Shown here: positions 1-27,687 of the stretch, in pieces
Position numbering within the stretch: position 1 is the first letter of the stretch
Layout of the letters: every line of letters starts with the position of its first letter
Virus record (IMG/VR): IMGVR_UViG_3300022540_000656
Span: 1 to 27,687 of that record
Direction: 5' to 3' (one strand)
Source: a virus
Length of the DNA: 27,687 nt
The notes under the pieces: model-generated
Told to the model about the DNA's origin: nothing
The model's database searches: none
What the model saw: the letters and a program-made list of their open reading frames with translations, nothing else
Position numbers and translations under genes: made by a program

Positions 1-1
1 G

Positions 2-46
2 GTAGCAAGCGCGCAGGGAATCGCTCGAAAATTGGTTTGGGAATGA
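2..46 (+). CDS. possible 3' end of an upstream gene (partial)
   Basis: The second reading frame is open from the left window edge to a TGA at 44-46 and encodes a plausible C-terminus (VASAQGIARKLVWE). The first frame is also open from the edge, to a TAA at 100-102, so the choice is uncertain. In related phages an HNH nuclease or regulatory gene often precedes the small terminase gene, but too little is present here to say what this is. Confidence 0.2.
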   Translation, partial: VASAQGIARKLVWE

Positions 47-92
47 GGTTGATGGTTGATGGGGATGGACAGGTGGGTGGTCAGAAAATGCT

Positions 93-98
93 TATAAT
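93..98 (+). promoter_or_regulatory. candidate -10 box for the packaging/head operon
   Basis: A perfect sigma-70 type TATAAT lies at 93-98, about 95 bases before the first gene. The best -35 candidate, TGGACA at 66-71, is 21 bases upstream, which is too long for a good promoter. The call therefore rests on the -10 box and the AT-rich setting. Confidence 0.3.
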
Positions 99-105
99 CT
101 AACAA

Positions 106-123
106 TATATACGCGCGTATATA
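106..123. promoter_or_regulatory. 18-bp perfect palindrome, candidate operator or packaging site
   Basis: TATATACGCGCGTATATA reads the same on both strands. It sits 8 bases after the TATAAT box, at the expected transcription start, and 70 bases upstream of the small terminase gene. A dimeric repressor/activator or a packaging protein could bind it. It is not followed by a T-run, so it is not a terminator. Confidence 0.4.
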
Positions 124-192
124 ATAAGTATGTAATATGTAATATATAAAGTAGGGATAAAATAAATTATGAGGTTGATGTGAAAACAGAAA

Positions 193-1149
193 ATGGCGTC
201 CAAAGAACCGAAAAATACAACGTCCGCCAAGGCCAAGAAGGACACCCGCAAAAAGACTGCGCCCCAAAAGCGCTCGGCTGGAGCGGGAGGAAAGCCCACG
301 ACCAATGGTGAGGAATCAACCACCTCGGTGCTCGGAGATGGTGAGCCTCCGGTCGAGGATAATGCTACTCCCATATCTCAGGCTGCATATGCCAGGAGGT
401 GTAATGTATCACCCCAGTTTATTAATAAGTTGGTTAAGCAGGAAATTATTATGCTGGATTCAAACGGGAAGGTCATCCCTCACCTGGCTGACAAGGCGCG
501 GGCGACCTGGGCAGACCCTTCCCGAACACATCGCACGAAGGAAAATACCCCTGATAATGGGAAGGCCGGGTCTATTACTGAAGGTGAACCTGATGATTTC
601 AGTGATGAAAAGATGCTTGAAGCCGCAAAGGACATGTTTAATCCTGAGGAGATCAAGCTGCTCGAGGAACTTCTCAAGAAGATGCCGAACTATAACGGTG
701 CCCGGCGCCTGCTTGAGGTGGTCAAAGCGCAAAATGAATTGCTTGAATATCAGCAAGCCCGTGGCCTTGTGGTGGAGGCTGCCGAGACTGAGATCTTCTG
801 GGCGGAGAAGCTGGCCATGGTCAAGACCAAATTGCTCTCCATCCCAAGGAAGATGGCGCAGGAGGTGGCAAGCCTTGTGCTCCAGTACGCCGCTAAGTTC
901 GGGCGCGAGCTGTCCAAAAATGTGGACGCCATCAAGAAAAAGAAGTCCGGCAAGTGGCTGTATAACAAGAAGGCAGGAGCCCTTGAGCTGTACTCCGGCA
1001 AGGTCAAGAAGCCCTTGGCTGTTATCGCATTGAGTATGGAGGCCCCGGAGCATGCGGAGTCTATGGTGATAAATGAGACTGAGACCGCATTATCCACTGA
1101 GGTGTATACGGCCTTGAATGAACTGGCTGGAGAAAAGGAGTCTGAGTGA
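193..1149 (+). CDS. terminase small subunit-like DNA packaging protein
   Basis: This 318-aa protein probably recognises phage DNA for packaging. The first 60 residues are basic and low-complexity (Lys/Ala/Thr-rich). Residues about 61-105 form a winged-helix-like DNA-binding segment (ISQAAYARRCNVSPQFINKL, then a hydrophobic wing). After an acidic linker, about residues 160-235, including EYQQARGLVVEAAE and a helix about RKMAQEVASLVL, match the pattern of Nu1-type small subunits, where this part contacts the large subunit. It is longer than lambda Nu1 (181 aa), mainly because of the N-terminal tail and the C-terminal extension. No good ribosome site precedes the ATG, but the upstream in-frame codon is TGA, so no longer ATG/GTG start exists. 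Position first in the late operon agrees. The large subunit does not follow directly: seven small genes intervene. Confidence 0.75.
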   Translation: MASKEPKNTTSAKAKKDTRKKTAPQKRSAGAGGKPTTNGEESTTSVLGDGEPPVEDNATPISQAAYARRCNVSPQFINKLVKQEIIMLDSNGKVIPHLADKARATWADPSRTHRTKENTPDNGKAGSITEGEPDDFSDEKMLEAAKDMFNPEEIKLLEELLKKMPNYNGARRLLEVVKAQNELLEYQQARGLVVEAAETEIFWAEKLAMVKTKLLSIPRKMAQEVASLVLQYAAKFGRELSKNVDAIKKKKSGKWLYNKKAGALELYSGKVKKPLAVIALSMEAPEHAESMVINETETALSTEVYTALNELAGEKESE

Positions 1150-1373
1150 TACGATTAACCAATAATATTGAAATAGATTTTGGTGTTACGCTTGATGATT
1201 GGAGCATTCCTTTGGGTATTGTATGGTTTAAACGTAGCCATCCCGGATGGCATTTTGTTGTTAGTTTCTTATGTTTTTACATGGGGCTGATAAAGGGGAC
1301 TGATATAGATTTCACCATCGAAGAGACTTGTAATCTTTCAGTTGTTAGCGATGATATCGAGGAGCACCACTGA
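1146..1373 (+). CDS. small hypothetical protein, first of the inter-terminase cassette array
   Basis: This 75-aa protein starts at a GTG overlapping the small terminase stop (GTGA) with an AAAGGAG site 8-14 bases upstream. I do not recognise it. It is AT-rich relative to the terminase gene. It has aromatic-rich stretches (IVWFKRSHPGWHFVVSFLCF), which could be buried strands or a weak membrane segment, and an acidic end EEHH. The last bases and stop (gagcaccactgatg) resemble the end of the gene finishing at 2980 (gatcatcactgatg). It overlaps the next ATG as TGATG, so translation is probably coupled. Confidence 0.55.
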   Translation: MIRLTNNIEIDFGVTLDDWSIPLGIVWFKRSHPGWHFVVSFLCFYMGLIKGTDIDFTIEETCNLSVVSDDIEEHH

Positions 1374-1843
1374 TGAAATGTCCCGAGTGCGGCAAAGATA
1401 TATATCCCAAGGTGCTGCCACATTGTGAGGGTGCGGAGTTCAAGACGCCTCTACTGGATGAAATGGAGACTGGCAAAGCATGGCCCTGCTTCGTAATTTC
1501 TGGCTCCGGTATTAATGACCCGCTTGAGGCTGTCAATAAAAAGGAGCTTGACGCTCTTCGTGCTGAGCGGGATGATTTGAAGGCAGAAGTTATAGAATAC
1601 CAGGAGATATTTGATCTCCAGCGCTTGCGCATGAAGGAGGCGTCTGCCCACTGGCGGGCAGCCAAGGGTGAAGCATCCACGGTATGGCCTGACCTCGGCG
1701 ACCTGCTTACATGGCTGATGGCGGAGATAGCTGATTTGAGGCGGTCTTTGACGGGACGCCCTCTCACCGAGGACGAGCTAAAGGCCAATGAGGCGTTTGA
1801 AAAAAGACAGAAAAGGAGAGTGACTGATGCCAAGAAATATTAA
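1373..1843 (+). CDS. zinc-ribbon-like small protein, duplicate copy 1
   Basis: This 156-aa protein has a Cys motif at the N-terminus (C3, C6, H17, C18 in MKCPECGKDIYPKVLPHCEG) that could bind a metal ion. A charged helical or coiled-coil region follows at about residues 55-90, then a conserved STVWPDLGDLLTWLMAE block. The first 118 residues are nearly the same as those of the gene at 2273 (about 17 differences by my count, no gaps); after that the two proteins diverge completely. Its 3' end is odd. The conserved junction AAAAGGAGAGTGACTGATG is read in a different frame from the other junctions, so this ORF runs through it and stops at 1843, overlapping the next gene by 17 bases. Function unknown. 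Confidence 0.65.
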   Translation: MKCPECGKDIYPKVLPHCEGAEFKTPLLDEMETGKAWPCFVISGSGINDPLEAVNKKELDALRAERDDLKAEVIEYQEIFDLQRLRMKEASAHWRAAKGEASTVWPDLGDLLTWLMAEIADLRRSLTGRPLTEDELKANEAFEKRQKRRVTDAKKY

Positions 1844-2273
1844 TTGTATATATAGGACAGGACGGTCTAACTGTAAACTTGATCCTATTGTGACGAGGCG
1901 GTTCTTTATTTTTAAAAGTTTAAGATATAAGACATGTTGTTTGTTTGTCCATCTTGATAGTACATGCAAGAATCAGGCTTATTGGCCTAAGCCAGCGCCA
2001 GCCCCACCAGCGCCACCGACTAAGTCGGCCAATGTAACTGATGCCTTGGCGCGTGAGATGTTCGAGGATTGGAAAAAGAACCATGTGCCTGAGTTCCTGC
2101 GTGAGCAACTGGATGCCTTGAAGGTTGAGTTCATAAAGGATTTTAGATTGATTGATCCTATCTGGGCGGAGCGTATTAAGTACAAGAAGGCTCTGGAGGA
2201 GATAAAGGCCATAGATGGCATTCATGAGTTGCCATATACTATAGCTGAAACAGCCTTAAAGGAGAGTGACTGA
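1827..2273 (+). CDS. chimeric hypothetical protein with shared C-terminal cassette
   Basis: This 148-aa ORF starts at the ATG of the conserved junction (SD AAAAGGAG). The first 50 residues are AT-rich in DNA, Cys-rich and basic, unlike anything else in the window. A Pro/Ala linker follows (PKPAPAPPAPPTK), then an acidic, probably helical domain. The last ~30 residues (ALEEIKAIDGIHELPYTIAE...) are almost the same as the end of the protein ending at 4360. The product looks like a join of unrelated parts. The N-terminal part may not be a functional domain, and a shorter real gene cannot be excluded. Function unknown. Confidence 0.5.
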   Translation: MPRNINCIYRTGRSNCKLDPIVTRRFFIFKSLRYKTCCLFVHLDSTCKNQAYWPKPAPAPPAPPTKSANVTDALAREMFEDWKKNHVPEFLREQLDALKVEFIKDFRLIDPIWAERIKYKKALEEIKAIDGIHELPYTIAETALKESD

Positions 2274-2980
2274 TGAAATGTCCTGAGTGCGGCAAAGATA
2301 TATATCCCAAGGTGCTGCCACATTGTGAGGGCGCGGTGTTCAAGACGCCTCTACTGGATGAAATGGAGACTGACAAAGCATGGCCCTGCTTTGTAATCTC
2401 TGGCTCCGGTATTAATGACCCGCTTGTGGCTGTCAACAAAAAGGAACTTGATACTCTTCGTGCTGAACGGGATGAATTGAAGGAAGACATTAAAGGGTTG
2501 CAGCTAGTCTTTGATTTGGGTCGCTTGCGCACGAAGGAGGCGTCTGCCCACTGGCGAGCAGCCAAGGGTAAACCATCCACGGTCTGGCCTGACCTTGGCG
2601 ATCTACTCACATGGCTGATGGCGGAGGCGGGGCTTGAAGCAGGAAAGAAAATTGAGGCTGATAAAAAGGGCCAGCCATATGAGGAATTAAGCAAACAGTT
2701 TAAAGCCTCATACTCGCCTGCTGGCGCACCTGCTGGCCAGATACCTTTAGTGGCCAGCAACGCTCAGTTATATGATGCTTGCTTATCATATAGACATGAT
2801 TTTGGATTAATGGACGAGAAAGAGCGCAGGCAATTATTGCAGCAGGCATCTTCTTGGCTGAAGGTTTGGCGTCATACTATCTTGTTTGGCGCGAGCGCTG
2901 CATCCATAAAAATGATGAAAGAATCTGATATGGATTTTTTTAATTCAAAGGTTGGCGATGAGAGTGAGGATCATCACTGA
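2273..2980 (+). CDS. zinc-ribbon-like protein, duplicate copy 2, longer form
   Basis: This 235-aa protein repeats the Cys-motif domain of the gene at 1373 (residues 1-118, same motif C3/C6/H17/C18, offset of exactly 900 bases). It then has its own C-terminal half: a Lys/Glu helix, a short AGAPAG-type linker at about 143-150, and a helical domain with DEKERRQLLQQASSWLKVWR. The start is the ATG inside the GGAGAGTGACTGATG junction. It ends in EDHH and overlaps the next gene as TGATG. The extra domain suggests this may be the complete version and the 1373 gene a partial copy with a replaced end. Function unknown. Confidence 0.65.
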   Translation: MKCPECGKDIYPKVLPHCEGAVFKTPLLDEMETDKAWPCFVISGSGINDPLVAVNKKELDTLRAERDELKEDIKGLQLVFDLGRLRTKEASAHWRAAKGKPSTVWPDLGDLLTWLMAEAGLEAGKKIEADKKGQPYEELSKQFKASYSPAGAPAGQIPLVASNAQLYDACLSYRHDFGLMDEKERRQLLQQASSWLKVWRHTILFGASAASIKMMKESDMDFFNSKVGDESEDHH

Positions 2981-3480
2981 TGGATAAACTGATAGAGACA
3001 TCCAAGAGGTTCATGGTGGCGAGCGGGGGATGTTGGCATGAGCGTAAAGGACACAATATCCCGTGGACATGTGCCCTCTGTGGCTATGTACAACGCAATG
3101 GTCTTGAGGTTGAAAGAGTTAATCCCACCTATACAATTGAATCCATCAAGGCAGCTATCCAGGCATGGCCCTGCGGAATAGAGGACTGCGAGAATGGACG
3201 GATTGAAGTTGGCGGTACTGTAGATGGCAAACCTGTGGAGCCAGATTATGTTCCATGCCCTGACTGCACCGATGGCAAGCGGAATATCTGGTCATCATTT
3301 CTGGCTCACCTTTATGGCCATATCCTTACCGCTCTGATTGACGGCTTTGATGAGACCGTGTCTGGTTCGGAGGATATCCCATGGAGCGAAACTCACGCGG
3401 CGATAATCTTCGGACGGATAATCACCACACCAGAGCCATTGATGGCTGAGTTCCTGTGGAGTATGGAGGTGAAGGACTGA
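2980..3480 (+). CDS. Cys-rich hypothetical protein, possible zinc-finger
   Basis: This 166-aa protein has several cysteine pairs: a WTCALCGY knuckle near residue 32 (with an upstream CWHE), CGIEDCENG near 63, and a CPDCTDGKRN knuckle near 90. This spacing is typical of one or two zinc-binding ribbons. The rest is a compact alpha/beta-looking domain. It sits in the cassette array, starts at the overlapping ATG of TGATGG and ends at another one. I do not recognise a named family; nucleic-acid or protein binding is possible. Confidence 0.6.
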   Translation: MDKLIETSKRFMVASGGCWHERKGHNIPWTCALCGYVQRNGLEVERVNPTYTIESIKAAIQAWPCGIEDCENGRIEVGGTVDGKPVEPDYVPCPDCTDGKRNIWSSFLAHLYGHILTALIDGFDETVSGSEDIPWSETHAAIIFGRIITTPEPLMAEFLWSMEVKD

Positions 3481-3941
3481 TGGCTGAGTGCAAATGCGGA
3501 ACCAGGACGAACTCGCCATCAGGCGTATGCACAGTTTGCACCGTGCAGGCTAGAGTAGCGGAGAAACAAGCGGTCAAGGATAAGCTCAGAAAACAGAAAG
3601 CAGAACAAAAACAAAAAGGAGACAGTAACGATATGGAAGGAACATGTAAACAGTGCGGAGATCTATTCGCCCCAAGAGACGGCAGGCAGAAAAGGTGTGA
3701 TAAATGCACGGGAGAGATAAAGCCTCCCAAAGCTGATGCGCCGCCACCTCCATCATATCCAGACCCAGTCCATGATCCTGAGCCGTCCGACCAGGGTGAG
3801 ACCTCGGAGACATGCGAGACTTGCCTGCATGGGCGTATCTGTTGGCTGGCATTGGTGGCCAGGGACACAAATTATCACTTAGTATCTGACGGTCAGCTCC
3901 GTGGCATGTGCGTGAATTATTCACCGAGGGAGAGTGGCTGA
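3480..3941 (+). CDS. Cys-rich protein with three putative metal-binding knuckles
   Basis: This 153-aa protein has its start at 3480, where the ATG overlaps the preceding stop with a GGAGGTGAAGG ribosome site upstream; an in-frame ATG at 3456 lies before this signal. Three Cys clusters are visible: CKC with CTVC near the N-terminus, CKQCG with CDKC in the middle (separated by RDGRQKR), and CETCLHGRIC plus a late Cys at the C-terminus. A Lys/Gln-rich helix (KLRKQKAEQKQKGD) and a proline-rich acidic linker connect them. Small zinc proteins of this kind are common phage accessory genes, but the role is unknown. Confidence 0.6.
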   Translation: MAECKCGTRTNSPSGVCTVCTVQARVAEKQAVKDKLRKQKAEQKQKGDSNDMEGTCKQCGDLFAPRDGRQKRCDKCTGEIKPPKADAPPPPSYPDPVHDPEPSDQGETSETCETCLHGRICWLALVARDTNYHLVSDGQLRGMCVNYSPRESG

Positions 3942-4360
3942 TGAAAAACAGGACTGTAAATTTCATCCTTAGTCAGGGCTTTAAGTTTTTATGCTGTATG
4001 ATATTGCTTACTTCCCATGTTGCTGATGGCAACGTGTGGGGCATATACATTGAGGATGGGTCCCTTTTAATAGGGGATTTCTGGGGATCGCTTTTCTTAA
4101 TCGCTATTATCTTCAGTATCTATGAAGATCATCAGGAGACATATACCCAAAATGAATCTGATATAGAGCCGACAATAGAGGATGGAGAAGGGCAGGAAGT
4201 TTATACCTGGCCTTTTGTTAGGGTGCGAATAAAGGATTATGAGAAATTTATCCATGAGAGCGATAAATATAAGAATGCTCTGGAGGAGATAAAGGCTATA
4301 GATGGCATTCATGAGTTGCCATATACTATAGCTGAAACCGCCTTAAAGGAGAGTGACTGA
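3941..4360 (+). CDS. two-helix membrane protein with shared C-terminal cassette
   Basis: This 139-aa protein starts at 3941, at the ATG after GAGGGAGAGTGGCTG; an in-frame ATG at 3908 lies inside the previous gene and lacks this site. Two hydrophobic segments are predicted by eye, residues about 8-27 and 44-61, followed by a soluble acidic tail. The last ~30 residues repeat the end of the 1827-2273 product nearly exactly, including the junction DNA. The membrane part is therefore combined with a mobile C-terminal cassette. Inner-membrane location is inferred. Superinfection exclusion is a common role for such small phage membrane proteins but nothing here proves it. Confidence 0.6.
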   Translation: MKNRTVNFILSQGFKFLCCMILLTSHVADGNVWGIYIEDGSLLIGDFWGSLFLIAIIFSIYEDHQETYTQNESDIEPTIEDGEGQEVYTWPFVRVRIKDYEKFIHESDKYKNALEEIKAIDGIHELPYTIAETALKESD

Positions 4361-4545
4361 TGAAAAAATTAAGTGAAATAGGGATTGTGATAGGCATAAT
4401 TGTGATTATTTTGGCTTTTGCCTATGGCTGTTATTGGGTTGGTAAATCCCTTAGCTATTCCATATTCTATGAGGACATGGTGGTTCAGACCATAAGAGAA
4501 ACGGTTAAACCAGAATGTCTCAAGGATCATTCTCCTGAGCACTGA
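4360..4545 (+). CDS. single-pass small membrane protein
   Basis: This 61-aa protein has a basic start (MKKLSE) and one strong hydrophobic segment (residues about 7-27, IGIVIGIIVIILAFAYGCYW), then a short polar tail with HH-type end (DHSPEH). It starts within the conserved GGAGAGTGACTGATG junction, so it is translationally coupled to the preceding gene. It is the last gene of the cassette array, and its 3' end overlaps the likely true beginning of the large terminase reading frame. Role unknown. Confidence 0.55.
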   Translation: MKKLSEIGIVIGIIVIILAFAYGCYWVGKSLSYSIFYEDMVVQTIRETVKPECLKDHSPEH

Positions 4546-4579
4546 CATCCAGACAGACGAGCGCCTGAAGCTGGAGGAG

Positions 4580-6445
4580 ATGTACACGCGCGCTGCGCGG
4601 ATGTTTCGTCCACCTCCACCTCTGCTCACCAGTGAATGGGCTGAGCTGTATCGCTATCTTCCCACGGAAGTCACTGCCATGCCCGGCAAATGGAGCAATG
4701 CTAATACGCCCTATCTGGTAGAACCCATGGACGTGGAGCAGCAGGAGCCATGGATAGACACCATCATTATGCAGAAGGCATCTAGGTTGGGCGGCACGGA
4801 GGTAGTTAATAACAAGATGGGACGGCGTATCCACCATGACCCATGCCCTATGACGTATGTGCAGCAGAGCCATGACGAGGCTCAGAAGTATAGCGACCTG
4901 ATACTGGAGCCATTCATTAATCATTGCCAGGTGATCAAGGAGCTGATGACTCTGGATAATACTTTTCTTAAAAAGTTTCCCGGAGGCAACCTGAATATAA
5001 ACGGAGCCCAGACCTCCAAGCCATTCAGGATGGTGCAGAAGCGCGTAGCCATTGGTGATGATATAGACGGCTGGCCATGGACCGTGGGCATTGAGGGTGA
5101 TCCGTGGGAGCAGCTCTGCGGACGTACTGCCAATGATCCCAACCGGCTGAACATTGCTATATCAAAGCCTACCCTCAAGGGATATTCTATTATCGAGCAG
5201 CTCATGCTCACCTCTGACCAGCGGAGATGGAACGCGCCATGCCCCATGTGTGACCACGGGCAGACATTCAAATGGGGAGGGGCTGAGTATGATTTCGGCG
5301 TCAAGTGGAAAAACAACGACTCCAGCACAGCGCATTATCTATGCGAGCATTGCCATAAACCGATTCAGCACTTCCAGAAGCGCCAGATGAACCTTGAGGG
5401 CGAGTGGATAAAGACAGCCATCCCCTTGACCCCTAACATCGCGGGCTATTACTTCTCGCAGATATTCTCAAATTTTGTCCCATGGTCTGATCTGGTGCGG
5501 GCATGGATGAAGTCATACAAGGACCCGAACAAGCTTCAGGTGTTCTTTAATGACCGCCTGGGCGAGACCTTCGAGGATAACGCGGCGCAGGTATCTGATG
5601 ACAATATGCTGAGCAGGCGTGAGGATTACGGGCCCAAGGTGCCGGCAGCCGCATGGGTTCTGACTGCCTTTGCCGATGTGCAGCATGACCGCCTGGAGGT
5701 CAAGGTATGTGCGTGGGGCCGTGAGACTGAATGCTGGGTCACAGAGTATAAGGTGCTCCGTGGAGATCCCCTCATGCCACGGGTATGGGAAGAGCTGCAC
5801 GAATACCTGACAGCTCCGCGTGAGCATGAGACCGGTCTGCGCTTGAAGATAATGGCAACCGGTATTGATTCAGGTTATCTGCAGGAGCAGGTCTTTGCCT
5901 TTGTGCGCCCGCGTAAGCACTTAAACATAATCGCCACCAAGGGCGCATCCACACCGGGCAAGCCCGTGATGGCTGAGCGCCACAGCAAGAACGTGCTGAA
6001 GGACAAGAAGGTCCACCAGTATCTGATAGGCACGGATACAGCCAAGACGTCTGTTAATCGCCGCCTGCTGGTCAAGGAGAAAGGCCCGGCATATATCCAC
6101 TTCTATGAGCATCCTCCAGAGGGATGCGCGACCCTTGATGAATATTACTTTGCGGGCCTGACAAACGCCAAGCGCATTAATGTCAGCAAGAGCCAGAAAC
6201 CCAAGCTCAGCTGGGAAAAGAAGGAGCGCTCCGGACATGATGAGCAGCTGGACTGTATGGTGGGCAACCTTGCCATGCTCAATTGGCTGATGCAGTTTAC
6301 CAGCTTTAATCTGAATAAGGTCTGTGAGCGCATGGAGCGTAAGGCCATGGCTATGGTGCCGACAGGAGCGCCGCAGCCCCCGGCTAAGCGCTCCCGTGTC
6401 CGCCGCAAGGGATTAACCAAAGAAGATATACTGAAAGGACGGTAA
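4580..6445 (+). CDS. terminase large subunit (lambda gpA / GpA family)
   Basis: This is the ATP-driven DNA packaging motor and cos/pac nuclease. 621 aa from the ATG at 4580, close to lambda gpA (641). SEWAELYRYLP near residue 20 is the family's N-terminal signature. QKASRLGGTE (K66) is the deviant Walker A of this family, in which the lysine precedes the usual place, as in lambda KSARVG. AIGDDIDGW (D160-D163) is the Walker B region. C221/C224 and C255/C258 form a putative zinc site. The RNase H-like nuclease begins near TAFADVQHDRLEVKV, with further acidic residues at ATGIDSGY and HDEQLDCMVG. The ATG at 4580 has its GGAGGAG directly adjacent, which is poor for initiation. The frame is open back to 4496 without ATG/GTG/TTG; a CTG at 4535, 8 bases after AAGGA, is a better-spaced candidate. 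Confidence 0.93.
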   Translation: MYTRAARMFRPPPPLLTSEWAELYRYLPTEVTAMPGKWSNANTPYLVEPMDVEQQEPWIDTIIMQKASRLGGTEVVNNKMGRRIHHDPCPMTYVQQSHDEAQKYSDLILEPFINHCQVIKELMTLDNTFLKKFPGGNLNINGAQTSKPFRMVQKRVAIGDDIDGWPWTVGIEGDPWEQLCGRTANDPNRLNIAISKPTLKGYSIIEQLMLTSDQRRWNAPCPMCDHGQTFKWGGAEYDFGVKWKNNDSSTAHYLCEHCHKPIQHFQKRQMNLEGEWIKTAIPLTPNIAGYYFSQIFSNFVPWSDLVRAWMKSYKDPNKLQVFFNDRLGETFEDNAAQVSDDNMLSRREDYGPKVPAAAWVLTAFADVQHDRLEVKVCAWGRETECWVTEYKVLRGDPLMPRVWEELHEYLTAPREHETGLRLKIMATGIDSGYLQEQVFAFVRPRKHLNIIATKGASTPGKPVMAERHSKNVLKDKKVHQYLIGTDTAKTSVNRRLLVKEKGPAYIHFYEHPPEGCATLDEYYFAGLTNAKRINVSKSQKPKLSWEKKERSGHDEQLDCMVGNLAMLNWLMQFTSFNLNKVCERMERKAMAMVPTGAPQPPAKRSRVRRKGLTKEDILKGR

Positions 6446-6452
6446 AAATCAA

Positions 6453-6671
6453 ATGACTGAGCAGGACTTTAAGCAGCAGCATGGAGATAAGACCCTGTTT
6501 TTCGTGGCGGAACTGGTGGAGATATTCAGGGTCAGCCGGTCAAAGATATACGATATGATAGACGAGGGCCGTCTTCAGGTCTTATGCAACGAAGCCGGAG
6601 AGCCGGACCTTCCCAAGAGAGTATACAGGGCATCTGTGCTTGAGTATCTATTACCCAAGGAGGATATATGA
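6453..6671 (+). CDS. helix-turn-helix DNA-binding protein (excisionase/MerR-like fold)
   Basis: This 72-aa protein has the pattern of the helix_turn_helix_17/excisionase-like domain: FFVAELVEIFRVSRSKIYDMIDEGRLQVL, a short wing, and RVYRASVLEYLL at the end. It is a single-domain DNA binder. It lies directly after the large terminase, where lambda has gpW. It could regulate the head operon, recognise DNA during packaging, or be an acquired accessory gene. The nearby 9-bp iterons at 6954-6989 are candidate binding sites; that link is inference. Confidence 0.75.
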   Translation: MTEQDFKQQHGDKTLFFVAELVEIFRVSRSKIYDMIDEGRLQVLCNEAGEPDLPKRVYRASVLEYLLPKEDI

Positions 6672-6871
6672 TAAAACAAGCATCGCCAACAGATTATGAT
6701 TTAAAAATCGATTATGGCCACGGTCTGATAACTTATATAAAGTATAATTCCATATCCTGCGGCATATATATAATTCCATATCCTACTTGTTTTACAGTAG
6801 ATGAAAGGTCTCCGATGTCTCTTCAATCAAAATTTAAACATTTTTTAACAAAGATTTTGTTTATAGATTAA
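6668..6871 (+). CDS. small AT-rich hypothetical protein
   Basis: This 67-aa ORF has a very good AAGGAGG site 4 bases from its ATG, which overlaps the preceding stop (ATGA). It is AT-rich and Tyr/Ile-rich, unlike the flanking structural genes. It contains an internal 16-bp exact repeat (6743-6758 and 6769-6784) that encodes the similar peptides YNSIS and YIIPYPT in different frames. No family recognised. The signal for initiation is strong; the coding quality is doubtful. Confidence 0.4.
   Translation: MIKQASPTDYDLKIDYGHGLITYIKYNSISCGIYIIPYPTCFTVDERSPMSLQSKFKHFLTKILFID
6743..6784 (+). repeat. 16-bp direct repeat, 26-bp period
   Basis: TATAATTCCATATCCT occurs exactly at 6743-6758 and 6769-6784, separated by GCGGCATATA. 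It contains a -10-like TATAAT. The two copies are out of phase for the ORF that covers them, so selection on the DNA or a recent local duplication is more likely than a protein repeat. Confidence 0.6.
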
Positions 6872-7027
6872 TAGTCCAGTCGAGCTCTGTGGGGTGGACA
6901 CCTCATATTAACATCGCCTAGCTCGAACCATCATCACTAAATCAAATAAACCGTCCATAGTTTCCATCTTTTCCACGGTTTCCATCCAATTCTTTATTAA
7001 TTCAGCCTGTCCTATTTAAAATAAGGC
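6872..7027. other. non-coding gap with inverted repeat and 9-bp iterons
   Basis: This 156-base stretch has no convincing gene on the plus strand. TCGAGCT at 6880-6886 is the exact reverse complement of AGCTCGA at 6920-6926, enclosing a GGGTGGACACC hairpin, so a transcript could fold here. Bases 6954-6989 hold four degenerate 9-bp tandem units (TCCATAGTT, TCCATCTTT, TCCACGGTT, TCCATCCAA). No good promoter boxes are visible. A 25-codon minus-strand ORF (6985 to 6908) runs across the iterons and is probably chance. Confidence 0.45.
6954..6989 (+). repeat. four 9-bp tandem iterons (TCCATnnTT)
   Basis: Units at 6954, 6963, 6972 and 6981 share TCCA in the first four positions, with TT at the end of the first three. 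They lie between the HTH gene and the gene that starts the portal operon (7028). They could be an array of regulator binding sites. Confidence 0.4.
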
Positions 7028-7270
7028 ATGGCTGGAATAACTCTTGCACAGGCTCAGGCGCAACTGGACGCGCATATTGCTGCCTTGACCGCCCTTACAA
7101 CAGGCGGTCTGCAAGAGACGGAGATTGTGGGTCGAAAAGTCAAACTACTGGACTTGGGCGAGATACGCGAGAGCATCAAGTTCTGGAATAGTGAATGTGA
7201 ACGTCTAGAAGCTAAAGGGACGCGCACAGGGCGCCGTGCTCGTGGCGGAACCATAGCGAGTCAGTCCTAA
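7028..7270 (+). CDS. gpW-position head-tail connector-like protein (DUF6148-like)
   Basis: This 80-aa protein has the pattern LAQAQAQLDAHIAALTAL, then a short beta hairpin (EIVGRKVKLLDLGE) and IRESIKFWNSECERLE, which matches small phage proteins encoded immediately before lambda-type portals (DUF6148/gpW-like). They are thought to belong to the head-tail interface. The ATG at 7028 follows AATAAGGC, a weak site. The last codon overlaps the portal start (TAATG). A basic tail (RTGRRARGG) could touch DNA. Confidence 0.7.
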   Translation: MAGITLAQAQAQLDAHIAALTALTTGGLQETEIVGRKVKLLDLGEIRESIKFWNSECERLEAKGTRTGRRARGGTIASQS

Positions 7271-8922
7271 TGCAGCGCGTGGAACGTAAACCTAAAGATT
7301 CCATCATAGAAGGCAACCGCCTTGATAAAATAGTTAATTACCTATCCCCTGTTCGCGGGGCTAAACGCATGAAGGCCCGCATGTTTCAGGCTGTGGCGGG
7401 TTCATATTACGGTGGTTCCAAAAGCCGCCGGCAGACTAAGCAATGGACACCTCTGGCCGGAAGTGCTGATGATGATACATTATTTGATTTGCCAACGATG
7501 CGAGAGCGCTCAAGGGATATGCTCAGGAATGAACCCCTTGCCCTTGGAGCCATCAATACGGTATGCACGAACGTGATAGGTACTGGCCTCCGGCTCAAGC
7601 CAGCTATAGACGCTGAAGCCCTTGGCATGTCCAGAGACGATGCCACTCTATGGGAATCGAATACAAAGAGGGAATTTAACCTCTGGGCTGAATCACAGAA
7701 CGCCGATGTTTCCAGAACCCTTAATTTCTACGCCATACAGGAGCAGGCATTCAGGGTCGTGCTTGAATCAGGAGACGTGATAGCCACTATGCCCTTTGTC
7801 GAGCGTGAGATGAGTCCTTACAAGCTGGCGATTCAGCTTATAGAGGGTGACAGGCTTAGTAATAAAGACGGTATACAGGATACGCCTACATTGACGGCTG
7901 GTGTTCAAAAGGATGCCCTGGGCGCTCCCATATCATACTGGATAGCAAACAAGTATCCGGGTGCGGGAGATGTAAGGTTTGCCGATCAAATATCATTGGC
8001 ATGGAAGAATATCCCGGCCTTTGGAGCAGCTTCGGGCCGGCGTAACGTGATACACCTGTTTACCCAGTTACGTCCGGGCCAGACAAGGGGCATCCCATAT
8101 CTTGCTCCCGTGATCGAGATTCTTAAAGTGCTCAGCAGTTATACAGAGGCGGAGCTGATGGCCGCTACCATAAGCGGCATGTTTAGCGTATTCATCAAGA
8201 CAGAAGGCGCGGAAGGTATTGACCTGGCTACTGATATGGGCGGCGAGACCGGCGCGAGTAGCGGTGATACTGATCTGAAGATGGGCGTGGGCACTATAGT
8301 TGATCTTGAACCTAATGAATCAATCGAATCGGTCAGCCCAGGCCGTCCTAATCAGGCATTTGATCCGTTTGTGCAGGCTATAATCCGCCAGGTGGGCGTG
8401 GCCCTTGAGATACCTTTCGAGATACTTATCAAGCATTTTACGGCTTCATACAGCGCAGCGAGAGCATCTCTGCTTGAGGCATGGAAGTTCTTCAAGAAGC
8501 GCAGGCAGTGGATGGCTGAGAACTTCTGCCAGCCCGTATATGAGAACTGGATGGATGAGGCGGTCATACTCGGGCGCATTGAGGCACCCGGGTACTTTAC
8601 AGACCCCATGATGCGCAAGGCTTATCTTGGCGCACAGTGGGAAGGTCCCGGTCGAGGCATGATCAAAGAGAAGGAAGAGGCTGAAGCATCTCTCTTGAAA
8701 GTCGCGGGCGGACTTAGCACCCTTGATAATGAGATAGCCAAGATCGAGGGGTACGGCGATTTTGAGACAGTCAACCGCCAGCTGATAGTGGAAAACAATA
8801 AACGGATCGCGGGCGGACTCAAGGAGCCTGTGGGAGTTGCCGCAGGGACTGCGACCTCTGCCGCACCGCCTGAGGAAGATGAAGAAGAAACGCGGGAGGA
8901 ATTGAATAATGAAACTGAGTGA
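7270..8922 (+). CDS. phage portal protein, lambda gpB family
   Basis: This protein forms the dodecameric DNA entry/exit ring at the capsid vertex. 550 aa, typical for Phage_portal_2 (lambda gpB 533). Family patterns include RERSRDMLRNEPLALGAINTVCTNVIGTGLRLKP near residue 75-110, EQAFRVVLESGDVIA near 160, IQLIEGDRLSN near 185, VIHLFTQLRPGQTRGIPYLAPVI near 260, and GVALEIPFEILIKHFTASYSAARASLLEAWKFFKKRR near 375, followed by an acidic C-terminus. It starts by TAATG overlap with the preceding gene and overlaps the protease start by 14 bases. Confidence 0.95.
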   Translation: MQRVERKPKDSIIEGNRLDKIVNYLSPVRGAKRMKARMFQAVAGSYYGGSKSRRQTKQWTPLAGSADDDTLFDLPTMRERSRDMLRNEPLALGAINTVCTNVIGTGLRLKPAIDAEALGMSRDDATLWESNTKREFNLWAESQNADVSRTLNFYAIQEQAFRVVLESGDVIATMPFVEREMSPYKLAIQLIEGDRLSNKDGIQDTPTLTAGVQKDALGAPISYWIANKYPGAGDVRFADQISLAWKNIPAFGAASGRRNVIHLFTQLRPGQTRGIPYLAPVIEILKVLSSYTEAELMAATISGMFSVFIKTEGAEGIDLATDMGGETGASSGDTDLKMGVGTIVDLEPNESIESVSPGRPNQAFDPFVQAIIRQVGVALEIPFEILIKHFTASYSAARASLLEAWKFFKKRRQWMAENFCQPVYENWMDEAVILGRIEAPGYFTDPMMRKAYLGAQWEGPGRGMIKEKEEAEASLLKVAGGLSTLDNEIAKIEGYGDFETVNRQLIVENNKRIAGGLKEPVGVAAGTATSAAPPEEDEEETREELNNETE

Positions 8923-10453
8923 TATAGTCGGTGGTGTCTGGGCCATAACGCCGAAGATGTATTCGGAAATCCAGCGCATATATGGGATACATATGGGCGG
9001 GGATAAGATAGACCTGAAGAAGTTCGAGGCTCAGACAGGTCTAAAGCTGAACAATGAACGCAAATATATGCAGATCATGGATTCCGGGCATGCCATTATA
9101 TCGCTTAATGGTATTATGTCAAAGCGCGCTAACATATTAATGAATATCAGTGGGGGCGTATCGACACAGATCGCCATGGATGAATTTAAATCTGCCCTGA
9201 ATAATCCAGAAATCCATACAATAATTATGAGCGTGGATAGCCCCGGGGGAACCGCTGACGGTGAATTCCCGGAGCTTATAAAATCAGCTCGGGGTATAAA
9301 GCCAGTTATCGCTCTTGTGGACGGCCAGGCCGCTTCACAGGCCTATTGGACCATAAGCGGGGCGGATAAGATCTATATCAATAGTCAGACCGCCATAACA
9401 GGTTCTATAGGCGTAATTATGAAACATATTGATAAGTCGAAGATTCTGGAAGCTGGCGGGGTTAAGATTACGGAGATACTGGCCGGCAAATACAAGAGCA
9501 TGGCTCCAGAACATAAACCTTTGAGCGAGGCTGGAGAGGCATATCTTCAAGATAAGGTTGATTATTTTTATAGCCTGTTTGTGGATACTGTCGCCGCTAA
9601 CCGTGGCATCGATGCCATGAATCATGAAGTCTGGGCCAACGGCGATTTTTTCATAGGCGAACAGGCCATAGAGGTCGGGCTGGTAGACGGTATCAAAACC
9701 TTGGATGCGATTATGGAAGAAACGGGCGGCGGTGATCCGTCCTTATCTGATAATGCGAACGGTGTTTCGCAGGTAGTAGCAGTAAAAGATATATCCAAAG
9801 GGCAGGTTGTTATGGCATCTGATATAAAAGATGTCGAAGCCGTGGCCGGTGATGTCACGGAACCAGACGAAGTGAAAGGACAAGAGACAATGACAAGAGA
9901 CAAATTGAAGGCAGAATTCCCCGAAGTCTATCAGGCCATCCATGACGATGCCTTTAAGGCCGGCGTGGATTCCGTGGACACGGATGCCATGAAGCGCGAT
10001 GGGGCCAAGGCCGAGACGCAGCGCATAGCTGACGTAAGGGCCACACTCATACCGGGCTTTGAGGCTCAGATAGACGCCATGGTGGCGGACGGCGAGACCA
10101 CGGGCGACCAGGCAGCAGGCAGGCTCATCAAGGCCCAGCAGGACGCCCTCAAGGATAAGGGCGCGGATGTGAGCAAGGATGCTGCCGACCTCATCCAGGC
10201 CAGCGCAGAACCTCAGGCCCCGGGAACTGAGGCAATCGCCGCCCTAGAAGCAGAGTGGTCCAAGATGGATGCGGATGCTCAGGCGGGATACGGTTCCAAA
10301 GAAGCATTTGTCGCTGCCGAGCAGAAGTGGGCCAAGATGGCTGCGGATGCTCAGGCGGGATACGGTTCCAAAGAAGCATTTGTCGCATATGAGAAAAACA
10401 TACACAGGGCCAGAACCAGAACGAGCCCGACAGGAGGTGACGACAATGCGTAA
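8909..10453 (+). CDS. S49-family prohead protease with C-terminal scaffold domain (lambda gpC-like)
   Basis: This protein processes the prohead. 514 aa. Residues about 60-265 form the SppA/S49 fold: VDSPGG near 109-114, catalytic serine S143 in GQAASQAYW, GSIGVIM near 165, and the general-base lysine K196 in GKYKSMAPE. Residues 266-514 are acidic and Ala/Gln-rich, like the scaffold part of lambda gpC/Nu3. An internal in-frame ATG at 9890 can make the scaffold alone. The C-terminus carries a 24-residue repeat (DAQAGYGSKEAFVA twice). The start has GGAGGAA 8 bases upstream. It overlaps the next gene by 8 bases. Confidence 0.93.
   Translation: MKLSDIVGGVWAITPKMYSEIQRIYGIHMGGDKIDLKKFEAQTGLKLNNERKYMQIMDSGHAIISLNGIMSKRANILMNISGGVSTQIAMDEFKSALNNPEIHTIIMSVDSPGGTADGEFPELIKSARGIKPVIALVDGQAASQAYWTISGADKIYINSQTAITGSIGVIMKHIDKSKILEAGGVKITEILAGKYKSMAPEHKPLSEAGEAYLQDKVDYFYSLFVDTVAANRGIDAMNHEVWANGDFFIGEQAIEVGLVDGIKTLDAIMEETGGGDPSLSDNANGVSQVVAVKDISKGQVVMASDIKDVEAVAGDVTEPDEVKGQETMTRDKLKAEFPEVYQAIHDDAFKAGVDSVDTDAMKRDGAKAETQRIADVRATLIPGFEAQIDAMVADGETTGDQAAGRLIKAQQDALKDKGADVSKDAADLIQASAEPQAPGTEAIAALEAEWSKMDADAQAGYGSKEAFVAAEQKWAKMAADAQAGYGSKEAFVAYEKNIHRARTRTSPTGGDDNA
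9890..10453 (+). CDS. nested capsid scaffold protein (Nu3-like internal start)
   Basis: In the same frame as the protease, ATG at 9890 (residue 328) is preceded by AAAGGA at 9875-9880. It would give a 187-aa acidic helical protein beginning MTRDKLKAEFPEVYQAIHDD, which resembles the N-terminus of free-standing phage scaffolds. In lambda, Nu3 is made from an internal start within gene C in the same way. It would line the inside of the prohead and be removed on maturation. The internal start is inferred from sequence, not proven. Confidence 0.65.
   Translation: MTRDKLKAEFPEVYQAIHDDAFKAGVDSVDTDAMKRDGAKAETQRIADVRATLIPGFEAQIDAMVADGETTGDQAAGRLIKAQQDALKDKGADVSKDAADLIQASAEPQAPGTEAIAALEAEWSKMDADAQAGYGSKEAFVAAEQKWAKMAADAQAGYGSKEAFVAYEKNIHRARTRTSPTGGDDNA
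10260..10386 (+). repeat. 72-bp period tandem repeat in the scaffold C-terminus
   Basis: A block of about 55 bases beginning CCAAGATGG and ending CATTTGTCGC occurs at 10260-10314 and 10332-10386 with a single central mismatch (A versus C). The period is 72 bases, so the reading frame is kept and 24 residues are duplicated. The low divergence points to a recent slip or unequal recombination event. Confidence 0.85.
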
Positions 10454-11414
10454 GAAAACTTCAAGGAAGATACACAAGGAATCTGCCGGCAGGCGCGCGG
10501 CCCATATGGGCATGCTAGCCGGCATGGGTCTAAAGGCTCTGCTTATGTTCGTGCTTCTGCTCGGCATAGGCATAGCAGCCGTATGGTCGGTCAATCCTAC
10601 CTATGGTAAGGCTTTGCTGGCAGCCATGACACTGGCTCCGATGGTTGGCTTGGCTACCGCTACAGCTCGCCAGAACAAGACGTATGAGACAGGTTTTATT
10701 AATTCAGCTCCCATTATAGCTGCCGATATTATATACGAAGGTTCTGCGGTGGGTGAAAATGGAACTGGTTATGCCCGTCCCCTTGTGGCAGGTGACAGGT
10801 TCCTTGGTTTTGCTGAAATATCACGGGATAATGCTGCCGGATCTGCTGGAGATAAGCCGGATGTGAGGATGTATAGTAAGGGTTTGGCAAATATCGCCCT
10901 ATCCGGTGCGGTCATCACGGATGTAGGGGCATCAGTCTATGCCTCCGATGATACCACTTTTTCATTCATCGGCACAAGCAATACCTATGTAGGCACTGTT
11001 TACAGATGGAAATCATCTGGCATAGTCGTACTTGAATTCGATGCCAGCAAGGTTGATCCTCTGGGCGAAGGCCGTATTCATGAGACCCTTTCTGATAACA
11101 AGACCTTTGATGCTCAGGACGTCTCGAAGGTCTTCTGGGTTGATACGGATGCAAAGGTTATGACCTTGCCGGCCACAGCTGCCGGACTTGGGCCGATAAC
11201 CCTTGTTAATGCAGGCGCCTTTGGTACCGTCATTATAACCCTTGATCCCAATGTCAATGATAAGATCATGGGCCCGAACCTTGCCGGCGTGGATGATAAA
11301 GACCTCATCAACACGAAGGCTACCGCCAATCGTGGTGATCGCGTAACGGTTACGGGTGACGGCGCCCTCGGCTGGTACGTTTCCGAGCTTAAAGGTACCT
11401 GGGCCGCTGAATAA
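10446..11414 (+). CDS. capsid decoration (cement)-like protein with N-terminal membrane segments
   Basis: This 322-aa protein has its start chosen by AGGAGGTGA at 10432-10440, 5 bases upstream. Residues about 75-200 (YETGFINSAPII, YEGSAVGENGTGYARPLVAGDRFLGFAEISRDNAAG, VGASVYASDDTTFSF, GTVYRWKSSGIVVLEFD) have the pattern of small capsid cement proteins encoded at the lambda gpD position. Residues 215-322 are a second beta-rich domain. Unusually, residues 1-19 are strongly basic and are followed by two hydrophobic stretches (about 28-47 and 55-73), the second ending ATATA, like a signal peptide or membrane hairpin. In-frame ATGs at 10626 and 10641 would skip this part but have poorly spaced ribosome sites. 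Capsid decoration is inferred from position and pattern. Confidence 0.7.
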   Translation: MRKKTSRKIHKESAGRRAAHMGMLAGMGLKALLMFVLLLGIGIAAVWSVNPTYGKALLAAMTLAPMVGLATATARQNKTYETGFINSAPIIAADIIYEGSAVGENGTGYARPLVAGDRFLGFAEISRDNAAGSAGDKPDVRMYSKGLANIALSGAVITDVGASVYASDDTTFSFIGTSNTYVGTVYRWKSSGIVVLEFDASKVDPLGEGRIHETLSDNKTFDAQDVSKVFWVDTDAKVMTLPATAAGLGPITLVNAGAFGTVIITLDPNVNDKIMGPNLAGVDDKDLINTKATANRGDRVTVTGDGALGWYVSELKGTWAAE

Positions 11415-11417
11415 AAA

Positions 11418-11436
11418 CCGGGCAGCGTAAGCCTGG
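11418..11436 (+). other. short hairpin upstream of the capsid gene
   Basis: CCGGGC (11418-11423) can pair with GCCTGG (11431-11436) with one G-U pair and a 7-base loop. It lies in the 55-base gap between the decoration and capsid genes. There is no T-run, so it is more likely an mRNA processing or stability element for the capsid message than a terminator. Confidence 0.3.
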
Positions 11437-11469
11437 AAAGAAAGATAAAGATAAAGGAGACTTAACGAT

Positions 11470-12435
11470 ATGGGTAAAGGAATAGGCGAACTCACAAGCA
11501 AGGCCATAATGGGTATGTACTTCATGGCTCTTAGCGTGGATAACGGCGAGCCCTGGCTGGGCATGGTCGCCAATAATCCGCCTTTTGCAAGCACACAGGA
11601 CTCAGAGAAATACGGCTGGCTCGGACAGGTTCCGGGGCTTCAGAGATGGGCTGCGGGCCGCCAGAGAAAGGGCCTCAAGGATTACTCACATACTATTATC
11701 AATGAGGAGTGGGAATCCACATTGGATATCCTGATAAAGGATATGCGTCAGGATAAGACCGGCCAGCTCCAGATAAGGGTTAATGACCACACTGTAAGAG
11801 CCCAGAGCCACGATGCTGACCTGATAACCACATTGCTGGTGGATGGTACAAGCGAGACCTGCTATGATGGCGAGTATTTCTTTGATACCGACCATCCTGT
11901 GGGCGAGAGCACTGACAGTCCCGGTACTGCAAGCAATAAGCTGACCAGCGCTATTGTGGACAAGGATGCCGCTACAGTTGCGGAGATGTCAACCACAATA
12001 TATGCTGCCATCACGGCCATGGCGGGCTTCAAGGATGACCAGAACGAGCCGATGAATACCGCAGCCAAGAACTTTGTAGTCATGGTTCCACAGGAAATGT
12101 TCCCGTCCGCTCAGGCTGCCATAGCTGACATGACCATTCAGGGTACAAGCGGTGCTATAGACAATGCTCTGGCAAGGCAGAAGAAGTACAACGTGACAGT
12201 GGAGATAAATCCGAGGCTGACAGCCACGGACGCCTTCTATATCTTCCGCACGGATGCCAGCGTGAAGCCTATCATCAGGCAGCAGGAGCAGCCTTTGACC
12301 GCTTCTGCTCTGGCAGAAGGTTCCGATTATGCTTTTAATTTCAAGAGCTATCAGTTCGGGCTTGAGATAAACAAGGGTGTGGGCTATGGCTTCTGGCAGT
12401 ATGCCATTAAGCATACGTTCACCACAGCAGCATAG
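11470..12435 (+). CDS. major capsid protein, Mu gpT family
   Basis: This protein forms the icosahedral shell with the HK97 fold. 321 aa, close to Mu gpT (305). The family pattern is clear: SEKYGWLGQVPGLQRWAAGRQRKGLKDYSHTIINEEWESTLDI, a DDLG-like position (DMRQDKTGQL), then LVDGTSETCYDGEYFFDTDHPVGES and KNFVVMVPQEMF, and the C-terminal FRTDASVKPIIRQQEQ. Lambda gpE has no such pattern. The start follows AAAGGAG at 11453-11459, 10 bases upstream. The gene stands alone between a 55-base gap and a strong terminator, as expected for the most abundant structural protein. Confidence 0.9.
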   Translation: MGKGIGELTSKAIMGMYFMALSVDNGEPWLGMVANNPPFASTQDSEKYGWLGQVPGLQRWAAGRQRKGLKDYSHTIINEEWESTLDILIKDMRQDKTGQLQIRVNDHTVRAQSHDADLITTLLVDGTSETCYDGEYFFDTDHPVGESTDSPGTASNKLTSAIVDKDAATVAEMSTTIYAAITAMAGFKDDQNEPMNTAAKNFVVMVPQEMFPSAQAAIADMTIQGTSGAIDNALARQKKYNVTVEINPRLTATDAFYIFRTDASVKPIIRQQEQPLTASALAEGSDYAFNFKSYQFGLEINKGVGYGFWQYAIKHTFTTAA

Positions 12436-12456
12436 AGGTAGATAACCAGATATGGA

Positions 12457-12492
12457 GCCCGCCCGGCTCCAGATAGTCGGGCGGGCTTTTTT
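12457..12492 (+). terminator. rho-independent terminator after the capsid gene
   Basis: GCCCGCCCG (12457-12465) and CGGGCGGGC (12478-12486) form a perfect 9-bp GC-rich stem with a 12-base loop, followed by six T at 12487-12492. It sits 21 bases after the capsid stop and 13 bases before the next ATG. It probably limits expression of downstream genes relative to the capsid protein. Confidence 0.92.
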
Positions 12493-12505
12493 AAGAAAGG
12501 GAGTT

Positions 12506-13006
12506 ATGAAAGAATTCAGGATAAAAGATAACAGAAAACACGTACATATACCTATTGGCAGCATCATAGGGCTGACAGATGAGCAATATGCTGACCGTCA
12601 GCATAAACTTGAACTGGTGGACAAGGGCACATACAGGGTTTTACAGTCGGTTGGATTCAAGCGCGGTGAGGTCATCGGCATAGAGCCGGGCCAGTGCCCC
12701 AAGACCGGCCTTGAGCCTGTGGAGGCCGAAGACCATATCATCGATTCTGAGGGAACAGCTCGCGCTGGCGTAGACGCTGAGCATGACAACGGCGACGACA
12801 ACGGCGACGACAACGGCGACGACAACGGCGACGACAACGGCCCTACCCTTGATGATACTCTCAATGACATGTCAGACGATGAGATCAAAGAGTCCCTTGG
12901 TCAGCCTGGTCGCGAGATCAGCTTCCATCACAATACAGGCAGGCCCAAGCTTCAGGCCATGCTCAAGGACGCCATAGAGAAGGAGCTGGGGCAGGATAGT
13001 GATTAA
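12506..13006 (+). CDS. acidic head protein at the gpFI position, with DNGD repeats
   Basis: This 166-aa protein starts at 12506 after AAAGGGAG; an in-frame ATG at 12452 would put the terminator inside the gene and is rejected. Residues 1-75 form a compact beta/alpha domain (KHVHIPIGSIIGLTDEQYADRQ, TYRVLQSVGFKRGEVIGIE). Residues 94-112 are a DNGD repeat linker encoded by a 12-bp microsatellite. The C-terminus (MSDDEIKESLGQPGREISFHHNTGRPKLQAMLKDAI) resembles a small HeH/LEM or SAP-type helical domain, often found in phage proteins next to capsid genes. By position and acidity it corresponds to lambda gpFI, but I see no clear homology. Confidence 0.6.
   Translation: MKEFRIKDNRKHVHIPIGSIIGLTDEQYADRQHKLELVDKGTYRVLQSVGFKRGEVIGIEPGQCPKTGLEPVEAEDHIIDSEGTARAGVDAEHDNGDDNGDDNGDDNGDDNGPTLDDTLNDMSDDEIKESLGQPGREISFHHNTGRPKLQAMLKDAIEKELGQDSD
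12785..12841 (+). repeat. 12-bp tandem repeat GACAACGGCGAC
   Basis: Four full perfect copies (12785-12832) and most of a fifth encode (Asp-Asn-Gly-Asp)n as a flexible, acidic, possibly calcium-binding linker. Copies are exact, so the copy number may vary between relatives. Confidence 0.95.
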
Positions 13007-13874
13007 GCTTCGTAGATATATCGGCATGATCCTCATGGGGTTGGCCCTGGCAATGTCGGCAATCCCGGCATATGCCGGGGTCCCTGCCGATACCAGGCAT
13101 GTCTATGTAATTGACCGTAACGGAGATTATCTGGAGATAGTCAACAATGGTTCCATTGATGTAAATATTCAGGATCAGACATCGGATGCCTTGTTTATTA
13201 AGTTGCATCAACATTTAGGTGCCGGAATAACATTGACTTCCGATACTTCATTGAATGATACCATCCTCACCGTAGCCGAAGGGCACGGGGCCGTTGCGGG
13301 GAACTTGATATGTCTTAAAGAGAGTGATGAATATTATCAAGGGACTGTCCTATCTACAACAGCCACGACCATAACTCTTGATATGCCACTTGATTTTGCC
13401 TTTACCGCAGGCGCTTATTGTTCCCCGACCACTGATCAGATGGGAGTGGATGGTTCCAGCACTGACCAGACTTTTCACTTACAGCCTAACGATGGCGTTA
13501 AGTGGGATATCACACAACTGAATTGTATAATTAACGGGACTGGCGTTATGGATTCCGAGCAATTCGGTGATATAGCCGCCTTGACTAATGGCTTGGTTAT
13601 CAGAAAACAGGACGGACAGGATTCGACGAAGAATCTTTTTAATGTAAAGAATAATGCCGACTGGTCACTCAGGGGCCAGATTATTTATGATCCAAAGGCC
13701 CCGGCAGGGACAAGCGCGGTTAGGATAAATATAGTATTTGGCGGTCAGGGAGCTTCGGGTGTAGTTATTCGTCTTGACGGTTCGTTGGAACAGGAATTTA
13801 TAATTATCGTCAGGGACGATGCAAGCGCCGTTGGTATTAAATGTGAAGCAATAGGTCATAAGGTTGTTGATTAA
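12999..13874 (+). CDS. secreted head-module protein 1 (Sec signal peptide)
   Basis: This 291-aa protein starts at a GTG overlapping the previous stop. The first 26 residues are a textbook signal peptide: basic KLRR, hydrophobic GMILMGLALAMS, and cleavage after AYA. The mature protein begins GVPADTRHVYVIDRNGDYLEI, a block shared with the next gene product. It is then beta-rich: a middle domain with SLNDTILTVAEGHGAVAGNLICL and a C-terminal domain with LRGQIIYDPKAPAGTSAVRINIVFGG. It is flanked by head genes, so it may be a virion surface protein. The export signal is unusual for that, and the protein may instead act in the periplasm or at the cell surface. No family assigned. Confidence 0.65.
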   Translation: MIKLRRYIGMILMGLALAMSAIPAYAGVPADTRHVYVIDRNGDYLEIVNNGSIDVNIQDQTSDALFIKLHQHLGAGITLTSDTSLNDTILTVAEGHGAVAGNLICLKESDEYYQGTVLSTTATTITLDMPLDFAFTAGAYCSPTTDQMGVDGSSTDQTFHLQPNDGVKWDITQLNCIINGTGVMDSEQFGDIAALTNGLVIRKQDGQDSTKNLFNVKNNADWSLRGQIIYDPKAPAGTSAVRINIVFGGQGASGVVIRLDGSLEQEFIIIVRDDASAVGIKCEAIGHKVVD

Positions 13875-13884
13875 AGGAGGCGAT

Positions 13885-14526
13885 GTGAAATCAATACAGA
13901 TATATATATTTATTGCAATTCTTCTTATTTTATCCAGTGTGACAATAATCAATGCCGCCGGGGTCCCGCCGTCAACTGAGCCCCGTTATATAATCGACCG
14001 CGAAGGTGATTATTCCAAGGTCACGACATCTGGGGGGCTAGTTGTTGTTTCGACTGATTACGCACACCACGAAAATCACGACGGCAACGCTTATCAGATA
14101 ACCAATTCCGCTACATTGGCATCAGGTGCGGCCAGTAAGATATTCATTAACACGCCCGCCGCGTCTTCCGGCATTGTCCATTTGATATATCAGACAAGGG
14201 CTAGTGGTGAAGCCAATGTGAAACTATATGAATTTACGGAAGTGTCTGATATAGGGACACCGAAGATCCCTGTCAATAAAAACAGGACAAGTTCTAATAT
14301 ATCAGCAACTTCGATATCACTTGCGCCGACCGTTACGGCTCTTGGGAATCTTATCAGTGAAGCCCATTTCGGTTCGGGACAGGCCCAGGGCGGAGAATCA
14401 CGCGGAATACATGAATTTGTATTGAGGCCCTTAACATCTTATTTCCTAAATACCGTATCTGAGGCCGCGAACAATGACACATTTACAGAAATGGACTGGT
14501 ACGAAGACAGCGGGGACGCGCCTTAA
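13885..14526 (+). CDS. secreted head-module protein 2 (Sec signal peptide)
   Basis: This 213-aa protein starts at the GTG at 13885, 4 bases after AAAGGAGG; an in-frame ATG at 13864 overlaps the previous gene and has no site. Residues 1-24 are a signal peptide ending INA. The mature start, AGVPPSTEPRYIIDREGDYSKV, is related to that of the preceding protein. The rest (YAHHENHDGNAYQITN, FINTPAASSGIVHLIYQTRASGEANVKLYEF, GTPKIPVNKNRTSSN, ending EMDWYEDSGD) fits a beta-rich domain that I recall from hypothetical proteins in many phage head regions, usually without a signal peptide. Virion decoration is likely by context; the role of export is unknown. Confidence 0.7.
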   Translation: MKSIQIYIFIAILLILSSVTIINAAGVPPSTEPRYIIDREGDYSKVTTSGGLVVVSTDYAHHENHDGNAYQITNSATLASGAASKIFINTPAASSGIVHLIYQTRASGEANVKLYEFTEVSDIGTPKIPVNKNRTSSNISATSISLAPTVTALGNLISEAHFGSGQAQGGESRGIHEFVLRPLTSYFLNTVSEAANNDTFTEMDWYEDSGDAP

Positions 14527-14846
14527 TGTCCCTGTTCACTGATGATACAACGCGGGCCATGGTGCAGGCCATAGGCTCCGGCGCTAAAGGCACATATGTG
14601 CCGGCAGAGGGCGGCGCAGGAACATCCATAGACGTGGACTTCCGTAATGAGTTCGAGGCGGCCGCCATGTTCGAGGTCTCAGTGGAGGAATCCAACCCCA
14701 TAGCTTTTGTGGTGACCTCGGACCTGACGGGTACTGTCCAGGGGGGCAGGCTTCTCATAGACTCTGTGAATTACTATATCATCGGCCCAGGCCGTCCGGA
14801 TGCCGAAGGAATGACACTCCTTGACCTGAGCGAGGTGCAGCCATGA
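14526..14846 (+). CDS. head-tail joining protein, lambda gpFII-like
   Basis: This 106-aa protein has the pattern of gpFII-like connectors: short helix, then a beta sandwich with VEESNPIAFVVTSDLTGTVQGGRLLIDSVNYYIIGPGRPDAEGMTLLDLSE, where the conserved Y-x-I...PD..GM..L ending is visible. It would close the portal channel and accept the tail. The start is a TAATG overlap with the preceding gene, and its end overlaps the next ATG (ATGA). Confidence 0.75.
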   Translation: MSLFTDDTTRAMVQAIGSGAKGTYVPAEGGAGTSIDVDFRNEFEAAAMFEVSVEESNPIAFVVTSDLTGTVQGGRLLIDSVNYYIIGPGRPDAEGMTLLDLSEVQP

Positions 14847-15115
14847 GTGATACGAATTGTGCAGAGCGTCATGTTAACTGCAAGGATCGCATGGATTCTC
14901 ATGCAAGAGATATCAGAACAAAGTTGCAGAGCAAAACATTTTACTGGATAACTGCATTTATAATTATTAGTCTTTCCGGCAGCTATGCTTATACTCATAA
15001 AGTCGAGGCTAAAACATATGAAAATGAGAAGGAAATTCAGCAGATCGTCACTAAGGAAGATATGGAGAAAATGCAGAAGGCTCTTGTGGATGCCATTAAG
15101 GAGATCAGCCATTAA
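14843..15115 (+). CDS. single-pass membrane protein of the lysis cassette
   Basis: This 90-aa protein has a polar N-terminus with two Cys, one hydrophobic segment at about 33-50 (FYWITAFIIISLSGSYAY), and an acidic coiled-coil-like C-terminal half (EAKTYENEKEIQQIVTKEDMEKMQKAL). This layout fits an i-spanin or a holin accessory protein, but gives no proof. It is coupled to the connector gene (ATGA overlap) and sits directly before the endolysin. Confidence 0.55.
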   Translation: MSDTNCAERHVNCKDRMDSHARDIRTKLQSKTFYWITAFIIISLSGSYAYTHKVEAKTYENEKEIQQIVTKEDMEKMQKALVDAIKEISH

Positions 15116-15689
15116 TAGAAAACGCATAAACGCTTTGTGCATGAAGGCCATAACAATGAATGAAATAGGCGGCAATGCCGACCTTGCATATAAATTCTCG
15201 GACCCTGACGGCGAGCGCGCGGGCAAGTCCGGCTGGTCCTTCGGGCGTGTCCAGTTCGATACCCTCAATAACTTTGACGCGCTTCATTGCCTTGAGGCTT
15301 GCGGGTTCACCATATATGAGGTGGTGGGAATCATCCGCCAGGATATCTCCATGGCCAAGCTGAACGCCAAGCTAAGAGACAAGAGCGCCATCGTTGACCA
15401 GTATGACCGTGCGCACGTAAGCAAGTCCATGCAGCACTGTGAGCGCCTGGTGGACGGTTACGGAATCAAACTGGCCTCTGAAGACGTCATGGTTCATATA
15501 GTGGATTATCATAACCAGTTGTATATGAGCACGGGCGGGCCGCTCCATAAATGGCTCCAGGCACAGTTTAAGCCTGTCACGGCTGAGATGATATTGAACT
15601 TTAAGCTGGAGAAGACGCACTGGGGGCATATACGCTCTGACGATGTGCAGCGCCGCTGGCGTAATATCGAGAGGATACTGGAGGACTGA
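15090..15689 (+). CDS. endolysin, putative lysozyme-like peptidoglycan hydrolase
   Basis: About 180-199 aa depending on the start. The core (MNEIGGNADLAYKFSDPDGERAGKSGWSFGRVQFDTLNNFDALHCLEACGFT, IVDQYDRAHV, HIVDYHNQLYMS, LEKTHWGHIRSDDVQRRW) has the look of lysozyme-fold phage enzymes: an early Glu (NEIGG) as likely catalytic acid and an S-G-W-S-F-G substrate cleft motif. No signal peptide, so release through a holin is expected. The start is uncertain. ATG 15090 has AAGG 10 bases upstream; ATT 15111 has AAGGAG at perfect 7-base spacing and overlaps the previous stop; ATGs at 15141 and 15156 are shorter options. Its place before a holin-like gene supports the role. Confidence 0.7.
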   Translation: MPLRRSAINRKRINALCMKAITMNEIGGNADLAYKFSDPDGERAGKSGWSFGRVQFDTLNNFDALHCLEACGFTIYEVVGIIRQDISMAKLNAKLRDKSAIVDQYDRAHVSKSMQHCERLVDGYGIKLASEDVMVHIVDYHNQLYMSTGGPLHKWLQAQFKPVTAEMILNFKLEKTHWGHIRSDDVQRRWRNIERILED

Positions 15690-15862
15690 TGATAGCTAAG
15701 CATAAAATTATCACTCCAAATTGTCATGAAGTGCAAGGCAGTCCTGAAAAAGCCATTGAAATTGCTTTGCATGAAATTAAACAGAGTGTTATTGATGCCG
15801 TAAAAGGATACGGAGAAGAAGCAAATATTCATATAAAAGTAGAAATAGAGAGGTTATCATGA
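15689..15862 (+). CDS. 57-aa hypothetical protein in the lysis cassette
   Basis: A short gene beginning MIAKHKIITPNCHEVQGSPE, with a helix (KAIEIALHEIKQSVIDAVKGY) and a final beta strand (ANIHIKVEIERLS). It has GGAGG four bases upstream, shares A/TGATG with the endolysin stop and ATGA with the next start, so it is tightly coupled on both sides. Soluble, no family recognised. A small regulator of lysis is possible. Confidence 0.6.
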   Translation: MIAKHKIITPNCHEVQGSPEKAIEIALHEIKQSVIDAVKGYGEEANIHIKVEIERLS

Positions 15863-16095
15863 TAAAGAATTCAAGCGGACGTTTGATGGCGTTAATGATA
15901 ATAACCACATGGCTTGTAATCGCCGTGGTGAGAGCTGTTGACAGTATCGATCCTGAAATAATTGATATTCCCTATGGATGGGCTGCCGCTGCTGTCATGT
16001 TCTACTTCATGCGCAACATGAGCGCCGAAGTACTTCAGGCCATCGTCATGCGTTTTCTGGGCATGAAGCCAGAGCCGAAGGGGCCAAGTGCCTAA
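15859..16095 (+). CDS. putative holin, two membrane segments
   Basis: This 78-aa protein has two hydrophobic segments (about 8-27, RLMALMIITTWLVIAVVRAV, and 39-53, YGWAAAAVMFYFMR) separated by a short acidic turn (DSIDPEIIDI), then a positively charged tail (FLGMKPEPKGPSA). This is the class II holin layout. It would make the inner-membrane hole that releases the endolysin encoded just upstream. GAGAGG lies 5 bases before the ATG. Confidence 0.65.
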   Translation: MIKNSSGRLMALMIITTWLVIAVVRAVDSIDPEIIDIPYGWAAAAVMFYFMRNMSAEVLQAIVMRFLGMKPEPKGPSA

Positions 16096-16636
16096 GCGCA
16101 GAGAAATAATAATTATCGTAATCGCCATACTATGTGCCTCATCGGCTGTGCATGGCTACTTTAACCCGCGTCTTGAGACTCAGACCGTCTATGTGGAGGT
16201 TGATGTGCCCAAGGACGTGGTGAGGGTGGAGACCAGGGAGATCCTCGTGGATCGCGTGGTGGTCAAATGGAAGACCAGGATAATCAAGGTGCTGCCAGAG
16301 CTGCCCGAAAGCATTAAATCTGATAAGACCAAGCAGATCACCGCTGTGGGCGATATACCGCCCTATGCGGGGCATACGCGCGTGGTCGCTGTGTTTGATA
16401 CGGATACGGGTGTAACGTCCCTTACATCAAGACGCAAGTCCCTCCCCTTCTTTTCATCTCTGAATGAGAAGGAGCTGGGCGCGAGGTATGGCCTCAGCGG
16501 TTCTAGCGGCATGGGCTTTGATATCTATGGGCGGTGGACCTTCCTGCGCGTGGGCAGCATCTTCAGTTCCATGTACCTGGAAGGCAATAGTAATTCACAA
16601 TTCAAAGCCATGCTGATGGCGGGGTATAGGTTCTAA
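16088..16636 (+). CDS. membrane-anchored periplasmic protein, spanin-like candidate
   Basis: This 182-aa protein starts at GTG with AAGGGG upstream, overlapping the holin-like gene. A basic KRRE is followed by a hydrophobic anchor (residues 6-21), and then an extended valine-rich, charged periplasmic segment (QTVYVEVDVPKDVVRVETRE...VVVKWKTRIIKV). The last ~60 residues are beta-like and end in aromatic YRF, as do many outer-membrane strands. The Cys after the hydrophobic segment (AILC) does not fit a standard lipobox. Its place after endolysin and holin suggests an envelope-bridging role, but no spanin family is recognised. Confidence 0.5.
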   Translation: MPKRREIIIIVIAILCASSAVHGYFNPRLETQTVYVEVDVPKDVVRVETREILVDRVVVKWKTRIIKVLPELPESIKSDKTKQITAVGDIPPYAGHTRVVAVFDTDTGVTSLTSRRKSLPFFSSLNEKELGARYGLSGSSGMGFDIYGRWTFLRVGSIFSSMYLEGNSNSQFKAMLMAGYRF

Positions 16637-17829
16637 TGGAACTTACCGCCCGCGATAACGCTTCCGGCTACCATGCCAAGTCTAAGTCCATCGGCACGGA
16701 TATTACCGTGGGCGGTAAAGATATCCCTGCGGATAAGTTCGTCCCTGCCATGAACGCATCATTTCATAGTGACGAATATTACCTTGACTTGAATCATATT
16801 GACAGCCCTATGACCGACAGGACGGAGGCGCATGTTGATGGCAAGGTGAAGCACGCTGCAATAGGTGCGGGCGGTCAACGGTTTAATCATGAGTTTTATA
16901 CCACCGATGACAATACCATTAAATGGGATATGCTATTTGATAGCCCTGCTGATGCGCCTGATATAATCCGCTTTAGGATTAAAGCATCAAAGGGGTTGAT
17001 GTTTTTAAAGCAGATAATCAGTCCCGAAGATTTAGCTAATGGTAATCAATATTCAGTGCCAGAAGCAGAGGGGTCATACGCTGTCTATATAGACGGCAAG
17101 CGGGACAATAAATATCAGACAGGTAAGGTCTGTCATATTTACAGCCCGTTTTATATTGACGAGGACGGCAACCGTTCCCCCCTGCTTGATATGAATATCA
17201 CGCCTGATGGCGATAATGCCAAGATGCTTATATTATCCGATACGCCAGAGGTGACGGCATGGAAAAATGACCCTATACGCGCGCGGCATCAGTTAAGGCT
17301 AGACCCTATCCTTGGGTACGATACCGTAGGAGTATTGGTATTTACACAACAGGATTTTATGGAAGGGAATATTTTTACATCTGATGCTAACGGTGGCATT
17401 ATAAATGCTTTGCATATAGCCTTATATCAAGTGGCTACAGCGCCTAGTGATGGGGTTAAATTAGCTGTCTGTGATTGCAACCAGATAAATGGCGATCCAT
17501 CAGGCCAAGCTGTTATTACTCAGGTTGAGGGCGCAGGGTTTGTATCAGATGACTGGAATATAAGTGTTTCAGGGAGTCCCACCATTCAACCAAATACGGA
17601 TTATTATGTGTCTTGGTTAATAGAATCATCTTTGACGCGCATGAAATATGATAGTCTTACCCCACGGATATTATATTTTAAATCGCAGGCGTATGCTGGT
17701 GGATTCTTAGACCCGTTGCCCCTTGGGTTTGCTGGTGTGAACTCAGGGATTATTATCAGCATATGGGCTGATTATGACCCTGTATCCACCGCCGCCATTC
17801 CGCCGCATATATTTGCGAGGGTGCGATGA
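16636..17829 (+). CDS. putative virion structural/adhesin protein
   Basis: This 397-aa protein is a multi-domain beta-rich protein. Residues 1-60 hold a spacer (DNASGYHAKSKSIG). Residues about 75-200 hold FNHEFYTTDDNTIKWDMLFDSPADAPDIIRFRI and GSYAVYIDGKRDNKYQTGKVCHIYSPFYIDEDGNRSPLLDMNI. A boundary follows at LRLDPILGYDTVG. The C-terminal ~170 residues look like a carbohydrate-binding jelly roll (ADYDPVSTAAI near the end). The middle and the DPxxGYDTVG boundary resemble proteins I recall from several tail and head regions of phages, with unknown function. TAATG overlap with the spanin-like gene; the next start overlaps its stop. Confidence 0.6.
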   Translation: MELTARDNASGYHAKSKSIGTDITVGGKDIPADKFVPAMNASFHSDEYYLDLNHIDSPMTDRTEAHVDGKVKHAAIGAGGQRFNHEFYTTDDNTIKWDMLFDSPADAPDIIRFRIKASKGLMFLKQIISPEDLANGNQYSVPEAEGSYAVYIDGKRDNKYQTGKVCHIYSPFYIDEDGNRSPLLDMNITPDGDNAKMLILSDTPEVTAWKNDPIRARHQLRLDPILGYDTVGVLVFTQQDFMEGNIFTSDANGGIINALHIALYQVATAPSDGVKLAVCDCNQINGDPSGQAVITQVEGAGFVSDDWNISVSGSPTIQPNTDYYVSWLIESSLTRMKYDSLTPRILYFKSQAYAGGFLDPLPLGFAGVNSGIIISIWADYDPVSTAAIPPHIFARVR

Positions 17830-18926
17830 TAAGGAATAATGTAGCCGCATACATTCATTACAGCGCATACGATACCGCTAATAGCACGGGCAAGACGGGT
17901 GACGTTGCAAACCATACCCTGAAATTAATTATTGACGGCGTGGTATCCGCGCCTACAAATAGCCCCGCAGAAATAGCAGCGGGTGAATATCGCTTACTAC
18001 TTACAGCCGCCGAAACCAACGGGGCAAAAATAATCACAGTGGCCGGTGTATCAGCCACGGTGGATGTCTACATTATCCCAGCAACGGTTATAACCGACTT
18101 GCTAATATCGGGCGCGGCTTTCGTGGGATGTTATACGGCCTGGGACGCTTCAGCAAACACGCCCAAAACAGGGGACGCAGGAAATCATACATTAACCGTT
18201 GCCCAGGACGCTACAAGCGCAGGAGCAACAAATGCGCCTGCAGAGGTGGACGCCGTGAATGTGCCGGGTCTGTATAAATTAAGCGTAACCTCCGGAGAGG
18301 CTACAGGCAAGGCAGTATCAATTATCGGTACGTCAAGCACGGGGGACGTGAATATTATGCCATCCGAGCTTTCCCCGTTCACTGTGGATTATGGCGCAGA
18401 AGCCGATACATTATCTGGAGTTGTTTATGCGGAAGGAACGCGCACAGGAACCCTTGACCGCTATGCGGTCCCCACCGATGCGGGCGATACCATCCGCCAG
18501 CAGATAATAGACGTTCTGACCACACGGTTTGCCACCATCACCATACTTGGGGGCTATAAGACCGATCTGGGCCAGAACGTGACCCACTGGAGGGCATCCA
18601 CCGCTGACGTGGCACAGGCCAAGCTCCCCCATCTTGGATGGGAGGACGCGAACGAGGACGAGCTGGATGCCACCGTGGGCCAGACGGACCACCTGCTCTC
18701 TATCACATGCAGGATATCCGCCAAGGCGGAGGCCGATATATATAAGGCAAAGGCGGACCTTGTCAAGATGATAGGCACGGATGTGTTTATGTCCGGGTTG
18801 GCAGGCAATACCACCCTGCCCGTGGAGCAGGGAGACGTGCATCAGGGCAGCAAGAAGATATGGACGCAGGAATATAAATTTACTATCGAATATCCTACTG
18901 ACAGATTTAATGAATTCACTCAATAG
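17826..18926 (+). CDS. tail terminator/completion protein fused to two beta domains
   Basis: This 366-aa protein has three parts. Residues about 7-86 and 98-180 are two copies of one beta domain, each with KTGDxxNHTL, then an xxxxGxYxLxxTxxE strand and a final V(Y/N)I(I/M)P. Residues 218-366 are a tail terminator-like module (DTIRQQIIDVLTTRFATITILGGYKTDLGQNVTHWRAS, ending TQEYKFTIEYPTDRFNEF), comparable to lambda gpZ/gpU-type proteins of about 140 aa. Position just before the tail tube agrees. The extra domains probably decorate the tail/neck. ATG overlaps the previous stop (ATGA). Confidence 0.7.
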   Translation: MIRNNVAAYIHYSAYDTANSTGKTGDVANHTLKLIIDGVVSAPTNSPAEIAAGEYRLLLTAAETNGAKIITVAGVSATVDVYIIPATVITDLLISGAAFVGCYTAWDASANTPKTGDAGNHTLTVAQDATSAGATNAPAEVDAVNVPGLYKLSVTSGEATGKAVSIIGTSSTGDVNIMPSELSPFTVDYGAEADTLSGVVYAEGTRTGTLDRYAVPTDAGDTIRQQIIDVLTTRFATITILGGYKTDLGQNVTHWRASTADVAQAKLPHLGWEDANEDELDATVGQTDHLLSITCRISAKAEADIYKAKADLVKMIGTDVFMSGLAGNTTLPVEQGDVHQGSKKIWTQEYKFTIEYPTDRFNEFTQ

Positions 18927-18937
18927 CGAGGGAGACA

Positions 18938-19147
18938 ATGGCAAAGAACGATACAAAAGACAAGAAGACGTCCAAACCCACAGGGAAGAGCTATGTCTGC
19001 ATCTGTGGGCACTCAGAGCCTGTGATCGTTGATGGTGTATACAAGGGCTTTAAGGCCCGCAAACCGAAGGATACAGCGACATTTGATAAGAACCCGGGGC
19101 CATGTTGGCGTCCGGCAAAGATAGAAAAGACCGAGGAGGTGAGCTAG
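18938..19147 (+). CDS. small basic protein with CxCGH motif
   Basis: This 69-aa protein has a Lys/Thr-rich start (MAKNDTKDKKTSKPTGKSY), then VCICGHSEPVIVDGV, and PGPCWRP near the C-terminus, a possible small metal-binding knuckle. GAGGGAG lies 5 bases before the ATG. It ends within the GAGGAGGTGA ribosome site of the tail tube gene. No family recognised; it lies where other siphophages have small tail proteins. Confidence 0.55.
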   Translation: MAKNDTKDKKTSKPTGKSYVCICGHSEPVIVDGVYKGFKARKPKDTATFDKNPGPCWRPAKIEKTEEVS

Positions 19148-20230
19148 ATGGCGACACAGGAGATCAAAAAAGGATGGGATCAGCATTTTATGGCCTCGAC
19201 TTTGGCCGAAGAGGACGGAGGCGTATACAATGCCGGCGTGGCCACGGTGGATGCCACCACCCATACGGCAGGTAAGGGATTCCTGCTGGAGAGAACATGG
19301 GAAGACAGTATCGCAACCGATAAAGAAGAGGTCACAGGCACAGAGCACGGAACCGATCAGGAGATAACCGAGAAGCGCACAGGCGGGACTATCACCTTCC
19401 CCAAGGGTCAGGAGCATTGGATCGGCTTCTTTGCCGCTGCTGTTCTTGGCGCGGAAGTCCTGACCCCTGATGCCGGGGTGCAGGCGTGGCGCCATGCTTT
19501 TACTCCTGTGGTGGAAGGGACGGCTCTCAAGTCATTCCAGTTGCTCCATTCCCTCGGCGGCCAGCAGTACACATATAAGGGCTGCAAGGGAAACTCTCTC
19601 AAGATATCAGGCGAGGAAGAGGGTTATATCTCTGCTGAATTTGCGTGGCTTGGTTCAGGCGCAAGAGCCAAGAGTTCCGAGTCGCTTGTGGCAGCGCCCT
19701 CAAACAACTGGAGCCCCATCAATCTGGCGGATGTCTTTATGGAGAGCGGCGCAGATATCTCCATAACTGCACAGGCAGCATGGGTGCAGGGCGCCGAGAA
19801 CATATCCTCCGCTACTCCGGAGACGATGAACAAGCGGGTCATGTCATGGGAGGTTATCTTCAATAACAATCTGGAGATGATAGCGGGCGCGGGCGGCGAT
19901 GGCGAGCTGCAGGAACTTCAGTATGGACGGCGCACCATAGAACTGAAGCTGGGCCTCAGGTTCAAGGACCAGACCGAACTTGACCACTATCTGGCGCAGG
20001 ATGTATTGGCGCTGGAGATAAACGTCAAGGGCGCATCTATAGGTGACGGCACGTACTTTGAGGGCTTTACTCTGGTGATCCCGCGCTTCAAGCTGAAGAC
20101 ACCGCCCCTGAGCGGTGGTGATCCGGGAGCTACACTGGAGATAGAGCTGGAAGCTGATGTGCAGAACGATGGCACAAACAAGGCATTCCAGCTTAACGTG
20201 TATAACGAGACCGCGACTTATCTGGGTTAG
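19148..20230 (+). CDS. tail tube (major tail) protein
   Basis: This 360-aa protein probably builds the tail tube by hexamer stacking. Supporting patterns include LLHSLGGQQYTYKGCKGNSLKISGEEEGYISAEFAWLGSG near residues 125-170, typical of tube proteins; VMSWEVIFNNNLEMIAGAGG; and RFKDQTELDHYLAQDVLALEINVKG, ending ATLEIELEADVQNDGTNKAFQLNVYN. It is longer than lambda gpV (246). GAGGAGGTGA six bases before the ATG is the strongest ribosome site in the tail region, in line with high expression. Order tube, chaperone, tape measure is conserved. Confidence 0.8.
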   Translation: MATQEIKKGWDQHFMASTLAEEDGGVYNAGVATVDATTHTAGKGFLLERTWEDSIATDKEEVTGTEHGTDQEITEKRTGGTITFPKGQEHWIGFFAAAVLGAEVLTPDAGVQAWRHAFTPVVEGTALKSFQLLHSLGGQQYTYKGCKGNSLKISGEEEGYISAEFAWLGSGARAKSSESLVAAPSNNWSPINLADVFMESGADISITAQAAWVQGAENISSATPETMNKRVMSWEVIFNNNLEMIAGAGGDGELQELQYGRRTIELKLGLRFKDQTELDHYLAQDVLALEINVKGASIGDGTYFEGFTLVIPRFKLKTPPLSGGDPGATLEIELEADVQNDGTNKAFQLNVYNETATYLG

Positions 20231-20325
20231 TAGATAAAGGAGTTCATGACGCGGCCCCGGTGGTTACGCTCCTTTCCACCAGCCCTGACCGGCAGGGGCC
20301 GCTATAACAAAAAGGAGTAGTACAG
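20231..20325 (+). promoter_or_regulatory. leader ORF and anti-SD hairpin before the tail chaperone gene
   Basis: A 24-codon ORF (ATG 20246 to TAG 20318-20320) has its own AAAGGAG at 20236-20242 and is rich in Arg/Pro (MTRPRWLRSF at its start). Its last codons contain the AAAGGAG (20311-20317) that serves the next gene. CTCCTTT at 20269-20275 is exactly complementary to both of these sites and sits in the loop of GGTGG (20259-20263)/CCACC (20276-20280). GCGGCCCC (20251-20258) and GGGGCCGC (20295-20302) close the structure. A translational switch is possible; the leader ATG is only 3 bases from its site. Confidence 0.5.
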
Positions 20326-20691
20326 ATGGATAATGAGAACGATAACACACAGGATACACCGAAGCCGAAGGGCGGCAGCTCATTCAGCAAGAATATAGTA
20401 ATTGAATATGCTGGCGGCGGCGAGATACATCTGAATCGGCCCACAGTTCAGCAGCTGAATGCTTTTAACAAGGATTCAAGACCTAAAGGTCGTAAGCTCA
20501 ACATGGAGAACGCTGATATCGAGGGCGCAAGAGTCAAGCTCTTTGATAAGCTGTTCATCAAGATAGTCAATTTTATTGACGATGCTGGCAACCGTATCCC
20601 CGAGGATAAGTTGGAGCATATCCCTGATGACGAGAAGACGCATATCATTACGCAGGCAGTACAGGTCAAGGAGATTGACATAAAAAACTGA
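20326..20691 (+). CDS. tail assembly chaperone, short form (gpG-like)
   Basis: This 121-aa protein helps tape measure and tube assemble and is not usually found in virions. Lys/Asp-rich N-terminus, then IEYAGGGEIHLNRPTVQQLNAFNK, followed by helices and the end VQVKEIDIKN. I recognise it by position between tail tube and tape measure and by the frameshift signal at its end, not by strong motifs. AAAAAGGAG lies 8 bases upstream of the ATG. Confidence 0.75.
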   Translation: MDNENDNTQDTPKPKGGSSFSKNIVIEYAGGGEIHLNRPTVQQLNAFNKDSRPKGRKLNMENADIEGARVKLFDKLFIKIVNFIDDAGNRIPEDKLEHIPDDEKTHIITQAVQVKEIDIKN

Positions 20692-21053
20692 TAACGGCCT
20701 TCCGTTTATATTTTAAGCGTGCGGACAGGCCATATGGATGTGATGATTGTATAGACGAATACGAGGCGGCAGCAGAGGAGAATAGCCCGGAGGGGCTGAT
20801 TAGCATTAAAGAGGGTATTGAGCAACGGTGCGAACCATGCGCCTGGGAGGATGCAAACTATGAGCCGGACGAGCTTGATGTTCTGGAAGAGCTGAATGAT
20901 ATTATGCTCCTTCAGGATGCCGGAAAGCCCATAGAGGCGGATGCGCTGACAGACAGGAAGTGGCATATACTCAGGATACTCAAGGCGGAGCGTTTGGAGA
21001 TAAGCAGAGAACGATCTAAACCAGAGGGAGAGCATGGCAACCAGCATTATTAA
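20326..21053 (+). CDS. tail assembly chaperone, -1 frameshift product (gpGT-like)
   Basis: Slippage by -1 on A AAA AAC (20682-20688) joins the short form to a second open frame from CTG 20688 to TAA 21051-21053, giving a product of about 242 aa. The extension (LITAFRFYFKRADRPYGCDDC..., CEPCAWEDANYEPDELDVLEELNDIMLLQ) has no start codon of its own at its beginning, has good coding character and fills the gap before the tape measure gene, which it overlaps by 20 bases. The two CxxC pairs may bind zinc. In lambda, the gpGT fusion links the chaperone to the tape measure and tube proteins. Confidence 0.85.
20682..20731 (+). promoter_or_regulatory. -1 programmed ribosomal frameshift signal
   Basis: The heptamer A AAA AAC (20682-20688) is in the correct phase of the chaperone frame, one codon before its TGA. 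After a 7-base spacer, GGCCTTCCG (20696-20704) pairs with CGGA and AGGCC (20722-20725 and 20727-20731, one bulged C) around a 17-base loop, a stimulatory stem. Confidence 0.88.
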
Positions 21054-22923
21054 CATCATACGGAACCGCATTATGGCGGATGATAAGACCAGGGCAGGTT
21101 TTCAGAGCGCCGGGGCCAATGCCACCAAGTATGGCAAAACGTCCAGCAAGGCTGCTGATATAGCCCGGCGAGGTTTCAGGGCCACCACAGTGGCCATCAC
21201 CGCCATGGTCACCGCATCCGCTGCCGTGGTTGCGGGTTCCTTTGCCTTGACCCAGCGCATGGCGGCCACCGAGGATCAGGCCGGTAAGTTTGCGGGACGT
21301 CTCAATATAGCTGTGGAGGAGCTGAGCAGGTATCAGCATGTCGCCGGGCTGTCCGGAGTATCCACCGCCACTCTTGAGAAGTCATTCCAGAAACTCCCAA
21401 AGAGCGTGGCGGATGCCGCCAAGGGCCTTGCAGCCCCACGGGATGCACTGGCAAAGCTGAATCTGGAAGCTGCTGATCTGATGAAGCTCGACCCCGTTCA
21501 GCAGTTCGAGGCCATATCATTGGCCATGGAGGGCGTGGCAAACACCTCTGACCGTGTGCAGATAGCTCAGGACCTTATGGGACGTGGCGGAGTAGAGATG
21601 CTCCAGATAATTAATCAGGGCACGGAAGCCATGCGGTTGATGAAAGAAGAGTCTGACCTGCTCGGTCTCACCATAACGGGCGAGGCGGCGGCCAGCGCCG
21701 CAGCATTCAATGATGATCTTCTAAGGCTTCAGAGTACTACTACAGGCATGGTCAGGCTCTTTACCAATGAACTCAAGCCCATATTTACGGTGGTATTTCA
21801 GGAGGCGCGCAAGGCCATGCTGGATAACCGGGACGCCGCTGAGGATCTGGCGGCCTCTATACAAGGCAGGATAATCAAGGGCCTCAAGATAGCCCTGGAG
21901 GTCATGCGGTTCTTTCATAATGCGTGGCTGGGCATCAAGCTGGTGGGCACTGCCGCCATGACGGGCATATCCTTTGCCCTGGAGGTGCTACTGGACGGTC
22001 TCAGGACACTGTTATTGCCTCTGGATCTCATATTCGAGGGCCTTGTGGCCATCGGAGAGATAGATGTGAACCCCTTTGACAGCATGCAGAACGGTCTTGC
22101 GGACTTTACTTCCGCATCCGCTGACCAGACTGCCCAGATATGGGCTGATATCGAGGCCACTAATGCCGCATATGATACGGTGGGCGCCACCATTGACGGC
22201 CTTGGCGCGAAGATAGACGCGCAGAGAGAGGCTAATCGTGCTGCCGGAGCCGCTATTTCCGAACCCGGAGCAGCAGACCCGCGTGTGGAGCAAGAGAGGC
22301 TTACACAGGAACAGCTACAAGAGGTTAGAGTGGAGGCGGCATTCCAGGAGCTTGAGTTCGAGCGTCAGATGGATGAGAACTTTGCGGCCATACATGAAGA
22401 TCAGATGGCAAGGAAAAATGCGGAGATAGCCTTGGAACAAAGAGCAGCGCAGTCCAAGATAACTGCCATCAAAAGCGGGCTGGGCAATCTGGCCACAATC
22501 GCGAGGGCGGGTAACGCCTCATTTGAGACACAGAAGAAAATAGCCATAGCACAGGGTCTGGTGAATACTTATCAGGCTACAACTACTGCATATGCAAGCG
22601 CCCCCCACCCAGCTATTGGCGTAGTGCTGGCGGCCCTTGCCTTTGCCGCGAACATAGCGCAGGTGAATGCCATCAAGCGCACCAAGCCCGGAACTACCAG
22701 CGCGGGGGCATCTCCCACGAGCGGGGCCATACCTTCGGCTTCAGCAGCACCCGCTCCTGTCGCGCCTGCGGCTCCATTGCAGGATGTGGCACAGACCCAG
22801 CAGACAACATTGATTCTCCAGATAGAGGGCGACCTTGACCCTGACATGTTCACAGCCAAGCTGATGCCATCCATTAATAAATTCGCAGAGCGTGGGACAT
22901 TCCCACAAGTACAGGGAGCATGA
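21034..22923 (+). CDS. tail tape measure protein
   Basis: This 629-aa protein sets tail length and is ejected ahead of the DNA. N-terminus MATSIINIIRNRIMADDKTRAGFQSAGANATKYG is of the usual tape measure type. Hydrophobic segments at about 52-72, 309-340 and 525-542 and a Glu/Gln/Arg-rich coiled coil at about 410-460 agree. Residues about 545-590 are an Ala/Pro/Ser linker. By the usual 0.15 nm per residue, the tail would be near 94 nm, so it is a short to medium siphovirus tail. GAGGGAG lies 5 bases upstream. The start overlaps the end of the frameshift product. Confidence 0.88.
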   Translation: MATSIINIIRNRIMADDKTRAGFQSAGANATKYGKTSSKAADIARRGFRATTVAITAMVTASAAVVAGSFALTQRMAATEDQAGKFAGRLNIAVEELSRYQHVAGLSGVSTATLEKSFQKLPKSVADAAKGLAAPRDALAKLNLEAADLMKLDPVQQFEAISLAMEGVANTSDRVQIAQDLMGRGGVEMLQIINQGTEAMRLMKEESDLLGLTITGEAAASAAAFNDDLLRLQSTTTGMVRLFTNELKPIFTVVFQEARKAMLDNRDAAEDLAASIQGRIIKGLKIALEVMRFFHNAWLGIKLVGTAAMTGISFALEVLLDGLRTLLLPLDLIFEGLVAIGEIDVNPFDSMQNGLADFTSASADQTAQIWADIEATNAAYDTVGATIDGLGAKIDAQREANRAAGAAISEPGAADPRVEQERLTQEQLQEVRVEAAFQELEFERQMDENFAAIHEDQMARKNAEIALEQRAAQSKITAIKSGLGNLATIARAGNASFETQKKIAIAQGLVNTYQATTTAYASAPHPAIGVVLAALAFAANIAQVNAIKRTKPGTTSAGASPTSGAIPSASAAPAPVAPAAPLQDVAQTQQTTLILQIEGDLDPDMFTAKLMPSINKFAERGTFPQVQGA

Positions 22924-22926
22924 TAA

Positions 22927-25026
22927 ATGGCGCTTAACGCAAAAGGACAGATATTGGCGGATAGCATAACGGACGATAACCCGGTCATCGCTACCAGCCA
23001 GGACCCGGACCTTCCCATTGAGTTTGCGGTGGACGATGAGACCGCGACCTTCTGGAAGGCAGCGGCAGCGGGGACAGCAGATATAATCATAGACGCAGGT
23101 GCTGCGGATATTGTGGATGCCATAGGCATGGGTGTGCATAATCTCAAGACAGCGGCTGCTACCATAGAACTGCTCAAGAGCGCGGGGCTTGCCCTCTCGG
23201 ATGCCTTTGATGACAGCTCATTTGATACCGTGAACTTCGGGAGCGCTATTGCCGGCAGTGGTACGGTGACAGAGACCATAGAGCTGGCGGCAGTTGCCAC
23301 GGGCCTGGGGGATGCTGCCATGGTATGGGATAAGAATACGCTCAAGGGCAGGGCCATACCATATACACTCAAGCATAAATTTGATGCATCTCCCTTCGGT
23401 CTTAATGGCGAAAAGGTGCTTTGCCTGGGACTCTGGCAGGATTCCGTGGCCCCTGCGGTGCAGACAGGCGTGGCAGCGGTGGACGCCAAGCTGACGGTCA
23501 TGCTCTATGCCCGCAGGGTAAGCGCCGAGGCCTTGTTCTATATCGCCTACCGTACATCCACAGGTTCCTTTAAGTACTGGACAGGCTCTGCGTGGGTCGA
23601 CGACCAGACCAGCTTCTTTACGGGCGTTCTGGGAACTCAATATGTGGCATATATTATTAATGACGGTACAGGCCCGGACATCCAGCTATGGGATTCAAGC
23701 GAGAGCACGGAGCACGGGTCTGCCCAGCCTCTATGGGCCAGCATAGCTGATAGCCTTGACCTTGAGTATGGTGTATGGGGCGACCCTTCATCCGATGGGG
23801 TCATAACGGAATCAGAGCTGAAGGTGTTCAGGACGGATAGCTTTGATGATAGCTCACTGTCAGCCCTGTTCGGTCAGTCCACAAGCGGGGCGGGCACGGT
23901 ATCCGAGACCACCAGCCTGGCGGTAACAACCCTTGCCGCTGCTGATGCGGCCCTGGTCTCTTATTCCACCCCTTTAAACCCACGTGCTCAGGTGCCTTGG
24001 AAGGTTAGGCATACAGTAGAGGCCCTGGCGTTCGGTACGGGCTCGGAGATAAAGCTTCTTATGCTTCGTCAGGCAGCTGCCCCGCCTATCGTGACCACTA
24101 AGGCAGCCTTTGACGCCTCGGGCATAGCGGACATATATCAGGACTCCACCGGCGACCTGTTCTTCAGGTACTGGGATTCAGGCGGAACCGCTCAATACTG
24201 GGATGGCGGAGCGGGTGCGTGGACGACCACACCCACAAGGGCCAGCGCCGGAGTAGGCGATACCGTATATATTGCAGAGCTCTATAATGATCTGAACAAG
24301 CTGTATTTCAGGATATACAATTCATCTGATGAACTCATAGAATCAGCCGAGATACTCTGGTCAGGTGTCAGGGCGGAAGCCAACAGCCTGCGGGCCTTAT
24401 GGGGAGATCCATACACTGATACTGATTACGGACAGACCGTGAGCACATTATTTGAGCATTACACAGAGGGGTACAGGGGCACGATAAACAGTCAGCTATA
24501 CCAGCATACTGGCGAGGGCGGCACCTACACACAGGTGGAAGCGCCTTTTACTCCTGACCTGGACCTGGCATTCATACACTCAATAAGCTCTGATAGCTCA
24601 AGATATTGGAAGATCCAGATAATCACGGCCTCGGTCATTCCTTACATAGGGTATATAAGGCTGGGCGTCAAGTTCAGCCTTGACCGTTATCTGGCAGACG
24701 GATACGATCCGCAGCCAATGAAGTACAAATGGACATCCGGCCAGACCGAGGGCGGGAACTTCCTGCCCGTGGACAAGGCCCCTGAGCAGATACCCCTCAG
24801 CCTTGTGTTGAATAACCTTACGGATACATGGGTAGAGAACAGCCTGCGGCCACTGATGGAGGCACATATCGGCATAGGCAGGCCCTTCCTCTTTGCGTGG
24901 GACAATACCAACCATTCAAAACAGACATTCATCTGCCGTATGAAGGCCGGAGGCACCTGGGCAGCTCCATACAGCCAGAGCCGAAGAACTACAACCATAG
25001 CGCTGGAGGCGTTATTTAATAAGTAA
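22927..25026 (+). CDS. distal tail protein with two inserted duplicate beta domains
   Basis: This 699-aa protein has residues 1-90 (ILADSITDDNP, FAVDDETATFWKAAA, DIIIDAGAADIVDAIGMGVHNLKTAAATIELLKSAG) and 510-699 (SSRYWKIQIITASVIPYIGYIRLGVKFSL, then LSLVLNNLTDTWVENSLRPLMEAHIGIGRPFLFAWDN) that look like one discoidin-like distal tail protein. Between them lie two related domains, about 93-302 and 303-505, each starting with D(A/S)FDDSS and a GxGTVxETxxLA strand and ending with an LW...WGDP motif. They resemble lectin/LamG-type folds and may bind host surface sugars. GGGAG is 8 bases upstream. Confidence 0.65.
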   Translation: MALNAKGQILADSITDDNPVIATSQDPDLPIEFAVDDETATFWKAAAAGTADIIIDAGAADIVDAIGMGVHNLKTAAATIELLKSAGLALSDAFDDSSFDTVNFGSAIAGSGTVTETIELAAVATGLGDAAMVWDKNTLKGRAIPYTLKHKFDASPFGLNGEKVLCLGLWQDSVAPAVQTGVAAVDAKLTVMLYARRVSAEALFYIAYRTSTGSFKYWTGSAWVDDQTSFFTGVLGTQYVAYIINDGTGPDIQLWDSSESTEHGSAQPLWASIADSLDLEYGVWGDPSSDGVITESELKVFRTDSFDDSSLSALFGQSTSGAGTVSETTSLAVTTLAAADAALVSYSTPLNPRAQVPWKVRHTVEALAFGTGSEIKLLMLRQAAAPPIVTTKAAFDASGIADIYQDSTGDLFFRYWDSGGTAQYWDGGAGAWTTTPTRASAGVGDTVYIAELYNDLNKLYFRIYNSSDELIESAEILWSGVRAEANSLRALWGDPYTDTDYGQTVSTLFEHYTEGYRGTINSQLYQHTGEGGTYTQVEAPFTPDLDLAFIHSISSDSSRYWKIQIITASVIPYIGYIRLGVKFSLDRYLADGYDPQPMKYKWTSGQTEGGNFLPVDKAPEQIPLSLVLNNLTDTWVENSLRPLMEAHIGIGRPFLFAWDNTNHSKQTFICRMKAGGTWAAPYSQSRRTTTIALEALFNK

Positions 25027-26810
25027 TGGGCCAGCTAACTGATAATTTCAGCCGTCAGCGGGTGACACTTATTGTCATAACTGTGGACAAGTGCGCCAAC
25101 GTATACAGCGTCAATGATGGCGTGGCGTCCTTCTGCACGGCAGACAAGGAACCGGGCGCGGAATGCACTAACAGCTTCCATACATGTCAGGACAAGGCCA
25201 ATTACGTCAAGACCACAGAGGATTGGAAGGTCTGCACCAAAGATATAACGCCCTTCCCCGGCGAGGCTCTCTGGGAGCCCATACTGGATAAGGTGACGCT
25301 GACACCCACTGAGATACTGGAGACCAAGACAGCCAAGGCCCGCCTGAAGTTCAAGCTCGTCAACTATAAAGCCACCACTGTGGCATCTGAACTAAAACCA
25401 GCCGGAGATCCTTATGCGCGTAACCGCTCAAGCATATCCGGCACCCGTCTGCGCAAGCTCATAGCCCGGAACCCGAACCTGAAGGGCAGACTCGTACAGC
25501 AATATGAGGGCGCACTGGGGGATACATTCGCGGAATACACAGAGACCTTTAAAGGGCATATATGGAGCTTTACTCAGGATACGGCAGGGAATGTATCCCT
25601 CGAGGCGGAAGACCTGCTCACCAAGCTGGAGGACAAAGCAAACGAGCTGCCCCCGCGTGTGGAGGGCAAGCTGGCCAATGATATTACACCCGCGTCCACC
25701 TCGTTGACCGTGACTCAGCCCACGGAATATCCCGCAGCGCCTAATTATCTGTTCCTCGGATCGGGCGAGACAGGAGAGCTGATAAGATATGATGCCAAGG
25801 ACGATGCCACGGGCGTATTCTCATCCCTGAGCAGGGGGCAGGAGGGAACCACGGCCTCTGAGTTCAATGAAGGCGAGAAGGTCAAGCGCGTTCAGTGGTG
25901 GGACTTCCAGAACCCCTTTGATATTGCCCTGGACATCCTTGATCTATCGGGGCTGACGCCTTTTGTTAACGTGGCTTCCTTCACTGAGGCCAAGACAAGC
26001 CCGGAGGTGGATGTCAATCACTCGGCCTTCATCGTAGAGCCTACATTGGCAAGCATCCTGTACTATGAGCTGATGAAGCCCCTCGATGTGTCCACATGGG
26101 TGGGCGAAGACCTGACAATTAATGTCAAGCGCAACGTGAATATACCCGGCCAGACAGTCCCATCCCTCACGGAATCCGCCAATATATGGGCAGATAGCCA
26201 GAAGGTGAACCTCAATGACAGATCTCTCCGGAATGCCGCCTCATTGGCATGGAATCATATCCCCGGGCGCAACGCTAAAGAGGAGCTGTCATATAACAGG
26301 GGCAATATATATGCCAATACCAATTCTATCAGTGCCCTTGACCGCAACGAGATACTGCTGGAGCCCATGAAGAGCCGCTTTATCCGCTTCGGGGATACTG
26401 CCGAGGAAGTCGTGGAGGCATGGGTGACCAAGGCCCTCAGGCGATATGTTGTCCGCAGGCTGCAAGCTCAGCCCATCATTGACTTTAAGGTGGAATTCAA
26501 GGATTTTGAGCGCAAGACGGGCGAGACCGTGGAGCTGACCACCGATAAGATAGAGGATATCACAGGCGAGGGCGTGACGGGCGGGTTATTCATGCTCATA
26601 CGCAGACAGCCCGGCAGCAAGGATATAGCCCTCAGGGCCATCAAAGAACCTCAGGTATCTTATGGGGTATGGGCGCCCGACAGATTGGCAGGCGTGGCTT
26701 TCAGCGATGCCTCAGAGGATGATAAACGCTCCTATGGTGCGTGGGCCGATGAAAATGAACGTATCCCGGACGGTTCCTCTTACGGTGCCGAGGGTAAAGT
26801 ATGGTATTAA
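25026..26810 (+). CDS. tail hub-like minor tail protein, Cys-rich N-terminus
   Basis: This 594-aa protein has its N-terminal Cys at residues 23, 37, 47, 54 and 70. The block CxNSFxTCQDxxNY is a pattern I know from many phage hub-type minor tail proteins and may bind a metal or an iron-sulfur cluster as proposed for lambda gpL. Residues about 75-200 hold TLTPTEI and EYTETFKGHIWSFTQDTAGNVSLEAEDLLTKLE, typical of hub domains. Later residues include a phage-type domain LTVTQPTEYPAAPNYLFLGSGETGELIRYDA (about 225-280) and FIRFGDTAEEVVEAWVTKALRRY near 460. TAATG overlap with the preceding gene. Confidence 0.7.
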   Translation: MGQLTDNFSRQRVTLIVITVDKCANVYSVNDGVASFCTADKEPGAECTNSFHTCQDKANYVKTTEDWKVCTKDITPFPGEALWEPILDKVTLTPTEILETKTAKARLKFKLVNYKATTVASELKPAGDPYARNRSSISGTRLRKLIARNPNLKGRLVQQYEGALGDTFAEYTETFKGHIWSFTQDTAGNVSLEAEDLLTKLEDKANELPPRVEGKLANDITPASTSLTVTQPTEYPAAPNYLFLGSGETGELIRYDAKDDATGVFSSLSRGQEGTTASEFNEGEKVKRVQWWDFQNPFDIALDILDLSGLTPFVNVASFTEAKTSPEVDVNHSAFIVEPTLASILYYELMKPLDVSTWVGEDLTINVKRNVNIPGQTVPSLTESANIWADSQKVNLNDRSLRNAASLAWNHIPGRNAKEELSYNRGNIYANTNSISALDRNEILLEPMKSRFIRFGDTAEEVVEAWVTKALRRYVVRRLQAQPIIDFKVEFKDFERKTGETVELTTDKIEDITGEGVTGGLFMLIRRQPGSKDIALRAIKEPQVSYGVWAPDRLAGVAFSDASEDDKRSYGAWADENERIPDGSSYGAEGKVWY

Positions 26811-26822
26811 AGGAGATGCGAT

Positions 26823-27687
26823 ATGTCATATGACAGAATTGATGATACTGAAATAGACGCTGGTGGATTTATACTTGCCAGTACTGGCGCGAAGATACAG
26901 GAAAATCAGGACTTTTTTGCGGGCCAGCTGGGCACATTCGCTGCCGTCCAGATATCCAATGGCTCATTTGAGATAGCCTCGGACGCGGCCCAGCCGAACC
27001 TTCCGGACAACTGGACTCTGACAAGATATGCCAATGGCGTATTCGTGCTGGACGAGACAGATCCGCGACACGGAGCCAAGATAGCCAAGTTCACCCATCC
27101 GGGCGGGGCGGGCAACGGAGGCGGAAGCCTTGAGGCCGATTATTTCGAGTGCAGTCCTGATGTCGTGAAATATGGGCTTGCCCTGACCTTTTGGACTACC
27201 AATGCCAATGTGCGCATTAAGATCCAGGTGGAATACTTCACGGATGCCCAGGTCTCTATCAGCACAGAGACCCTGCATAATCAGACATCTGCAGGCGTAG
27301 GACTCAATGGTAATCCCACGAGCGCGGACAGGCGGGTTTATCCCCTTGCAGTGCCTGCCACGGCAAGGTATATGAGGGTGTTACTCACGGGAGGGGACAC
27401 GGACACAGATCCCGGATCTTCCACTGATATTTACTTTGACCAGGTATGGCTTATTCAGGAAGATGCGGGACATGCTAACTTGCCTTATAAATCAGGCACT
27501 GTGATAACATACTCGGATGATGGCCTTGATTCCACTACCAGCACACCATATGTGAAACGCAAAGAAGTCACAGTCTCAAGGCGAGGCACCGTTAATGTAT
27601 TTTTTAACTTGGCTCAATCCGGAGGCGGTCCTACTGGTGAGGTTAAGGGGCGCATATACGTTAATGGTGTTGCTGTCGGAACGGAGC
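26823..27687 (+). CDS. tail protein with carbohydrate-binding-like domain (partial, cut by window end)
   Basis: The reading frame is open from ATG 26823 (AAAGGAG 7 bases upstream) to the window edge, at least 288 residues. MSYDRIDDTEIDAGGFILASTGAKIQENQDFF is a spacer. NGSFEIASDAAQPNLPDNWTLTRYANG begins a jelly-roll of the CBM4/9 or galactose-binding kind, often used by tail adhesins. STDIYFDQVWLIQED closes it at about residue 210. A further beta domain starts at YSDDGLDSTTSTPYVKRKEVTVSRRG. It is last in the tail order, where the receptor-binding gene is expected. Confidence 0.65.
   Translation, partial: MSYDRIDDTEIDAGGFILASTGAKIQENQDFFAGQLGTFAAVQISNGSFEIASDAAQPNLPDNWTLTRYANGVFVLDETDPRHGAKIAKFTHPGGAGNGGGSLEADYFECSPDVVKYGLALTFWTTNANVRIKIQVEYFTDAQVSISTETLHNQTSAGVGLNGNPTSADRRVYPLAVPATARYMRVLLTGGDTDTDPGSSTDIYFDQVWLIQEDAGHANLPYKSGTVITYSDDGLDSTTSTPYVKRKEVTVSRRGTVNVFFNLAQSGGGPTGEVKGRIYVNGVAVGTE

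Follow-up and report, generated by a model that had tools for sequence, protein, structure and literature searches.

In the GpA-type terminase module, the gene for the small subunit (terS) lies directly upstream of that for the large subunit (terL), and in T7-like phages the order is gene 18 (terS), the Rz/Rz1 genes and gene 19 (terL). How phage mosaics arise, by homology at short junctions or by random joining followed by selection, is an old question. Lambdoid phages have boundary sequences, short conserved stretches at gene or module junctions that were proposed to provide the homology for mosaic exchange (Susskind and Botstein 1978; Clark et al. 2001, HK620; both cited through PMC3029335). 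In mycobacteriophage Island3, genes 67 and 68 have their last 18 residues in common at the DNA level, which the passage on these genes reads as recombination at a sequence of about 50 bp (PMC3029335). The Start-Associated Sequence (SAS), a repeated 13-bp SD-containing sequence just before start codons, is present in 10-19 copies in the mycobacteriophages of Cluster K (PMC3203893) and the Microbacterium phages of Cluster EF (PMC7302621), often together with an extended upstream element. It is conserved beyond the needs of a ribosome-binding site, and the study of Cluster K suggests that it may take part in recombination as well; in that cluster it is found mostly in intergenic gaps of more than 50 bp in the non-structural half of the genome (PMC3203893).

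The locus described here was found in a window of 27,687 nt (the whole stretch of DNA analysed, IMG/VR record IMGVR_UViG_3300022540_000656), and the genes, units, repeats and junctions of the locus are on the plus strand. It is reasonably probable that an accessory array has been inserted between terS and terL, and that the duplication of a junction-edged block found within it, like the later exchange of interiors, made use of the near-identical junction sequence. The terS gene (193-1149) matches PHROG_57 with an E-value of 7.9e-18 over residues 59-228, and terL (about 4580-6445), of the GpA type, carries both the GpA ATPase (PF05876; Pfam GpA_ATPase, 2.2e-56) and the GpA nuclease (PF20454; GpA_nuclease, 6.9e-66) domains; its start codon is uncertain, the reading frame being open back to at least 4523. 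In contrast to the direct adjacency of other GpA-type modules, 3431 nt separate the two genes, whereas the spacing is -55 to +392 nt in those 63 relatives whose terS could be recognised, which bears out the first-pass annotation in its claim that some 3.4 kb split normally adjacent terminase genes. Since terS adjoins terL in the four phages with the nearest portal proteins among those covering both genes (L085, L086, L088 and L089), the insertion looks derived. GpA phages can thus have the two genes apart, a point to bear in mind where annotation takes adjacency for granted.

The interval was earlier counted as seven genes but holds eight ORFs, with starts at 1146, 1373, 1827, 2273, 2980, 3480, 3941 and 4360. 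The first, a1 (1146-1373, 75 aa), has a GTG start that overlaps the terS stop as GTGA in the ORF list; it shows a weak portal-like motif (portal profile E 0.4), three portal genes gave weak tblastn matches to it, and its reading as a portal fragment is kept as a lead. The 156-aa a2 (1373-1843) combines a CxxC N-terminus with a predicted coiled region, passing the TGATG at 1825 in another frame and stopping with a TAA at 1843. The C-terminal ~33 aa of a3 (1827-2273, 148 aa) form a module common to a7 (3941-4360, 139 aa), whose N-terminal half is hydrophobic, and the N-termini of these two proteins show no likeness. The chimera a4 (2273-2980, 235 aa) joins an a2-like head, 84% identical to a2 over 120 aa, to a ACLSYRHDFGLM module. 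Seven Cys and two CxxC motifs are found in a5 (2980-3480, 166 aa), twelve Cys and four CxxC motifs in a6 (3480-3941, 153 aa), which also has an internal start with an SD at 3634, and a single predicted membrane segment in a8 (4360-4545, 61 aa). The earlier description of the contents as small Cys-rich and membrane proteins holds for a7 and a8, which have clear membrane segments, and for the clearly Cys-rich a5 and a6, and not clearly for the others.

The products of a1-a8 are probably host-interaction accessory proteins. None has a match of note in PADLOC, Pfam, PHROG or NCBIfam, and no known anti-defence family is represented among them in these four collections, the PADLOC models covering mainly defence rather than counter-defence. 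The anti-defence role that the first-pass annotation considered for such contents is linked to the array indirectly only: L099 carries the a4 module joined to a Lar restriction-alleviation domain (PF14354, 6.6e-7). Family searches with a5 in Pfam, PHROG and the phage collection gave no match, nor did terS, a3, a5 or a7 match anything in the phage collection, and AlphaFold models were of too low quality to be used (mean pLDDT 36 for a4 and 41 for a5). A likeness of a6 in L053 was rejected as lying out of frame inside another gene, and one of a5 to the terL zinc motif as too weak. Rfam gave no match, and promoter-like sites did not exceed the chance level. The likely lysis genes of the window, as read from the sequence, are elsewhere, at about 14.8-16.6 kb.

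Consecutive ORFs of the array meet at stop-start overlaps. TGATG is present, as had been noted, at 1371, 1825, 2271, 2978, 3478, 3939 and 4358, with 1825 as the frame-shifted exception; (A/G)CTGATG occurs at all seven of these junctions and at none of the window's 23 other gene starts, and for TGATG use the same comparison gives a Fisher p of 5e-7. The four junctions previously singled out as alike do have GGAGAGTG(A/G)CTGATG in common, at 1815, 2261, 3929 and 4348. Three exact copies of the 18-mer AAAGGAGAGTGACTGATG are present in the window (0.01 expected): at 1812-1829, out of frame for a2, at 2258-2275, where the repeats termed D2 (tail) and D1 (head) below meet, and at 4345-4362, in the other D2 copy. 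With up to three mismatches it is found in four places only, all of them array junctions (0.01 expected), the fourth being GAGGGAGAGTGGCTGATG at 3926-3943, which is 15/18 identical to AAAGGAGAGTGACTGATG. A second junction type, CGAGGAGCACCACTGATG at 1358-1375, pairs with TGAGGATCATCACTGATG at 2965-2982 (15/18 identical), and the start-site comparison also included GGAGGTGAAGGACTGATG at 3465-3482. Mean identity among array junctions is 13.4/18, as against 7.0/18 for other gene starts. The 18-mer at 1825 is kept though out of frame for a2, and it is therefore the DNA, not the peptide, that recurs.

The array is also a tandem duplication, which the first-pass annotation had overlooked. Unit A (1371-2270, 900 bp), with TGATG junctions at both ends, and unit B (2271-4357, 2087 bp), with a different interior, each run from a D1 head to a D2 tail and meet at junction 2271. 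The D1 copies (1370-1726 and 2270-2626, 357 nt) align without gaps and have a dN/dS of 0.30, and the D2 copies (2172-2278 and 4259-4365, ~105 nt) one of 0.17; the duplicates are 88-95% identical, with synonymous changes in excess. Outside a 45-nt block, dS is similar in D1 and D2 (0.20-0.31), the expectation for one event. With a dN/dS of about 0.15 in the same stretches, purifying selection has kept both copies as proteins. With the interiors exchanged, the genes have become chimeric, a2 and a4 having a common head and a3 and a7 a common tail. Identity falls from near 100% to background at TGATG, to the left of D1 and to the right of D2, and the inner edges of D1 and D2 (near 1726/2626 and 2172/4259), half of the repeat edges, are within genes. 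The proposal of gene swapping at junctions is thus supported where the duplicated blocks begin and end but not at the inner module edges, and the swapping of whole genes explains the pattern only in part.

A lesser but distinct possibility is that illegitimate recombination produced one ordinary tandem duplication, in which one copy later had its interior replaced without any part being played by the junction sequence; breaks at gene ends would be those that selection tolerates, and the likeness of the junctions would be mostly inherited from the duplication. Units A and B explain why junctions 2258 and 4345, which are one D2 tail duplicated, are identical, so that two of the four matching junctions are mutual copies, and 1812 and 3926 may be equivalent inner junctions of units A and B. 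The shared SD-stop-start unit postulated earlier recurs far beyond what the rest of the genome offers, but the four junctions that resemble one another cannot be counted as four separate units. The similar dS values fit one event, as such a duplication would have it, and two repeat edges lie inside genes. It does not account, however, for 1812 and 2258, different junctions of unit A that are 18/18 identical despite unrelated flanks, nor for the coincidence of block edges in L103 and L104 with repeated SD-start units. A very similar trace would be expected from one duplication by any route if selection then retained functional genes.

L100, L103 and L104 are unrelated phages that have only one protein module in common with the window. 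The ACLSYRHDFGLM module of a4 (residues 162-200) has a match in Tetrasphaera phage TJE1 (E 3e-4) and is also found in 12 IMG/VR loci at about 30-53% identity, and the a4 C-terminal module sits on many different N-termini in other phages. In L100, L103 and L104 an 18-nt SD-start unit, AAAGGAGAAAAACACATGA (repeated SD-ATGA), recurs at gene starts, and swapped blocks end at its junctions; the unit differs from that of the array but is equivalent to it. In L100, nine of 22 breakpoints have a stop within 20 nt, where 2.9 would be expected (p 0.005), and for the L103/L104 pair alone the count is two of six, which is not significant (p 0.19). That these blocks end at recurring SD-start junctions makes junction-based shuffling plausible, by analogy, for the array as well. 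Against this, exchange between phages is seen only outside the array, in these three. The array, and better still L100, L103 and L104, offer the older question on phage mosaics concrete cases in which a recurring ribosome-binding junction lies at the borders of blocks that were duplicated or exchanged.

Judging by the sequence, the eight ORFs are probably read as one message, and most are probably coupled through termination-reinitiation at TGATG, with the SD within the last codons of the preceding gene. The near-identical junction sequence may have served as short homology for the duplication and then for exchange, and coupling of neighbours would survive because the break falls in the junction. 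A stronger version, in which the terS-terL interval is a dedicated docking site and the 18-nt SD-stop-start unit both a translational coupler and a recombination site, is unlikely; were it true, accessory genes could be gained, lost or fused while the packaging genes stay unaffected.

It is likewise unlikely that the junctions are alike merely as efficient termination-reinitiation signals (SD plus TGATG) for one host ribosome, with no exchange. Every junction does have, a short way ahead of the ATG, a purine run resembling an SD, together with the TGATG overlap, and overlaps of this type couple translation (PMC6728339). Yet TGATG is absent from other starts in the window, whose best likeness to the unit is 13/18 (non-array pairs, at most 11), identity extends to positions outside SD and TGATG, and the D1 and D2 duplications are left unexplained. 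In IMG/VR, queries with terL, a4, a7 and D1 (as a pattern and as an alignment) retrieved no relative of the array, nor did terL and D1 in GTDB genomes; the terL profile search gave relatives only 31-37% identical and the portal search relatives 39-47% identical. Although the record comes from an uncultured virus, as a contig of 27,687 bases, and has no close relative, an assembly artefact behind the duplication or the split terminase is extremely improbable, as artefactual copies would be nearly identical rather than 88-95% identical with synonymous excess, and the reading frames are intact throughout.

Compared with the described systems, the array shows gene shuffling of a kind familiar from phages, but at a location where it is unusual. 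Small genes between terS and terL are also a feature of T7-like phages, where, however, they are lysis genes, whereas no search linked the array to lysis. An SD-containing repeat before starts is found here as for the SAS, in four copies (1812, 2258, 3926 and 4345), but its sequence is different, the SAS consensus GGGATAGGAGCCC (at least 10 copies, non-structural half) not being matched. The four copies, moreover, are restricted to 1.8-4.4 kb, beside terL and inside the packaging module, though the contig may lack the non-structural half; and where the SAS occupies gaps of more than 50 bp, the array unit reaches back into the last part of the upstream gene and includes the stop codon, leaving no intergenic space. 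The tail sharing of Island3 genes 67 and 68 is the same pattern as that of a3 and a7, although the passage on those genes in PMC3029335 describes one shared tail only and mentions neither a tandem unit nor a repeated SD-stop-start motif. The lambdoid boundary sequences, as that source presents them, follow the same logic as the array, in which a conserved junction sequence is likewise present (13.4/18 vs 7.0/18), but they were inferred across several phages, whereas the case here is made from one genome and the analogy to L100, L103 and L104.

The genes for the small and large terminase subunits (terS and terL) are unusually far apart in this uncultured virus, whose record of 27,687 bases is covered entirely by the window. 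terS occupies 193-1149 (PHROG_57, E 8e-18) and terL, of the GpA terminase type, ends at 6445; the gap of 3431 nt compares with a range of -55 to +392 nt among the 63 relatives whose terS could be recognised upstream of terL, bearing out the wide separation reported in the first-pass annotation. The comparison drew on 80 loci found via the terL profile, six found via the portal, and phage records; since terL starts in relatives are extrapolated from alignments, many of the contigs are short upstream of terL and terS could not be recognised at some loci, a few split terminase cases may have been overlooked. terS adjoins terL in the portal-closest relatives covering both genes (L085, L086, L088 and L089), and the insertion is therefore probably derived in this lineage. 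Upstream of terL the frame is open at 4523-4580 and the start codon is ambiguous, an SD GGAGGAG abutting the ATG at 4580. The Walker-like motif of terL (approximately 4780-4805) reads GGTE instead of GKTE, a family variant, as GGTE is found also in the related locus L053.

The insertion holds eight small ORFs (a1-a8, 1146-4545), one more than first counted, and the seven junctions described earlier are all present. The stop-start overlap TGATG does mark the array, occurring at 7/7 array junctions versus 0/23 other gene starts in the window (Fisher p 5e-7), and mean identity over the 18 nt ending in ATG is 13.4 positions at array junctions and 7.0 at other starts. The junction unit AAAGGAGAGTGACTGATG, for which 0.01 matches are expected in the window, is exact at 1812, 2258 and 4345 and matches 15/18 at 3926, while a second type, (C/T)GAGGA(G/T)CA(C/T)CACTGATG, stands at 1358 and 2965, the two being 15/18 identical to each other. 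At junction 1825 the full 18-mer is present yet read by a2 in another frame, a2 running past the TGA to end at TAA 1843, 17 nt inside a3; this single case argues that the recurrence is at the level of the DNA (or RNA) and not of an encoded peptide tail. Within a6, an in-frame ATG at 3634 has a strong SD (AAAGGAGACAGTAACGATATG) resembling the ribosome-binding site at the 11470 gene (AAAGGAGACTTAACGATATG), and a6 could be a fusion of two genes or yield two products. Residues 4-34 of a1 (1146-1250) are like the portal motif GV..D.W..PLG...FK..HPG of several relatives, with a portal profile E of only 0.4.

The array also contains a tandem structure absent from the first-pass annotation. Units A (1371-2270, 900 bp) and B (2271-4357, 2087 bp) are adjacent, joined at junction 2271, and both run from a D1 head (357 nt, 1370-1726 and 2270-2626) to a D2 tail (about 105 nt, 2172-2278 and 4259-4365), beyond which their identity is at background. 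The outer edges of D1 and D2, where identity drops, lie at TGATG, and the inner edges lie within genes. The repeats are thus shared around unlike interiors, producing chimeric pairs: a2 and a4 have a common head and differing ends, a3 and a7 a common end and differing beginnings. The only other dispersed repeat of at least 40 nt in the window is a 61-nt pair at 10254-10386, 72 nt apart, 97% identical and in frame near the C-terminus of a protease-like gene. Two adjoining ORFs at 12999-14526 with similar N-terminal parts (signal-peptide-like, then GVP...Y(V/I)IDR.GDY) are probably paralogous.

Both repeats are under purifying selection, with dN 0.083 and dS 0.279 in D1 and dN 0.052 and dS 0.307 in D2; the likeness in dS fits a single duplication, and the low dN/dS indicates that both copies of each are maintained as proteins. 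A 45-nt block in D1 (1583-1627 / 2483-2527), a possible micro-exchange, has only about 60% identity, and most of its changes are non-synonymous, the rest of the repeat being ~93% identical; without it dN/dS is about 0.15, with dS 0.20 and 0.30. Residues 162-200 of a4 match a short phage module (ACLSYRHDFGL) found in Tetrasphaera phage TJE1, Rhodobacter phages and 12 IMG/VR loci, on very unlike N-termini, which are zinc-ribbon-like in L098 and coiled-coil-like in L102-L104 and consist of a Lar restriction-alleviation domain (PF14354, 6.6e-7) in L099. These matches make a4 a chimera of a D1 head and a travelling module, and the Lar fusion points no more than faintly to restriction.

Three mutually related loci with this module, L100, L103 and L104, carry small-gene arrays a short way upstream of the terminase large-subunit gene (seen in L103). 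AAAGGAGAAAAACACATGA recurs at their gene starts: L103 and L104 have four exact copies apiece, L100 a single exact copy and two that are near-exact. A 1482-nt block, 99.5% identical between L103 and L104, is bounded by two L103 copies of AAAGGAGAAAAACACATGA, and beyond its right end the two are unrelated immediately after ATGA. Block ends fall no more than 20 nt from a stop codon in 9/22 cases in L100 (2.9 expected; p 0.005) and 2/6 in L103 (p 0.19). Since alignments naturally extend through a junction that both sequences share, their ends place the crossover in or near it, not at an exact base. With blocks exchanged at a repeated start unit, these arrays are better suited than the window to testing junction recombination. 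Two adjoining L100 genes share a 132-nt C-terminal stretch, like a3/a7. Beside the L103 array, 15-bp repeats (4985-5299) encode a pentapeptide-repeat-like stretch (GADLREAKLQ).

In the window, the a1-a8 proteins would have an accessory role and be translated by termination-reinitiation at TGATG, overlaps of this kind being translational couplers in bacteria and archaea (PMC6728339); the junction unit would also be where recombination acts. The proposal that mosaic exchange runs through short boundary sequences is old (Susskind and Botstein 1978 and Clark et al. 2001, cited via PMC3029335), and Island3 67/68, described in PMC3029335, shows a trace nearly identical to a3/a7. Start-Associated Sequences, which are repeated SD units, were earlier proposed as recombination targets (PMC3203893, PMC7302621), and phage recombinases have been argued to make exchange at diverged homology common (PMC3945230). 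Given these precedents, the array would be a further case of an already known kind of gene shuffling, in an unusual location.

Follow-up and report, generated by a model that had tools for sequence, protein, structure and literature searches.

Predicted export signals on accessory head proteins of a tailed-phage contig, and the recurrence of such prefixes on head-surface proteins of other phages

In a 27,687-base viral contig record (the whole stretch of DNA that was analysed, hereafter the window), two adjacent genes of a siphophage-type head module, here called SP1 and SP2, encode proteins in which a predicted Sec signal peptide precedes a body of a phage structural family. Read from their sequences, the two signals are prefixes added to otherwise ordinary phage structural bodies, and comparable additions recur in unrelated phages, several times over and of separate origin, on cement and other fibre-like proteins. 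Core head proteins almost never carry such prefixes. The reading that we tentatively favour, at somewhat less than even probability, is that the two products are accessory proteins of the head surface, of the fibre or turret type, which would leave the cytosol by export and join the virion only at lysis.

The genes of the module follow the order large terminase, portal, head maturation protease, cement/decoration protein, Mu gpT-like capsid, gpFI-position gene, SP1, SP2 and gpFII-like gene, after which come a short stretch resembling a lysis cassette and then the tail genes. From the cement gene onward, the head genes lie on the + strand at 10446–11414 (cement, phrog_1731), 11470–12435 (Mu gpT-like major capsid protein, PF10124), 12452–13006 (gpFI-position gene), 12999–13874 (SP1, 291 aa), 13885–14526 (SP2, 213 aa) and 14526–14846 (gpFII-like head closure protein, PF05354 and phrog_82); these flanks bear out the placement of SP1 and SP2 between the gpFI- and gpFII-position genes given in a preliminary description of the sequence. 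SP1 starts with a GTG at 12999 that overlaps the stop of the gpFI-position gene (GTGATTAA), to which it is translationally coupled. SP2 starts with a GTG at 13885, upstream of which AAAGGAGG lies with good spacing; the TTG at 13864 given in the list of open reading frames is unneeded. At the other end, the SP2 stop and the gpFII-like start codon overlap in TAATG. SP1 and SP2 belong to the head operon and are translationally coupled in it. Promoter-like sites that might serve SP1 and SP2 separately were not clearly above those in shuffled sequence. A reading of the pair as moron-type superinfection exclusion genes, which rests on a promoter and terminator of their own, was rejected, the genes being overlapping or closely coupled.

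Several other features of the window were recorded. The gpFI-position gene contains a tandem repeat of GACGACAACGGC (12780–12840) coding for (NGDD)n, the protease/scaffold gene ends with a duplicated KMxADAQAGYGSKEAFVA segment (10250–10430), and two paralogous small genes (1373–1843 and 2273–2980) have near-identical starts (MKCPECGKDIYPKVLPHCEGA...). The lysis-type cassette between the head-closure and tail genes (14843–16636) comprises a single-TM protein, a possible endolysin, and holin-like and spanin-like members. Its spanin-position gene (16088–16636) has no family match and encodes a signal-like N-terminus (...SAVHG followed by YFNP) and a C-terminus with alternating strands that ends in GYRF and is reminiscent of the end of an outer-membrane barrel.

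SP1 begins with MIKLRRYIGMILMGLALAMSAIPAYA followed by GVP, and SP2 with MKSIQIYIFIAILLILSSVTIINA followed by AGVP. Both show the features expected for Sec and SPase I (a positive n-region, an uncharged h-region and small residues at −3/−1) according to a heuristic tried on 75 E. coli proteins, with locations assigned by the author. The heuristic accepted 11/11 exported and 0/40 cytosolic proteins, 2/3 lipoproteins and 7/21 inner-membrane proteins; cleaved signals and N-terminal anchors are indistinguishable to it. The export-type character of both predicted N-termini is well supported, and the earlier claim of two neighbouring Sec-type signals ending at AYA and INA stands, as the heuristic accepts both. 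Cleavage is predicted from the −3/−1 residues alone, between AYA and GVP in SP1 (signal peptide aa 1–26, 12999–13076) and between INA and AGVP in SP2 (aa 1–24, 13885–13956), where the hydrophobic stretch is long. A lipoprotein reading (SPase II, Llp-like) was discarded, as a lipobox is absent, the first cysteine of SP1 is residue 105, and SP2 is free of cysteine. Disulfide formation as a reason for export was rejected as well, despite the four cysteines of SP1, because the signal-bearing relatives in L022 and L024 have none.

Each signal is followed by a shared block with its next residues (GVPADTRHVYVIDRNGDYLEIVNNGSIDVN, 13077–13166 in SP1; AGVPPSTEPRYIIDREGDYSKVTTSGGLVVV, 13957–14049 in SP2). 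Its alignment score is 72, whereas 20,000 shuffles reached 44 at most, confirming that the common AGVP segment of the preliminary description is far above chance; BLASTP matches the two copies at E 5e-7 (E 4e-6 across the whole record). Similarity between the two proteins is confined to the signal peptide and ~25 residues; their description as related secreted proteins therefore applies to that segment and fails for the bodies, which come from different phage structural families. A search of 2.9 million contigs with a DNA pattern for AGVP...IDRxGD returned three chance matches only, and the block at such spacing is seen solely in this phage.

Beyond the block, SP1 classes as a phage head-surface or fibre-type protein. 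Its body is of an ordinary phage structural family and is modelled (pLDDT >90 across most of residues 60–290) as a jelly roll into which a beta-barrel of the tailspike type is inserted. The barrel (residues 70–146) matches phage tailspikes and baseplate proteins at Z 11–12, and in a sequence search of solved structures it weakly matches the tail tube 9n71 (E 0.0012). Residues 50–291 match the capsid turret of HFTV1 (8qpg_TD) at Z 8.6, other jelly rolls being close behind. The turret of this Haloferax tailed virus 1 is a capsid-surface protein with a jelly roll like that of SP1 (Z 8.6 over 105 residues), but no sequence relation is shown and the fold match is near noise level for common folds. 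By sequence, SP1 residues 15–277 align with p0030 of Vibrio phage PS25B.1 (30% identity, E 6e-21), which sits between terminase and portal. Both p0030 and gp05 of Vibrio phage 1.021 share with SP1 the jelly-roll/barrel body and a position in the head gene cluster, but their N-terminal module (MSTTR.NLDVTQYV...) is signal-less and unlike that of SP1.

Single-sequence scans of viral contigs gave zero close relatives of SP1 or SP2, and profiles were required; two profile scans yielded 47 distinct viral-contig proteins with the SP1 body. A signal peptide is absent from 44 of these, and the remaining three (L014, L022 and L024) bear three different ones. N-terminal modules like that of L014, a likeness judged by eye, occur without a signal in L238, L240 and L243, and the module of L024 recurs signal-less in L027 and L031. 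L031 has the portal-protease-cement-capsid order of the window and a signal-less body-1 protein in the slot of SP1, together with a cement protein that lacks an extension; in another relative, L063, the slot between gpFI and gpFII is empty. No window-like relative carrying SP1 and SP2 together was found.

The body of SP2 (residues 58–211) matches phrog_5335 by profile (E 2.6e-9). Two proteins of that family, ORF57 of Pantoea phage LIMEzero and UFK26757 of Roseobacter phage RDJL6, have an SP2-type body and no signal peptide, and the latter lies within the head gene region, as SP2 does. None of 20 distinct viral relatives of SP2 has a signal peptide, and most begin xVERESLTTKSRHVSPSYVDKDG, a sequence that can be aligned to the AGVP block. 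SP2 was modelled poorly, with a mean pLDDT of 52, and its fold matches are weak leads. The sequence search of solved structures gave zero matches for body 2 or for the cement protein, and absences from Foldseek/VIA carry no weight.

The preliminary description had proposed that signal-less homologues beginning at the AGVP block would speak against secretion. At the level of the families such homologues are what was found, in the large majority for SP1 and without exception for SP2, whose relatives’ first residues align with the block. With signal-less homologues found for both bodies, secretion is not an intrinsic property of either family. Export in this phage is nevertheless unrefuted, since the signal is a prefix added to ordinary head-surface proteins.

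Prefixes of a related kind are found on cement proteins. The core of the window cement protein matches phrog_1731 (E 1.2e-18) and is preceded by a hydrophobic N-terminal extension of ~70 aa, absent from most relatives, which starts at the ATG at 10446 behind the ribosome-binding site AGGAGG. The extension has a basic N-terminus of 30 residues and then a strong hydrophobic segment, which supports in part the earlier listing of this protein as a third product with an export-type N-terminus; however, an A-X-A site is absent, the protein fails the signal-peptide test, and its prefix looks more like a membrane anchor than a cleavable signal. Among 80 relatives from viral contigs and 69 from genomes, nearly all start MTTLAxx. 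Prefixed members occur in L070, L072, L074, L090, L093, L110, the L113 group, L148, L149, L167, L178, L206, phage phi3LM21 and the window, and sequenced prophages of Rhizobium, Mesorhizobium and Nitrosospira, as well as phi3LM21, are among the carriers; Rhizobium tibeticum CGMCC 1.7071 and Nitrosospira sp. Nsp2 each have such a prophage. The prefixes are hydrophobic, mostly of Sec type and furnished with a good ribosome-binding site, and most end in A-X-A sites (AQA, AFA, AEA, ASA); those of a rhizobial group (phi3LM21, L167, L178) are anchor-like and have no clear A-X-A site. A hand-joined probe (the L090 N-terminus plus the family consensus) was used solely to locate phage records.

The distribution of the cement extension points to repeated change. 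In a FastTree phylogeny of 118 cores, 16 extended rows require 13 changes, at least 7 of them forced by well-supported branches, each being a gain or a loss with no direction inferred. Even close relatives differ in the prefix, phi3LM21 and the Ensifer locus L169 being sisters. The gap between the protease stop and MTTLA measures 172–248 bp in extended members and mostly −1 to 84 bp otherwise, which makes the prefix ~150–200 bp of inserted DNA. L070, L093 and L113 have lost the internal ATG, and the upstream start must therefore be used. There was no sign of a small membrane gene that first stood alone and later became fused to cement, the protease-cement gap being too short for one in most unextended relatives. 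Known phage cement proteins (phrog_1731; PF22758, with E217 gp24 and Pam3 gp6; PF09956, Phage_cement_2) resemble the window protein in core and in position between protease and capsid; the extended lineages differ from them in a hydrophobic or Sec-type N-terminal extension of ~40–70 residues, for which no description was found. PF22758 is weakly matched by 3/9 extended members and by the signal-less L063 protein (22.5 bits, E 1.3e-4, below the curated cut-off of 27). Core identity between extended and unextended members reaches 78%. Given a core conserved with and without the prefix, capsid binding is probably kept, and extended cement proteins probably retain their capsid role. In phi3LM21 (L143, MF614628; 5911–6459) the annotation puts the start of decoration gene p34 too far downstream, and an upstream start adds a hydrophobic N-terminus. 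The published description of this phage lists p34, on the basis of prediction, as a virion structural protein and does not mention a signal peptide (PMC5537653).

Prefixes concentrate on surface proteins. Across the viral loci, 8/62 cement proteins and 3/21 body-1 proteins are signal-positive, against 0/217 control genes (terminase, portal, protease, capsid, gpFI-position and small head genes); the cement excess has a Fisher p of 4e-6 in a test that ignores relatedness. In the genome loci the excess is weak, 5/68 cement proteins (L212, judged spurious, being omitted) against 5/259 controls (p 0.04, relatedness again ignored), and at least some of the control positives are clearly spurious. Because the rows are related, the p-values are only indicative. 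Signal-bearing genes also occur in clusters, with four consecutive fibre-like genes in L024 (2004–5818), one of them a right-handed beta-helix (PF13229), and three consecutive genes directly after the head genes in L084 (8468–10842). In L133 (9008–9580), a signal peptide precedes a full-length phrog_22694 protein (E 4e-53 from profile position 4). Further genes with signals were listed incompletely and with some false entries, as the simple gene caller breaks down where GC content is high.

These observations suggest a course of events in which this phage lineage added Sec signal peptides to SP1 and SP2, the cement prefix being a related, hydrophobic one. SP1 and SP2 would pass through Sec and be cut after AYA and INA, and the mature AGVP... 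proteins would wait in the periplasm of a Gram-negative host until lysis mixes the compartments and allows them to bind the finished capsid. The shared mature N-terminus is likely an arm that docks both bodies onto one virion site. T4 Soc and Hoc and phage L Dec, all decoration proteins, reportedly bind preformed capsids in vitro, so coating at the time of lysis is feasible. Together with the conserved cement core, this leads us to favour export with late docking. Against it, export, cleavage and presence in the virion are predictions, and the cement prefixes of the window and the rhizobial group look like anchors. Moreover, a protein kept from the capsid until lysis implies that decoration is either dispensable or very fast. 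The more general proposition, that some tailed phages with Gram-negative hosts split assembly by late Sec export of cement and head-fibre proteins to the periplasm and coat their capsids only at lysis, is possible but doubtful.

Alternatively, the exported proteins could act on the host, their virion-type binding domains in the periplasm or, after lysis, on cell debris blocking receptors or incoming phages. The clean signal peptides of SP1 and SP2, bodies that resemble receptor-binding tips (a tailspike-type barrel, jelly-roll knobs) and the lysis-type cassette directly downstream fit such a role. T5 Llp is a phage exclusion lipoprotein; like it, SP1 and SP2 are phage-encoded, exported by prediction here and potentially able to block receptors, but they differ in having no lipobox, larger virion-type bodies and expression from the head operon. 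With neither lipobox nor promoter of their own, with no evident route from the periplasm to the outer face before lysis, and with the same prefix on cement proteins left unexplained, we consider an action on the host rather unlikely, though a serious rival.

The hydrophobic N-termini could also be uncleaved anchors, heads being finished or tailed at the inner membrane or the anchors staying in the virion. T4 proheads assemble on the membrane, which provides a precedent, and membrane-tethered assembly fits the window cement best among the rivals, as clear A-X-A sites are absent there and in the rhizobial group; the long hydrophobic stretch of SP2 is also in keeping with an anchor. However, SP1 and most cement prefixes bear textbook A-X-A sites, and the positive-inside rule would put the bodies on the periplasmic side, away from the heads; anchoring is unlikely overall, though likewise a serious rival. 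Less probable by a clear step is that the prefixes are neutral, signals acquired by recombination on dispensable surface proteins and exporting them to no benefit. Turnover between such close relatives as phi3LM21 and Ensifer L169 and the accessory nature of SP1 and SP2, whose slot is empty in L063, agree with neutrality; repeated gain in unrelated families, the three- and four-gene signal clusters, well-kept n/h/c regions and the loss of the old start codon do not. Misassigned start codons or hydrophobic stretches arisen by chance are hardly credible as the source of the pattern: the heuristic does accept some membrane proteins and a few control genes of the genome loci, but strong ribosome-binding sites, inserted DNA of 150–200 bp, lost internal starts and recurrence in cultured genomes all oppose an artefact.

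Tailed-phage virions are held to be finished in the cytosol. In open full texts, with preprints and most subscription papers outside the scope, no description of signal peptides on head-surface proteins of tailed phages was found; the parts are of known kinds, and their combination and recurrence appear undescribed. As the p34 case illustrates, start codons can be set too late, and the trait may therefore have stayed hidden. Direct tests are possible in hosts whose prophages have been sequenced (Rhizobium tibeticum, Nitrosospira and Mesorhizobium). If true, export signals that recur on capsid-surface proteins and hardly on core head proteins would mean that these phages have a second assembly compartment, or that their virion proteins have a second job in the envelope.
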